Shown here: piece by piece, positions 1-64,000 of the stretch
Position numbering within the stretch: position 1 is the first letter of the stretch
How the letters are laid out: each line of letters opens with the position of its first letter
Assembly: GCA_021234155.1 (NCBI GenBank)
Contig: JAJEKV010000054.1
Coordinates: forward strand, 4,697,962-4,761,961
Length of the DNA stretch: 64,000 nt
Reading direction: 5' to 3'
Source: Isoetes taiwanensis
Lineage: Eukaryota > Streptophyta > Lycopodiopsida > Isoetales > Isoetaceae
Notes under the pieces: model-generated
The model's input: only the letters and a program-made list of their open reading frames with translations
What the model was told of the DNA's origin: nothing
The model's database searches: none
Made by a program: the position numbers and the translations under genes

Positions 1-1000
1 GAGGGAGGTCCCTGCTGAGCGCGGCTACTGGGGACCCATAGCGGTCTAGGCTCATAGTCGGTCACTTCGCGTGGGCCGGGTATGGATCCGACACTTCCTG
101 GGTCAATGGTGTCGTCCTGACTCTCAAGAGCTGCAGGTGTCGGCCTGGCTCTTGTTTTGGGGAGTTCAGTTAGGTACGGACGTGTGTCGCCACGATCCTC
201 TAGCCGCCCATGGAACCACTGCACTCCGGGAAGGGGAGACGTAACCCTTCCTACCTCATCGGACCGGGGAGATGCAACCCGGAGTAGTCTCGTTGGGTGA
301 TACCATGAGATTACGTCTCCGACAGGTTACAGTCACGCTAGAGCCTGATTTAGCCTATCTGCAAAGTATGCACAAGAGGGGCGGATGGAGTGGTCAACCC
401 TAGCCATTGTCTATTGCCAGCCCAAGTCATTGCCATAACTCGGTCTGTTCTATCTGGAGGCTCCCAGCCGTCAGTCGACTACCCCTTGAGTCTGAGCCCT
501 GGGTAGGAACCTCTATTTGATGTATTTGATGCATTCATTGTATTGTTGTATTTGATGATATGGATAGATGGATTATCATTACCCTTCGAGGTAGTTTGTT
601 GTTATTGTTGCTAATGCTTATTTGTATATTTTGCTTCCGTTGAGATAGGGACCCTTAGAGGATCGGACGGAATGATACCTATGTGTCCTCTACTCGATAG
701 TCTGGACCCCAGACGCGAGTTAGACAGAGGGCCCATACGACGGGTTCCGTTGGATGGGGAAGGTCCTTCGATGTATACGGCGGGCTGTCGTATATAGCGC
801 AAGGAGTGTCACACTGGGGATGCCCAATAGGACAAGGGACCAGAAATATAGTTTGGACAACCTGGGCGGCATCGGCAGTAGAAGAGATCCTGGCGGACCG
901 CAAATGCAAATACAAAGAGACTAATTTGGCCAATCGGAGGACCAATGACATCCTCCATGAGGGAGTCATAAGGACGGATCTTACCGGGTAAACAAAGGAG
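1..1000. other. Unrecognised GC-rich region, possibly retroelement-derived
   Basis: The first kilobase is GC-richer than most of the window and has no long open reading frame. A short plus-strand frame at 806-991 reads VEEILADRKCKYKE, which loosely resembles the start of retrotransposon chromodomains, but nothing downstream confirms it. It could be the untranslated tail or LTR of a Ty3-type element. No LTR pair, primer-binding site or polypurine tract was found, so the origin is open. Confidence 0.25.
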
Positions 1001-1198
1001 ATGGAGGCAGTTTTTTCCATTGTGAGGAGTGGGTTTTTTTCACCACTTCGTCAAATCTGAGACTGTTTATCAGTCGCACGCAAAAATAATTAAATATAGA
1101 AACCCGGGCACTCCAAACTTGCTTCAATAGATTTAAGCACAATTTCATTATAATGGGAAAATTTTTAGTAAACTGGAATTTTTTTATTTTGGGGGTTG

Positions 1199-1440
1199 TA
1201 TAGACCTTATGCAGGGGTTGAGTACCCTGTATCATAGACCTTATGCAGGGGTTGTATACACCACCATGAAATATTTAGAAAACATATTTACTCGGTATCA
1301 TACACCTTCTGCATGTGTTAGGTACACAGGTATGACACCCATGTATCATACATATATTTTAAAGATACATGAATAGATTTATAGACCTTCTGCAGGTGTA
1401 TGATACACGTGAGTAGTACACATGTATCATACATATGTTT
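1199..1440. repeat. Degenerate tandem repeats (GACCTTATGCAGGGGTTG type)
   Basis: At least four imperfect copies of a unit built around ATAGACCTTATGCAGGGGTT, or the variant CACCTTCTGCATGTGTT, alternate with copies of ATGTATCATACATAT. The unit spacing is irregular. No gene is visible here. Confidence 0.6.
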
Positions 1441-1659
1441 ATAGCATACAAGCCTCAACCAGTCTTACATCCTTCTTTGGCAACTGAATAAATGCACCTA
1501 CTGCTTCACCAATGTTATCTGCACCCCAGCATATGATTGGAAGTTCAATAGGCACCACAGATTTTCGTGATCTCTTTGCTACATTCAATGGATCAACATC
1601 CTTGCCATGAAGGGTGGCTCTCTTTACCCCAAATGGCATGTATAATTGCCCTCGTTGGG

Positions 1660-1839
1660 CTCCCCAAATGGCTCCATGGGGGTGCCCCGGCATATACTGC
1701 CCCCCCCCTCCTCCCCAAACCCCCATTTGGGTATATATACTCCCCTAGCAACTAACCAAAATGGGGGTATACCAGCCCCCCACCACCCCCACACCACCAC
1801 CCCCAAATGAAGCCATTTGTGGGTATACCTACCCAAAAA

Positions 1840-1894
<55 letters not shown>

Positions 1895-2240
1895 GGCGGA
1901 TGCAAATGGCGCCATGGCGCCATTTATGCGCCATTGCATCCTCAAGGTGCCATGTGGGGGTATATCTGCCCCCATGGCACCCCCAAATGGCACCATTTTG
2001 GGGTATACACCCCCCCTCGGCACCCCAAATGGCGCCATGGAGCCATTTGAGGGGCTCCAAATGGCACCCCAAATTGCTCCATAAGCGCCATTTGGGGGTA
2101 TACCTACCCCTCCGGCACCCTCCAAATGGCGCCATTTGGGTGGTATACCTGCCCTGGCACCCCAAATGGCGCCATGAAGCCATTTGAGGGGCTCAAATGG
2201 CGCCCAAATGGCTCCATTTGGATGTATACATGTGATGAAT
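1660..2240. repeat. GGCGCC-palindrome repeat cluster around a poly(A) tract
   Basis: The stretch is packed with the palindrome ATGGCGCCAT, the string CCAAATGG and the phrase GGGGTATACC in both orientations, so it can fold on itself many ways. An uninterrupted A tract of roughly 45 bases lies near 1846-1890. The block GCATCCTCAAGGTGCCAT near 1936 recurs in the foldback at 3.26-3.47 kb, so both belong to one repeat family. Open frames here are low-complexity artefacts. Confidence 0.65.
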
Positions 2241-2499
2241 GGCTCTAACAAAAAGACGATGCATATTGAAAAACTTACACGGATATGGTGGTCACCATTT
2301 TGGTGAAAAAACTATCTATTTGGAGTATATGGATCTTGTAAGAATATTGCGGCCTCAAAAAGAAGCGCAAAAAAACCGTGTGCAAGCGACTAATGTTACA
2401 CGAAAATAAATGATACGCAAGAAGCCGCCTAGAAGTGCCGTCGGTATGGAACCATCGAAGACCACTGATCCGCCTATAGAAGGATCTATACAGCGCCTA

Positions 2500-2960
2500 A
2501 AGAAATGATATGTCGGCGGCAACAACAAATTTGGGATTTCAAATTTTGAATTTCAAATTTAGGCGGAGGGCTTTCAAATTTGGGTGAGGAGGGGTTTCAA
2601 ATTTAGGCGGGCATTTTTAAATTACGCTTCGCCTTCCACGAGCCGCCATACCCACCCGCAAGCGCCACCTACATTCCTTTTGCTTCCCCGCTGCGACTAA
2701 TAAAGCCGACTTCGCTGCCAGCGGCGCCTGCTACTAGATGGCCTATTGGACCTAGCGCCAGCGCCTGCTGCTAGATGGCCTAGCGCCGCCTACATCCCGC
2801 CTGCTTAGCGCCGCCTACATCCCCCCTTCCCGCTTCGCGCCGCCGGTATACGACTTCATTTGCCATACTTTGCTAGATGGCCCATTGGAGCTAAGCGTAG
2901 CGCCGGCCTGCTGGCCTAGATGGCCCAAGCGCCTAGTGCCCGGTACCCGCCAGCGCTTAA
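2500..2960. repeat. Short interspersed repeats (TTTCAAATTTAGGCGG and GCGCCTGCTGCTAGATGGCC units)
   Basis: Two motifs recur. Between 2530 and 2615, TTTCAAATTT followed by AGGCGG or GGGTGAGG repeats. Between 2710 and 2960, copies of TAGATGGCC alternate with GCGCCTGC and GCCGCCTACATCCC. They are short, irregular and non-coding, and probably subterminal sequence of the surrounding GGCGCC-type repeat. That last point is inference. Confidence 0.45.
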
Positions 2961-3099
2961 GCGCCTTTGTTTTCATCACTCTAGACACTAAAGATATCAA
3001 GAATCATGAAGGCAAGTCTCCAAGGCAAAGGTAGGTCTTCTTTTACTTGATTTTTTAGTTTTCCTAGTCAAATAGCACCAGTTTCTTGAATATATGTTT

Positions 3100-3600
3100 G
3101 CTTGATGCATATTGAGGATGCAAATGGCATGCATCCTTAGCATGATCTGCTTTATTAAATGCATGTTGAGGAATGCAAAGGCGCCATGGGCCATTTGCAT
3201 TCATCACCATGCATTTGGTCGAATGTTATATCAAATGCATCTTTGTGGATGCCTCATCATGTTTGGAAATGGCACCTTGAGGATGCAAATGGCCCCGCCA
3301 ACAACAAAAAAAAAAATTTCAAAAAAAAAAAAAAAAAAAAAAAAATTTTTTTTTTTTTTTGGTGGCGCCATTTGCACCCCAACACCCCTTTTTTTTGGGG
3401 GGAAAATTTTTTGGGTGCTGGGGGTGTAAATGGCACCATGTTGCATCCTCAAGGTGCCATTTCCAAGCATCTTGAGATGCAAATGGCGCCATGGCGCCAT
3501 TTGCATTCACTAGCAAAAAAAAAAATATGTTGAGGATGCATTCACCAGCATGCATTTGGTCTGCTATAGCAAATGCACGTTCAGGTATGCCAGGAGATTT
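3100..3600. repeat. Foldback repeat with perfect 26-bp arms and an A-tract/T-tract core
   Basis: Bases 3263-3288 are the exact reverse complement of 3441-3466 (26 bp, arm core CACCTTGAGGATGCAA). Between the arms an A tract runs straight into a T tract (about 3320-3360), itself a potential hairpin. Outside the arms the palindrome ATGGCGCCATGGCGCCAT occurs near 3485. Shared blocks link it to the cluster at 1.66-2.24 kb. It looks like a foldback or MITE-like element. No target-site duplication was established. Confidence 0.7.
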
Positions 3601-4144
3601 GTTGTGGAGTCACCTTCGTCCAGCTTGGTACCACTGAAGATTTTAGTCACGATGAGTTCAAAATGCGGCTTACAACTTTGACGAAGAGGCATTTAGTGGG
3701 GCAGGATTTGACATTCTTATGAATGTTGGCAAAGAAAAGCATGATCCTACTAATGGCAGTGATTCAATTCAGCAACAAATTTCGTATTTTAGCTTCATAA
3801 ACAAATTTTCTTGATGTGTAAATTTGTCAATTTCAGAAGTTAATGATGCCCTTCTTCCTGTAAAATAGGTAAAACTTGCTAACTTAAGTTGCAGTTTTTT
3901 TTTTTTTTGTTGTTTTTCCCCCCCTCTCTAATATTAATGGCGCCAATAAATGGCACTTTAGATGCATTTTTTTTGCTAAATTGCGCCATAATTGCTCAAA
4001 AAATCGTCATAAAATGGATTAAAAAGGATTTTCATCCCTAATTGGAATCACGAAATTTCTCATTTTAATGAAATTGTGCTTATTTCGCCTTTTTTTCCAT
4101 CCTAAAATCCCTTTCCCTTCTTTTTTCCTTTTCTTTTGTTCTTT

Positions 4145-4800
4145 TTTTTTTTTCGTGTGAAGACACATGAATTTGGGTCCTTCAATGTGGAACTCATAAT
4201 AGACATACAAGATAAGTTTATAATATAAAACTATAGGTTACATGATGCCATAAAATTGTTGACGTGGATGGAATAGGCAGGTTTTCAAAGGTTTCAGAAC
4301 ATATAGGGTTAGAAACTTACTATGTTTTTTGGGTTTTGATTTATGGACAGAGGGATAACTTAAGATTTTTATTACTTTTTGTATTGGTCGGTATTCTGGT
4401 AATAGAGTTTTTTTTTTTTTAAGTTTGTTGTTTATTGATCTTCTTTACATGGTTGGCCCTCTCGTGTCACTATTTTCGGATCACTTGGGCTGGTTATTTG
4501 AGTTGCATGTGGACTCCATAGCAGTGAGTCCTGCAAATTAGGAAGTAGAATCAGTTGCTTTTGTAAATAGCTTTCTTATTTGTAGTGTAACAAAGCTTGA
4601 ATGATTCTTTGCTTGGAATGGAGTGGGGATCACAATTTTGATCATCTGCATTTTGTAATGACGTATGCATTTCATGTCGACACATGAATTTGGGTCGTTT
4701 GATGCGGAACCAATAGACATAGGTTACACGATGCCATAAATTTGGTGATGTGGATGGGACAGGCAAGTTTTTAAGGTTTCAGAACATACTAGTAACAGTG
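4145..4800 (-). repeat. Dispersed repeat family A, copy 1 (nested or doubled)
   Basis: The recognisable start ACACATGAATTTGGGTC follows a T tract at about 4155, and again at about 4680, so two copies overlap or one was duplicated. Internal landmarks are GAAACTTACTATGTTT, GATTTATGGACA and TGCAAATTAGGAAGTAGAAT. The same blocks occur at 6.71-7.3 kb and 16.99-17.63 kb. The poly(T) at the left edge suggests a retrotransposed sequence whose 3' poly(A) end faces left, hence the minus strand. No coding capacity was seen. Confidence 0.6.
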
Positions 4801-5399
4801 CCCAGCGTTGCTGGGCATAAGCTGTGGGCCTGTAAATGATAAGGCAGCAGTGATACTAAGGTGCTGGCTCATCGCTCATACATTATCCTTTCATTCAATG
4901 TCTAGCTTGCTTTCCAATTCATCGCTCTCTTAGAAGCTTCTGCATTTGTGTCCTTGGGCCTAGAATAGCTTGATGCATTGAGAAGGTTTCTTAATGTATT
5001 CTATGTTTGTTAGTCGAAGTATTAGAGGTCAGCACAAATTCATAATGCATTGGAGGTGCCCTTAGATTGAGTTTACACTTTCTTTCATGGATTTCTTGAC
5101 CGTAAGGTTGATATTTTGATTAGAAGGGAAAAAGGACATAAATCTAGGCTGTTGACAAAGACTCATGAATTTGGATCCGTCGATCACTATAGCATTAAGA
5201 TTCTTGCAATTTGGACCTAAATTCCAATGTCATTGCTATGTTAAGAATTTGTTGAATGAGATATATGTAACAACTATTCCATATTGAGGCTTGAAAGCAG
5301 TTTTACATGGCATATATACAACATTGATCTAAACAAACATCTCTTAGAATACGATCTTCATGAAATTTCATAATACATCTGCTAGAGCATGTACCCCAA

Positions 5400-6697
5400 T
5401 GCCCATAAACCCAAAATCAAGCTAAAGAAAATTTTTTTACCAGCCGAGATGTGGGGTAGAGAGGGTCAGGGGCAGAGAGAACATACCGTATAGATCTTCT
5501 GGGTGTACTGGGGTTGCTGCTAGCCTCCTCTGTTCTAAAGATTGCACCTGGATCAATTTTTGCAGTTAGTTCAGGATGAGACATAAATTTCATTTGTAAT
5601 TTTGGGATATGCAGAACCGTTACTTGCAAACACAACTGTGTTGCATCCAATTCTGCAACTTCGGATTCTTGATGGTTATCTGTTCCATTTTTATTGCCAT
5701 CGACATCAGAATTCTTGAGTCGCTTTCGACCCGGATCAATATCGATCATTGGAAAATCTTGTCCCAATTAACAAAATCCTCCAAACGCCGGGACAATTTC
5801 CTAGAATATATTACTTTGTTCAACCCTAATAATCACAAAGCTTTCTTGGAAAGTAATAGGAAATGTACCTCTTAGATTCGGCGCTGAGTCTAACGCATAT
5901 GCTTTCGGCACAAGGTGTTTTACGTCTTTGTAATGCATTGCATAGGCTGCAGCTTCACCTCCACACCAGACCTCCATTTTAAGACAAAAGGAATCACTGC
6001 CGATTTATTGACATGTTTCTTTTGTTTAACAGCACCAGCAGCAGCTGCTGGGATGATCCAATGCCGCCAGACTTTCATCTGCGTTTCTACGCAAAACTTG
6101 GTATCCAAAACTAAAGCAGGTCCAAAACTCAGATGAGTCAGACATTGGCTATGGAAGCAGAAAGTATAATCCTTCATCAGGCACAAAAATCCGCCATAGA
6201 ACAGAATCCACCATGCCCTAAATCTGTAGTTGTAGAGGTACTTCTGTCTGTAAGCAGGGAAGGTGGGATTTTGATGGAAGGCTCTGGCAAATTTTGGACG
6301 AATATGTTTTTGCCAGACCTATTTTTCATGGCCAAACCCCATTGCCGGATCTAAAGATCGAATCCGCCATGAGCTTTACATGGACGGATGCACAAAGCTT
6401 TTTATATGTTCAAATACTGTCCTAGATGTTTCAAACGAACTGCAAGAGGCCGGACATAGCAGATACAGACGGAAGCTGCATAAACAACACCCATAGACCT
6501 CCTTTGGCACCCATATTTTCCACAGATGCTCCATCGCCTCTATTGCTATCTGCGTTCGTGTCAACAACAACAGGTAGATTAGGGTTAGTCGTAATCTGAA
6601 AACAAAAAACAAATCTTAGCCGTCCAATGTTAGGGTCCAAAATTTTAAGTGAAATCTGGGCCGTCGAAAGTTTTAGGGTTTTATGCACGACATACAC
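5400..6697 (-). other. Unrecognised minus-strand open frames, possible gene fragments
   Basis: Three minus-strand frames (5417-5767, 5920-6186 and 6431-6697) have ordinary amino-acid composition. The last contains NADSNRGDGASVEN, and a splice acceptor-like TTTTGTTTTCAG lies inside it. I do not recognise a domain in any of them. They could be exons of a captured or dead gene between two family A copies, or chance frames. No function is proposed. Confidence 0.25.
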
Positions 6698-6709
6698 TAA
6701 AACTTTATA

Positions 6710-7310
6710 ATAAAGGATAGGGTTGGAAACTTACTACGTTTCGGTTTTGATTTATGGACAAAGGGATACTTTAAGGTTCTTGCTTTTTATATGGTCAGTA
6801 TTTTGGTATTAGAGTTGTTTTTTTAATTTTTTTTTTTTTCATTTTCCTTTCATGGTTGGCCCTGTCGTGTCACTATTTTCAGATTACTTGGGTTCGATGC
6901 TTATTTGAGTTGCACGTAGACTTCATAGCAGTGAGTCCTGCAAATTAGGAAGTAGAATCAGTTGCTTTTGTAAACAACTTTCTTGTTTGTAGTGTAACAA
7001 AGCTTGGATGATTCTTTGCTTGGATGGAGAGGGGATCACAATTTTTGATAATCTGCATTTTGTAATGTGTATGCATAATAGTTGCACCGAATGTTATAAG
7101 ATGGTGAAGGAGTCTCTTGGGTGGAGTCTCTTGGATGGCCAAAACTACATGGTGAGAGTATGACACCAACACCTTTATATAGTTTTTGACATTTTTGGAC
7201 AATGAATGGAACATGTGATTTTTCTTTTTGCCGATATGTGTTTATAATGCAAGTATGACGTTCGTGGTTTGGAGCTTGATGTTGGTGTCTTGGAGTCCCG
7301 GGGACTTCAC
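6710..7310 (-). repeat. Dispersed repeat family A, copy 2
   Basis: It matches copies 1 and 3 through GGTTTTGATTTATGGACA, TGGTATTAGAGTTG, the internal T tract and AGGAAGTAGAATCA, then continues through TGATAATCTGCATTTTG. The poly(T)/ACACATGAATTT end is missing, so it is truncated on the left. Its right end (TTTATAATGCAAGTATG, GATGTTGGTGTCTTGGAG) also occurs at about 23.44-23.50 kb, so other repeats are joined to it. Confidence 0.6.
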
Positions 7311-8002
7311 CATGTTGAACCAGTATGGACCAACATCGTGACTGGTAGGGGGGTTTTTTATTGCCTAGGGGTCCGTGAGGCGTAAAGGGTTGGTCAGACG
7401 GAAAATCAAGAATCTGGAGTACTCCAAACGGAAGGGGTGGTGGGCGGGGAAATGGCGCTCCCGCATGGATCCGGGTAGGGGTATAGGGCATCCTAATTCG
7501 ATCTACAGGGTGATATATCTCTGCTAATGCGTAATCTATTGCTTAATGCAGATGAAATTTGTGCTTCTTCTTGCAATCTATTGGACAAATTGAGCACCCA
7601 TTGAGCACCGTGAAAGGAGTTTCTGTGGAAGCATTTGCAGCTCTTTCTGGTTCAAAATCTTACATTCCTCTTTGTTCATATGCACCCATTTTTTATTTGT
7701 AATTTGACTCTTGTTTTTGCGTGCTTGTGTGATTTTTAATTTGCAGGTTAAAGCACATCATCGTTTGCTTCACAAAAAGCAAGCAAAAAACAAAGCCTGG
7801 TCGTTTAAGGTTGTCTTACATTTAGTTTTTGTCACCTACTTCCCAGCTTTTATTTTTTCTCAACCAATTCTTACCTTATACCTGTGATGGCAGCTTCTTT
7901 GTGGAGTGATGTCGGATTGGAGCGGGAAATAGTGGTTTGTGTTGATCTTTGGAAATAGTGATGTTCTTGAGATTGGCTTTATCATAGTGAAGAATAACAT
8001 AT
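7310..8002. other. Spacer without a recognised gene
   Basis: This AT-rich spacer lies between repeat family A and the transposase-like remnant. The part from about 7550 may be upstream exon or intron sequence of that remnant, but no coding segment could be assigned. Confidence 0.3.
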
Positions 8003-11000
8003 TATATGCTTGATTTGAGGCGTGAGTTGGAGCTCGATGGGTTGGAGGAGCTAGAGGGAAAGACTTTTGTTTTTCTTGGTGAAAAGAAATTGCCATTGTC
8101 CAAGAGGCAAGAAGATAGACATAAATTTGTAGCAGACCAGGTTCTGATAAGAATAGTAGGTTGTGAAGATCAAGATGGGCACCCCAAGGTTGGCGATCAT
8201 CCCAAGAAAAGAAGAAGACTAGTACTTTCCTCGAGGTTGAGGAAGAGATCAATGTAGACGACTATACTGGTTGAGGTTGAAGGGGTAGGGGTAGATGGCA
8301 TTGGTAAAGCTGGTGAAGACTTTAATGTAGCTTGTGAGGCACCCGAATTTGCTAGGTTGCTTTCCAAGAAAGCCTCAACAGCTCAAACAAACAGGTGGAA
8401 ACATGCCTATAGGAAGTACAAAATGAAAATGAAGAGTAATGGCAAAACAGACCGATTTGAGATTATGTCCATGGATGTAAATGGAGTGGCAGTTTTCAGT
8501 TTGTGGTGTGTAGAATGTGAAATGAAATATGGCAAAGGGGAGAAGATATGATGTATAATTTCACCCTTCGGCACTTGGAAACCAAGGAGCACAAATTGAA
8601 CTTCTTAAAACATAGACAAGGTCTTGAAAATAATGCAGATAGTGAATCAACTCTTAAAAGTCATGAAGAAGTTGTGGCTGAGAATAGGGCAGCAGTGGAG
8701 CTTTGCATGTCAACAAAAGTCACCCCATTTGTTGAGCAATATCAAGTAAAGTTTGAGTTGTTTGAGGACACTATAGGAGGCTATGCGAAGAGTGAAGAGA
8801 TTTGCATTAAGTGTATGACCTGCAATAGGGCCCTTCTTCTATTTCCAAATAGAGGGGACCTAATTGACAACATGAAGGAACATATTAAAAGTAATAGACA
8901 TGTTACTGCTAAGGAAAGGAAAGAGAACAAGGAGAACAAGTGCAATGAACCAAAAAAGGTATGCACACAAAAAGGAAGTCAATGGCCCTGGGCAAAAGAG
9001 CATGCTTACTTATTTCACCAAAGGTAGTGCTTAAATGTTATTGACAACAAAATCTTAATGGCTAACATTTTTGTTATTTCATGCAGCTCCTTCAAGCATT
9101 GTAAATGTTGAGTCACAAGCTAGTTCTTCAAGTAAGTTTTTCGCACCTCTTCAATATCTCTTTTATCCATAAATGCTGGAGGTATGATGCTTTTCTTCCT
9201 ATTTGTTTCATTTTCGTCATAAAAAAAACAGGAAGTGAGTATTTGGCTTCCCTTTGTTGGGGTTTTTGGCAATTAGAGTATAGGTATGGTAATAAGAAGA
9301 GGGATTTGAGGCCTTATCTAGATGATTCAAAGGCTGGTTATTGTTGGTACTCTGAACCAAAGCTCAAAGCAAAGTTTCAGATTGGTGATGAGGTAGTTGA
9401 GGTTGATGGAGCATTTAGGCATGTGAGCTGTTGTAGAGTCAATATAGATGGTAAAAGGTTTCCAAATTTCCAATGTTCATATTGTGCATCAATTCCCAAA
9501 GAGAGGGACTTTCGTATGAGAGTATACAGACAAAATGGAAATACATTAGAGAGAGGTCAGCGTGATACAAAGACAAAGACAAGGGTAGACTTTCTTACAT
9601 ATACAGAGCTGGTTAACATGGCTAAGGACAAAGAGGCTTGAAAATAGATTCTTGAAGAAGGAGTTGACTTTCTCAAAGAAAAGAAATGTGGCTTTGTCTG
9701 TGAAGGTTAGAACCTTAAGAGAAAGTTTGAGTGAGTCGATGAATAGAAAAGATGTGAGGAAGTTTTGCAATGACATAAGGGAGGCTCACTCACAAGGAAA
9801 GTTTGATGGTAAAGCAGCCTTATGGAACTTCCTTATTGACATTGCTCAGAACATTTTGAGGCCGGGACATAAGAAACGTTATAATCAGACCACTAAAGAA
9901 TTGTTTGAGACCATTAGAATTTGGGGTGGAAAGAGGATGCATAATTTCTTAACCATGAACTTCTGTGGTCCTAGTTTATCAACCACAATGCGGTCCTAAA
10001 AAAAAATTTTACTTACAGGGTTGGTGTAGTGGAAGCAACATTTATTCATTTAGCAAATGTATATGCCAAGCATATGGCAGATCTTGGCTTAAAAGCTGGA
10101 TGTATTCCCACTCTTGTTGCAGAAGATGAAACAGTCATAAAGAGGTCTGTATATTGGAATGCAAAGGACGACTGTTTGGTAGGTTTTTGTGGCATTTTGG
10201 AGAACCATGCATGTGATCCAAGTTTCATTGTGCAGGTTGGAACTGGTGAGGCAGGTTATAAGAAGATAGTTGATGCTTTTGAAAAGAATGTTATAGCACA
10301 CTATGCTCGTGTTTTCATTATCAATCCATTGCATGCACGTCTTCCTAAGCTTGTCTTGGCCATACAACTAACATGCAACAAGTTTGATAGTAGAGCAGTG
10401 AGAGCTCAGTGGGAAACAATACAAGTTTTTTGGGACTTGCATTTGAGGCAAGTTTTGGGGCCATTAGTTGGCCATAGCTCGGATGGAGATGCACGTAGAC
10501 GGTGTTGCATGCTGGAAGATTATACAAGTGTGAAGGATGCAGGAACAAGATACGGAATTCCGTGGGAAGGTTGGGTGTTTACTGCAGCAAAGAGGAAAGA
10601 TTGCAGCATTCAAGGCTTGCATGATCAGGATTTCATACACAATGGGAAGAAGTTAATCAACCCACTTGATAACGCAGCTAAGAGACTCTATTTAGGTGAA
10701 GATCTAGCCACACTGAATGACATTTGGCACGTCTTCCATGCTTTCCAAGGAGAACATGGTCTTCAAATTGGAGATGTAGAAAGGAAGGATAGACAAAATT
10801 GGAGGGCAGCCCAACGGATTGCTTCACGGAAGGTTCAAGCTTGTCTACATAAACTACAAGATCCATCTAATTCTCCTCCAATGCGGACTCTTGGAACTGA
10901 AACCTATTGTTCAATTGTGGCCTTATATATTGACATATTCCTATCACCCCATATGGGCCTATGGTCTCGTGTCAAGGCAAAGATCTCTGCCTCATCATTC

Positions 11001-12300
11001 TTCTCGTGTAATTGCTCATTGTGGTCATGTTGCTTATTGTGGTCTCATTGGCTTATTGCTAAGATTTTTGTTTGGTTTGTTGCAATCTAAAAGGTTTTGG
11101 AGGCTGTGGATAATTAGGCATCCAACACACACTTTGAAGATGAACTTTATAAGCCGTGAGACTTTTCTGGACATACAGTTATCATGTCATTTTGCTGTGA
11201 TGTTGATAAGATATTTTAGTGAAAAATGCAATGATATTTCTCTTCCCTTGAGTTGCACGGCCCGATGGATACTGTGAAAATTTTTTTTAGTAAAGTGGGC
11301 GGCATGGTCCAAAATGAAAGGTCATATATCAAAAGTGCAGACTTGCTTGAAAACAACAAGTGCTTTGAATAGAGTGGCGAGTTCCGTGTTGTTGGGAAAT
11401 TGTTGTTCCTCGCTACCCATTTGAAGCGGGGAAAACATATGGCGTGTTTTAGAAAAGAAGGTTGGACTTGATGGTAAGGAAATGGGTTGTGATCTAGGAG
11501 ATTACAAAGATGGTAGACAATGTAGATAAAATTGTGCATGCTTTAAAGGAAGGCATGAAAGAAGCATGGGGGATGTGTTTGAGAGTTGGCATTTGTTGTG
11601 AAGAGACAGAACTCGACACATGGTGGAATTGTCCTTGGAAGCACGAAGACTATTTTAACAAGAACTACCTCCAAAGAATTAGATACAACCGAAGTTTGAA
11701 GATGAGTCCGATCGAGTTGAAGTGGAGATTGAAAATGAGGGTTTCAAGGCTTGGCTGCAAAAAACATTGAGGAGATAGCAGCAGTGATGGAGTTAAGACA
11801 TACACTTGATGCCATGGTGGATGAGGCGAGCACCCAAACCAAGTGAAAGTTGAAAGACTTGTGAAGGTAGACAATAAAGAAGTCTACAAGGCCACTTTAG
11901 TCATCAACTTAATGGGAATCCTTGGCTCTCGAAGGATAGACTTACCAAAGTTAAGACTCATATTGTATTGGATGAAAAGAACAAGCGGATCAATGCAACC
12001 ACTTCTCTTGGCATTGGCTCACGATTGTCAAAGTGTTCTTTGAGGTAGAAACCGAAAAAACGTAAGGGTGTCAGGTTAGTGCAAAGCGTAAATTCTTAAA
12101 GAGAACTTGGTATTTGGGAAGGATTCGAAAGTATTCAAGGAAAGTTGGTAAGGGCTGGAAGGAAAGTAGGGAAGCAATTGATCTAAGTTCCGCACCATCC
12201 TATTTGGTAGAACTGAACTTGGCATGGTATAACGAAAGCATAAGTCTAAAAAAAAAATGTTGGTACACATTTGACTTGTCGACAAACATAGCAATATCAT
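8003..12300 (+). pseudogene. Transposase-like gene with zinc finger, decayed and frameshifted
   Basis: A run of plus-strand frames appears to belong to one dead gene. Frame 8548-9027 has a C-x2-C...H-x4-H zinc-finger-like segment (IKCMTCNRALLLF...HIKSNRH). Frames 9232-9641 and 9652-9999 follow, with splice-like boundaries near 9025-9110. Frame 10029-11090 is the conserved core: it contains VAEDETVIKR, VGFCGILENHAC, IINPLHARLPK, GHSSDGDARRR and DQDFIHNGKKLINPLD. Homologous-looking text continues in changing frames through WWNCPWKHEDYF (about 11.6 kb) to about 12.3 kb. The acidic blocks EDET, SDGD and DQDFIHN could hold catalytic acids of a DDE/D-type transposase, and DQDFIHNGKKLINP loosely recalls the D..H..K..N block of P-element/THAP9 proteins. 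That link is inference. Stops and frameshifts after 11.09 kb show it is inactive. Confidence 0.55.
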
Positions 12301-12639
12301 TAGATTCTGTTATAGCTTTGGCTTGTCTAACTTACAAGCCGAGAATCCGGAATATATCTACTTCATGAGCATGATAGATTGCAATTTGAGAAATTTGTTG
12401 CCGAAAGCAATCTAAAGGTTATCAGAACTTGTATCTTAAATCGCTCACAATTGCGGGTTGTTTTGCAATGATTATGAGTCCGATATATTTAGTGGTCTTT
12501 GATTTTTCGTGTGTTGGGAAAGGGAAGCGTAAGATGTATTGAAGATGTATGGTTAGAGGTCATTGAAGGTCGTATGGTCTCCCTAATTCTTTTGGATTGC
12601 ACAAGCTTTTAAAGATATAGATGTAGAAAGAATGTTTTG

Positions 12640-13300
12640 AATGTCTATTATGTAATACTTAATATAAATGTGTCTCACTTGGTTTAGGTAGAGTTTGGAA
12701 GTTTTAAGTCGCCACCAACGGACTGCAATAGTTTCATTTGGCCCGATTCTCTTTGAGGAGGCAAGTGCAAGATGTGCTTCAAATTTTGGACTTTTTCTAC
12801 AAAATAACTTGTGCATGCGTAAACTTGTGCATGCGTAAACTTGTGCATGTAGAAACTTGCACGTTTTGTCACCGGTTTTTACGAGAAAAATACAAAACAG
12901 ATTACATACATTACATAAAGCGACTTAGGTATCGTTTGGAAGTTCTTAGGTAGCGTTTGGAAGTTCATATTTTGGAAGTTTGTGCTTCATATTTTCAGTT
13001 CAAGTTTCAAATTTGAAGTAAACCGAACCAAGGTTTCAGTTCCTTTGTTTCGATTATGGGCTTAATCGGACAAATGCAAATACAGCTTTTACGAAAAAGA
13101 TAATATATTATATTATATTGAAGATTTGGTTTACAAAAATCTCGCGTGCATGCGTAAGCCTTGCACGCGTTTCTACCCCCCGTAATAATTCAAGATACCA
13201 TATTAGAGTACATTGAAGACCTTTTTTTTACAACAAAAACCGGGAAAAACTCATGCATGCACCGGTTTTTACGTAAACATGAAAACGTAACGTAGTGTTA
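12640..13300. repeat. Short direct repeats (ACTTGTGCATGCGTAA) and AT-rich spacer
   Basis: Near 12808-12850 the unit ACTTGTGCATGCGTAA occurs twice, followed by a diverged third copy. Related TGCATGC-containing strings recur at about 13145-13165 and 13250. A second small repeat, TCGTTTGGAAGTTC or GCGTTTGGAAGTTC, occurs at about 12930-12965. No gene was recognised. Confidence 0.5.
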
Positions 13301-13720
13301 GATTGTGTACCGACTATCCTTGCATCCCATGCGTGGTATAGCCCGGAGGGGCATCTGAAGGTGCACTCTAAGGTAAATGCCGATTGCCTCAATGTCCATC
13401 TCAGAAGACGCGGCCTCATGCGACAAACCCGATCAAGCCGCTCGCACCGGGGCGCACACATTTGCTCCTTGCTCCTTCAATCGGTTCACCTCCAAGGTGT
13501 AAATGTGGCCACGAACATCATCTCCATGCCCGGATGGTCTGGAAGAGGATGATTCTCGCAGGGCCGCAGGGCGATCACCTTGATCCGAGCCATTCCAAAT
13601 CGAGGGGAAGGAAGGAGGGAACTTTGGGAAGGAAAGGAATAGGATCCGGGAAAATGGATGGGTGATGGTGCTCTTGTGAAACGACAGACCACTACTTATA
13701 TATAAAGCCAAACCGGAATA
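13300..13720. other. GC-rich patch with overlapping open frames, unrecognised
   Basis: Several overlapping frames on both strands (for example 13295-13552 plus and 13433-13711 minus) reflect the locally higher GC content. None shows a domain I recognise. A TATATATAAAG string near 13694 resembles a TATA box, but nothing downstream looks like a gene. It may be retroelement LTR-like sequence. Confidence 0.2.
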
Positions 13721-14115
13721 TGCAAATTTGATGCCAATATGCCATAGATTATGATGCCAATAGATTAGGGTATCATGTATGCCAATAGATTATCATGTTC
13801 TAAAGTTATGATTTTATTTTAAAGGTTATAGATTATCATGTTAAAGGTTATGATTGTCATAATAAAGGTTATGATGGCAACGACCCATTTGAGGTGACAT
13901 AGGTTTTGATGTTAATGTTAACCTTTTGAGGTGACAAAGGTTATGATGTTTGGCCATAGGTGTTGCCCTAAGGGTTAGGACCATAGCTACCATAGGGGTT
14001 AGGACAACATTTGCACATCCCATATGCCAACATTATAAACCATTGGCCAACCGTGGCGAACATTTAAAAATTATAAACCATTGGCCAACATTGGCTAATG
14101 GTTTATAAACATTGG
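13720..14115. repeat. GGTTATGAT-type degenerate repeats and an AT-rich hairpin
   Basis: Strings such as ATAGATTATCATG and AAAGGTTATGAT recur irregularly from 13740 to 13955. At 14071-14088 and 14091-14108, an 18-base segment (TTATAAACCATTGGCCAA) and its near-perfect reverse complement form a tight hairpin with one mismatch and a 2-base loop. A further copy of CATTATAAACCATTGGCCAA lies at about 14031. Confidence 0.55.
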
Positions 14116-14328
14116 CCAACATTCCAGTATATGTACGGGAAAGGGTATATGGATTGCTAGTTGGGACTGGCGTACATGTACGGATAAGGGGCCAAAAATT
14201 AAAATTCATATTTACGTATGGTTGGGGGGTTTCGCCCGCAAAAAGCCGTATACAGGGGGGTTTCTGTCGACCCCTTGCACGCACATGCCATATGCTCTAT
14301 ATAAAGGGGTGAAGCCCCCGGGCTTGGA

Positions 14329-14440
14329 GTCTAGCATGTGTTACCAGCTATTTAGGTTCGATTTTTAAGGGGCACTTGACCTTCATGTATTCTTGTTATT
14401 GCGTTTTAGTGTTTGATGTACTTTGCAAGATTCATATTCT
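14329..14440 (+). repeat. Repeat with a tRNA T-arm-like motif, copy 1 (possible SINE piece)
   Basis: The segment GTTACCAGCTATTTAGGTTC followed by GATTTTTAAGG, then CACTTGACCTTCATGTATTC, recurs at about 23.50-23.61 kb. In the second copy the core reads GGTTCGATTCC, which matches a tRNA B box. A tRNA-derived SINE would explain this, but no A box at the right spacing was confirmed. TATATAAAG near 14300 sits just upstream. Confidence 0.35.
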
Positions 14441-14459
14441 ATAGATGGCCGAGATTTGA

Positions 14460-14756
14460 TGATGAAGTGGATTAAATTGAATTGATTTTTTTCGGATAGA
14501 GGGGGGTAATAAGATATTCTTCGAAAAATCACCAGTTTATAATGTGCATTAACACAGGTTCATAGCCTCACAATAGATAGCTTGATGTGGCATCAACTAT
14601 GCACAGGAAGTTAGGCTAAGCCATGGCACGTAGGTTAGACAATGGTGCATAACCCACCAAGCGGATAATACTCATATTTTAACTCCAAATTCTCCTTATT
14701 TTTACTTCAGTCAGGCAACCGGCGCCCTTTGTATCTCCTTGCTTGGGTCAGCAAGG
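14460..14756 (+). repeat. Second copy of the sequence upstream of the ATL gene
   Basis: About 295 bases here match 28981-29300, the DNA directly upstream of the RING-H2 gene. Shared blocks include GCATTAACACAGGTT, ATAGCTTGATGTGGCATCAA, GTAGGTTAGACAATGGTGCA, AACCCACCAAGCGGATAATA and GGCAACCGGCGCCCTTTGT. Similarity stops sharply at GCTTGGGTCAGC, and no RING coding sequence follows. The start GAATTGAATTGATTTTT also occurs near 61.18 kb. The ATL upstream region therefore contains a dispersed repeat. Confidence 0.75.
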
Positions 14757-15039
14757 AGACACGAAACCTCCTGACTTCAACCTTCATACTTCAAGAAACC
14801 TATCAAAACCTTCTTGACTTATAGTGTTTTATTGGAAGTTGCAGCTACAAGCGTGGGATCTTAAGAAAAATTAATATCAAAAGGAGCTTTCTAAAAATGA
14901 ACCAGGTAAACATTCTCTTGAAATGACGCGCGCCAACAATCTAGCCTCCTCCAAGAACAGGTAATGGCATAAAATTCGATGTGAAAGCACATGCAGAGAA
15001 CGATAACCATGACACACATTTGTTATTTTAATCAAAACT

Positions 15040-15190
15040 CAACGGCTAAGATATGGTGCACTCTACAAATACTATTCAGTACGTATGTGCACACGAATAC
15101 AACAAAGAAATCATACAAAAACCATATTACAAAGCATATAAGAAGTATAAAAGAAACCCCTTGTTATTATGCTAGATGTTCGAAACGAGA
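15040..15190 (+). repeat. Small element family B, copy 1
   Basis: GGTGCACTCTACAAATACTA, then ATCATACAAAAACCAT, AAAGCATATAAG and CCTTGTTATTATGCTAGATG match copies at 20.21-20.44 kb and 28.61-28.77 kb in the same order. In the 20.2-kb copy the two ends are inverted repeats, so a MITE-type element is likely. This copy's right end is not clear. Confidence 0.5.
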
Positions 15191-16815
15191 GTCGTCCAGA
15201 GACCCCAACCGATGATCTGCGCCTTAGGGTCAACGTATTCGACAACTGAGGTTGTCCTGGGGCGCATCTCGTTTAGAACATTAGAGAACAAGAATGAGAA
15301 AATCTCTTCTAACATTTGCTAGAAGTCTCATATCCGCCTAGAGCTTTGAATACAGTGATAGAATTATTGGCTTTAAAATGCCTTTCGGGTCTTGGTTAAA
15401 AGTGAGTAAGATAAGGAACGAAAGCTTTAAATGCATCTTGATACACTAGGACCGTCTCCCGCACTGCTGCAAGAGTCTTCCTTAAAAGGACCTCCAATCT
15501 CCATCTCTACGCCCCCCGTTTCTTCAAGAGGGATCCGGGAGACCACCACCGGCAAATTACCTGCAACCATAGGTTTAAGCCGGTTGCAGTGAATATTTTG
15601 GCATATGCCCAAAATATGCCCATCCACCAAGAGGAGCGAGAGCTTGCCCTTTAGGGAAACCCAAATATATTTCTCCTTTCTATTTCCATTTATCATTTCT
15701 TTAGGAATAGTTAGACAAAAAGTGTTATATCTTTACAAATTGGTATTAAAAAAATGGCACCTTTGGTAGTTTATGTTTATCTTATGTATACATGAGTCAT
15801 GTCTTAGTAGTTGAAAATTTCAATGTCAAGAAGCTGCCGTAGAAGCCTATCATCATATACATGCCTTCCACGTGCGAATACTAGTTTGCAAGACTTGTCA
15901 TTCAATATATCCACTAGGGGGTTTAGGGTGTCATGGACAATTAGAAACTACTATTTTATGAAGTAAGGCCGGTTAAGTAGCACCTGTAGGAAATCTAATA
16001 TGTTACTATAACTTATTGAATTTTGGTTGGGTTTTATAAGTTGGCAACTCTCTTGAATTTAGACTATGAATCATACATACAATATAGATATCTGATTGTT
16101 ATACTCTTATATACAAAAAAAAATACCATAGACCAACGTAGTGCCAATGAGTGGTATCCCATTTCCAGCAAAGAAAAAAATAAAGTTATATATTATTTGA
16201 TTTAGGTATAGTCTAATGTGTGTTTTGGAGAGAAGCAATAATTGTTTCCGGAAGTTGACCCCATCTATATAAATAGTGGCATGGCCTCTTATTTTTCTTC
16301 TCCTCGTGAGGATATGCAAAATAAAGTGAATGGAGGCAAAACCTAACAATGCGATGTTGGCATGTGTGTGTGTGCATGCACGCGCTTGATGATGGACTTT
16401 AAATATGCCACGAACGCACACCATAATGAACTTTAAATATGCTTTTCTTTTTACTTTAATTTATTTGTCAAAATAATAATATTAATACTCATGGTACAGA
16501 CTATTAAAGTATCATCTTGTTGTATTAAATATTATAGAATTACTAGTAACGGTGTCCAACAGTTGCTCATCTATAGCCTATTTGAAATTAGAACATGTCA
16601 GCATGCATGTAAATGAGACATGCCACGAAGGAGCACAGGGAAAACGAAGAAATCATACTTGATACTGCTCCCAGTTTAAGAAGCTCAGTTAACTGGCAAT
16701 CGAAACAGGCATTGATAGCATTAGAGGTTAGCACAAATCCATCGAGGTGCCGATGAATTGGGCGCTTCAACCTTGTTTTAATAGATTTAATTTTTTTTTC
16801 CCTCCTAAATTCCCT
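15190..16815. other. Spacer without a recognised gene
   Basis: A minus-strand frame at 15427-15696 (89 residues) has normal composition but no recognised domain. A GT-rich run (TGTGTGTGTG) lies near 16362. The rest is AT-rich and unassigned. Confidence 0.3.
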
Positions 16816-16942
16816 TTTTCTTCTTCTTCTTCTTCTTCTTCTTCTTCTTCTTCTTCTTCTTCTTCTTCTTCTTCTTCTTCTTCTTCTTCTTCTTCTTCTT
16901 CTTCTTCTTCTTCTTCTTCTTCTTCTTTCTTCTTCTTCTTCT

Positions 16943-16985
<43 letters not shown>
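16816..16985. repeat. (TTC)n microsatellite merging into poly(T)
   Basis: About 125 bases of TTC/CTT repeats with one interruption run into an unbroken T tract of about 42 bases. The T tract abuts the left end of repeat family A copy 3, so it probably began as the reverse complement of that element's poly(A) tail and expanded. Long open frames of Ser/Phe or Glu/Lys are artefacts. Confidence 0.95.
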
Positions 16986-17630
16986 CCGTGTCGACACATG
17001 AATTTGGGTCGTTCGATGCGGAACCAACAAACAGAGGTTACACGATGCCATAAATTTGGTGATGTGGATGGGGCAGGCAAGTTTTTAAGGTTTCAGAACA
17101 TATAGGGTTAGAAACTTACTATGTTTCGGTTTTGATTTATGGACAAAGGGATAATTTAAGGTTCTTGCTTTTTGTATGGTCAGTATTTTGGTATTAGAGT
17201 TGTTTTTTAAATCTCTTTTTTTTTTTTTTTTTTTTTTCATTTTCCTTCCATGGTTGGCCCTGTCGTGTCACTATTTTTGGATTATTTGGGCTTGATGCTT
17301 ATTTGAGTTGCATGTGGACTTCATAGCAGTGAGTCCTACAAATCAGGAAGTAGAATCAATTGCTTTTGTAAATAGCTTTCTTATTTGTAGTGTAACAAAG
17401 CTTGGATGATTCTTTGATTGGACGGAGAGGGAATCACATTTTTTGATAATCTGCATTTTGCAATGTGTATTCATAATAATTGCATCGAATGTTATAAGAT
17501 AGTGAAGGAGTCTCTTAGATGGAGTAAGTAGTTACAATCAAAACTACACGTTGAGATTATGACACCAACACCGTTATATAGTTTTGACATTTTGAACAAT
17601 GAATGGAAGATGTTTTTGCCCATGTGTGTA
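16986..17630 (-). repeat. Dispersed repeat family A, copy 3 (most complete)
   Basis: It starts directly after poly(T) with CGTGTCGACACATGAATTTG and carries every landmark of the family: GGTTACACGATGCCATAAAT, GGTTTCAGAACATATAGGG, GGTTTTGATTTATGGACA, the internal T tract, AGGAAGTAGAATCAATTGC and TCTGCATTTTGCAATGTG. It is about 640 bases long with no coding capacity. On the minus strand it would end in poly(A), suggesting a retroposed sequence. Confidence 0.65.
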
Positions 17631-18021
17631 TATGTAGCATAATGACAGGGGGTTTTTTTTGTGTTTTTGCTGTCGGATAGGCATATTTGCCCTTTATTCC
17701 AAGATCTGGACCGTACATAGCGATCCTCGTTTGTGGGGTATGCATGTACAAGTTTTTGTATACTGTATATCAAAGTTTGCAAAATACTATAAGATTTGAG
17801 AGAATGTACTTAATGGTGTTAATTTTGTACATGTATTGTAAATATATTTTTAAGGCTCTCGCTGCCCTACGTAACCCCCCGTGTGAATATGCACCCAAAC
17901 CAAAGGGGGTTTAAGGGGGATTTTAATTTAAATGTATTAAATGCAATGGTTTGTGTTAATAATGTTAATGGTAGTTGTGTGTTTATTGTTATATAAAAAA
18001 AATTTTGGGCCCTTCGGGCCC
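17626..18021 (+). mobile_element. Inverted-repeat element family C, copy 1 (left end truncated)
   Basis: The core blocks TCGGATAGGCATATTTGCCC, CCTCGTTTGTGGGG and GCAAAATACTATAAGATTTG, then GCTCTCGCTGCCCTA, lead into the arm CCGTGTGAATATGCACCCAA, and the copy ends at the palindrome GGGCCCTTCGGGCCC (18007-18021). The left arm is missing. In its place (17630-17670) sits a fragment resembling family B in reverse. The other copies are at 22.97-23.44 and 23.59-24.00 kb. Confidence 0.65.
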
Positions 18022-18163
18022 TAACCAAAGCAAACATAGGTAAAGTTTATGGGCCTAAATATTAATTACTAAAAAACACAATAACATGAAGACAAACAAA
18101 TTGAGTACATTTTATGTAATCATGAGTACATTTTATGTAATCATTATGTTCATTATCTGTATC

Positions 18164-18418
18164 TGAATATTGCAAATACAAGAATCGTGTAAACTATTGT
18201 GAACTGCACACAAGACTTTTGCGGACAACACACTTTGACATCCAAGACCTTCATGGTTGAGGTATTCATGAATATTGCAATACAAGAAACGTGTAAACTA
18301 TTGTGAACTGCACACAAGACTTTTGCGGACAACACACTTTGACATCCAAGACCTACACAGAAGACTTTTGCGGACAACACACTTTGACATCCAAGCCCTT
18401 CATGGTTGAGGTGTTCAT
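18164..18418. repeat. Tandem repeat, 2.5 copies of a roughly 105-bp unit
   Basis: Unit 1 is at about 18164-18268 and unit 2 at 18269-18352 (3' truncated). A partial third covers 18353-18418. The strongly conserved core is ACTTTTGCGGACAACACACT followed by TTGACATCCAAG. The copies are nearly identical, so the duplication looks recent. The minus-strand frame across it is a by-product. Confidence 0.85.
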
Positions 18419-18419
18419 G

Positions 18420-20200
18420 AACAACCACTACGTTCTCCATAATCCACAATAGAGGGCAGCCAATCTCTATATGTAACAAGAACTTCAAAGCCATTCCAGG
18501 TTCTTCTAGCAAGGAATATGAAGAATAGATGCAGATAATAAGAATTTAAAACTTCAAATACATACAACGGACTAATTGGATAAATTACATTCATGGAGTT
18601 ATATTGGTGGCAAAATTCAGCAACAAATGTAGCCTTGGATGCCCATTTATATACAACAGCAATTTAGTTCATGGAAGAAGTCGGATATACTCACAAATAA
18701 AGTCGGATATACTCACAAATATGGTTACATAGATTAGCAAGCCAGCCTGCACACAATGTCAAACATACAAGCTGGTGTGCACATATAACTTAACCGCAAA
18801 TCTGCCTCGAATTTTAAAGAGAAGCCTATAATGAACTCTTGCAGCAATGCAACAGCTCAAGCTACACAGAATGCATCACGTTACCTCTCGCCAATAACTG
18901 GAGCATCGAATGTTGACACAGCTATAGCAATGAACAGGAAGGGTGTTACAGTAAAATTCTTTACATGAAATAATTTCCAAGCAAAAAGAGGATCTTGTCT
19001 GCATTGAAGCAAGCAGCAAAATGGAGGAGAACAGAGATTTTGAACAGAAAATAATACCAATGATCAATTCAACCGATTAATTTGCTGGAGAAATGATAAG
19101 AGCCACTAGACATGCTTATGAACAAAATAAATATCCCTTCTCATAAGAATGAATCTCATAAGAATGAACTGTAAGGCTACCTTGTACATGATGAGTAGAT
19201 CTTCCCCGCTTAGAGGCAACCTCGCTTTCGATGTTCGGGGATGTCATCTTGGGAGTCTCTCCTGCAAGCACAATGGAGTTTGTTGCATTCAAAGCTTCAT
19301 CCTCTCATGATAAGTCAAATATACAGAGAAGGATACTTGAGGGGAAGGTTTCACATTGAAAGGCCCTGTATACTGTATCTCCCAAACTAAATCTTGCATT
19401 ATGTAAAGCATGTAATGTAAATGGCCCAAACATTCACCTTTATAACTGTTGACAGGAGCGAATTGCAGATAATTCTGTTGTGTCAGAGGTAGATCGTGCT
19501 GAGAAGCTATCTGTATGTTGCTTTTCCATTCTTAAGCTTTTGTCTATCTGAACCAAACATTAAGGAACAAGCATCTGAAACCCATTCTACAATAGGGTTT
19601 CTGCATCCTTCTCCAGCTCAGCCATGGACGTAGCTCCATCTGTTCATTTACAAGATCCGACTACTGTGGACGATGAGGAAATTAGCAAGAACTGTAAGGA
19701 TCTAAGATGTTCTCGATTTACGGTTTGAATGATGAATAGGTCTGCTACTGGGGATGACGAGGAAATTAGCAAGAACCGTAAGAATTGACGAAATCCTGGA
19801 CTTAACTGCTTTTGAATGTTTAATAATAATAGGGTTTTGCAGCTATGTACACATGCGATAGGATTTAACACGTCGGACATAGCCATCTCTGCTTTGTTCT
19901 AAATCGTGAAGGGGAAAATGGGCATTCCTTTTTTCATAAGCTTGTCCCGGAACACACACAGTTTGGTAGATATTCCCTGTGCCAAAACTAGTACCAAGCT
20001 TGCAAAACCGGTCAAGACCCATGCCCAGAACCCATGGCACGAGGAGGCTGCCCTTGGGCTCCTGCCCTACCTCCAAAGAAAACATAGAAGCAAAATCATG
20101 GACAATCGAAACCCTAAAATACCATGTTCGATGCTTGCATGTTCGATTTAGGATAGTTTGTGAAATTATAGAGGTGTAACCATTGGAAAACGCCACTAAA
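18420..20200. other. Spacer without a recognised gene
   Basis: Mostly AT-rich. The block GAGGAAATTAGCAAGAACTG occurs at about 19674 and again, slightly changed, at about 19758, giving an approximately 85-bp direct duplication. Short frames at 19843-20196 show no known domain. Confidence 0.3.
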
Positions 20201-20212
20201 ACTATGCTGATA

Positions 20213-20440
20213 GTATGCGCACTCTAGATGTACCAATTAGTACGTCTCATGGAATACCATCATCAAATCATATAAAAACCTTAGGGAAACAAGTACAAAA
20301 ATACAAAAGGAAACCCCCTGTTATTTTGCTACATATTCACAAAGGTTTTCCTAAGATTTCATGGCGTATTCGAATCGATGTACTAATGCGTACATCTAGA
20401 GTGCACCATTTCTTAGTCGTTGATTTAGCTTTTTTTTTTC
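20213..20440. mobile_element. Small element family B, copy 2, with inverted ends
   Basis: The left end GCACTCTAGATGTAC (about 20219) is the reverse complement of GTACATCTAGAGTGC (about 20390-20404). Inside them CTTAGGGAAAC and GTTTTCCTAAG pair as well. The middle (AATCATATAAAAACC, GGAAACCCCCTGTTATTTTG) matches family B copies at 15.04 and 28.61 kb. Size and structure fit a MITE of about 200 bases without a gene. Confidence 0.65.
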
Positions 20441-21161
20441 AATGGTCCAACATCCAAGGGCTCACAACAAAAGCCCTCTTTTTATTTTAGGGGCTTGAAC
20501 ATGCAAGCATCGAAAAAACCATTTTATGGTTTTATTCCTTCTTCGATTCTATTTTCTTTTTGCAGGGATCGGCAGGTGAAGGCAAAGGATGAACTCCTTA
20601 ATCAGACGAGAGGTTGGGTCTGGTGGGTGTATGAAATCAAAGCCAGTTTCAACAGCCAGTTTGTGCAGGTAGTAGCAGAAAGAGATTTCGGGATGTTTGT
20701 TTTAGATGCTCGTGCTCTTGGTAAAGGTCGGGCCTGTATATAAGGGCAGTTGAGGACATGCGACCGGACCCCGACCTACGCTTAAATAACCAACGCTTAC
20801 AATAACTTGTGGACGCCAGCTTACATGATTTTCAACCTTGTTCGATCCAAGGGGTAGAAGCAGTTCGATCCAAGGGTAGGTCGGTTCCCCTTTTTATTTT
20901 CAATTTCGTGTGTATTTCTGGCGATAAGAGCCGGTCGTTGGGGTTAACTTTCGACCGCCTTCTCCGTCTCTTCCGAATGTATTAATTAGCTTCTTCTTAA
21001 AAATTTGTTGAAAAAAATATAAGCAAGGAAATGGAGCAATCCCGCCTCGGGCTTCCAAAATCATAGTCACGCATTGTAAAGTATGCCGCAGATGCAACGG
21101 CGAGTAACAAAGAACGCGAACGCAATGTAACAAAGAACGCAAGTGTTCGATCTTGAATTGA
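20440..21161. other. Spacer without a recognised gene
   Basis: A plus-strand frame at 20495-20743 has no recognisable domain. Nothing else could be assigned. Confidence 0.3.
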
Positions 21162-21189
21162 ATGGCATGGCATGGCATGGCATGGCATG
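21162..21189. repeat. (GGCAT)n pentanucleotide microsatellite
   Basis: Five tandem GGCAT units lie just upstream of the NCL-like exon remnants. Short frames reading MAWHGMAWH come from this repeat. Confidence 0.9.
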
Positions 21190-21200
21190 CGAGATCCGGG

Positions 21201-22514
21201 ATGGCGGAGAGTGCAGGTAGGAAGCTCTACTTCTTCGGATCAACTGTTATGTTGCTTACTCTTCTCTGGGGTAGCTCTCTGCTTGTTGGCCGTTGTGACC
21301 TTCAAGATGGCAAAGCAAAGGATTGCACATTGACAAGGAAATTTGACATTTTCAGTAAGAATTTCCTCTGAGCTAATTTTGCAGGCAGGCACTAACGTAA
21401 CCAACTATCCAGGTACTGGAGTTTTGACAGATCCGCAAACAAGAGTGGCAGCTTGGATTATGATTGTCACTGTTATACCCTACTTATTCGCTCAGATTCC
21501 ACACACATTGGGTAAAAGCATGTTAAGGTGTACCACTTTTGGAACCAGCAAAAGTACATACACTAGGTACTTCAGAACTGGGTACTTTCTCATTTTTCTT
21601 TTCATTAAAACTAGTACAAAAGTTCAAAATAAAAGTCAAGGACGTGTTTCTATTCAAAGTTAAGACAAATATAATGCTATTGAAGACCAAAATATATGTA
21701 GAAGTTATAAAATGTACCTTTTATTGACATATTACACAAGTACCCAGTACCCAGACCTGGGTACCTTTTTAGGTACTTTTTTGGTCACTAAATAATACTT
21801 TTTAAGGGACACCCTAACATGCTTTTACCCCATTTCATAACAGTCAATTGGGACACATATTTGATATTATAAGCTGTGCTTTGGCATTCATTGGACTCTT
21901 GGTTTACTGCTCTTACCAGGTGCTTCATCAACCTTGATTTTCATTTCTTCAAGTAGCCGCTTCTCTCTTACCTTATTCATCTTCGTAGTGTCATTATGCT
22001 ACATATTGTTTTGCATGAAGTCGCTGAGAATTACACTTTCGTAGAGTCTGGATTATAGGCACTGTCTTTTCAGCTATAAATCGGCCAAAGTTGTGGTCTT
22101 GCATAGTTGTTTGATCATCTTCTATGTCGTATTCTCACCTTGGATTCAAGAAAGGATGATAGAAGAACTCCTAATACGTACGCTTTTTTTCAAAGTAAGT
22201 GCTTGTTTATCGCACCAATGCAAAGATAAGAAAACGGATCATTCTTGTTGTCTCAAGTCTAGACTTCTCATGCATCCCTTGCTTCATACAGAATCTTTGA
22301 AGCCTTTGACATAGACAAAAACGGGACCCTTTCCAAAAGTGAGCTGAAATCGCTTGTGCTGAGTCTGGGAATATGTACCCACACAAATATACTTGAAGAA
22401 GATGAACTCCAAGTCTGGTTAAGAGACTTTGATATTTCGAATGATGGATTGATTCAAAAAAAAACAGAATTCATTAACAAAGATGTCAAAATGGGTGAAG
22501 GCAACTGGGTTTGA
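21201..22514 (+). pseudogene. EF-hand Na+/Ca2+ exchanger-like (NCL) gene fragment
   Basis: Several exon-like pieces follow in the order expected for the middle of plant NCL-type exchangers. They are about 21201-21354 (GSSLLVGRCDLQDGKAKD), 21386-21511 (a membrane-type segment, IMIVTVIPYLFAQIPHTLG), 21845-21920 (IISCALAFIGLLVYCSYQ), about 22130-22194 (FSPWIQERMIEELL) and 22292-22514 (EF-hand DIDKNGTLSKSEL, then a second EF-like DFDISNDGLI). Most boundaries show GT/AG signals. The full family has two exchanger domains of several membrane helices around EF-hands. Here both the first helices and the whole C-terminal exchanger domain are absent, and the frame stops soon after the second EF-hand. 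The second EF loop is imperfect. I read this as a truncated gene copy. A very short expressed derivative cannot be excluded. Confidence 0.7.
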
Positions 22515-22869
22515 TCTATTAGGAAACTTTGCAGATTATGCCTATTATCTTATGTAGCACTATATTCAACTCATATCATGATGGATTTTAAACAAAGATC
22601 CGGCTATAAGCCATCGCTCCATCCAGGAATTTCATGCACATGAATTACGTGCTGAACTATTTTAAAGATTGCAGTTGCTCTTCATAACATTGTGATGAAG
22701 AGACAAATTATGCTTTTATGCCATTCATATACAGGATACAATGCTGTGGTGAAGAATCTAATTATATATCTATACCATTTTAACGCTTAAATGTCGTGGT
22801 GAAGCGTATGTAATTAAATTACGGTATGCTATAACATTATAGTTTCTCGTGTTTCATATTATGGTTTTT

Positions 22870-22930
22870 TAAGGTCCCAAGGGCCAAAAAATTTTTAGTA
22901 TCACAACCAACACATAACAACCATTAACAT
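22870..22930 (-). repeat. Isolated end of inverted-repeat element family C
   Basis: GGTCCCAAGGGCC (22873-22885), then AATTTTTAGTATCACAACC and AACACATAACAACCATT, copy the outer end of family C at 22965-23020 with several changes. It looks like a solo or truncated end next to the larger composite. Confidence 0.5.
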
Positions 22931-22964
22931 TAATTAATATTCTTACGTCTGCTTGTTTTTTTTA

Positions 22965-23437
22965 GGGCCCGAAGGGCCCAAAATTTTTTTTAGTATAATA
23001 ACCAACACATAACTACCATTGAAACCATTGAATCCAACACATTTAAATTAAAATCCCCCTTAAACCCCCTTTGGTTTGGGTGCATATTCACACGGGGTGA
23101 CGAGGGCGTAGAGCCCTCAGATTTTGTATTTTGCACGTACGAAATCAACACCATATAGTATTCCGCTTGAAATCTTATAGTATTTTGTGAATCTTGTTAT
23201 ACAGTATAGCAAATTTTGTACTTGCATACCCCACAAACGAGGAACTTTACGTACGGTGTAGATTAAGGAATAAGGGGTGAATATGCCTATCCAACAGCTC
23301 TCGTTGCCCGGAGTCACCCCCCGTGTGAATATGCACCCAAACCAAAGGGGGTTTAAGGGGGATTTTAATTTAAATGTGTTGGATTCAATGGTTTCAATGG
23401 TAGTTATGTGTTGGTTTCAATGGTAGTTATGTGTTGG
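22965..23437 (-). mobile_element. Inverted-repeat element family C, copy 2 (reverse orientation)
   Basis: The arms at about 23002-23101 and 23313-23414 are inverted copies of each other over about 100 bp, differing by only a 2-base insertion near GTCACCCC. The core between them is the family C core in reverse, relative to copies 1 and 3. On the left it ends at the palindrome GGGCCCGAAGGGCCC (22965-22979). After the right arm, the 23-bp piece TTTCAATGGTAGTTATGTG plus TTGG is duplicated. No coding region is present, so it must be non-autonomous if it is a transposon. Confidence 0.75.
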
Positions 23438-23590
23438 TGTTTATAATGCAAGTATGGAGTTCGCGGTTTGGAGTTTGATGTTGGTGTCTTGGAGTCCAGC
23501 ATCTGTTACCAGCTACCTAGGTTCGATTCCTAAGGGCCACTTGACCTTCATGTATTTTTGTTATTGTGTTTTAGGGTTTGATGTATTTTG
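23438..23590 (+). repeat. tRNA T-arm-like repeat, copy 2, between two family C elements
   Basis: TTTATAATGCAAGTATG and GATGTTGGTGTCTTGGAG match the right end of the repeat at about 7.24-7.30 kb. GTTACCAGCTACCTAGGTTC followed by GATTCCTAAGG matches 14.33-14.44 kb. GGTTCGATTCC is a canonical B-box string, which suggests a tRNA-derived SINE. It sits exactly between the mirror-image family C copies. Confidence 0.4.
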
Positions 23591-23591
23591 C

Positions 23592-23997
23592 ACAAACTAT
23601 TACATTCCACACTTAAAAATAAAATCCCCCCTTAGTTGGTTTAGGTGTATATTACACGGGGGTGACTCCGGGAATCAAGAGATGTCGGATAAGCATATAT
23701 GCCCTTTATTCCTCGATCAAGAACGTACATAGAGGTCCTCGTTTGTGGGTATGTCTATACACGTTTTGTAATATGGTATAAGACAGTTTGCAAAATACTA
23801 TAAGATTTGAGACAATGTACTATATGATGTTGATTTTGTACATGTATAATATGATTTTAGGAGCTCTCGCTGCCCTATATCACCCCCCATGTGAATATGC
23901 ACCCAAACAAACGGGAGTTTAAGGGGGAATTTTATTTTTAAGTGTGGAATGTAATGGTTTGTGTTATACCTAATGTATTTTTGGCCCCTTTGGGGCC
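23592..23997 (+). mobile_element. Inverted-repeat element family C, copy 3
   Basis: The left arm at 23592-23666 (TATTACATTCCACACTTAAA) and the right arm at 23881-23962 are imperfect inverted repeats of about 75-80 bp. The core repeats the blocks of copy 1 (CCTCGTTTGTGGG, AAAATACTATAAGATTTGAG) in the same orientation. The outer end is the palindrome GGCCCCTTTGGGGCC (23983-23997). It is more diverged between arms than copy 2, so probably older. Confidence 0.7.
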
Positions 23998-23999
23998 TT

Positions 24000-25760
24000 C
24001 AGCACAAATCATCGATATTATGCTAGATATTGATTGTGTAATTAATAATATGTAGCATAGAAAAAAAAAAACTATTATGTAGCATAAACTATCAGAACAT
24101 ATATAAATCATTTTGTAATTATTCTTTTTCTTTTTTTCTTGTTCTGCGCCGCAATCCAAGCTCGCGTTTCAATGCCACGTTTTTGTGGATGAATCTCGTT
24201 CGTTAACAGCAGCTATGCTACGATCAAGCAAGCTGAACTGACAATGGGGGCCATGGCAGAGCGGTGGCTTTGCCCTAAAATTAGAGCTCAAAGACTTACG
24301 CCCTGTTCTTGCATCGCCAGATTCGGTGGAGGAATCTGCTATAGGATTTGGATTCGGAGCAGATTCTGCCCTGTTCTTCTTGGATCGCCGGATTTGATAG
24401 GCTAAATAGGGCATCCGATGTCAACAGTGAACAGAAAACAGGAAGCGTAGATTTGTATGCCGCCATGAAACTGAATTTTTTTGAACTGTGGGCTTAGTTT
24501 GGACAGGTCAGCACATGGGAAAATCAAGCCTTGAATGGTTCTCCTTGAGCGGCTTCAGCAAAATCTGGCCCTTCTTACTGCAATTTCGAGTTGTTTGAAG
24601 TCACAGGGACCAGCTCGCAGCCTTCACTGCTGAATAATATCCTGTGTTTCCTCAAAGGGCGTGGCACTGGGAATGTAATTGGATAGGCAACGATCCTCGT
24701 GGCATTAAATGGAAGCACATACAATGCAGAGGGTCATCTATGACCTGACTTCTTTTCCACAGCTTGAGCTTATGAGGCACAGTGACGGACATTCAGAAAA
24801 TAAAGAACTTGGAAATGATTCAGTTTCAAAATAATGTGTTCGTCGGCTCTTACTAGCTCTGCACGATTTGCTAGCAACCATGTCTGGGCCTTTCTCTGGG
24901 CAGTAATGAAAGACCGTGATGCTTCAGAAATGCTGAATCGATTGTAAACAGAGAACACGAAGAGAGAAAATCGTGTGCTTGCAATGTTAGATAGAGCTCT
25001 AAACCCGATCCATAGCATCGATGAGAAGCTCAGGGACCAAAATCCTTGGTTTGATCGCTTGCCCTGTTTCGACCTGCTTTCTTTGTACTAGCCACTTGAG
25101 GCAGATCTGGCCGCAGTCAAATGTAGCAAATGCAGCAAAGCCGAATTCTTTCGGCCTTGTTTGGATTGTCCTGCACATGGAGAACAAGAAAAAAGAAATA
25201 GTTGTTAAATGAGATTGCTTTGTGTACTCTATGGAAAATTTATAACAGAGTATTCTTTGGTCAAAGATCTAATACCATGGTGAGGGTTAAACACAGGTGA
25301 CTGCTTAGTGGTGGTCACTAAAAAAAGAGAGGGAGGACTCAAAAATTAGTACGAATATAGTACAAATATGAGTATAGTACATAAAATGGCTTCTTTGAAT
25401 CATCTCATTACTTTTTCAACAATGTGAATGATACTAACGCATACTTCTCTAGTGCTTAAGTCCTTTCAAACAAGGAAATGCAAATGCTTTTGGTACTCTT
25501 ATGCAGCTAACTAAGCATATATTGATTGTCGCCCCTAAATGTATTTGAGAGAGGAGATTAAATTGTTGACCCAAATTTGTTTTGCTTCACTTTTTCCTTA
25601 ACTTGCAATGGTGTTAATCTACACAATGCCTTTATACTAAATATGAGGCTAACTATAATATTATTTGTTTGTCATATCTTATGTTCATAAAATAGGTCAA
25701 AACTCAGGTCCAAAACAGCATTATACAGACAAATAAATAGCAGGTCCAATTATGCAGGTT
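24000..25760. other. Spacer with unrecognised open frames
   Basis: Around 24300-24400 the block CCCTGTTCTT...ATCGCC is duplicated about 75 bp apart, and GGAATCTGCT pairs with AGCAGATTC. Minus-strand frames at 24770-25018 and 24999-25187 have ordinary composition but no domain I recognise. From 25200 to 25760 I see only AT-rich sequence. Confidence 0.25.
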
Positions 25761-25769
25761 TGGAACCAA

Positions 25770-25813
25770 AGAAATGTTCGCGGCGGCCTTGGCCGCCGCG
25801 ATAAATTTCTTGT
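25770..25813 (+). repeat. 44-bp GC-palindrome module, copy 1
   Basis: A perfect 10-bp stem with a TT loop (CGCGGCGGCCTT then GGCCGCCGCG, 25779-25800) is embedded between AGAAATGTT and ATAAATTTCTTGT. The same 44-bp unit occurs in reverse at 46583-46626 and 53306-53349. A version lacking the palindrome is at 58877-58902. Sequence on both sides diverges at once. Confidence 0.85.
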
Positions 25814-27280
25814 AAACAATAAAGCATTATAATTCACACAAAATAATGGAATGCATTTCTTTTAACCAAATTGGATCATATGCATAATACCTATGTAGCA
25901 TATGTGATCATGTTATATATGTTTTAAAAACATTTTATTCAATAATTTATTTATTAATTGGAAATAAATAAAAGTAGTGTGTCAAATTGTATGGCTCAAT
26001 AAGGATAGCGACTTAAGATGCGATACACATCTTCATTGATCTGCCTATCAAATAGCCTGCAGAGGGCGGTTAGCCTATTTATTTGCGCAAGTAAGTGTCT
26101 CTGCTGGTCTATGTTCAAACATATGTGTGCATCAATAATGAAGTTTTCAATTGAATTTAATGCATTACAATCTGTTGCATAGATGAGCGTATGTCATTGA
26201 TGTATCCAACTAACCACAATGACATGATGATTGATTTCGTCTTCTTCAATTGCTACGACATTTTCCTGTGCAGGATGGAATTTCATTTGTGATGCCTTCT
26301 GCCTGCACCACTCCTATTTGCGATGATGACCCTAGGGCTCGTCTGTTTCGTGCAATTCTTCTCATTATTCTCTGTGCAAAATATTTGAAACGAGGCAATT
26401 GTGAGTGTTTTTTTTTATGTTTATAATATCTAGCATGCGTGTGCAACATTTTGTTAATAATATGGTTGTTGTAGAGGGGTGTGATCAACTAGGGGCTCAA
26501 AGAAAGCAGAAGGTAGTCGAAGCTAGGTTTTACAGTGTGCAGAGGGATCGGGCAGAGGTTTTACTATAGGGCTGGGCAGAGGTGAAGACCACAGATCGGG
26601 GGTCGCGATGTGCTGGAAACTCGAGGCCGAGGCTTAACAGAAGTAAGCAGAGGTAGAGGAAGGTAGAGATTTCAAAGGGTTTTTTTAGTTTTTCTCAGTA
26701 AAGCAGTTGGAGTTCGATGTGGCTAGAGGTGGAGAAGATGACAATTCGAGATATGTTGAAGCTTTTCGATCTTTTACCATGGCTTCATAGAGTCGAAACA
26801 ACCAAGATTGTATTTTAGGCCTTTGAGCTTTAACAACAGAAACTGTATTATGGTACATGCCAAACAACCCCTCTATTTCAAACTGTTTTATGCTATATAT
26901 TGATGATTTCAGTCCGGTTCAATATCTAGCAAACAAAAAGTTCCAGAAAACAAAAGTTCCAGATGGATGGATATGGATACAAGAGCCAGTATTTGCTCTG
27001 TTTTACCAACAAGATATATCTAGCAACAGATGCATGGAAACATTGAACAGAAAAGGAGACAGAAAAACAGAATGAAGAATGATTTTCGGTTTGAAGGGAA
27101 TAAAAACTGTGGTAAGTTTGAAGGGAAACAAAACTGTGGTAAATGAGAACACGAGAATGGAGAACAGAAACAAAAGAAAAGCTAATAACAAAAAGAAAAA
27201 GAAAAATTAATAACAAAAGGCAATAAAAACTAATATATTGCATAAACCTCGTACCAAATGACGAAGGAAATGTTGGCTCT
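25814..27280. other. Spacer without a recognised gene
   Basis: AT-rich sequence. Short frames at 26246-26488 and 26926-27243 show no domain. The segment GTGGTAAGTTTGAAGGGA/AACAAAACTGTGGTAAAT near 27108-27145 carries a small direct repeat. Confidence 0.3.
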
Positions 27281-27283
27281 GGA

Positions 27284-28378
27284 ATTGGACTTGGATTCCA
27301 TAAAACCGTAAGCCGAATACCTTCGTGTGGTATTCGGCCTGCATGTTCTTTTTTTTCGATAAAAAATCCAAGGGGGTATTCGACCCGCCAAGTTAACCCT
27401 CAAATCTATGAACCAACACGCCTGCTTTTGAGCTGAAACCCGTGTCGAATACGCCAATGTGTGGGACCGCAAATCGACACGCCCTATTCCAAAATTTGGA
27501 AGCCAAATACCTTTTGCATGCGATCATCGGGGCCGAATACCCCAAAATCAAGTCAGAACTCCATCGCAAGACGGCCGGGCTTCCCACCAAAGAATAAGGG
27601 CAAGCTCAATAAATAAGTATCGACTTCCCCGCTCGGGCGTAAATAGTAAAAACGGCATCATCCATGTTTTGGCCCCCAAGAAAAAAAAGAACTATGTTCA
27701 AGAAGGAAGGGATGATCTCCTTAGTGCCACAAAAACCAAAATATAGAGCGGAAGGTACAAACGTAATGCAATTTGGCACTTCGACATTATTGCTGGTGGT
27801 GGTTCCACGGAAAGTGAAGAAAACAAGTCAAAACTATGGAGATTTTAATCAAGAAGACCCAGCCAGAGCTATTCTTTGTCTAAACACAACCACTGATCTA
27901 ATATGCCATCACGGATCTGCGGCTGGTCGATCTGGATTGGGACCTAGATGCTAAAAGGGGCTTGCAAAGTTTCAAACCAAGGACTATGGAAAGGGGATTG
28001 CCAGATTAAACAATCCACAAAAGAGAAAGCGGAGGAACTCTGCGACAAACAAGCCCTTGCACCGAAGTCCATATCCGCAGATCCGTGCCCTGGTATTTGA
28101 CTTGTGGTATAAGCAATGGGTATTCGATTTGCACAATACATGCCTTAGTTTAGACGAGCCTAATACCCCCTTAGGTATTCGACTTGTGTAATGCAGGTAA
28201 TACCCCCTTTTTAGGGATAGGAGGACCGGCAAAGGAGAAATGGGAGGTATTTGACTTGCCTAATATCAACACAGAATCGGGAGTATTCGACTTATGGAAT
28301 AAGTGTGCACGCCGAAACCACGAGTCTAATACCCCCTATTCCATGAGTCTAATACCCCTCTGGAATCCAAGTCCAAAT
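27284..28378. mobile_element. Candidate TIR element with GGTATTCGACTTG subterminal repeats
   Basis: ATTGGACTTGGATTCCA (27284-27300) is the reverse complement of TGGAATCCAAGTCCAAAT (28361-28378) apart from one base. Between them, versions of GGTATTCGACTTG or its complement occur about ten times, dense near 27310-27550 and 28090-28350. Motif clusters near both ends are typical of cut-and-paste DNA transposons. CACGGATCTGCGG (about 27910) and CCGCAGATCCGTG (about 28075) form an inner inverted pair. No transposase frame was found, so it would be non-autonomous. A target-site duplication was not established. Confidence 0.5.
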
Positions 28379-28607
28379 CGGGGGCCAATAAATGCACCGA
28401 CCAAACGAAGAAGCAACAACACGAATCCACAACAACAATATCTAGCAAGACCAGATATTCCAGCAATAGCACGAATGAAGAAGATGAACAACATGAATCT
28501 AGAAGAATATCTAGCAACAAAAATTTTGAGGTTTGATGCATATGAATGCAGTTCCCAAAATAGCAACCCTTAGATTGTTTAACCTAACCCAGATCAACGC
28601 TCCAAAA

Positions 28608-28697
28608 AAGGCGCACTCTAGAAATACTTTTTAGTATGCCCCAACGAATACAGCACCAAAATCATAGAAAAACCATGGCAAAAAGCATATAAAATTA

Positions 28698-28738
<41 letters not shown>

Positions 28739-28765
28739 GTTATTATGCTAGATATTTGATGTATG
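28608..28765 (+). repeat. Small element family B, copy 3, containing a long poly(A)
   Basis: GGCGCACTCTAGAAATACTT, then AAAATCATAGAAAAACCAT, AAAGCATATAAAATTAC and GTTATTATGCTAGAT match copies at 15.04 and 20.21 kb. An A tract of about 39 bases (28698-28737) replaces the middle AAACCCC segment, probably by expansion. Confidence 0.5.
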
Positions 28766-28769
28766 GTGG

Positions 28770-28960
28770 CATGGAATCTGGGGAGCGGATGTAGGAAGTC
28801 CCGCGAACGGCAGGAGCGGGAAGCAGGTCTTGGAATCAACGACCCAGTTCCAGGCTGCCACAACATGGTAACTGGGTCGCGGCCTTCAGATTTACCTTGG
28901 AATTACCTCAGGAGCGAATTGCCTGCCATTTTCCATTCTGGAGGTAGAATGTCTAGAATG
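28770..28960 (+). repeat. Repeat family D, copy 1
   Basis: Blocks GTCTTGGAATCAACGACCCA, CTGCCACAAC and TTTCCATTCTGGAGGTAGAA match, in reverse orientation, the sequence at 42.41-42.62 kb. CCCAGTTCC...GGTAACTGGG forms a small inverted repeat. Function unknown. Confidence 0.5.
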
Positions 28961-28980
28961 AGCGAGCCAATTTCCATGTT

Positions 28981-29300
28981 GACGAAGTGGATTGAATTGA
29001 ATTGATTTTTTTCAGATAAAGGGGGATAATAAGATATTCTCTAGAAAATCACCAGTTTATAATGTGCATTAACACAGGTTGGTAGCCTCAGAATCGATAG
29101 CTTGATGTGGCATCAACTATGCACAGGAAGCTAGGCTAAGCCGTGACACGTAGGTTAGACAATGGTGCATAACCCACCAAGCGGATAATACCCATATTTG
29201 TTTTTTTTGGGATAATACCCATATTTTAACTCCAAATTCTCCTTATTTTTACTTGAGCCAGGCAACCGGCGCCCTTTGTGTCTGCTTTGCTTGGGTCAGC
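28981..29300 (+). repeat. Dispersed repeat forming the upstream flank of the ATL gene
   Basis: It matches 14460-14756 over its whole length, apart from an approximately 25-base insertion (GTTTTTTTTGGGATAATACC, a partial local duplication) near 29200. Similarity ends about 190 bases before the ATL start codon. A TTATATCCC string about 60 bases upstream of the ATG could be a TATA-like element, outside the repeat. Confidence 0.7.
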
Positions 29301-29490
29301 GCCTTACGCACGAAATTTCCACAAATACTTGCATCGGCCGCCGATCCTCATCCATCTAGAATTGTAAGAAGAATGTGCTTCATTAATCTTACCACAGTTA
29401 GACGACCTTCATTTTGCCTCAGAATTTATATCCCGCCTCACTAGAACCAGCTTCCCAACTCAGATTTGGGTCATCAGAATTTCTCCAAGA

Positions 29491-30642
29491 ATGTCTACTC
29501 CGACTAGCAGCCCGGTTCAGACAGGAAGCGCATATCCAACAGCGCTGAATTACAGGTTCAATGCAAGCATGGCAATAATAGTAGTGGTTTTGGTGACAAC
29601 GTTTTTCTTTCTGGGTCTGTTTGTGCTGTATGTGAGAAGATGCAACAGGGATAGCGATGTGAGGGCAGATGGGTCGCTGCAAAGGGCGTACTGGCGGGAG
29701 AGGGAAGGGGTGGGAGTGGAGCCTGAGATGGTGCAGAAATTACCTCTCATGAGATTTGCGTCTGTAAAAGGGCGGAAGAAGGGCAAGGTCGGATTTGAGT
29801 GCGTTGTCTGCCTGGTTGAATTTGAAGAAGAGGAAAAGCTTAAGCTGCTCCCGACCTGCGGCCACTCTTTCCATCCCCAATGCATCGATATGTGGCTTCA
29901 ATCCCACACCACATGCCCCCTTTGCAGATTTAGCCTTGTCCCCTTAGAATCTGCTCCACCTGATCCCAATTTGCAAGCGGATCCTCAGTCTGTAGAAACA
30001 GGGGAACCCCAAGATCAGACCATCCCTGTTTCTATCATTCGCACCCTTTCTCGTAATTCTGAATCCTTCAAACAGGCAGTTCAGAACCTCGAACACTCCC
30101 CCTTGAGGAAATCTGATATGGGTTCTCCCTCAAACCCCAAATTGCCCCCCAGAAGCCCTCTTTCTGCTGAAGAATCTCTTCGCAGAAACCGTATGATTCT
30201 TCTTCGCAGTGGTTTAAGTCGATCTGTTGGTCATAATAGCATTGCCAATCGACCCAACTGGGCTGAAATATCTGAATTTGCTACTAAAGACCCCAGTTCT
30301 GGTGCCGGATCTGTGATCATTAACATTGATCCTGTAGTAGGTGAAAGAACAAGAAACTGGAGAGAAATTAGCGGCCTTCCAGCTACTCCTGAGCATTTTG
30401 AAGAAGAGGAAGCCGAAAAACATTCCGGATTTTCATTCAAAAGGACATTCTCTTTGCGCAGATCTTCTTCAGATGGCAAGACAATCTTTACTTCCAATGC
30501 AAGGCTGTTCACTGGAGATCAGAGTGCTCCAACTCCTCAATCTCCTGCTTTACAAGATAACAAATTCATTCCAGCTCTTACAAGGAGTCTCAAGAAGCTT
30601 GTTGGCAAAGATTTTCCTCAAACATCTCCTGCCAGACCTTGA
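29491..30642 (+). CDS. ATL-type RING-H2 E3 ubiquitin-protein ligase
   Basis: This intact single-exon gene encodes 383 residues and fits the plant ATL family, membrane-anchored E3 ligases that carry ubiquitin from an E2 to target proteins. A short N-terminus is followed by one hydrophobic helix at about residues 28-48 (IIVVVLVTTFFFLGLFVLYV) and basic residues RRC. A conserved pre-RING stretch follows (KLPLMRF, in place of the usual GLD block), then the RING-H2 domain with ligands C104, C107, C123, H125, H128, C131, C142 and C145. The tryptophan in CIDMW matches the E2-contact residue of the family. The long Ser/Pro-rich tail contains NWREISGLPATPEHF and FKRTFSLRR, seen in several longer ATLs. 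The first ATG in frame gives the expected short extracytoplasmic N-terminus. The 3' part is duplicated downstream. Target and pathway are unknown. Confidence 0.93.
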   Translation: MSTPTSSPVQTGSAYPTALNYRFNASMAIIVVVLVTTFFFLGLFVLYVRRCNRDSDVRADGSLQRAYWREREGVGVEPEMVQKLPLMRFASVKGRKKGKVGFECVVCLVEFEEEEKLKLLPTCGHSFHPQCIDMWLQSHTTCPLCRFSLVPLESAPPDPNLQADPQSVETGEPQDQTIPVSIIRTLSRNSESFKQAVQNLEHSPLRKSDMGSPSNPKLPPRSPLSAEESLRRNRMILLRSGLSRSVGHNSIANRPNWAEISEFATKDPSSGAGSVIINIDPVVGERTRNWREISGLPATPEHFEEEEAEKHSGFSFKRTFSLRRSSSDGKTIFTSNARLFTGDQSAPTPQSPALQDNKFIPALTRSLKKLVGKDFPQTSPARP

Positions 30643-33600
30643 TCAAAAGGAATCTTGGTTTTTGTTTTCATATCAACATTATATTAATTCATTGTACATA
30701 GCTGGATATAATTTGAATCTAGGTTTGCCTCCTGCAGGATGGTGTTTTCCCCAAACCAGCCACAAGAAAAAAATGCCCCTGTTTGGGGATAGGATACTGA
30801 AGGATTTGTGTGTTTTGTATGTCCTAAACAATTCATGGAAAAGATGGGATATGCGTTGCATTTTACTCGTCACTGTTGTATGAAGGCGTATTCAACAATA
30901 TTGTGTGAGGACCATGTTCAAGTGCAAAGAATCCCTGTCAATTGAGTACAATTTGCAAAAGTTTCGTGAATCGGTCTACACTCATCATTGCTTTCAAAGC
31001 CTTGATTCTTGCAAAAGCAAGGGCCGTGTGAACATTGAGCACAGTTCGTCTCTCATTATTTTATGTTATATTCTTTTTATTACGGACAAGAACAAAACAC
31101 AGGATATTGAATGGTCAGAACTATGAAGATTAGGTTGGAATATTTCTCTGATTGGCATGTTTATCTTGGCACTGTTTTGGTCAAGTATCTTGGCACTGTA
31201 TTAAGAAGCATAAGAAGATGCATGAGATTAAATGGTCGGGGAATATGAGGAGGATTAAACAGGAATAAGAGCCAAAATGGCTGGCTGTTAAGTATCTTAG
31301 GATTTATTTATAAGTAACTTTTTATGATAATGAAGGGTAAAAAGTGAGCTTTAAGCAGTTATGGTCATGTAGCAGAGGAGCCATCAGTAACGTTCAGTAC
31401 AGGGAGCCAAAAAGCAGGGGAAGGAACTTAAAGAAACGGCAATATCAAAAAGAAGCATAATAATAATAATGATAAACAAAACAAGCTACTACTTTCTTCA
31501 ACTACCCAAATGGAAGCTTTCACGTCTCATGACTTGACAGATTTGATAACAATGGCCGAGGTCCCATGAAGCACTACATGCACAAGAAGTGCGCTGGAAC
31601 TAGAAGGGAAAAAAAAGGCTGCCATGTAATCTGATTGTAACAGTGTAAAACCTGTGTTTTGAAAAAGAGAAAATGACCAAGCGGAAAACTGCATTTCTGT
31701 GTGGAAGAAATGCTTCAAGATGTGGCATCTTGTACACATAACAGCAAGGCCAAGGTGAAACATTGATGCTGATCATTAGATATGTCACTAGAAAGTTAGG
31801 ATGACATTTGCACCATAGCTCTTGAATGGTCCAAATGAAGCAACTTTTTGTGCCTTTAGATGTCAGCTGTAGAGGACGAAAAGACAAAGGCAAATGCTGT
31901 TCCTATTATCATACATTTTAATGCTCAACTACTACCAACCTCCAAACATGTCCCTACCCTCATTAACTGGTCAAAGGCGCCTTCTCTGCCTTGCTTGCAC
32001 CCACAAAACACAATGAGGAAAACAAAGCACAAATGTACAAACTTGGGCATGACTTTCTACTCTTATATCGCCATAGTCCAAGTCAAAGCTTGACTTCTGC
32101 ACAACCATCAGGAATAAATTGCTTTCATATTCCTCTGTGTGCAATTGGATAATATAGATATATTGAACCATACGCTTCCTTCGATGTTACAACGGCTACA
32201 TGCCTTCCAGAAGTTTTGAATTGTGCACTGCAGTTCACAATAATAACACAAAGCATGCTCAGTATTGACAAGCTAAAGTCCAACACGTGAAGTATATCAA
32301 AGATGACTTCTTTGTCTATCCTAGAAATTTTGGTTTTATGTTGTACCAACATTTCAAAACCATGCACTTGCATTATTGGCAAATGTGAATCAAACTAAAT
32401 CAAGGTGTAACATATTAGGGCTAACCTCCATAAATGCTATTGACGCATATGATTAAAGAGAAAGGGACTTGCAACTTGCAAGAATGGAATTTCTATGCAT
32501 AGAGTATTAATTAAAAAGCAACTCTACTATCTTAGCTATGGCGGGACAGCATCCATGAATCTAAGCACAAACACTTCCAACACAATCAAAATTATTTGTG
32601 TTTCTGATCCATACATGTAGCTAAAGTTTAGAATTTATCATCTATTCATTCATCACTAAACTTGATTAAAGAATATAATCATATCAATAGTATCACTAAA
32701 TTTAGGGGAATCCTTTCCATTAAGAAATATAATCATATCAATAGCATGGTAATGCCAAACAACAAAAGACAACCACTAATATGCCAGGCCATATGCCAAA
32801 ATAGAGAGAGAGCATTATGGCACTATACTATCACATTACATTGTTTTCAAATATGAAGTTCCCGAGCACCAAATGACATGCGTGACTTCGCATTATACAT
32901 ACTCAGGTTCTAGATAAACGTCTGCGCATTAATGTTCCTCGGTAGTCATTATCCCGCTTGTCTAGTATCATCATCATCGCAGCGTTTTTCCTTTGAAAAC
33001 CTTTATACAGCGGGGTTTTAATCCTAGTAAGAATGATTGTGTCAAGCCCATTGTATGTCCCGGGACCTATTATTGGTCTCCGTGGACGTTAAAAAATTCA
33101 TTCTATTCTATTCCTTTTATGTAAAAACATCATTAAAAATATTCTTTAGAACTTAAGATTGGAGATTCATGTTGCTTCCCCATTAGCATGAAGAAGCTAA
33201 CCGCAGCAAAAATGACAAACCAAATGGCCAAAAGAAAATTAACAAGCATTAAATTTTTCTTGAAATAACCTGCGTTTCACCAAAATATGACGATTCAATA
33301 AGAGATATATACCTTGTTATGGCAAGAGAAGAACCAATTCCCGGGTTTACACTAAAAAAACTGAGGCCTCTAGGAGTGAAATAGCAAAAACTAAAGCACC
33401 GGAACGGCACCTCTCCTCATTATTTGGAGTTTGGGAATTTTCACTATGAAAAGGTGTTCCAATACCCCAAAAAAATACCCCCAAAAAATGCCCGAAATCC
33501 CCCCTTTCGCCAACAACAACAATGGGGATAAACCGGACTTTTAGAATCGGAGTTTTTGCCAATAATCCCCTTTTTTCTCATTTTAAGATAATATCCCCTT

Positions 33601-34579
33601 TATGCAAGTCACAATCCCCCTATTCAAAAATGTAAATTCATACTCTATTATTATTTGTAAGATAATACGCTATTTGCATAATAATACCTATTATCATTTA
33701 GGTTAAACCCCCTCTCAGAATATCACCCCTAAAATAACATACTATGTTTTCATTTAAGATAATAATAATGATAATACCATGTTATGATTCATAAGATAAT
33801 ACCTACTCCTTGTTATCATCATTTGAAAGATTATACCTCATTTCAAAAACAAGTTGATAAGTAGCAAATTGATCGAAGTTAATTAGTAAGAAATTGATAA
33901 GATTTTTTATTACTTCGTAAAACAAACAAGTAATAAATTGATCGTGCTTCAAGAAACAAATTTGATACACAAATACCGCTTGACCATGTCGCTCAAGTCC
34001 ATACAATAACATTTTTAGACGGCAGATTTGATTTCTTTTGAAAGGATTTTGATGGGACCTTGTACGTAAGAAATTTAGACAAATGTTCAATTGGCATCTC
34101 GGCGTAAATTGGTGCAACTGCGAATCGATAACCCATGGACAAACCACAATTATTCCCTATCTTCTATCCATAACCTCTTATGCTATACTAATATTTAAAT
34201 TCTAAAATACAAATAATACTTTATGGAATCAATACCATTGTGTAGGAATTGCGAAAATTAAAATCTAGCTTAGAATGTACCCGAACCTTCATCAAAGCAC
34301 ATCAAACTTGCACCATTACTTATATCATGGGATCCCAACATCTTATTCTCTTTTCTTTAAAAAAGACCCCAATCTGTTTGCAAAATCAATTTTGACCCAA
34401 TCCCCCTTTCTTAAAAAAATACCCCATTGTATTTGCAATCTTCTATTTCCACACTTCATTCCCCATTAGAATACACTTTTGTTAAGAATCTCCCTTTTGT
34501 TTAATCATTCCCCATTGCAAAAGAAATAACCCATTGCTCTCAGTCCCCGTTCCTCAATGGGGGATTTTACGAGGGAATA
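30643..34579. other. ATL 3' flank, first copy of the 4.5-kb duplicated segment
   Basis: No second gene was recognised in this AT-rich sequence. It contains the ATL 3' UTR region, a LINE-type 3' tail at about 32990-33113, and a run of AATACC/CCCC-rich short repeats at 33580-33800. The whole of 30084-34579 recurs at 34580-39059. Confidence 0.5.
32990..33113 (+). mobile_element. Short LINE-type 3' end with (TTCTA)n tail
   Basis: GTTTTTCCTTTGAAAACC, GGGGTTTTAATCC, GGTCTCCGTGGACGTTAAAA and then ATTCTATTCTATTC match the 3' end of the LINE remnant at 54.6-56.0 kb, which ends GGCCTCCGCGGACGATAAAA plus CTTCC repeats. No RT sequence precedes it, so it is either a strongly 5'-truncated LINE or a SINE sharing the LINE tail. 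Confidence 0.6.
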
Positions 34580-35135
34580 GAACCTCGAACACTCCCCCTT
34601 GAGGAAATCTGATATGGGTTCTCCCTCAAACCCCAAATTGCCCCCAGAAGCCTCTTTCTGCTGAAGAATCTCTTCGCAGAAACCGTATGATTCTTTCTTC
34701 GCAGTGGTTTAAGTCGATCTGTTGGTCATAATAGCATTGCCAATCGACCCAACTGGGCTGAAATATCTAAATTTGCTACTAAAGACCCCAGTTCTGGAAG
34801 CCGGATCTGTGATCATTAACATTGATCCTGTAGTAGGTGAAAGAACAAGAAACTGGAGAGAAAATTAGCGGCCTTCCAGCTACCTCCTGGAGCATTTTGA
34901 AGAAGAGGAAGCCGAAAAACATTCCGATTTTCATTCAAAAGGACATTCTCTTTGCAGATCTTCTTCAGATGGCAAGACAATCTTTACTTCCAATGCAGCA
35001 ATGTTCACTGGAGATCAGGAGTGCCCAACCTCAATCTCCCGTTTACAAGATAACAAATTCATTCCAGCTCTTACAAGGAGTCTCAAGAAGCTTGTTGGCA
35101 AAGATTTTCCTCAAACATCTCCTGCCAGACCTTGA
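34580..35135 (+). pseudogene. 3' part of the ATL gene, truncated and frameshifted
   Basis: It corresponds to roughly residues 199-383 of the intact ATL gene. The start codon, membrane helix and RING domain are absent. Several small indels (for example near 34690, 34798, 34862 and 34885) break the frame repeatedly, so no ATL tail could be made. It would be a dead copy if the duplication is real, and a sequencing artefact if not. Confidence 0.8.
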
Positions 35136-37464
35136 TCAAAAGGGAATCTTTGGTTTTGTTTTCATATCAACATTATATTAATTCATTGTACATAGCTGGA
35201 TATAATTTGAATCTAGGTTTGCCCCCGTAGGATGGTTTTTTCCCCAAACCAGCCACAAGAAAAAATGCCCCTGTTTGGGGATAGGATACTGAAGGATTTT
35301 GTGTGTTTTGTATGTCCCAAAACAATTCATGGAAAAGATGGACATGCGTTGCATTTTTACTCGTCACTGTTGTATGAAGGCGTATTCAACAATATTGTGT
35401 GAGGACCATGTTCAAGTGCAAAGAATCCCTGTCAATTGAGTACAATTTGCAAAAGTTTCGTGAATCGGTCTACACTCATCATTGCTTTCAAAGCTTGATT
35501 CTTGCAGCAAGGCCGTGTGAACATTGAGCACAGTTCGTCTCTCATTATTTTATGTTATATTCTTTTTATTGTACGGACAAGAACAAAAAACACAGGATAT
35601 TGAAATGGTCAGAACTATGAAGATTAGGTTGGAATATTTCGATTGGCATGTTTATCTTGGCACTGTTTTGGTCAAGCATCTTGGCACTGTATTAAGAAGC
35701 AAAGAAGATGTACGAGATTAAAATGGTCGGGAATAAGAGGATTAAACAGGAATAAGAGCCAAAATGGCTGGCTGTTAAGTATCTTAGATTTATTTATAAG
35801 TAACTTTTTATGATAATGAAGGGTAAAAAAAGTGAGCTTTAAGGCAGTTATGGTCATGTGTAGCAGAGGAGCCATCAGTAACGTTTCAGTACAGGGAGCC
35901 AAAAAGCAGGGGAAGGAACTTAAAGAAACGGCAATATCAAAAGAAGCATAATAATAATAATGATACAACAAAACAAGCTACTACTTTCTTCAACTACCCA
36001 AATGGAAGGCTTTCACGTCTCATGCGACTTGACAGATTTGATAACAATGGCCGAGGTCCCAGAAGCACTACATGCACAAGAAGTGCGCTGAACTAGAAGG
36101 GAAAAGGCTGCCATGTAATCTGATTGTAACAGTGTAAACCTGTGTTTTGTGAAAAGAGAAAATGACCAAGTGAAAACTGCATTTCTGTGTGGAAGAAATG
36201 CTTCCAAGATGTGGCATCTTGTACACATAACAGCAAGGCCAAGGTGAAAACATTGATGCTGATCATTAGATATGTCACTAGGGGTAGGATGACATTTGCA
36301 CCATAGCTTTTGAATGGTCCAAATGAAGCAACTTTTGTGCCTTTAGATGTCAGCTGTAGGACGAAAAGACAAAGGCAAATGCTGTTCCTATTATCATACA
36401 TTTTAATGCTCAACTACTACCAACCTCCAAACATGTCCCTACCTCATTAACTGGTCAAAGGCGCCTTCTCCACTGCCTTACTTGCACCCACAAAACACAA
36501 TGAGGAAAACAAAGCACAAATGTACAAACTTGGGCATGACTTTTCCTCTATAATGCCATAGTCCAAGTCAAAGTTTGGACTTCTGCACAACCATCAGGAA
36601 TAAATTGCTTTCTATTCCTCGTGTGCAATTGGATAATATAGATATATTGAACCATACGCTTCCTTCGATGTTACAACGGCTACATGTGCCTTCAGTTTTG
36701 AATTGTACTGCAGTTCACAATAACACAAAGCATGCTCAGTATTGACAAGCTAAAGTCCAACACGTGAAGTATATCAAAGATGACTTCTTTGTCTATCCTA
36801 GAAATTTTGGTTTTATGTTGTACCAACATTTCAAAACCATGCACTTTGCATTATTGGCAAATGTGAATCAAACTAAATCAAGGTGTAACATATTAGGGCC
36901 AACCTCCATAAAATGCTATTGACGCATATGATTAAAGAGAAAGGACTTGCAACTTCTGTAAAAGAATGGAATTTCTATGCATAGAGTATTAAGCTAAAAG
37001 CAACTCTACTATCTTAGCTATGGCGGGACAGCATCCATGAATCTAAGCATTAACACTTCCAACACAATCAAAATTATTTGTGTTTCTGATCCATACATGT
37101 AGCTAAAGTTTAGAATTTATCATCTATTCATTCATCACTAAACTTGATTAAGAATATAATCATATCAATAGCATCACTAAATTTAGGGAATCCTTTCCAT
37201 TAAGAAATATAATCATATCAATAGCATGGTAATGCCAAAACAACAAAAGACAACCACTAATATGCCAGGCCATATGCCAAAATAGAGAGAGCATTCATGT
37301 GGCACTATACTATCACATTATTATTGTTTTTCAATATGAAGTTCTCAGAGCACCATCTGTGCATGACTTGGCATTATACATACTTGAGGTTCTAGATAAA
37401 CGTCTGCAATTACTGAGCCCTCAGTAGTCATTATCTCCGTTTGTCTAGTATCATCATTACTGCA

Positions 37465-37602
37465 AAGGTTTTTCCCTTGAAAACCTTTCGGCAGGGGGTT
37501 TTAATCCTAGTAGTAATGATTGTACTAGCCCATTGTATGGGTCCCATGACCTATTGGTCTCCGTGGACGTTAAAAAATCTATTCTATTCTATTCTATTCT
37601 TA
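37465..37602 (+). mobile_element. LINE-type 3' end with (TTCTA)n tail, duplicate copy
   Basis: This is the counterpart of 32990-33113 within the second copy of the 4.5-kb segment. TGGTCTCCGTGGACGTTAAAA is followed by four ATTCT units. It came with the segmental duplication rather than from a separate insertion. Confidence 0.6.
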
Positions 37603-39162
37603 TGTAAAACATCATTAAAAATATTCTTTAGAACTTAAGATTGGAGATTCATGTTGCTTCCCCATTAGCATGAAGAAGCTAACCGCAGCAAAATGACACC
37701 AAATGGCCAAAAAAAAATTAACAAGCATTAAATTTTACTGAAATAACCTGCGTTTCACCAAAATATGACGATTCAATAAGAGATATATACCTTGTTATGG
37801 CAAGAGAAGAACCAATTCCTGGTTTACACTCTGAAAAAGACGGGGCCTCTAGGAGTGAGAAATAGCAAAAAACTAAAGCACCCCCGAAGCCACCTCTCAA
37901 AAGATTATTTGAGCGGGAATTTTCACTATGGAAAAGGTGTTCCAATACCCCAAAAAATACCCCAAAAAATGCCTGTAAAATCCCCCCTTTTTTTTCGAAC
38001 AACAATAGGGGATAAACTGGACTTTTAGAATCGGAGTTTTTTTTGCCACAATCCCCCTTTTCTTCATTTTTAAGATAATATCCCCTTATGCAGGTGTCAC
38101 AATCCCCTATTCAAAAAATGTAAATTCATGCTCTATTATTATTTGTAAGATAATACGTTATTTCAGATAATACCCTGTTATCATTTGTAAGCTAAAACCC
38201 TGTCTCAGATAATACCCTAAAATAACATACTATGTTTTCATTTGTAAGATAATAGCCTGTTTCAGATAATACCATGTTATGATTCATAAGATAATACCTA
38301 CTTTGTTATCATTTGAAAGATTATACTCATTTCAAAAACAAGTTGATAAGTAGCAAATTGATCAGAGTTAATTAGTAAGAAATTGATAAGATTTTTTATT
38401 ACTTCAGAAACAACAGTAATAAATTGATCAGACTTCAAGAAACAAATTTGATACACAAAATTCTGCTTGACCATGCTGCTCAAGTCCATACAATAACATT
38501 TTTACCGCTGCAGATTTGATTTCTTTGGAAAGGATTTTGATGGGACCTTGTACGCAAAATTTAGACAAATGTTCAATTGGCATCTCGTGCGTAAGTGGTG
38601 CAACTGCGAACCCGTAACCCATGGACAAACTACAATTATTCCCTATCTTTCTATCCATAACCTCTTATGCTATACTAATATTTAAATTCTAAAATACAGC
38701 TATACTTATGGAATCAATACCATTGTGTAGGAATTGCGAAATTAAAATCTAGCTTAGAATGTACCTGAACTTCATCAAAGCACATCAAACTTGCACCACT
38801 TATATCATGGGATCCCAACATCTTATTCCTCTTTTCTTAAAAAGACCCCAATCCGTTTGCAAAATCAATTTTGACCCAATCCCCTTTCTTAAAAATACCC
38901 CTTTGTGTATTTGCAATCTTCTATTTCCACTAATTCCCCATTAGAATATACCCTTTTGTTCAAGAATCCTCCCCTTTTGTTTAATCATTCCCCATTGCAA
39001 AGAAAATAACCCATTGCTCTCAGTCCCCCGCTCCTCAATGGGGGATTTTCTGGGGAATGTGAGCACTTTTTTCGTTTCTTTTGGGTTGCCATACTTTAAT
39101 GCAACTATGAAATTAGAATATGCCATTTATATTGTAACATGGAAGGTGGAGATTCGTGACAT

Positions 39163-39990
39163 TTGTTGAGGTCCAAAATATTCTGTGATCTATTCCATCC
39201 TCTATATCCTCATCTTCACCATCCCTTTGAAATTCTTGGCATGTACCTGTATCAACGTGCCAAAACTTTGCACATTTTCTCCAAGTGCTTTATGCTGGCT
39301 GAAACATCAGAAGTCTCTAAACTTGGACCTTCAATTGAAATTCGTATTAAAGCTTCCACTCTGGTGACTTTAACTGGTTTCATAAACAATGCACTTGCCA
39401 ATCTGTTCAATTGTGCGTACATGGTAGCAAAGGAGGATTTTGCATTTTGAAAATATCAAAGGCTTGTGGCCTTGATATACAAAATGTGGTTGTAAACAAC
39501 CGACGGCCACTATGAGAATATGAAAGCATGTGCTAACTTTGTTGCTAGCATCACCACGGTCATTAAAGCCTCCATTCTGGAAAGGATGAGAAGTAGCCTT
39601 TGGATCAATGGTTGATGAATCCACAGACATCAGCACCACGAAGCATTTGATTATGTTTACCACTTTTTTGGAAGGCCGAAAGTTATAACTAGTTTTTTTT
39701 TTTTTTTTTTTTATTAGAAAGGTGGTTAATGGAGCTGCAGCATCTATCTATGATGCAATTGTAGCGAAAGTGGAAGAATATGAGCTAAACACAAACAAAC
39801 TCGTCGCATTTGGCTCTGATGGGGCTTCGAGTATGATAGAACGCATTACTGATGTCGCTATCCATCTTGGAAATGGCATAAACCCATATATGATAAACAT
39901 ACATGGTGTCGGTTATCGGACCAATTTATGCCTTAAATCAACCTCAAAATTTAGTGGAGATGTGCACTTTTATAAACAAGCTTGTGAATA
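39163..39990 (+). pseudogene. hAT-like (DUF4371-type) transposase fragment
   Basis: Broken frames carry motifs of the DUF4371 region found in hAT-derived transposase proteins. NLFNCAYMVAKEDFAF is at about 39403-39450. A diverged MVDESTD-like segment near 39610 includes TTKHLIMFTTF in an alternative frame. Frame 39722-39990 contains LVAFGSDGASSMI, INPYMINIHGVGYRTNLCL. The cysteine/histidine pattern of the IH..GHRTNL block is altered (GYRT). Stops, a T tract inserted at about 39690-39712 and loss of the C-terminal dimerisation domain show it is dead. A LINE fragment follows at 40.2 kb. Confidence 0.6.
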
Positions 39991-40156
39991 AGATTGCTAA
40001 TATATAACATCTTGTTATTAATAAATTTTCATTTTCTCTTTTGTCCAACCTAAGTGCCTGAATCAATATTAATTACTTTTTACCTGCAATGCTCGCTCTC
40101 AGTCGACAACCTTCCATCCAAGCTTTCCATAGATAAATATCCTTTACATATAGATG

Positions 40157-40770
40157 CTACCTGTGTATGTTCAATCCATCACAGTCCAGTGTAGGATAAG
40201 GGCCTTGGGCACGCAAAGGTAGGGAATTCACTTTCGGGGACGGCAGTGGATGGAGCTTGAATTTGCGCGATTGTCGGTGTGCCAAAGCGAGAGGCAAATT
40301 TTTGCCTTGAATCTGAAATGAGTGGACTAACTTCTTCTGAGATGTTATGTATATTCGAGGCCCACCGTTTGTTCCATACGCGGGTTGGGGCTCGAGGTTG
40401 CAGAGGCCGACCGCCATATCGTCGTCTATTAATAGCCCCATAGACATGTTTGATGTACTTCAAAGATGGAAGTCACCTAAAGACACCCAGTTCTCGCTCA
40501 GAGGATCTCTCTCTTCAGCTCACCGTATCGGCGTCGAGGAGTTGTGTAAGGTGCGGGAGGCTAGGCTACAACGAAAGTGGGCAGTGTACCGGGGATGCAC
40601 AACTATTATTCGAGATCGCTGGCCCTTTAACCCATGGTTTGGTTACCTTTAGTTCATTGTGCTTACACACTTTATTATTATTTCTATTGTATGTTTGTCA
40701 TATTTCCATCTCATAGGCCAGTTGGCCTCTGTGGACGTTAAAATATACTTCCTTCCTTCCTTCCTTCCTT
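40157..40770 (+). pseudogene. LINE ORF1-like remnant with zinc-knuckle trace and (TTCC)n tail
   Basis: Plus-strand frames 40347-40652 and 40450-40716 overlap around one frameshift. The second contains CVRCGRLGYNESGQC, which resembles a CCHC zinc knuckle with its histidine replaced. The sequence ends with CATAGGCCAGTTGGCCTCTG, TGGACGTTAAAA and a run of TTCC repeats (about 40748-40770), the same tail as the RT-bearing remnant at 54.6-56.0 kb. The ORF1-like part joins the tail directly, so the RT portion is deleted, or this is an ORF1-only derivative. Confidence 0.5.
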
Positions 40771-42400
40771 GATTTGATTCATACACATTTCTCATCTATA
40801 AGTAATCTGACTTTTGCCATAGATGGAATATGACAGCCCCCATGGGCTGCCATAGTGGAACGTCTGCGCTTGACTTATGCGGCGGGGAGATCATCTTATC
40901 AAAGCCAAATGGGCGGAACCAGAAATAAGCTTTCAAAGCTCGCTATGTTTCACATCACCTCAATACACATCTAAATTGTATCATCTCTTGTTGCTGCATG
41001 TGCAAAATAGCAGTGAGAATGTCAAACTTGTTCTTTAAGTCTATTTGAAGCATATTGAAATTGAGAGAAAGACGGGTTGGACGAGGGAACTTGTATAAAT
41101 CTTCTGGAGTCAATGCCTCAACAATCCGCTCCCCTTCATTAGCCAAAGTTGAACCTACAACACATGTTGAATGTATTTCTAGGCAATATGCACTGCCAAC
41201 ACTGGTAGCAGATGCAATCGGCTCCACATCAGCACCATGTGTTGAACCTTAGAGGTTCATCTGAGCCATCTGAACTGCCAGCACCTATGGAACTTTGCAT
41301 TGGACAATGCTTGTCTCGTTGAGAGTAAGATGCAATGCCCTAGCCAATATCTAATGTCTATAATGAGTATCTTTATTGAGAAGTCGAGTGATCTCACCTT
41401 TTTATATGTTAATCTTTGTTCATGGATCTTAAAGACTCCAAGGGGTGATGATCAAACTCTGGCGGCTATGGTTGAGGTGTTAAAGTGATAGCAACGGGTT
41501 AACATGCACTATTGAAGGGCCCCCTTGTTGCTGCAAAGAAATGGAAGGAGCCATCGACATCAGAGGGCCAAAATGAAGCAGATCTACATCAGCAGTTAGT
41601 CCCCCCCTTCCCCCCCCCCCGGGCCCTCAATATGCACAATATTAGAAAGATTAAGCTTTCTAACGCACCAAAGAACACTCCAATTCGAGTTTGGATGCTC
41701 TAGATATGAGCAAAACAATACTATCAGTGCAAGATCCTTGAAAGGGTCGAGTTAATCGGATCCAAAATGGTAATCATCCGCCAAAGAACCCCTGCAATTT
41801 ATACACCATTGGAAAGATCATGGAGCAAGCTTTCCAAGCACCAAAAAGCACTCCGATCTAACTTCGGATAGTTGCACAGAATTGTATTATTTCCAATTTT
41901 AAGATATGTGATTGTTGTTTATCCATTTTTTCCAATAGTGCATTTTAGATATGCTAATGAAGCATGTCATTGGTTATTTTCTATATCATTGCTGCATCAT
42001 TCTCTATGTAACGTAAGAAGATGTCTAGAATTATAATAGAAGGATTACTTGGTGCTTTTCTAAGATTGGTAGAAACTAGAATGCAATATACTTATTTAGA
42101 ACATGAGCAGATCAACATGACTGTAAGAACTAGAATATGATTGGAACATCTTCCAACATTTCAGAACATTGCAACTACTTTCAAAGCCGATACCATGAAC
42201 TAGTGACATTTAGATTGTTCATGTTTGCCCATGTTGTTAGAAATTGATTCCATGCATTACCACATATTACCCTACTTTAGATGATGTGATTTGAGTTGAT
42301 GTGCCTACGATGAGGTTATACAATGGGGCTCACCACCGAAGCTATTACAACAAGCTGTTTGTGGGGCCCCTCCTGTTTGGCAAAATGGGTTCCAGCTTTT
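40771..42400. other. Spacer without a recognised gene
   Basis: Short frames on both strands (40955-41227 minus, 41300-41488 plus) have no recognised domain. A C-rich run (CCCCCCCTTCCCCCCCCCC) lies near 41600. The rest is AT-rich. Confidence 0.3.
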
Positions 42401-42620
42401 ATTCCCCAATACAACAAGGAAACTGGGGAGTTCATTCATCCTCCAGAATGGAAAGCGGCGGGCTTGATTCTGCTCAGCAGGTCAAGAACAGGTTATTTGA
42501 AGCAAAATTGCATCCTCCCCAGTTTCCTTGTTGTGGCGGCCTCCTAACTGGGTCGTAGATTCCAGGACACGCTCCCGGCTCCCGCCAGTCGCGAGACCCC
42601 CTGGAATCATGATTCATGCC
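42400..42620 (-). repeat. Repeat family D, copy 2, with a 20-bp inverted repeat
   Basis: Bases 42411-42430 (ACAACAAGGAAACTGGGGAG) are the exact reverse complement of 42515-42534. The inverse of this region matches 28770-28960 through TTTCCATTCTGGAGGATGAA and CTACGACCCAGTT. It is a small foldback element or part of a larger repeat. Confidence 0.6.
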
Positions 42621-43321
42621 CCAATTGTTTCATGCCCCCTCCTTTTTTTGAGCAATCAATATGTGGCCAAAAAATGTGCCATGTGTGATGGCAAGAACAA
42701 CAAGGCCTTTTCAAATTTAATACTTTGGTGTGTAGTAGGATATTTTTGTCAAAATATTTATAGAGCGCAATTCATGGAGAACTAAATATTTTCAATAGTG
42801 ACTGAGATTCGTGCTTGTGGCGGCCAGATCCGAGTTATACTAAGTACTTCCTAAGTATAATCTGTAGGGCGACAACTAATTTCTTATTTCATTAATCTGC
42901 ACGCTTCCCCAGGAGCTAATTAATCATGTCTTAACTCCGATTTTTTCCTTGCCAACAGCTGTTTGCTCAATATGCATGATGCATCTTCTTCTGGGTGATT
43001 TTTCGACCTCCTCGTGGATTTTAACAAGATTTCTATAGATTTACATCGCTCGAAGTAAGTTTTCATCGATCACTGTCTTTTTCTTGTGTTTTATATCTTG
43101 ATTTGTAGTATGTCGCCAATGCTGGCGTTTGTTTTATTGCATGAAAGTGAAGAATCTAACCGTCGGAGCTCTTGTGTGTGTAATTGCTGGTTCAATAAAA
43201 AATAAACTTTGCTTTTTATCCTTATCGAATTGATGTGCTTGTTGGTATCTGGCAATGTATTAATACCAATGGGTAACTTGTTTTCCAGCGGCTTTTTAGG
43301 ATCTGCTAGGGACGAAAGGTG

Positions 43322-45215
43322 ATGGCTTCAATGCTGGAGTCTGCGTGGCTGGTATGCTCTGCCAAATATTCCAGTTGTTTTAGCAAATTGAGTTTCCTTA
43401 TGCCATCTCTTATTTGGATTTATCATATTGAATTGCTTGTGCTTTGTGAAGTTGCCAATGATGTAGATTTTTGAGGTACATAAGCAGGATGAATCTATTA
43501 CTGAGAATTTCTGATACTATTTAAGGCAGATTCAGATTTTGGTTATAATGAAAGCTTTTACTGTTTGGGATACTGCACATTCATACTTTTAATGTGTAAC
43601 CTTTACACCTTCATTCATTATCACTGAGTTCTCCTCAGATATTGAAATAGAGTACTTAATGCAATGCTAACTACCATGTAAACTGATGATTTTGCAGTAT
43701 TTGACGACCAATTTTAGCGATTTCCAGCTAGCATCACTGGGGAGCTTTTTCATTCATGAGAGTGTCTTTTTTCTGTCTGGGATTCCTTTTCTCTTGTTGG
43801 AAATGTGGGGTTCAACAAAGTATAAGATTCAGGTAGCAGGTCTGCTGCATATGTTCTTTCATTCTTATGTTGCATGCAAATATTGTTGATGATAGTCAAA
43901 TTTTTGTTAGATGCTGTACGGCCTTTTTTAAGCTTAACTATGATGGTAATTGAAGATGCATGCTCATTTAAACCCAGCCCTATCATGCTTTCCTGCAAAA
44001 TTGGAATGGTGGTGTTTAGGAGGAATATACTTCATGCTTAGTGGTATGTTTACTTCAACTTGCAATGCTATGTGCAGGGAAAGCTCAACACTCCTGCTGC
44101 TCAGGAGAAGTGCATATTAAGGTTGATAGCCTACCATACCTGCGTAAATCTGCCCCTAATGGTGGTGTCGTATCCGGCATTCAAGTATATGGGTTTTACA
44201 AGTGCGTTACCATTTCCTTCATGGTAAAGTTGTCTGCTATTCCGATGTAATGATTATTTGTATGATGGAAATCTGCGTAAAGTATGTATTCTTTTCGATA
44301 GAGGTGCAAAACTACTGGAATTAAGATGAGAGGAGATTAGTGAAGAGAGAAGGGTTTCCTTATTCATTTGTGATCTCAGGCAGTGGGGTGAATTTTCATC
44401 TTTTCTGCATGAAAGTCACTACTTTAAAAATGATTTTGTAATCACTAAATTGCCAAACTAGTAATCAAATGTTTTCATTTTTTTCTGCAGGAAGACTATT
44501 ATATTTCAAATAATTTCATACTTCATTCTTGAAGACTTCATATTTTATTGGGGGCATAGACTTCTTCACACGAAATGGCTTTACAAGCATGTTCATAGTG
44601 TCCATCACGAGTATGTTTTCAATGAAGTTCACGCATTGCTTCTTTACGCATCATTCATTGACAAAATGTATCATTCAGATATGCAACACCATTCGGTTTG
44701 ACATCAGAATATGCTCATCCAGCAGAGATCCTTTTTCTTGGTTTTGCAACCATTTTTGGTCCAGCTATTACAGGTCCTCATTTGTTTACATTATGGCTCT
44801 GGATGAGTCTTAGAGTCCTGGAGACTGTGGAGGCACACTCTGGATATGATTTCCCATGGAGCCTCTCCAGATTTTTACCGATATATGGCGGGTATGTATT
44901 TGCCTTTGTCTGTGTATATATGTGGTTTCTTAACAAGAATAATTTTTTTCTGCTTTTAATTGTGTGTAGAGCGGATTTCCATGATTATCACCATAGACTT
45001 TTATATACAAAGTCAGGAAATTATGCTTCGACCTTCACATACATGGACTGGTATACAATATGTCATTTGAGTGGCTTCAGTTATCGTTCATGTGATGTCG
45101 TAACATATTCTCCCCATATTATGCCAGGATCTTTGGAACAGACATAGGTTATCGGAAGCTGAAGGCATTGAAATTTGATTCACAAATAGACACCAAGATG
45201 GAGAAATCTGATTAG
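43322..45215 (+). CDS. SMO2: Sterol C-4 methyl oxidase, plant SMO2 type (4alpha-methylsterol monooxygenase)
   Basis: The gene has seven exons: 43322-43351, 43698-43832, 44078-44223, 44491-44610, 44679-44891, 44970-45050 and 45128-45215. All have GT/AG junctions in consistent phase and together give 270 residues, close to the usual SMO2 length. The product belongs to the membrane-bound fatty acid hydroxylase family. In the ER it oxidises a 4-alpha methyl group of 24-ethylidene-type sterol intermediates, using a di-iron centre and cytochrome b5. The three histidine boxes are present: H126-x3-H130 (GHRLLH), H139-x2-HH143 (HSVHHEY) and H219-x2-HH223 (HDYHH). The stretch LTSEYAHPAEILFLGFATI and the end DWIFGTDIGYRKLKALKF are diagnostic of SMO. 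Hydrophobic helices flank the boxes. No lesion was seen, so it should be functional. SMO2 rather than SMO1 is chosen on length and end sequence. Confidence 0.95.
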
Positions 45216-46525
45216 AAGATATCTTCATTTGTGATGGATGCAGCGTCTTTAATTGTTTATGCATTCCATTGGTCACACATGAAATTCTATTCTTGGACTA
45301 CATGATGTATATTAGCATGGTGCAAATTTTGTTTTAGTTTGATGATTATGACCTCTTGGAGCAATAATTTATTTCTGAAACACTCTCTTAGTCTTTCTAA
45401 CTTTCTAACTGCAGATTGCATATATGCTTGGGCAATATTTGCCTGACTAGAGTTAAAAGTGCTTATTTTCATTCTGCAAAATGTTTGGCAGTTGCAAACA
45501 CATCCCTTTAGTTCATCTGCAATGTCTTTCTGGCTCTGGGCTTTTTTCTTCTGGTGCAGATTCAGGGAATACAAACTACTATGCAGTTTGCTTTTCCAGT
45601 GAGAAAGGAAATCGAACAGTCCAAACTTGAAGAACGTTCGAACATGCTTTTATCTCTTTTTTTTTTTTTAACACTGACATGAGTTGGAATTCAACTTATT
45701 AGTGGGCAGACCTAGAAATTGTAAGGCGCAAAAGGCATTGCCAATGGAGCAGCTCAATCACATTATGCCACGTTTCTTTGGTTGCATTTTGGCGCTAGGA
45801 TATGGGACAGTTTGCCATTACAATTTGTTAGTGTCTCTATGTTACTCATGTTGTCCATATGCATTTTACATATATTCTTTGATGCCCTAGCATGACCTTG
45901 TACCTCATACGTTACATATCTTAGAACAATGACAAAAAACTTTTGGCCGAAATTACTGCATTATTATTCAAATAAAATGTGCTTCGGCTTTTGCGGAGAG
46001 GCACCACCATTTCCTCTTGCTTGCCTTGTCCTAGAGAATCCTCTCTACTATGATCTGCCGCCCGTGACCTGCGAGCTATGGTTCTTCAACTTGCAACTTT
46101 CGGGGAGCTATAGAGTAGTGGGCTCCGTTTCTAAAAGCCCTATTCCGGTCCTCAGCTCCATCACCAGCCTATTTCTTTTGTAGTGGCGAGTTCCGATCCC
46201 GTGCTCCATTACCACCATATTTTATTGCAGAGGCAACCAATTTGTTCTAATCGGCCTTCAGCCATCTCTAAGCATGCATTTTGGATTACGACCCTCCAGG
46301 CTGTTGTCTTGCATTTTTTTTTTACTGCCATCATCGGCAACCTCCTTCGAAAAACCTTGAGTTTGAGGCTATGAAAGACCTTTGAAGCGGGAAAAAACTT
46401 CCACCATAGCTTCAGCCTTCAAGCTCCGGCTTAGCATACACCATATACACCTTTGATTCGCCGTAGCCTCCCGTCCTCCGCAATAGCCATGAAAGAATGT
46501 TTTGATGCCACGTGTTGGCTATCAG
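45216..46525. other. SMO2 3' flank and spacer
   Basis: The first few hundred bases presumably include the SMO2 3' UTR. Short plus-strand frames at 45684-45890, 45929-46183 and 46183-46374 show no recognised domain. Confidence 0.3.
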
Positions 46526-46529
46526 TGGA

Positions 46530-46555
46530 CGAAATGTTAGGGTAGGCCACATTTC
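46530..46555. repeat. Inverted repeat arm, partner at 50967-50993
   Basis: CGAAATGTTAGGGTAGGCCA plus CATTTC is the reverse complement of 50967-50993 apart from a single-base gap. The pair crosses, rather than nests inside, the 47.8/51.3-kb terminal inverted repeats. It lies 27 bases before the GC-palindrome module copy 2. Confidence 0.7.
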
Positions 46556-46582
46556 TTGTTATTATCATCTGTTTTACATCCT

Positions 46583-46626
46583 ACAAGAAATTTATCGCAG
46601 CGGCCAAGGCCGCCGCGAACATTTCT
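46583..46626 (-). repeat. 44-bp GC-palindrome module, copy 2
   Basis: In reverse orientation it equals copy 1 (25770-25813) except for one base in the palindrome stem (CGCAGCGGCC instead of CGCGGCGGCC). Flanking sequence is unrelated to copy 1. Confidence 0.85.
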
Positions 46627-47062
46627 CTTTTTCAAAACTGTGCAGTTGGACTCCAGTTAACGTCCAACATTCTCTTCTGCAATGGCCAAGTGATTCTAGA
46701 TTGATGTGAAGCAACTTCGTAAGATCTTACATTCTAACTCTAATTTAGAAATTACAAAATGGGAGAATATTTACCTTGCATGCAATTAGTGAAGCAGAAG
46801 AGAAGCGCTCACAATAGCTCTTAAAGTGCTCTCAATGCGTCGAGACAATAAGAAGGCCTTCTATTTATAAGATGGAGTTTTGTTGGATGATCGACACACA
46901 TGACTAATCTAGGGCTATATTTATGCCAAGTGCCTATATCACAACTCGCATGTAATCATTAATATCATTCGATATATATTTCATATCCATAATTATCCTA
47001 AAATGGATATCATTAAGATTCTATATATATTGGGATTGATATCTTCTAACAAATTTGCCAAT

Positions 47063-47306
47063 GGCCGCAATAAATGCAAAGTGCACACATGTCGTGCTTT
47101 GATAATTCGCAATAAATGCAAAGCGTATTAATGGCCGCAATAAATGCAAAGCGTATTAATGGCCGCAATAAATGCAAAGGGTATTAATAGCCGCAATAAA
47201 TGCAAAGTGCACACATGTCGTGCTTTGATAACTCGCAATAAATGCAAAGCGTATTAATGGCCGCAATAAATGCAAAGCGTATTAATGGTCGCAATAAATG
47301 CAAAAG
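47063..47306. repeat. Subterminal tandem array, GCAATAAATGCAAAG units
   Basis: At least seven copies of GCAATAAATGCAAAG alternate with CGTATTAATGGCC. A higher-order repeat of about 145 bases is visible because GTGCACACATGTCGTGCTTT recurs at about 47081, 47208 and 47546. Related units appear on the other side of the element at 51385-51520 in reverse and at 58343-58420. Confidence 0.85.
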
Positions 47307-47313
47307 ATATTGT

Positions 47314-47536
47314 GGGTCGCGAAGGTCCTGGAAGCGGGATTTACGCCGTTACACCGTAATGCCTGCGTTTGATTCCTCAGTCAAGCGCTCCTGTGATCCC
47401 AGTCAGTTTGCCACCTGCATCGACGCTTTCACCCGTTCACATAGGTTCTTCCAGGCGGTCCTCTTCCCTAGAGTTAGTTGATGCCATTGGATCCTCTTTC
47501 TAGGAGTCAGTGGGACATCACCACAGGCGGTTATCT
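47314..47536. other. GC-rich island interrupting the subterminal array
   Basis: About 220 bases of balanced composition (GTCCTGGAAGCGGGATTTAC, CTTCCAGGCGGTCCTCTTCC) split the AT-rich array, which resumes on the far side with the same unit. It looks like an insertion. A plus-strand frame covers it but no domain is recognised. GGTCCTGGAAG and CTTCCAGG are inversely related. Confidence 0.45.
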
Positions 47537-47791
47537 AAAATGCAAAGTGCACACATGTCGTGCTTTGATAATTCGCAATAAATTCAAAGCGTATTAATTG
47601 CCACAAAAAAAATGCAAAGTGTATTAATGGCCGCAATAAATGCAAAGTGCACAAATCTGCCATAAATGCGATGAATGCAACGTGTCATCCTATGTTAATG
47701 CTCATATCTTCCTCCGCCATAAATGCTCATAAATGCCTCAAATCTGAAATTAATGCCCGCAATAAATGCTTTATAATCAATGAATGCACAC

Positions 47792-47932
47792 AATATTCGA
47801 GGTTATTAATGGCTGCAATAAATGCTTTATAATCAATGAATGCATACTGTACACGTGTCATGCTTTAGGAATTTTTAAGGAACAAAATAGGGGAGAACAG
47901 AAATTAGACACTCAATTACATAGGAAGGATAA
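47792..47932 (+). repeat. Left terminal inverted repeat of the tyrosine-recombinase element
   Basis: From AATATTCGAGG through TTAATGGCTGCAATAAATGC, TATAATCAATGAATGCA, AATTTTTAAGGAACAAAATA and GGGAGAACAGAAAT to ATAGGAAGGATAA, this aligns with the reverse complement of 51293-51425. A third, more diverged copy is at 58343-58500 in the same orientation. Confidence 0.85.
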
Positions 47933-48207
47933 TTTTCTATGACATTCCTGTGACACTTGGTAGGGCTAGTGCCAGCTGTCCTAGCTAGTGCCATCTGGCA
48001 GTGCTTGTGCCAGCACCAAAATTACATTCACCAAAATTACATTCACCAATACATTCAAAATTACAATTCACCAATACATTCACTTTCGATTCAAAATTCC
48101 AGTTTCCATTCAAAATTTGCAGTGCTTCAAGCAATCTGCAATTGATTACAAGTTTCATTAAAAAAAAAGAAGTTTCAATTGCCATTAAAGGCATTCAACA
48201 AGTTTTA

Positions 48208-50168
48208 TCAGATAAACTTATCAGAATTACAAGATTGCCCATGATATTTGTGGAGTGCATCTTTGATCTGACTGGCATCAGTGCACTGAATGAACAAACA
48301 GTTGCTCACACTTCCTAAGAAGGAAAATCCAGAAACGTGCTGCAGAGAATTACCAGTGACAAGAGTTTTTGACGATGGGATTTTCAAATCCAATAGAGCT
48401 TCATCAGAAATACCCTCATAGAAACTAGCATTTTCTTTGTCATTTCCAAAACCTGGAGCCTTAGAAACACAAATTGCTAGCATAGCAATTTCCTTCCCCT
48501 TAACTGAACTTGACTCCTTCACAAATACTTGCTGACCGTAACTGTCATTTGGATCAACAGCAACCAAAACACGAGATGGAGCAGAAGATGAACCAGCGCA
48601 ATCATTGATTTGTTTCTTCTCAATTTCAGCAGCTAACACTGATTCATAAGTCCTCGGAGCACCAGTTTTAGTAACTGGATTAGAGATAATGGACATAGCA
48701 GCACGCATCTGAATATCTTTCGTCCTGTCATACCTAAGAAACAAAAATTATGAACAAATTATAACATTATACAATCAGAAATTACTTTTCAGAAATTACA
48801 CAATCAATTTACTTTTCATACGCTTCAAGTGATCGATGCCCTGTGATTCTCATACCGACCTCAGCAGGAACACTTGCCATCGCCAATCGTGTAACAGTTG
48901 CAACGCGTCCAGATTTATTCGAGATCTCCCCATGATTAATTAAAGACCCCATTGTCTGAAGCCAAGATTTTATCATCTTCAGTCCAACTTTATTGGTGGA
49001 ATACCAGACCTGAAAAGCAACAATTAGTAATAAAAGTTGAATCTCAACCTAAGCAATAACATAAAAAAATTCAAACTACTTACATTTCCAGCAGGCCTGT
49101 TGATAGAAGTCAGAAACAAACTCCTAGGTTCATCATTATCTTTGGCAGGCATATGCCTAACATATTGCTTAAAAGTCATCACAAAATCTGCCTCATGCGT
49201 GCGAACAGGCTCCCTAAAATGACTGCTATCATATCTTGTTGCAGTTACCTGATAATTCTTACTCTCCCTCTCACTGTATTCTATAAACTCACCACAGTCA
49301 TCACTGCCAAGAGAAAGATCAGTATCTAGCAAATTATAAAGTTCTGTCGCTGCCCTAATCCCAAACCTTGAACAAAGGTAAAAACACAGACGTTTCTGAC
49401 AGCCACGATTAAATGTCATCTGATGATCCACATCTGCTAACAAATCCCTTTCTAAACTGAAACTGATAGAAGGTGCCCTAACAGTCTTAGTCCCAACACC
49501 TTGCACCCTAGATCTCCTGGCAGCTAACACAAAAGCATACGTAGCTCTAGTAAAGATTTCATTTGTAATTATATTAAACCTCACTTCCTGATTGCCTGTC
49601 TCTCCAATCCTTTTCTCTTGATGCTTCCTGATCATTCTTCCAATAGCCCTGTATAAAACACTAAGGCTGCAAACACAAACAGTCAGCATAAAACCAAATT
49701 AAAAAATTGCATAAAAAAGTTACCTGCCAGCGGGATACAGATCTCCATTCTTCTTTTTCACTTGAAGCATGAATTTCACCAGCATATCATATCTTCGATA
49801 GGAACACTAGTATCAAGACCAAATGCCTTCCTCCAATTATCAAAACGTTTTGTGGCCCAAATAGAGACCCCAATAGACCTATCCCGACCACCAGATTCTA
49901 ATTCCTTTATCAGTTCTTCATCCAAAGTTAAAAACTCATCCTTATCCTTATTGTCCACATTATACCAATCACTGTCCTTTACTTCAGCAGCAAACTCATC
50001 AATCTTATCAGAAGGAAAGGCTTCCAAAAACATATCAACGTCTTCAGTAACTTCCTCCTCATCAACACCAGAAAGAATGGCAAAGGAATGCCACGTCTCA
50101 GCAGCCATGTGATCATCTATGGCACTCTGATAATCTATAGCACCTAGCTGATCTATAGAAGCATCCAT
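48208..50168 (-). CDS. Crypton-like tyrosine recombinase (DUF3504 type), one small frameshift
   Basis: Four exons on the minus strand, 50168-49724, 49666-49084, 49009-48813 and 48733-48208, join in consistent phase with GT/AG introns. Setting aside one lesion they give about 581 residues. The N-terminal part has an acidic segment, then a core-binding-like stretch (SIWATKRFDNWRKAFGL). The catalytic domain shows the first arginine in FGIRAATELYNLL (about R251), the second in SGRVATVTRLA (about R376), H399 in ITGHRSLEAYEKY and the nucleophile Y408 in KYDRTKD. A lysine stands where the H of the H-x-x-R box is expected. About 170 residues follow the tyrosine, with no domain I recognise. The lesion is a 5-bp tandem duplication of GATAT near the end of exon 1 (about 49780), which shifts frame. 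The start at 50168 is preferred because the upstream in-frame part is hydrophobic and unlike the family. Such proteins cut and rejoin DNA through the tyrosine. Confidence 0.75.
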
Positions 50169-50966
50169 CTTTACAGGCCAGACAAAGAACAGAACCTTAT
50201 AAGCGATAATGTTCACAAAGAAAAATAAAAAGGCCATGAAAACAAGGTATTTAGCCATCACAGACCGATCTACACGCGAAATATTAGGGATAACGCAAAA
50301 AGCTCAAGATAGAAGCACAAAGTTTTGCACGGAACATACTAATCTGCATAGCAAATAAGTGGATATACATAAGAAAGGTCGGGATAGGCTTGCAAGAAAG
50401 CACAAAAGCAAGAAAGAAAGGTCGGGATAGCCTTGCATGTTACTCCAACAGACAGAACTGTAAAAAAAGCACACGGATCAGTAATGTTTCTCGTAGAAAC
50501 ATGGAAAAATAACAAGAACTCGTGATTTTACCTGAAGATTTCGCCAAAATAGCAAGATCTTTCGCAAGAAATGATACTCTACAGTTGCATGTACCTCCAG
50601 GCGACAAAATCTGCAAGAAAAACATGTTAGGACGCATGATTTCACAAAAATCATGTCAAAATCGAATGATCATCATCAAAATCGAAAGATAATCATAGTA
50701 AACCTCTGAAAATACTGTCAGAAACTGCTGAATCAACACAAAAGATGCTGGCGCCACTGAAAATGCTCCAAACTCGAGGCACTACCGCCAAAATCAACAC
50801 CAGACGGTCCGCAACACACAAAAATATGATCCAGCAAGCAAAAAAGTCGACGAGGAAGCTAAGCGGCTAACGGACCGCCATAGCCGACCTCGCCATAGCC
50901 AAAAATGTGGAGACTGTCCAAAAATTTTGTCCCTAACATTTCGTCCCAAAATTCGGCCACACGTGC

Positions 50967-50993
50967 GAAATGTGGCCTACCCCTAACATTTCG
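50967..50993. repeat. Inverted repeat arm, partner at 46530-46555
   Basis: GAAATGTGGCCTACCCCTAA plus CATTTCG is the reverse complement of the left arm with one extra C. A further CCTAACATTTCG string occurs upstream at about 50933. It sits directly beside the large GC-rich foldback. Confidence 0.7.
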
Positions 50994-51000
50994 AGGGGGA

Positions 51001-51098
51001 ATGTTCGGGCATAGGCCATTACGCGGGGTGCGGCCAGTGGCTCGCCCTCCGGGCTCGCCAAGTGGCCTTACCCCGCGTAATGGCCTACGCTCGAACAT
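51001..51098. repeat. GC-rich foldback hairpin (98 bp)
   Basis: ATGTTCG and TAGGCCATTACGCGGGGT on the left pair with ACCCCGCGTAATGGCCTA and CGAACAT on the right. Weaker pairing (GGCCAGTGGCTCGCC against GGCTCGCCAAGTGGCC) continues inward to a CTCCG loop. This would form a near-continuous stem of about 45 bp. It lies upstream of the recombinase gene, inside the right terminal repeat. Confidence 0.8.
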
Positions 51099-51292
51099 TA
51101 CCCCTAACGTAATATCGGCCAAACATTCATTACATTCCGTAATGCACGCCTGTCAAGATTCTGGGTATAAGTTTTCTCGGTGGCGCACTCGCGGCTCTGC
51201 CACTCGTGCACTGCCTCGTCTGGCAGAGCCACCTTGAAAAATTATATGTCAGAATCTTTTCCAGATGTGTCTTCCATAGTACATAACCAATA

Positions 51293-51425
51293 TAATCCTT
51301 CCTATCTAATGCAGTGTCCATTTCTGTTCTCCCTTATTTTGTTCCTTAAAAATTCTTAAAACATGGCACGTGTGCACTCATTGATTATACGGCATTTATT
51401 GCAGCCATTAATAAACTCGAATATT
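51293..51425 (-). repeat. Right terminal inverted repeat of the tyrosine-recombinase element
   Basis: In reverse it reads like the left repeat at 47792-47932, with single-base changes and an 8-base gap near TGCACACGTG. Beyond it, TATGGCGGCCATTAATGAAC and TCGAATATTTCGTGA units form the right subterminal array to about 51530. Confidence 0.85.
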
Positions 51426-51530
51426 TCGTGAGTCGTGACGTTAGATGTCAGGGCATGTATGGCGGCCATTAATGAACTCGAATATGGCATTTATGGCGGC
51501 CATTAATGAACTCGAATATTTCGTGATGTT

Positions 51531-53300
51531 GAGTTGTTGAGTTCTGGATTTGATGCAGACCCCAAAGAAACAGAGCCCTGCCTCCGGCAGAAAAAGGGTG
51601 GTAGGCTCGTGTAGAATAGCCCTACCTGAAATGGCACTGCCAGATTTGGGCAGTTGGAATTCTTCCTCCGATTCCCTCTGTGCCTATTCAAAACCCAAAA
51701 ATCTCCCTAGATTGGATGCAATTTCTGGATCAAACTATGTCCAAATCATTCTGAAGACTTCAATTCCTTTGTGCTCATTTCTTCTGCATTGCCGGAGCAC
51801 CAGAATGGGCTTCACGTGAAGAGGGCACAGATTTGATCATGGCGTGTAGGTTATGGCAGGATTTTCCTATTGGGCACCCAAGTCCGGCGCTCGCCAGGCT
51901 TTCAGCAACATAACCCACCTCTATCTCGCATCAAAACTGACCCAGAGTCAGGGATGGCTTGCCAAACCATTTAAGTTCTTTTCTAGCTAGAACGATATCA
52001 GCCTTGTGTGCTCAGGTTCACAGGCCAGCCTAACCAAAGTATCAACAAAGGACCATTCCTCCAAATTAAGGTCTTACTATAGTAAGTTCATCCTCTGATT
52101 TGCATTGGCCGCTAGTGAAGATCTCAAAGAATCCAATAGAAGCTGGAGCAATCGATGTATCGCTGCCACCACCGAGCCACTTGATTGCGCAGCAGGGTAA
52201 GTATACTCTATTTTTTTTCTTGAAGTGCCCTGTATTTAGTTCTCTGTTTCAATTCAATCCATTCAATTTCGAACCATAGCAGCCATAGATTGCGGCCAGG
52301 AACAGAATCTCATAGCTAGAAATTTTTCTAGGGTTCAGAACCTATAAATATGCTTGTGTTGTGGCGATGGAGGTTTGATTAGATAGATCCATTCACGCAG
52401 CAATGATTTTCGGGCTTCTGAGTTGTTGTTGGACGAATCATCATTCAAAGAGCCATTGGGAGTTTTCGGCTGTTTTCTTGCAGGTGATCTCATGCCCGTT
52501 TGGGTCTATGAAGATTTATGCAGGCGATTGAGGTTACTTCAGTATTTGATTGCAGAATCTAGAAGGGATGATGTTTGTGTAAATGGGTTGCATAAACATA
52601 TGTACAAAGCTAATAAAAGAGCACCAGAAAGCTGTTTTCTTTGTTGTTAATCAGTCATGGAATTTCTGCATTTATTGCGGTGCAAGGCAATGCCAAATTG
52701 CCAATATCTCTTCTTAGATGTTTAAGACTATAAAGCGGACAGAGCTTCTTCATACATAGGCATGTAGCGAATTTAGATACAGAGGCAAAACCCAAGTCGG
52801 ATTTGAGCGGACTATGACCCAATTTGATGCAAGAATGGATTTACTAGAGATTGCTTCCCTGTGATCTAGATTTCAAAGCAGATGCTCACCCTGCAGCAAA
52901 AAGGGCTCAGAAAGAAAAGTAGGCCTGGGTTTTGAAGTAGAAGGATAGGCTATGGGCTGAAGGGCTGAAGGTTTTCACAACGGCAAGGCAGGAAAAAAAA
53001 ACGACGGGATCATAAGAAGATTTTTTTCCTCAAAAGTCCCTTCTGTACAAACCCCAATCCTTTAATTCGTTGATTCCCTCCATTCCGTTCCAAAAGCATT
53101 TCATCTGGTGGATACGACAACCATCACTAGATTAGGGGAAGGATACGGTTCTCCAGATACGGTTCCTGGATTAGTTTGAAGAAGCAAATAGGGGAAGAGG
53201 GGGAAAAAGGCCCTTTTTTGCATGGAAAAAAAGAAAAAACCCTTGGGACCTATATAATGCATCCAAATGAGGAATCCAAGCAAAATAGTTTTGTAAATTA
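51531..53300. other. Spacer with unrecognised open frames
   Basis: Plus-strand frames at 51550-51819 (containing LPEMALPDLGSWNSSSDSL) and 52423-52650 have ordinary composition but match no family I know. They might be exons of an unrecognised or dead gene. Nothing else is supported. Confidence 0.25.
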
Positions 53301-53305
53301 AAGTT

Positions 53306-53349
53306 ACAAGAAATTTATTGCGGCGGCCAAGACCGCCACGAACATTTCT
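53306..53349 (-). repeat. 44-bp GC-palindrome module, copy 3 (mutated stem)
   Basis: Same 44-bp unit as at 25.77 and 46.58 kb, in reverse. Three transitions have weakened the stem (TTGCGGCGGCC pairing with GACCGCCACG), as expected for decay of CpG sites by methylation. Confidence 0.8.
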
Positions 53350-53454
53350 TTTGTCCAACTCTTCTTAAATAAGGTTTGATATTAAGCCAAAATGATCACA
53401 GTTCTGAACCTGCAAAATTGATTGAACTAGATGAATCTAAGCTTGGAAGTTTCC

Positions 53455-53760
53455 ATTTATTTTTTTTTTTGAGGGTACGAAGTTATGATTTTCTATTAAT
53501 AAAAAGTGGTCCAAGACCTTATTACAAAGTGGCCCAAATGGCCTTATAGGAAGAAGTAGCACATGGTCACCAGATAGAAAGCATCAGTTTCATAAAAAAG
53601 CAGCTATCAGGCTAAGAAAGCACCATATAATAATGTCTGTGTACTCTGATTGAAGCAGCTTCAACCTCTTCCCTATCATTTACAAGAGGATATAAGCCTC
53701 TCCTCTCGTCTCATCCAGTACTAAGGGACTTGGTCCTCTTCCAACCATATCAAGTACTAT
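53455..53760 (-). mobile_element. Probable LINE 3' end, minus orientation
   Basis: A T tract is followed by GAGGGTACGAAGTTATGATT, TTCTATTAATAAAAAGTGG, TCCAAGACC and TTATTACAAAGTGGCCC. On the minus strand this reads as a 3' end with a poly(A) tail of the kind common in plant L1-type LINEs. No RT coding sequence was found, so it is 5' truncated. Confidence 0.4.
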
Positions 53761-54589
53761 GGGAAGTCCGCTACATTAGTGGAGCCCTACTAGAAACATG
53801 CATCCAGACTATGAAGCATACTCCCAAAATATATTCCTGGAAGCATAGATTTTTCAGCATGGATAACTTGACTAGAAGTGCACTCTTAAAAGTTCACTCT
53901 CTTCTCCCATCCATAATACTATAGGAGATGTAAACCCTTTCCATCAGTACATCCCTGCTAACTTGAAGCATGCCCCGAAAGATTAAAGCAAAAAAATACA
54001 TTACGTACTAAGGAGAACTCCCTCCATCTTCTCATAAATGAGGTACTACGAGTGGTTCTCAAAGGATGTACATCTCCATATTTTCCAGAATAATGATAAA
54101 CATCTGATAACCTGCCAAATACATCTTTTACATCTGAAGAGTTTGTTTTATACTTATTTCCAATGTCTTATATATGGCATTGTGTGGAAACATTTCACCT
54201 GCACACAGGAGCAAAATATTTTGTGTTCATACTGCATTTTCTAAGTGATGATCCAATTCCTTTATTCTTTCCAAGGAGGTTTCATTACTTGATTGCAGAA
54301 GTCCACCACAAACATTTTTCTTTCCCAATCCCTCTGGTTTCATATCCTCTATCCATGTCTTCGCATCCTTTGTCTACTCATTTACAGCATGAAATTCGTC
54401 TGGTAGTGAACATGTATCAATTTGTCTGAGAACAAACTTGTATAATCTAAGAACACACAGGACTTCAACCTGCACTATTGCCTCGTGCTCCGTGGGTGTT
54501 GTAATCGACAACCATTGGGAGTCCCACTAACTCGATTTTTCCATTGAGAATCTCAACTATGAATCTCCTTTGAGAATAAGATTACATAA

Positions 54590-56020
54590 GCCCTTCCCAA
54601 TTGTTCTTTTATGGTGCGTTATCCTTCATCCGGCAGCTCATCTATGCGGATGATGTGGACCTCTTGTCCCATACACCAGAGGGCATGCAGGCACACCTAG
54701 ATGCCCTGGACACATTCTGCCAGGCGACGGACATGCGTGTCAACCTGGCCAAGACTAAGGTGGTCCTCATATCCTCCTCACGTCATCCAGCACCTCCGCG
54801 CTCACTTATCAAGGACAGATGGTGGAGGTCACACCCAGCTACAAGTACCTGGGGGTGGAATTTCCGTCCTCAATGTATTGGGATGTATCCATTAAGCCTT
54901 GAATTGAACGAGGTTGGAAAGCGCCAGACGCAAATGCAAAACAATAGTCACAAGGCGTAGCCAGTATGACCTGGGGCCACCAATCACATTTGTTCCGCAC
55001 CTTTGGTGGAGCCGGTTCTTACGTGTGGGGGTCGAGGTGTGGGGCCCGATGGTGTCTTTGGCGACTTGGAACGACTTAGAGCGGGCCGGAAGGCATTTTG
55101 GCGGGCACTTGGGGTCAAGCCCTCGGTTCCATATCGGATCTTGTTGCGGGAGAGGCGAGGATTCATGCCCCCGCAACATCGCGCCCCTCGATATACACAT
55201 TGTTTATTTCGAAGGTGGCCCGGCATGGGCGACACTTTCGGCTCCCGCGCAACTTCTGCCAGTAGCGATGAGCCCGCGAACGACTCGGGGCTTGTTGGAA
55301 GGACAAGAGAGCCCGGTGGCTGGCGCTGGAGGCGTGACTCACATAGGTGCGTCCGGTGCACCTGAGGCACCCGGCCCGGGATAAGAGGGGGTACTTGGAC
55401 TCTTGTTTCACAGGGAAGCTCGGGACCATCATGCTGGAACGGTAAAGATGGCACACTACAAGCGACACATAAACCCCACCACGGTTCGAGGCCCACAGCT
55501 CTACTGCGTTCTCGGTTGCCCATGAAGAAGCGAAGGATCATCGCATCCATTCGAGCGAGGGGCCCACCATCTTCGGCAGGAGACGTCGATGGGTTGGAGA
55601 GCCGCGCCCGGGGCGAGCTTTGTCGGTGTTTACTGCCCGGGGTTGTTGAGGATGAAAGACATGCCTTCCAGAGCTGTCCAGCCTATAGTCAGATTCGGGC
55701 TCGCTACATTCTCTTGGTGTGACATGGTCTGCCCCTGCACGAGCTACTCAGTACACTGTCAGTTCGATCCCTTGGCTCCTACCTCCAGGAGGTTTTGGAT
55801 CTGCGGACTCACCTCTGCCCCCGGGCGCCTATCTGAGGTGCCGGGAATTCATGTGTATATGTATATTTGTATAGCTGCCAGCATGCTTGTTGCTGCGACG
55901 GTTTTTCCCTCCTAAAGGGGGTTTAATCCGGGTAGCAACGGGCTTGCTGCACCCGTGTAATTTGGGTCCCATAGGCCGATTGGCCTCCGCGGACGATAAA
56001 AGAACCTTCCTTCCTTCCTT
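54590..56020 (+). pseudogene. LINE reverse-transcriptase remnant with (TTCC)n tail
   Basis: Frame 54601-54960 contains IYADDVDLLSHTPEGMQAHL, the YADD catalytic motif of reverse transcriptases (about 54643-54654), then DMRVNLAKTKVVL. After 54.8 kb the frame changes repeatedly and stops accumulate. Later frames (54914-55384, 55516-55722) correspond to the C-terminal part, including an AFQSCPAYSQIRARY-type segment (VEDERHAFQSCPAYSQ). The element ends with GGTTTTTCCCTCC, GGGGGTTTAATCCGG, GGCCTCCGCGGACGATAAAA and CTTCC repeats. The 5' half (endonuclease and fingers) is missing, as usual for 5'-truncated LINE insertions. Confidence 0.75.
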
Positions 56021-58342
56021 CAATAAGTCTAGAATGCAACCCGCAATAACATTCAATAACTTAATAACAAACTACAAATGAAAATGTCCAAATTGCTAAA
56101 AACTTGTAGGAACTATAACTTGAAGTAACTTCTTTAAAGTTTGTTTGCTATTGACATTTACAAAGTAATATACGCAATGTCATGAAACCCTAAAGTTATT
56201 ATTTTGCTCCACTAGACACTAATTTCAAGGCTTGCTCCTACTTTGCTACCAAATGATCTAAGTTTTCCATGTCTTTCAAAACTTGGTCATGTTATCTTGC
56301 ATAAATAATATGCAAGCATTAATATGTTACATCTAAGTTGAGAATCTTAACTTTGTAATATGTATTTCTAAGGCTATACAAAGTTAGTTACAACTATGGT
56401 ACCACATAGTAAATAAATCAGTTCCCAAGAGTATTACATAAGTATTATAGAGTAGGGCATGCATGTGAATAAATAGTAAATTGAAGAACTAGCAAAAATA
56501 TCTCTTAATTCTAGACTTCATAAAGCTATAGTCTCACATTTCTACATCAAGCATACAAATCCTTGGAAGCACAGATAATAGTGATGATTTTCCAGATCGA
56601 CCTGTAAGCATCGAATGGTTTATTGGTAGTCTTGGATCCACTATATATAAAGACAATCCTTGTTTACTGCAATGTCTTTTGTCCAATGCCTTTTCTCCAA
56701 CTGTAGCTTTTCAACCATGGCAGATAATGTAGAAGGCAATTCAACAAAGGTGAAGACAGTGCTACACTGACTTTGGTCTTTCATGAATTATGTTAGCGAA
56801 GAAGCAGCTATATGTGAAAACCAAGTTCCTCAGCTCTTCCTACATTTACGAGAAAGGCATATTCAATTACTATTTAATATCAATGCTTTACACCAAACAA
56901 TTAACACTTAACACTTAATGGCTTCATATCCATACTTCTAAAATAGACAGTCTTTGGTACTCTTAGATGCAACCTTGATTTGCTCCTTCCTTTTGCACCT
57001 TTATCACTATAAAATGCATCTACAGCAGAATGAATTCAATTTCCAAAGCAGATCGAAAATATCATCTTAACTATTTGAGGTACCAAGAATGCCAAAGAAA
57101 TTCATTGGAAAAGAAAGGGCAAAGAAAAATGAGCTCCTTCTATGCAATCAAATTGAATACCCTATGGGTTCATAAAACTGGATCCTGGACTTGCTCGCAA
57201 AGCTTGCTTGCAAACTGGCAATCTCGGATTCCCCAACATCTATCACACGGTCATGGCAGCTATGACATTGATGCAGAGGAGCGACTTCGAATGCATCTGT
57301 TACCCGCCTCAATCTTCTCTTCAACAGAAAGGCAAAAAATTAGGGCAATGAAGCATATGACATTCACAAAATAAAAGGGCAACTATGGCGTAAGAAGGAA
57401 GCATAAAGCCGTAGATTTATTGCCTCCAGTAGATTCGCAGAAGCAAAATGCCAGTTGCATCTAACTGGTGCCAGTTGTTGGAAGAAACTGGCTCTCACGA
57501 AAGAAGAGCCAGATTAGGCATGGCAAATGCAGAGCAGGCCATAGCAAGCTAGTCTGACCAGCAAATCCACAGAGGCCATTGGAATAGGTCAAATAAATAT
57601 GGCAAATCTGGCAATTATGCCCTGTTCACATGCATAAAAATGAAAAAATGCCGGCTGCAAAGCGGCATGACATCCTAAGCAGTGCTACAGATTTCATAGC
57701 AGTGCTGCAAATTGTTTTGCCGTTTTGCGTACACCCATCAACGAAACTGCAGTAGCTAGAAGAGAAATCAGTTCTGCTGCACCGCTGGTCACGCCCACCT
57801 CCATCACTGCTGCTATTCTAGAAGCTCATGTGAATCTTACATAATTGATTACAAATATTCCATCGAAGAATGGTCGAAATCCAGCATAACCTCAAGCTGC
57901 AAATCCTTATTGATAGACTTATGGCAATGGCAAATCTAGAGCAATAGAATTTTGCAAGTAAGATGTAATTATCAAGCAAAGCCTCTGCAATGTATAAGAC
58001 AGCATGGAAAAGGAAGTGGTTGGAATCACAAATCCAACCAAAAAAGATTGCTCGCTTCTGGCTAAAAAAGCCAGAGTCCAAAACTTTAGCTGATATCTAA
58101 TGTGAACTACATTTTAACAGTGCCATGCTAGAACAAAACAAAATTGGCACCAGTCCGGGTAGGAATCATCCGGCAAACAGCATTCGTCGAGTCTTCATTG
58201 CAGCCACAGTGCTTGGGCTGAGGAGCAGAATACTCCGCTGGATCTGGATCCAACTTCCCCAAATCCGGCAAAACTGGGCAAAAACGGGGGCGCAGGTTTG
58301 TCTTTTATTTTTCGTTTATTTTTCGACTGGTCTCAGGGCTTG
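56021..58342. other. Spacer without a recognised gene
   Basis: AT-rich. Frames at 57030-57374 (plus), 57818-58081 (minus) and 58125-58343 (plus) show no recognised domain. Confidence 0.3.
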
Positions 58343-58500
58343 ATGCCCGCCATAAATGCCATAAATGCACCATGTCATATGCTCATAATTAGATGCCCGC
58401 CATAAATGCCATGAATGTAACGTGTCATGCGATGGTAATTTTTAAGGAAGAAATTCGATGAGAACAAAAATTGGATACTGCATTACAATAGGAAGGATAA
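58343..58500 (+). repeat. Third copy of the tyrosine-recombinase element terminus
   Basis: GATGCCCGCCATAAATGCC occurs twice, then CGTGTCATGCGATGGTAATT, TTTAAGGAAGAAATTCGATG, AGAACAAAAATTGGATACTG and ATAGGAAGGATAA follow in the same order as in 47792-47932. No recombinase sequence follows, so it is a solo end or the edge of a non-autonomous relative. Confidence 0.7.
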
Positions 58501-58766
58501 ACACCTATTACCCACCCCATGTTTCCCACACTTCTCTTCCCATAGTTCTTGGATTCTCTTGAAGACCCATAACTAAAAATTCAATGGTCCTAAACAGAAA
58601 GTCCTTAGAATTGCTTGCATCAAATATAACTCCTTCTATATGCACTAACATTCAGAACATTCCAACACCAACATCAATGGATTGTTTATTAGAAATTTTT
58701 TCATCTTGAAATGCCCAATGAATTTAGAAAAAAAACACCTTCACTAGGTTCATGCCATGACAAAAA

Positions 58767-58902
58767 CATGTTCAGAATACTGGGGGGTTCTAACCGACAC
58801 CAAGCCAGTAAACAAAAAATGTTCACGACAATTGTTCAGAATACTTGGGGGTTCTAACTGACACCAAGCCAGTAAAGAGAAATGTGCGATAAATTTCTTG
58901 TA
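58767..58902. repeat. Direct repeat pair ending in a palindrome-less copy of the 44-bp module
   Basis: TTCAGAATACTGGGGGGTTC through ACACCAAGCCAGTAAA occurs at about 58770-58820 and again, slightly changed, at about 58837-58876. The second copy runs into AGAAATGTGCGATAAATTTC plus TTGT (58879-58902). This equals the outer parts of the 44-bp module with the GC palindrome reduced to GCG. Confidence 0.65.
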
Positions 58903-61836
58903 TATATAATCTGGACTTATAATGGTACATGTATTTATGCCACTAACATGTAGTTTATGTTGAACATCTGAAATCTGGTTTGAGTTGATGTACAACAATT
59001 CAATCGAGTTGTAAAAGCGCAATTTGATCCCATTTGATGGACTAATAGTCTGAATTTTCATGGAAAAGATGGATGGATGGATAGATGGGTAGGTACATAA
59101 GCATTTTTACTTCCATAGAGACAAAGGAGTGGCAACTAGAAAAAAGTTGGAGGCTAGTGCTGGTATTGATATTTAGAGTTCTTTGAATTGTTGGTTGTGG
59201 TTTGTTAATCCTTTCTATTTTATATTTGAAAGGCCGAGGAGGATGAAAACGACTTAACACAGAGTCTAGCATCTAAATAGGTATTTTTATATGACGATTT
59301 TGATAGAGAAAAGGGATCCAACAACCGTTCCTAATTACATTAAGAGTACTGCTAGAATGGATTGAAGTTGTAGAGTCAATATGCGACAATATATAATAAG
59401 TGGTTTGTTAGTTCTAAATTAAATTTAATAAGTTGATGAGAATGAAGATGACTTATTAACACAATAGTCTAGCATCTCAAAAGATATTGTTATAATTGAT
59501 GATTTTGATACATAAAGGGAATCCAACAACTGTTCCTCATTGCATTCAGAGTACCTTTAGAATTGATGGGAGTTATAGAACATGCAACGATATCAAATAA
59601 CTGATTGACAATATGGAACGAATGTGCAAGGCGTCACATGTACGAGGTGGTTTTAGTGTGGAAACATAAAAATACGAAGAATCTACAAACTGTACATATA
59701 GAATGGATATACGCTAAAATAAAATGGAGGAGAAGGAGGAATTTTCTTTTACGTCATCCCACATTGGCAACATCCATATTTTTAATAAATTAAGCTAGGG
59801 CATATAGCTCAGTGCTTTTAAAAGGAACTCTAAGCAATTTTCATATGATGTTGAACCAAAAGAATTGAAAAGTGGAACATTATTACAAAATTAAGGATAT
59901 ATTTTTCAGTTATTAAAGTTGGTGGTTCGGGAATGGAAACTAGACTTAAACAAATAAAAAAGACATGGGCCGCTAATATAATAATGAGCCCATCTTGTAT
60001 TTAATCAAAGGATGTTTCGTCTGTGTTATGGTAGAAATATGAAACAGATGCATCCTTGACTACATCGGTAGGTGGTTCCATTGATTCCATGGCCCCAGAG
60101 CATATGTTGGGGCCTCTATACGCCTTTCGTTTTGATAATGGTCAATTATGATTTGGGATGCCTATAATTTTGAAGTATATATATATACCCTAGAGACTAT
60201 GGATCAAGATATGATACATGGACTTGAACCTTTACCAGAAATCAAAGAGAATATTTTCACCAATACAACCAATACAACCAAAAATAAATTCTAGGCCTAG
60301 AATTTTTCCACACTACATAAAGCTTTGGGATGAACTTTGTTCTTAGGTCATTTAACTTCTAGCTTAAAATAAGGGGCACAGTTAAAATTTTAACTTGACT
60401 TAACTATTATCGATATGGAAGGGATCTTGTTAAGTTAACCATAGTTGAAATTTAACCAAATCTTAAATTAACTAGCTTAAGTGCCAGTATGAAAGCAAGT
60501 TTCCGTTATTTGCCCTTTGTAAGATAACCTAACTGCTAGTAGGAATTGATACTTAACATGAAATGATTTCACTATGGTACTTTGCACAAACAAATCCATT
60601 CCCCCCTAACACCCATTCCTGTATAATGGAAGATATTTGAGTCAAATGCCCCTATCTCACATAGCAGTTACTTCCATTTCAATCCTATTCTGATTTCTAA
60701 CTCGTTTTACCTGCAAACTTATATCTTGTACTGAAGCAACTCTTTGCATGCCCGTGCTGGAACTGCACTTGTATAAGCTTCGAGCCTTGACCTTAGTTCC
60801 ACGACAATTATAACGACCTATAGTACTAGAGAGCAATGTATAGAGGACATTGCCAATTCCCCATCATTTAAATGTTAACGGAAACTCTATCCAAATTCAG
60901 CATGGTAGTCAAGTAACCATGTCATATGATATAAAGCATGCAAGTCTTTAAAACATCCTTTAGAAACCCTCTAGCCTTCACAAGGATGGGAAGGAGGTAT
61001 GATATATTAATTATACGTATGCGAATCAGCCGTGCACTTATATCAACATACCTGAAACTTCTGCGAGCATGATTGGAGATTGAATCTTCAAAAATAGACA
61101 AATGAAAGAGATGTGATTGCTAAACATTAGGTACTGCAAAACTCTATTGCATGCATCCATTTGATTGAATTGAATTGATTTTTAATATTCTCGGAGACCA
61201 AAGGTCTATGGCACTAAATACAATGGATGCATTAAACGTATTACTAGTTCGGATTAAAAAACCTCGCCCAGAAGGGATTTCGGAAAACCTTGATAGTAAT
61301 GAACCTACTCAGAAATAAGTGCACATCAAACTGCCGTCGTTGGCATTTTATTCAAGCAATTGGATATGTTTCTCTAGCGCCTCTAGCATATATTATGCTA
61401 GTGCAGCTATCTCAGATGTCTGTAGAAGCGCATATAGAGATTGATGTGGGGCCAAGAAAGCTGCATTTTCCTCTGGTAACCTAAATGCTGGATAAATCTA
61501 GAGTTATGTCATTCATTTCACAGGGTCCTTATATCTGACAAAACTTGCAGGTTCTAGATCCCTTGGTTCATCTACCGACCTACCTGTCTCAATTTTGAGT
61601 TACCATGTGCAAATGCAATGCCTCCACATCTTTTCAAAATCAGGCGTGCTAATATATTTGTGGTCCATGAGTCCCTTTAATGAGTTATCTTTACTTGTTT
61701 CATGCTGTTGTGGTCTCATGTAATAGATGTTATCACATGGCCCCACACCTCCACACTATATAGAATCACTGGTTCTATTACTATATAGAATAAATGTGCC
61801 TAATGGAACTAGTAACATGTAGTCGTACTTGTATGT
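58903..61836. other. Spacer without a recognised gene
   Basis: Nearly 3 kb of AT-rich sequence. Two blocks at about 59250-59330 and 59445-59535 (AGTCTAGCATCT, GATGATTTTGATA, GGATCCAACAAC/GAATCCAACAAC) are diverged direct repeats about 195 bases apart. A piece of the ATL-upstream repeat (GAATTGAATTGATTTTT) lies near 61.18 kb. Confidence 0.35.
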
Positions 61837-62274
61837 TTACACCATCCCCACTAATTGCCCCCCTTGATAGGAGAACTGGGGTGACTTGGGCTGCCATAAG
61901 GAGGAAACCACCAAAACCTTGGTCTTCATCAAGTTGACTCGCATACCAGTGTTTTGACGGAAGCTACTTAGTGGGTCTAGGTGTTGCATACTAGTTGGTG
62001 TATGGAGCAAGAGAATAACAACTGCATGTAATAATTGTCTAATGATATGATGAGCAAGATGCACTACCCCACCCTTATGTTGGACAAACCAATCTTCAAA
62101 CTGGTCAATATACAAACAAAACAATGTAGGGAAGAGTGAAAAACCTTGACGTAGCTCCACATTATTGTTGACAAAATTATCTAATGGGGACATGTGCGCA
62201 GACACATTTTCATGAAGCCTATACACAACATTGAGTGATTTTGTGGAACATCTAATTGTGACAATACATATCAA
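61837..62274 (-). pseudogene. LINE reverse-transcriptase remnant, minus strand
   Basis: The 145-residue frame reads like an RT core: ELRQGFSLFPTLFCLYIDQF (normally RQG-PLSP-LF), then a region where the YADD box is destroyed (LLHAVVILLLHTP), then TGMRVNLMKTKVLVVSSLW. It resembles the remnant at 54.6 kb in order and wording but lies in the opposite direction and lacks the catalytic aspartates, so it is inactive. Confidence 0.7.
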
Positions 62275-62317
62275 CCATGTTATCCATCATAGGTATTTCA
62301 TTTGTTATACTTGCCCT

Positions 62318-62490
62318 ACTCTATGCAGATGTTGTAGTGTTGTTGTCAAAAACAGAGGAAGGTCTTTAAAATTAGCTCTATACCATTGACAATTTATGTA
62401 AGGTTTCTAGAATGGCAGCAAATAGGATGAGTGCAAACTGGTGGTGATAGGAAAAGATACGCAGGTAGATACGAAATTCGAGGGGAGATC
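62318..62490 (+). pseudogene. LINE reverse-transcriptase remnant, plus strand
   Basis: A short plus-strand stretch reads LLYADVVVLLSKTEEGL, an RT YADD box with the second aspartate changed to valine, then diverged NRMSANW-type sequence. It starts only about 45 bases from the minus-strand remnant. It may belong with the tail at 63.30 kb as one broken LINE. Confidence 0.6.
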
Positions 62491-62499
62491 CTATAACAA

Positions 62500-63284
62500 G
62501 TATTGTCAAACATGAATTAGCTATGGCAACGTTTGTCTGGATGGTAGTTTTTATAATAGTGTTTTTGTTTGTGTTTGTGGTTTTTCTGGATTGTCTGTTG
62601 TAGCAAGTTCACAAAAGCAATAGAAGAATGGATAATAAAATACAAGACCAAGCAAGCAGCAAAATATATTAGCTAAAAGGGGGCAGTACTTATTAGATCA
62701 ATGTCATGGTTTCTTTAGTCTTGTACTTGGCGTCTTTCTCTCAAATCCCCTAGTTATCTGATTTCTTTCTCCTACTAGATCGATTCCCTAGTCACTTCGA
62801 TTCCAAACTCTTTCTTAAATGATTTTTGTTGGTAGTAGGCAGTGCAGCCAGGTTTTTCATTGTTACCAGTCTTACTGGGCAATGCCAAAGATGAAGGCGA
62901 GGACCTGTGGTGATGCAGTTTCCAAACTTCTAGGGCTTCCACCAGATAGTGTTGATGACCATGCAATTCGTGATCCGAAGAAATAGAGTAGAATGATTTC
63001 TTAGGTCACAGAGGTTTTTTTAGCTCGTTGTTGTGCTAAACCATTAATAGAAATAGGGATCCTGGAAACTAGTTTCGAAACAGGGACCAAGTTGGGAACT
63101 TGGTTCTCAAGTAACTATGCAGTGAACAAGTGATAGTCTCAGATGTTGCTCTCAAATAGGCTGATCCCAAATAGGCTGGCATAGTTCCTAATGCAGGACA
63201 AGATAAGGAGATTTTGTAGATAATAATTCCTGAATCCATGGAGCAAGTGCTCTTTACTCTTGAGGTTAATACCAATAAGGATTC
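62500..63284. other. Probable inner part of a decayed LINE or spacer
   Basis: Plus-strand text around 62880-63100 (AMPKMKARTCGDAVSKLLGL, broken by stops) has coding-like composition but no recognised domain. The region lies between the RT trace and the LINE tail. Confidence 0.25.
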
Positions 63285-63343
63285 AGAGATTCCATCTCCG
63301 TGGACGTTAAAAAAACTATTCTATTCTATTCTATTCTATTCCT
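63285..63343 (+). mobile_element. LINE-type 3' end with (TTCTA)n tail
   Basis: CATCTCCGTGGACGTTAAAA followed by ACTATTCTATTCTATTC repeats matches the tails at 33.1 and 37.6 kb. Another LINE begins about 100 bases further on in the same orientation. Confidence 0.7.
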
Positions 63344-63449
63344 TTCTAGGAAAATTTGGACTCTTTTTTCACTCCTATGCCTAGAACTGCAGTTAAGAGT
63401 AGAAACAGAAGGCAACTTTAATTTTTTGAAGATGGTCCTGCTACACACA

Positions 63450-64000
63450 CCCGGATGGAATCCCAATGAAGATAGTTACTTGGAACCTAAGAGGCATTAA
63501 GGGTCCTTTTTAAAAGGAGAAGGGCTATTATTGCTTTTACATGCTGATATCATGCTTTTACAAGAACATAGACTTCCAAGGAGCAAATTCGAGTAACTGA
63601 ATTTTTCCAAGTAGCATCTCGATTTAGTCTGCAGCAAATGGAACTAAGGGAGAAATTGTGACAATCTGGAGAAATCTGTCCTCTTCTGGACATTTTTTCC
63701 ACACATCAGGGAGATAATATTCTGTATTTCTAAATACATAAATGGCATTCTAGGACTCATTTATATTTATTATTTCACAGAGCCTAATGAGAGAGAAGTA
63801 CAATGAAGGAAAATTGGAGTTTGGCAACAGTCTCATACAATGGATAATTGGATAGTAATAGGAGACTTTTACAACATCCCATCTTGGGCACAGAAATTGG
63901 GGAAGAAAAATATGTCACAAGGTGAAAGGGCAGGTTAGGATAAATTTGCCTCCTTATTCATCTATCAAGCACCCTCATCCTCCAATGTTTTTTCTTGGAG
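63450..64000 (+). pseudogene. LINE 5' part: AP-type endonuclease domain, frameshifted, cut by the window end
   Basis: From about 63464 the plus strand reads MKIVTWNLRGIKG, then LLLHADIMLLQEHRLPRSKF, GLIYIYYFTEPNERE and, after further breaks, WIVIGDFYNI. These are the N, QE, and GD-N type blocks of the apurinic-like endonuclease of LINE ORF2. The expected GDFNN appears as GDFYN. In-frame stops occur after KGPF and elsewhere, so it is a dead copy. The rest lies beyond the window. Confidence 0.7.

Follow-up and report, generated by a model that had tools for sequence, protein, structure and literature searches.

A Crypton-like tyrosine recombinase element with an internal inverted copy of its joined ends in the lycophyte Isoetes taiwanensis

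The window analysed here, a stretch of 64,000 nucleotides from Isoetes taiwanensis, harbors a minus-strand gene whose four exons and clean splice sites, as described in the initial annotation, were confirmed, with GT-AG borders at all three introns. Exon 1 (50168-49724) encodes an acidic N-terminus and the first part of a core-binding, QRICH1-like region; exon 2 (49666-49084) supplies the remainder of that region and the start of the catalytic domain, including R254 and K286; exon 3 (49009-48813) contributes the catalytic box K376-R379 and H402, and exon 4 (48733-48208) carries the catalytic Y411 followed by a C-terminal region. In the 584-residue reading of the window these residues, whose roles were assigned by eye, display an R..K..K..R..H..Y layout. 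The R...R..H..Y layout proposed earlier is therefore present as far as its residues go (R254, R379, H402 and Y411), with the second catalytic histidine position occupied by K376. The five proteins aligned all have lysine at this position, and the histidine of the GH motif is glutamine in four recombinases from other families (L074, L075, L077 and L078). The gene had also been taken for a near-intact copy, which it is not: its frame is interrupted by a deletion in exon 1 that leads to a stop at codon 131, the exon being 445 nt long here as against 464 nt in 8 of the 20 further copies aligned.

Elsewhere in the window are two ordinary plant genes, one for a RING-H2 finger protein (29368-30642, plus strand) and one, represented by an exon at 44662-45147 on the plus strand, for an enzyme of the fatty-acid-hydroxylase family; a fragment of a reverse transcriptase lies at 61837-62286 on the minus strand (RVT_1, E 0.0026, below the cut-off). 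Open frames at 8521-11090 on the plus strand resemble, by eye, a transposase-type protein; when three pieces of them were compared with Pfam, two gave no match up to E 0.1 and one gave a chance-looking match at 0.083. Scans of the window with Rfam at gathering thresholds and for tRNAs returned nothing.

To identify the protein we relied on the copy L012, which is the sole row among 21 aligned with an open frame (590 amino acids) and every splice site intact. Its product matched the Pfam families QRICH1 (E 0.01) and DUF3504 (E 8.9e-4) in collinear order, both under the curated cut-offs, and DUF3504 was matched at E up to 1 by three of five member proteins; chance-looking Pfam matches from other ORFs of these elements reached a best E of 0.0013 (10 of the 20 ORFs of at least 100 aa scanned). 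All three PHROG matches of the window piece were integrases, with weak E-values. A tblastn search against plasmids gave weak matches in 125 records (best E 0.03), and among the 20 listed, 17 fell on annotated integrases or recombinases and 3 on unannotated DNA. Searches of NCBIfam returned just two weak matches, both unrelated, the PDB gave no match by sequence or by profile, AlphaFold models of two exons were unusable (mean pLDDT 40.2 and 37.6), and no relative could be confirmed when viral and prokaryotic contigs were searched by pattern. No single one of these E-values is decisive; since independent matches agree and the residues R254, K286, K376, R379, H402 and Y411 are in place, the gene product is very probably a tyrosine recombinase (YR). 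Its membership of the DUF3504, or Crypton, lineage appears probable from the same kind of comparison, so that the Crypton identity first proposed stands as far as a multicopy plant YR element is concerned, with a lineage assignment that is probable and a DUF3504 match that lies below the Pfam cut-off.

The Isoetes taiwanensis assembly (1,658,258,908 bases in 1110 contigs) was searched for further copies, and the gene matched at least 51 stretches among the 40 of 116 candidates scored. Twenty loci beyond the window were fetched, giving an alignment of 21 rows with the window. One of them, L017 in contig C941, shares the window flanks and a nested insert, with an uneven identity of 71-100% per 200-base bin; it was not counted as an independent insertion, yet it was kept in the alignment and in the dN/dS calculations. 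Among the 19 other copies the 5' end was found in all and both ends in 18, L015 being left out of the 3'-end counts since its 3' end was not found. The end motifs of the 18 two-ended copies lie 3027-3332 bases apart (about 3.2 kb) and read, with small variations, TTAGGGG at the 5' end and CCCTAAC-ATTTCG at the 3' end. These shared boundaries map to positions 51107 (5') and 46530 (3') of the window, so that the whole interrupted element, with its two cores, occupies 46530-51113 on the minus strand. The 5' core, ATTACG, lies at 51108-51113 just before the TTAGGGG that starts the element at 51107, and the 3' core, ATTTCG, the element's own hexamer, at 46530-46535. ATTTCG is present in 15 of 19 3' ends (the 18 copies and the window), as found with end patterns that required G before TTAGGGG and ATTT at the 3' end. 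Many further loci match the last ~126 bases of the 3' end alone (for example L043), and shorter non-autonomous relatives may exist. In L043 this 3' end lies a few tens of bases from a target that belongs to the repeat family hit by L009.

The inverted repeats of 135-140 bp reported around the gene do exist and flank it: 47792-47936 and 51425-51289 align over 145 columns with 84.8% identity (E 7e-41). Their proposed role as boundaries was lost, in the way foreseen beforehand as its refutation, because the 18 other copies end at the equivalents of 51107 and 46530. Helitrons insert between A and T, start with 5' TC, finish with a 3' hairpin followed by CTRR, and leave no target duplication. The window carries on its minus strand, at 46584-47929, a 1.35-kb insert that cuts off the 3' tail of the element (46583-46530) from the remainder, begins A/TCCTTCC and finishes with a hairpin and TTTCTTG/T (slashes mark junctions). 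The 19 other copies are free of this insert and read through GAAAATTA/TAGGATG or a close variant; L017 carries it. The 5' end of the insert is dispersed in the genome (346 candidates, 40 scored), 38 of the 40 scored matches starting at query positions 20-37, near the terminus, with the window and L017 being the two that extend into the element. For the 3' end, which is also dispersed, 40 of 967 candidates were scored. Eight of the 12 starts read have A ahead of TC, two of the remaining four sharing one flank; T follows CTTG in all 10 ends read, and no target duplication was seen at the single site compared. As judged from these ends, the insert is Helitron-like and apparently non-autonomous, sharing with Helitrons a TC start mostly after A and a 3' hairpin before CTTG/T, and differing in ending with CTTG instead of CTRR. 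Because its start belongs to a dispersed family, the left repeat can be assigned to the 5' end of a Helitron-like sequence that sits within the element. On the opposite strand, ~180 bp beyond the element, the right repeat forms a comparable end (51296-51431, plus strand, with A/TC at 51295/51296), which is placed in that family by its 88% identity with the left repeat. These observations serve as a warning that inverted repeats around a gene can stem from nested Helitron-like ends. A third Helitron-like end lies at 58497 on the minus strand, where a possible Helitron-like element of ~5.2 kb (58497-53307) has ends of the type seen in the insert, and further Helitron-like 3' ends lie at ~25812 and ~58900 on the plus strand.

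The sequence of the target before insertion was read from empty paralogous sites. Queries of 100+100 bp of joined flanks were prepared for 15 of the 18 copies (L011, L024 and L026 were left out), 40 candidates being scored per query. Empty sites were obtained for nine of the 15 copies (L009, L010, L012, L013, L018, L020, L021, L022 and L027), and none was counted for L014, L016, L019, L023, L025 and L028 among the 40 candidates scored for each; a match of L016 in contig C1110 overlapped the junction by 30 query bases and adjoined another element copy, and it was excluded. In the 32 empty sequences read (14+9+9) the hexamer region occurs once, with few substitutions. One paralog of L021 has a 12-base gap in this region, and the occupied L022 site has 10 extra bases past the 3' junction. 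For L009, the empty site is TATTTTGTTCTTA in 10 of 12 sequences, and the occupied site is ATTTTG/TTAGGGG...CCTAAC/ATTTCG/TTCTTAA. A single T-rich hexamer of about ATTTNG is present in the target at the sites read; in the occupied sites the target's hexamer stands at the 5' junction and the element's at the 3' junction, with no duplication beyond the shared hexamer. The target origin of the 5' hexamer is established by the empty sites of these other copies, the window copy standing aside. L024 and L026, which duplicate L022 and L011, were left out of the hexamer test. Agreement with ATTTC was 3.11 of 5 positions for the 18 independent 5' hexamers and 1.31 for a null of draws from window sites with G in last place, and none of 20,000 draws was as high. 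A single short core without further duplication is what YR integration predicts.

Selection on the recombinase was assessed by comparing L012 with the 20 other rows of the alignment, which gave dN/dS values of 0.13-0.62 (median 0.35) and shows constraint on the YR. The value for the window against L009 was 0.87, as expected, because both copies are broken. A protein search of the genome yielded 2679 candidates, of which 120 were scored, giving 215 exon-level matches, and many of those listed have 41-71% identity and no stops. The YR loci of this genome are a large and diverse set, of which four families were examined.

The left end of the element displays a more complex arrangement. With P as the 5' end and Q as the 3' end it reads P-loop-P'-Q', in which P'Q' is the inverse of QP, that is, of the two ends joined across the core. 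In the window this internal inverted copy occupies 50967-51041 on the minus strand, forming a predicted hairpin with 51107-51042, and aligns with the joined ends through 68 identities, 6 mismatches and 4 gaps across the junction. Within family 1, P'Q' spans the junction in 17 of the 18 other copies, the exception being L024, which is without the region. At 20 places among the joined-end matches listed, several of them outside the 18 copies, a 5' end adjoins an inverted copy. The element has no long terminal inverted repeat of its own; the core is flanked by short inverted arms, and its 3' end recurs in inverted form within the left end, which a 27-nt inverted match links with the 3' end.

An internal copy of the joined ends was also found in three further families, whose YRs are 41-55% identical to that of L012. 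In family 2 (YR 44% identical), for which the ends were set by eye, P'Q' matches at 72 of 75 positions in L091 and less well in L090 (53 identities, 6 mismatches and 15 gaps). Family 3 (YR 41% identical) gave 69/74 and 74/79, and family 4 (YR 55% identical over part of the protein) gave 56/63, with a weaker copy in L095 (61 identities, 8 mismatches and 11 gaps); a 431-aa ORF of family 4 that overlaps the YR match has no Pfam match. For families 3 and 4 many end positions were scanned and the best kept, with scores of 62-131, whereas control pieces drawn at random scored at most 29 without scanning and at most 31 with an equal number of tries. Families 2 and 3 are not independent of each other, since they are ~70% alike in DNA.

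When the 3' end of family 1, joined to its 5' end, was used as a genome query, we obtained one near-full-length match in direct order, in contig C1055, which covers 118 of the query's 120 bases with 101 identities, 15 mismatches and 4 gaps. At this locus two elements meet, the 3' region of one being linked by a single ATTTTG with the 5' end of the other, and insertion beside a resident copy also explains this head-to-tail junction. Apart from this one junction, no circle was seen. The corresponding search for family 3 showed no head-to-tail junction among the matches listed. When the joined ends of one member per family were folded as single-stranded DNA, z values of -16.3, -21.0, -20.7 and -15.6 were obtained (60 shuffles each; the L013 junction, as folded, held one extra T). 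As predicted from sequence, a single long hairpin can thus form from the joined ends, and the core lies in the stem of this hairpin.

To place the element among known ones, we compared it with published descriptions. Animals, fungi, oomycetes and a diatom are listed as hosts of Cryptons, which have short direct repeats and lack terminal inverted repeats (Kojima and Jurka, 2011; PMC3212892, in the portions available to us, where a figure legend names Chlamydomonas under plants). As far as the accessible text goes, a survey whose outgroups included three plants reports a single Crypton, from a sea anemone, besides a likely contaminant (PMC4157794), and for Dracaena an automated table gives 24 Crypton hits of 1719 bp (PMC6294377). 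No Crypton from a fern or lycophyte turned up in the literature searched, which lay outside bioRxiv and most subscription journals and included the available parts of PMC11630846 and PMC6294377, and Cryptons were not mentioned in the main texts, as far as available, of two papers on Isoetes genomes (one being PMC8566536) when these were searched by term. The element resembles the CryptonF, S, A and I groups, as portrayed in the consulted portions of PMC3212892, in having a YR, probably of DUF3504 type, as its sole recognised gene, and short direct repeats at both ends, of 4-6 bp there and about 6 here (about ATTTNG, single in the empty sites). Of the residues used to recognise a Crypton YR, R, K, R, H and Y are present and the second His is Lys. 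The differences from the Cryptons of that source, within the same portions, include the lycophyte host, a protein below the Pfam cut-off, and the left-end hairpin with its inverted joined-end copy, which goes unmentioned in those portions of PMC3212892.

Taken together, the window most probably holds one broken copy of a Crypton-like DNA transposon, ~3.2 kb long, that moves by YR recombination of its joined ends, the YR being its sole recognised gene. The recombinase would cut at the cores, after which the two ends would be joined, probably as a circle, with the core between the inverted arms TACCCTAA and TTAGGGGTA; the core of the joined ends would then recombine with a similar hexamer elsewhere in the genome. 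The left-end hairpin may bring both ends together or offer the core in folded form.

The hairpin and the internal copy, and these features alone, can also be explained as accessory double-stranded binding or promoter sites, or as leftovers of rearrangement, with no role in end joining, a reading to which we give a real chance, if one short of even. The hairpin lies upstream of the gene, the internal copy departs from the ends next to the core, and the overall covariation term in family 1 is slightly unfavourable (+0.91), all of which would suit such a role; on the other hand, complementarity is kept though the sequences differ between families, and 8 of the 33 predicted pairs are changed on both sides within family 1 (15 sequences). 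Integron attC sites and CTX phage attP offer a precedent for a folded core, since in both the YR core lies in the stem of a hairpin formed by a single strand. The joined ends described here share this placement in their predicted fold and differ in belonging to a eukaryotic transposon. By this analogy, a single-stranded circle might form in which the joined ends and the internal copy fold and the hairpin presents a double-stranded core to the YR, a tentative reading that we regard as rather unlikely.

DIRS-1 has an internal complementary region that corresponds to its joined ends. It is speculative, and drawn from analogy, that here a single strand folds into an active core or that the internal copy acts like this region. 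A derivation from a DIRS-like retroelement, in which the internal copy would be the counterpart of that region and the element would travel through RNA with reverse transcriptase supplied in trans, appears very unlikely to us: the internal joined-end copy of four families is what it would lead one to expect, but the three introns are retained in the aligned copies (some splice sites being damaged), the best family matches are DUF3504 and QRICH1, and no reverse transcriptase, RNase H or methyltransferase-like domain was matched in the 10 of 20 ORFs of at least 100 aa scanned from four elements, the other 10 including YR exons. The coupling of internal with terminal repeats is described for DIRS elements in the accessible part of PMC4157794 and is shared by the element, whereas DIRS-1-like YR retrotransposons differ from it in that here no reverse transcriptase is recognised in those 10 of 20 ORFs, long terminal inverted repeats are lacking and the copies bear introns.

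Even less probable is a cut-and-paste DDE transposon with short inverted ends that carries the recombinase as a passenger or as a domesticated host gene. The 27-nt inverted match from the 3' end to the left end could be read in this way, and Crypton fusions carrying a transposase exist, such as MarCry-1_FO (PMC3212892, in the portions available), yet the empty sites read lack any target duplication beyond the shared hexamer, the inverted unit is a joined-end sequence unlike a simple terminal repeat, and the YR itself is under dN/dS constraint. Finally, a new class of YR element bounded by the 135-140-bp inverted repeats, as first suggested, is left with practically no probability and is ruled out by the copy boundaries, for although the repeats are real and flank the gene, they do not coincide with the ends of the 18 other copies, the left one breaks into the element as the end of a dispersed family, and the right one lies outside it.

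A lycophyte is seen here to carry many related YR loci, with at least one open frame, clear target cores and empty sites. To our knowledge, how Cryptons multiply is an open matter, and the internal joined-end copy, kept in four families, provides a concrete and testable feature for their multiplication. If the single-strand reading were true, integron cassettes and CTX phage would have a eukaryotic counterpart and a Crypton could copy itself without leaving its donor site, and Cryptons would be tied to the DIRS layout through the internal copy.
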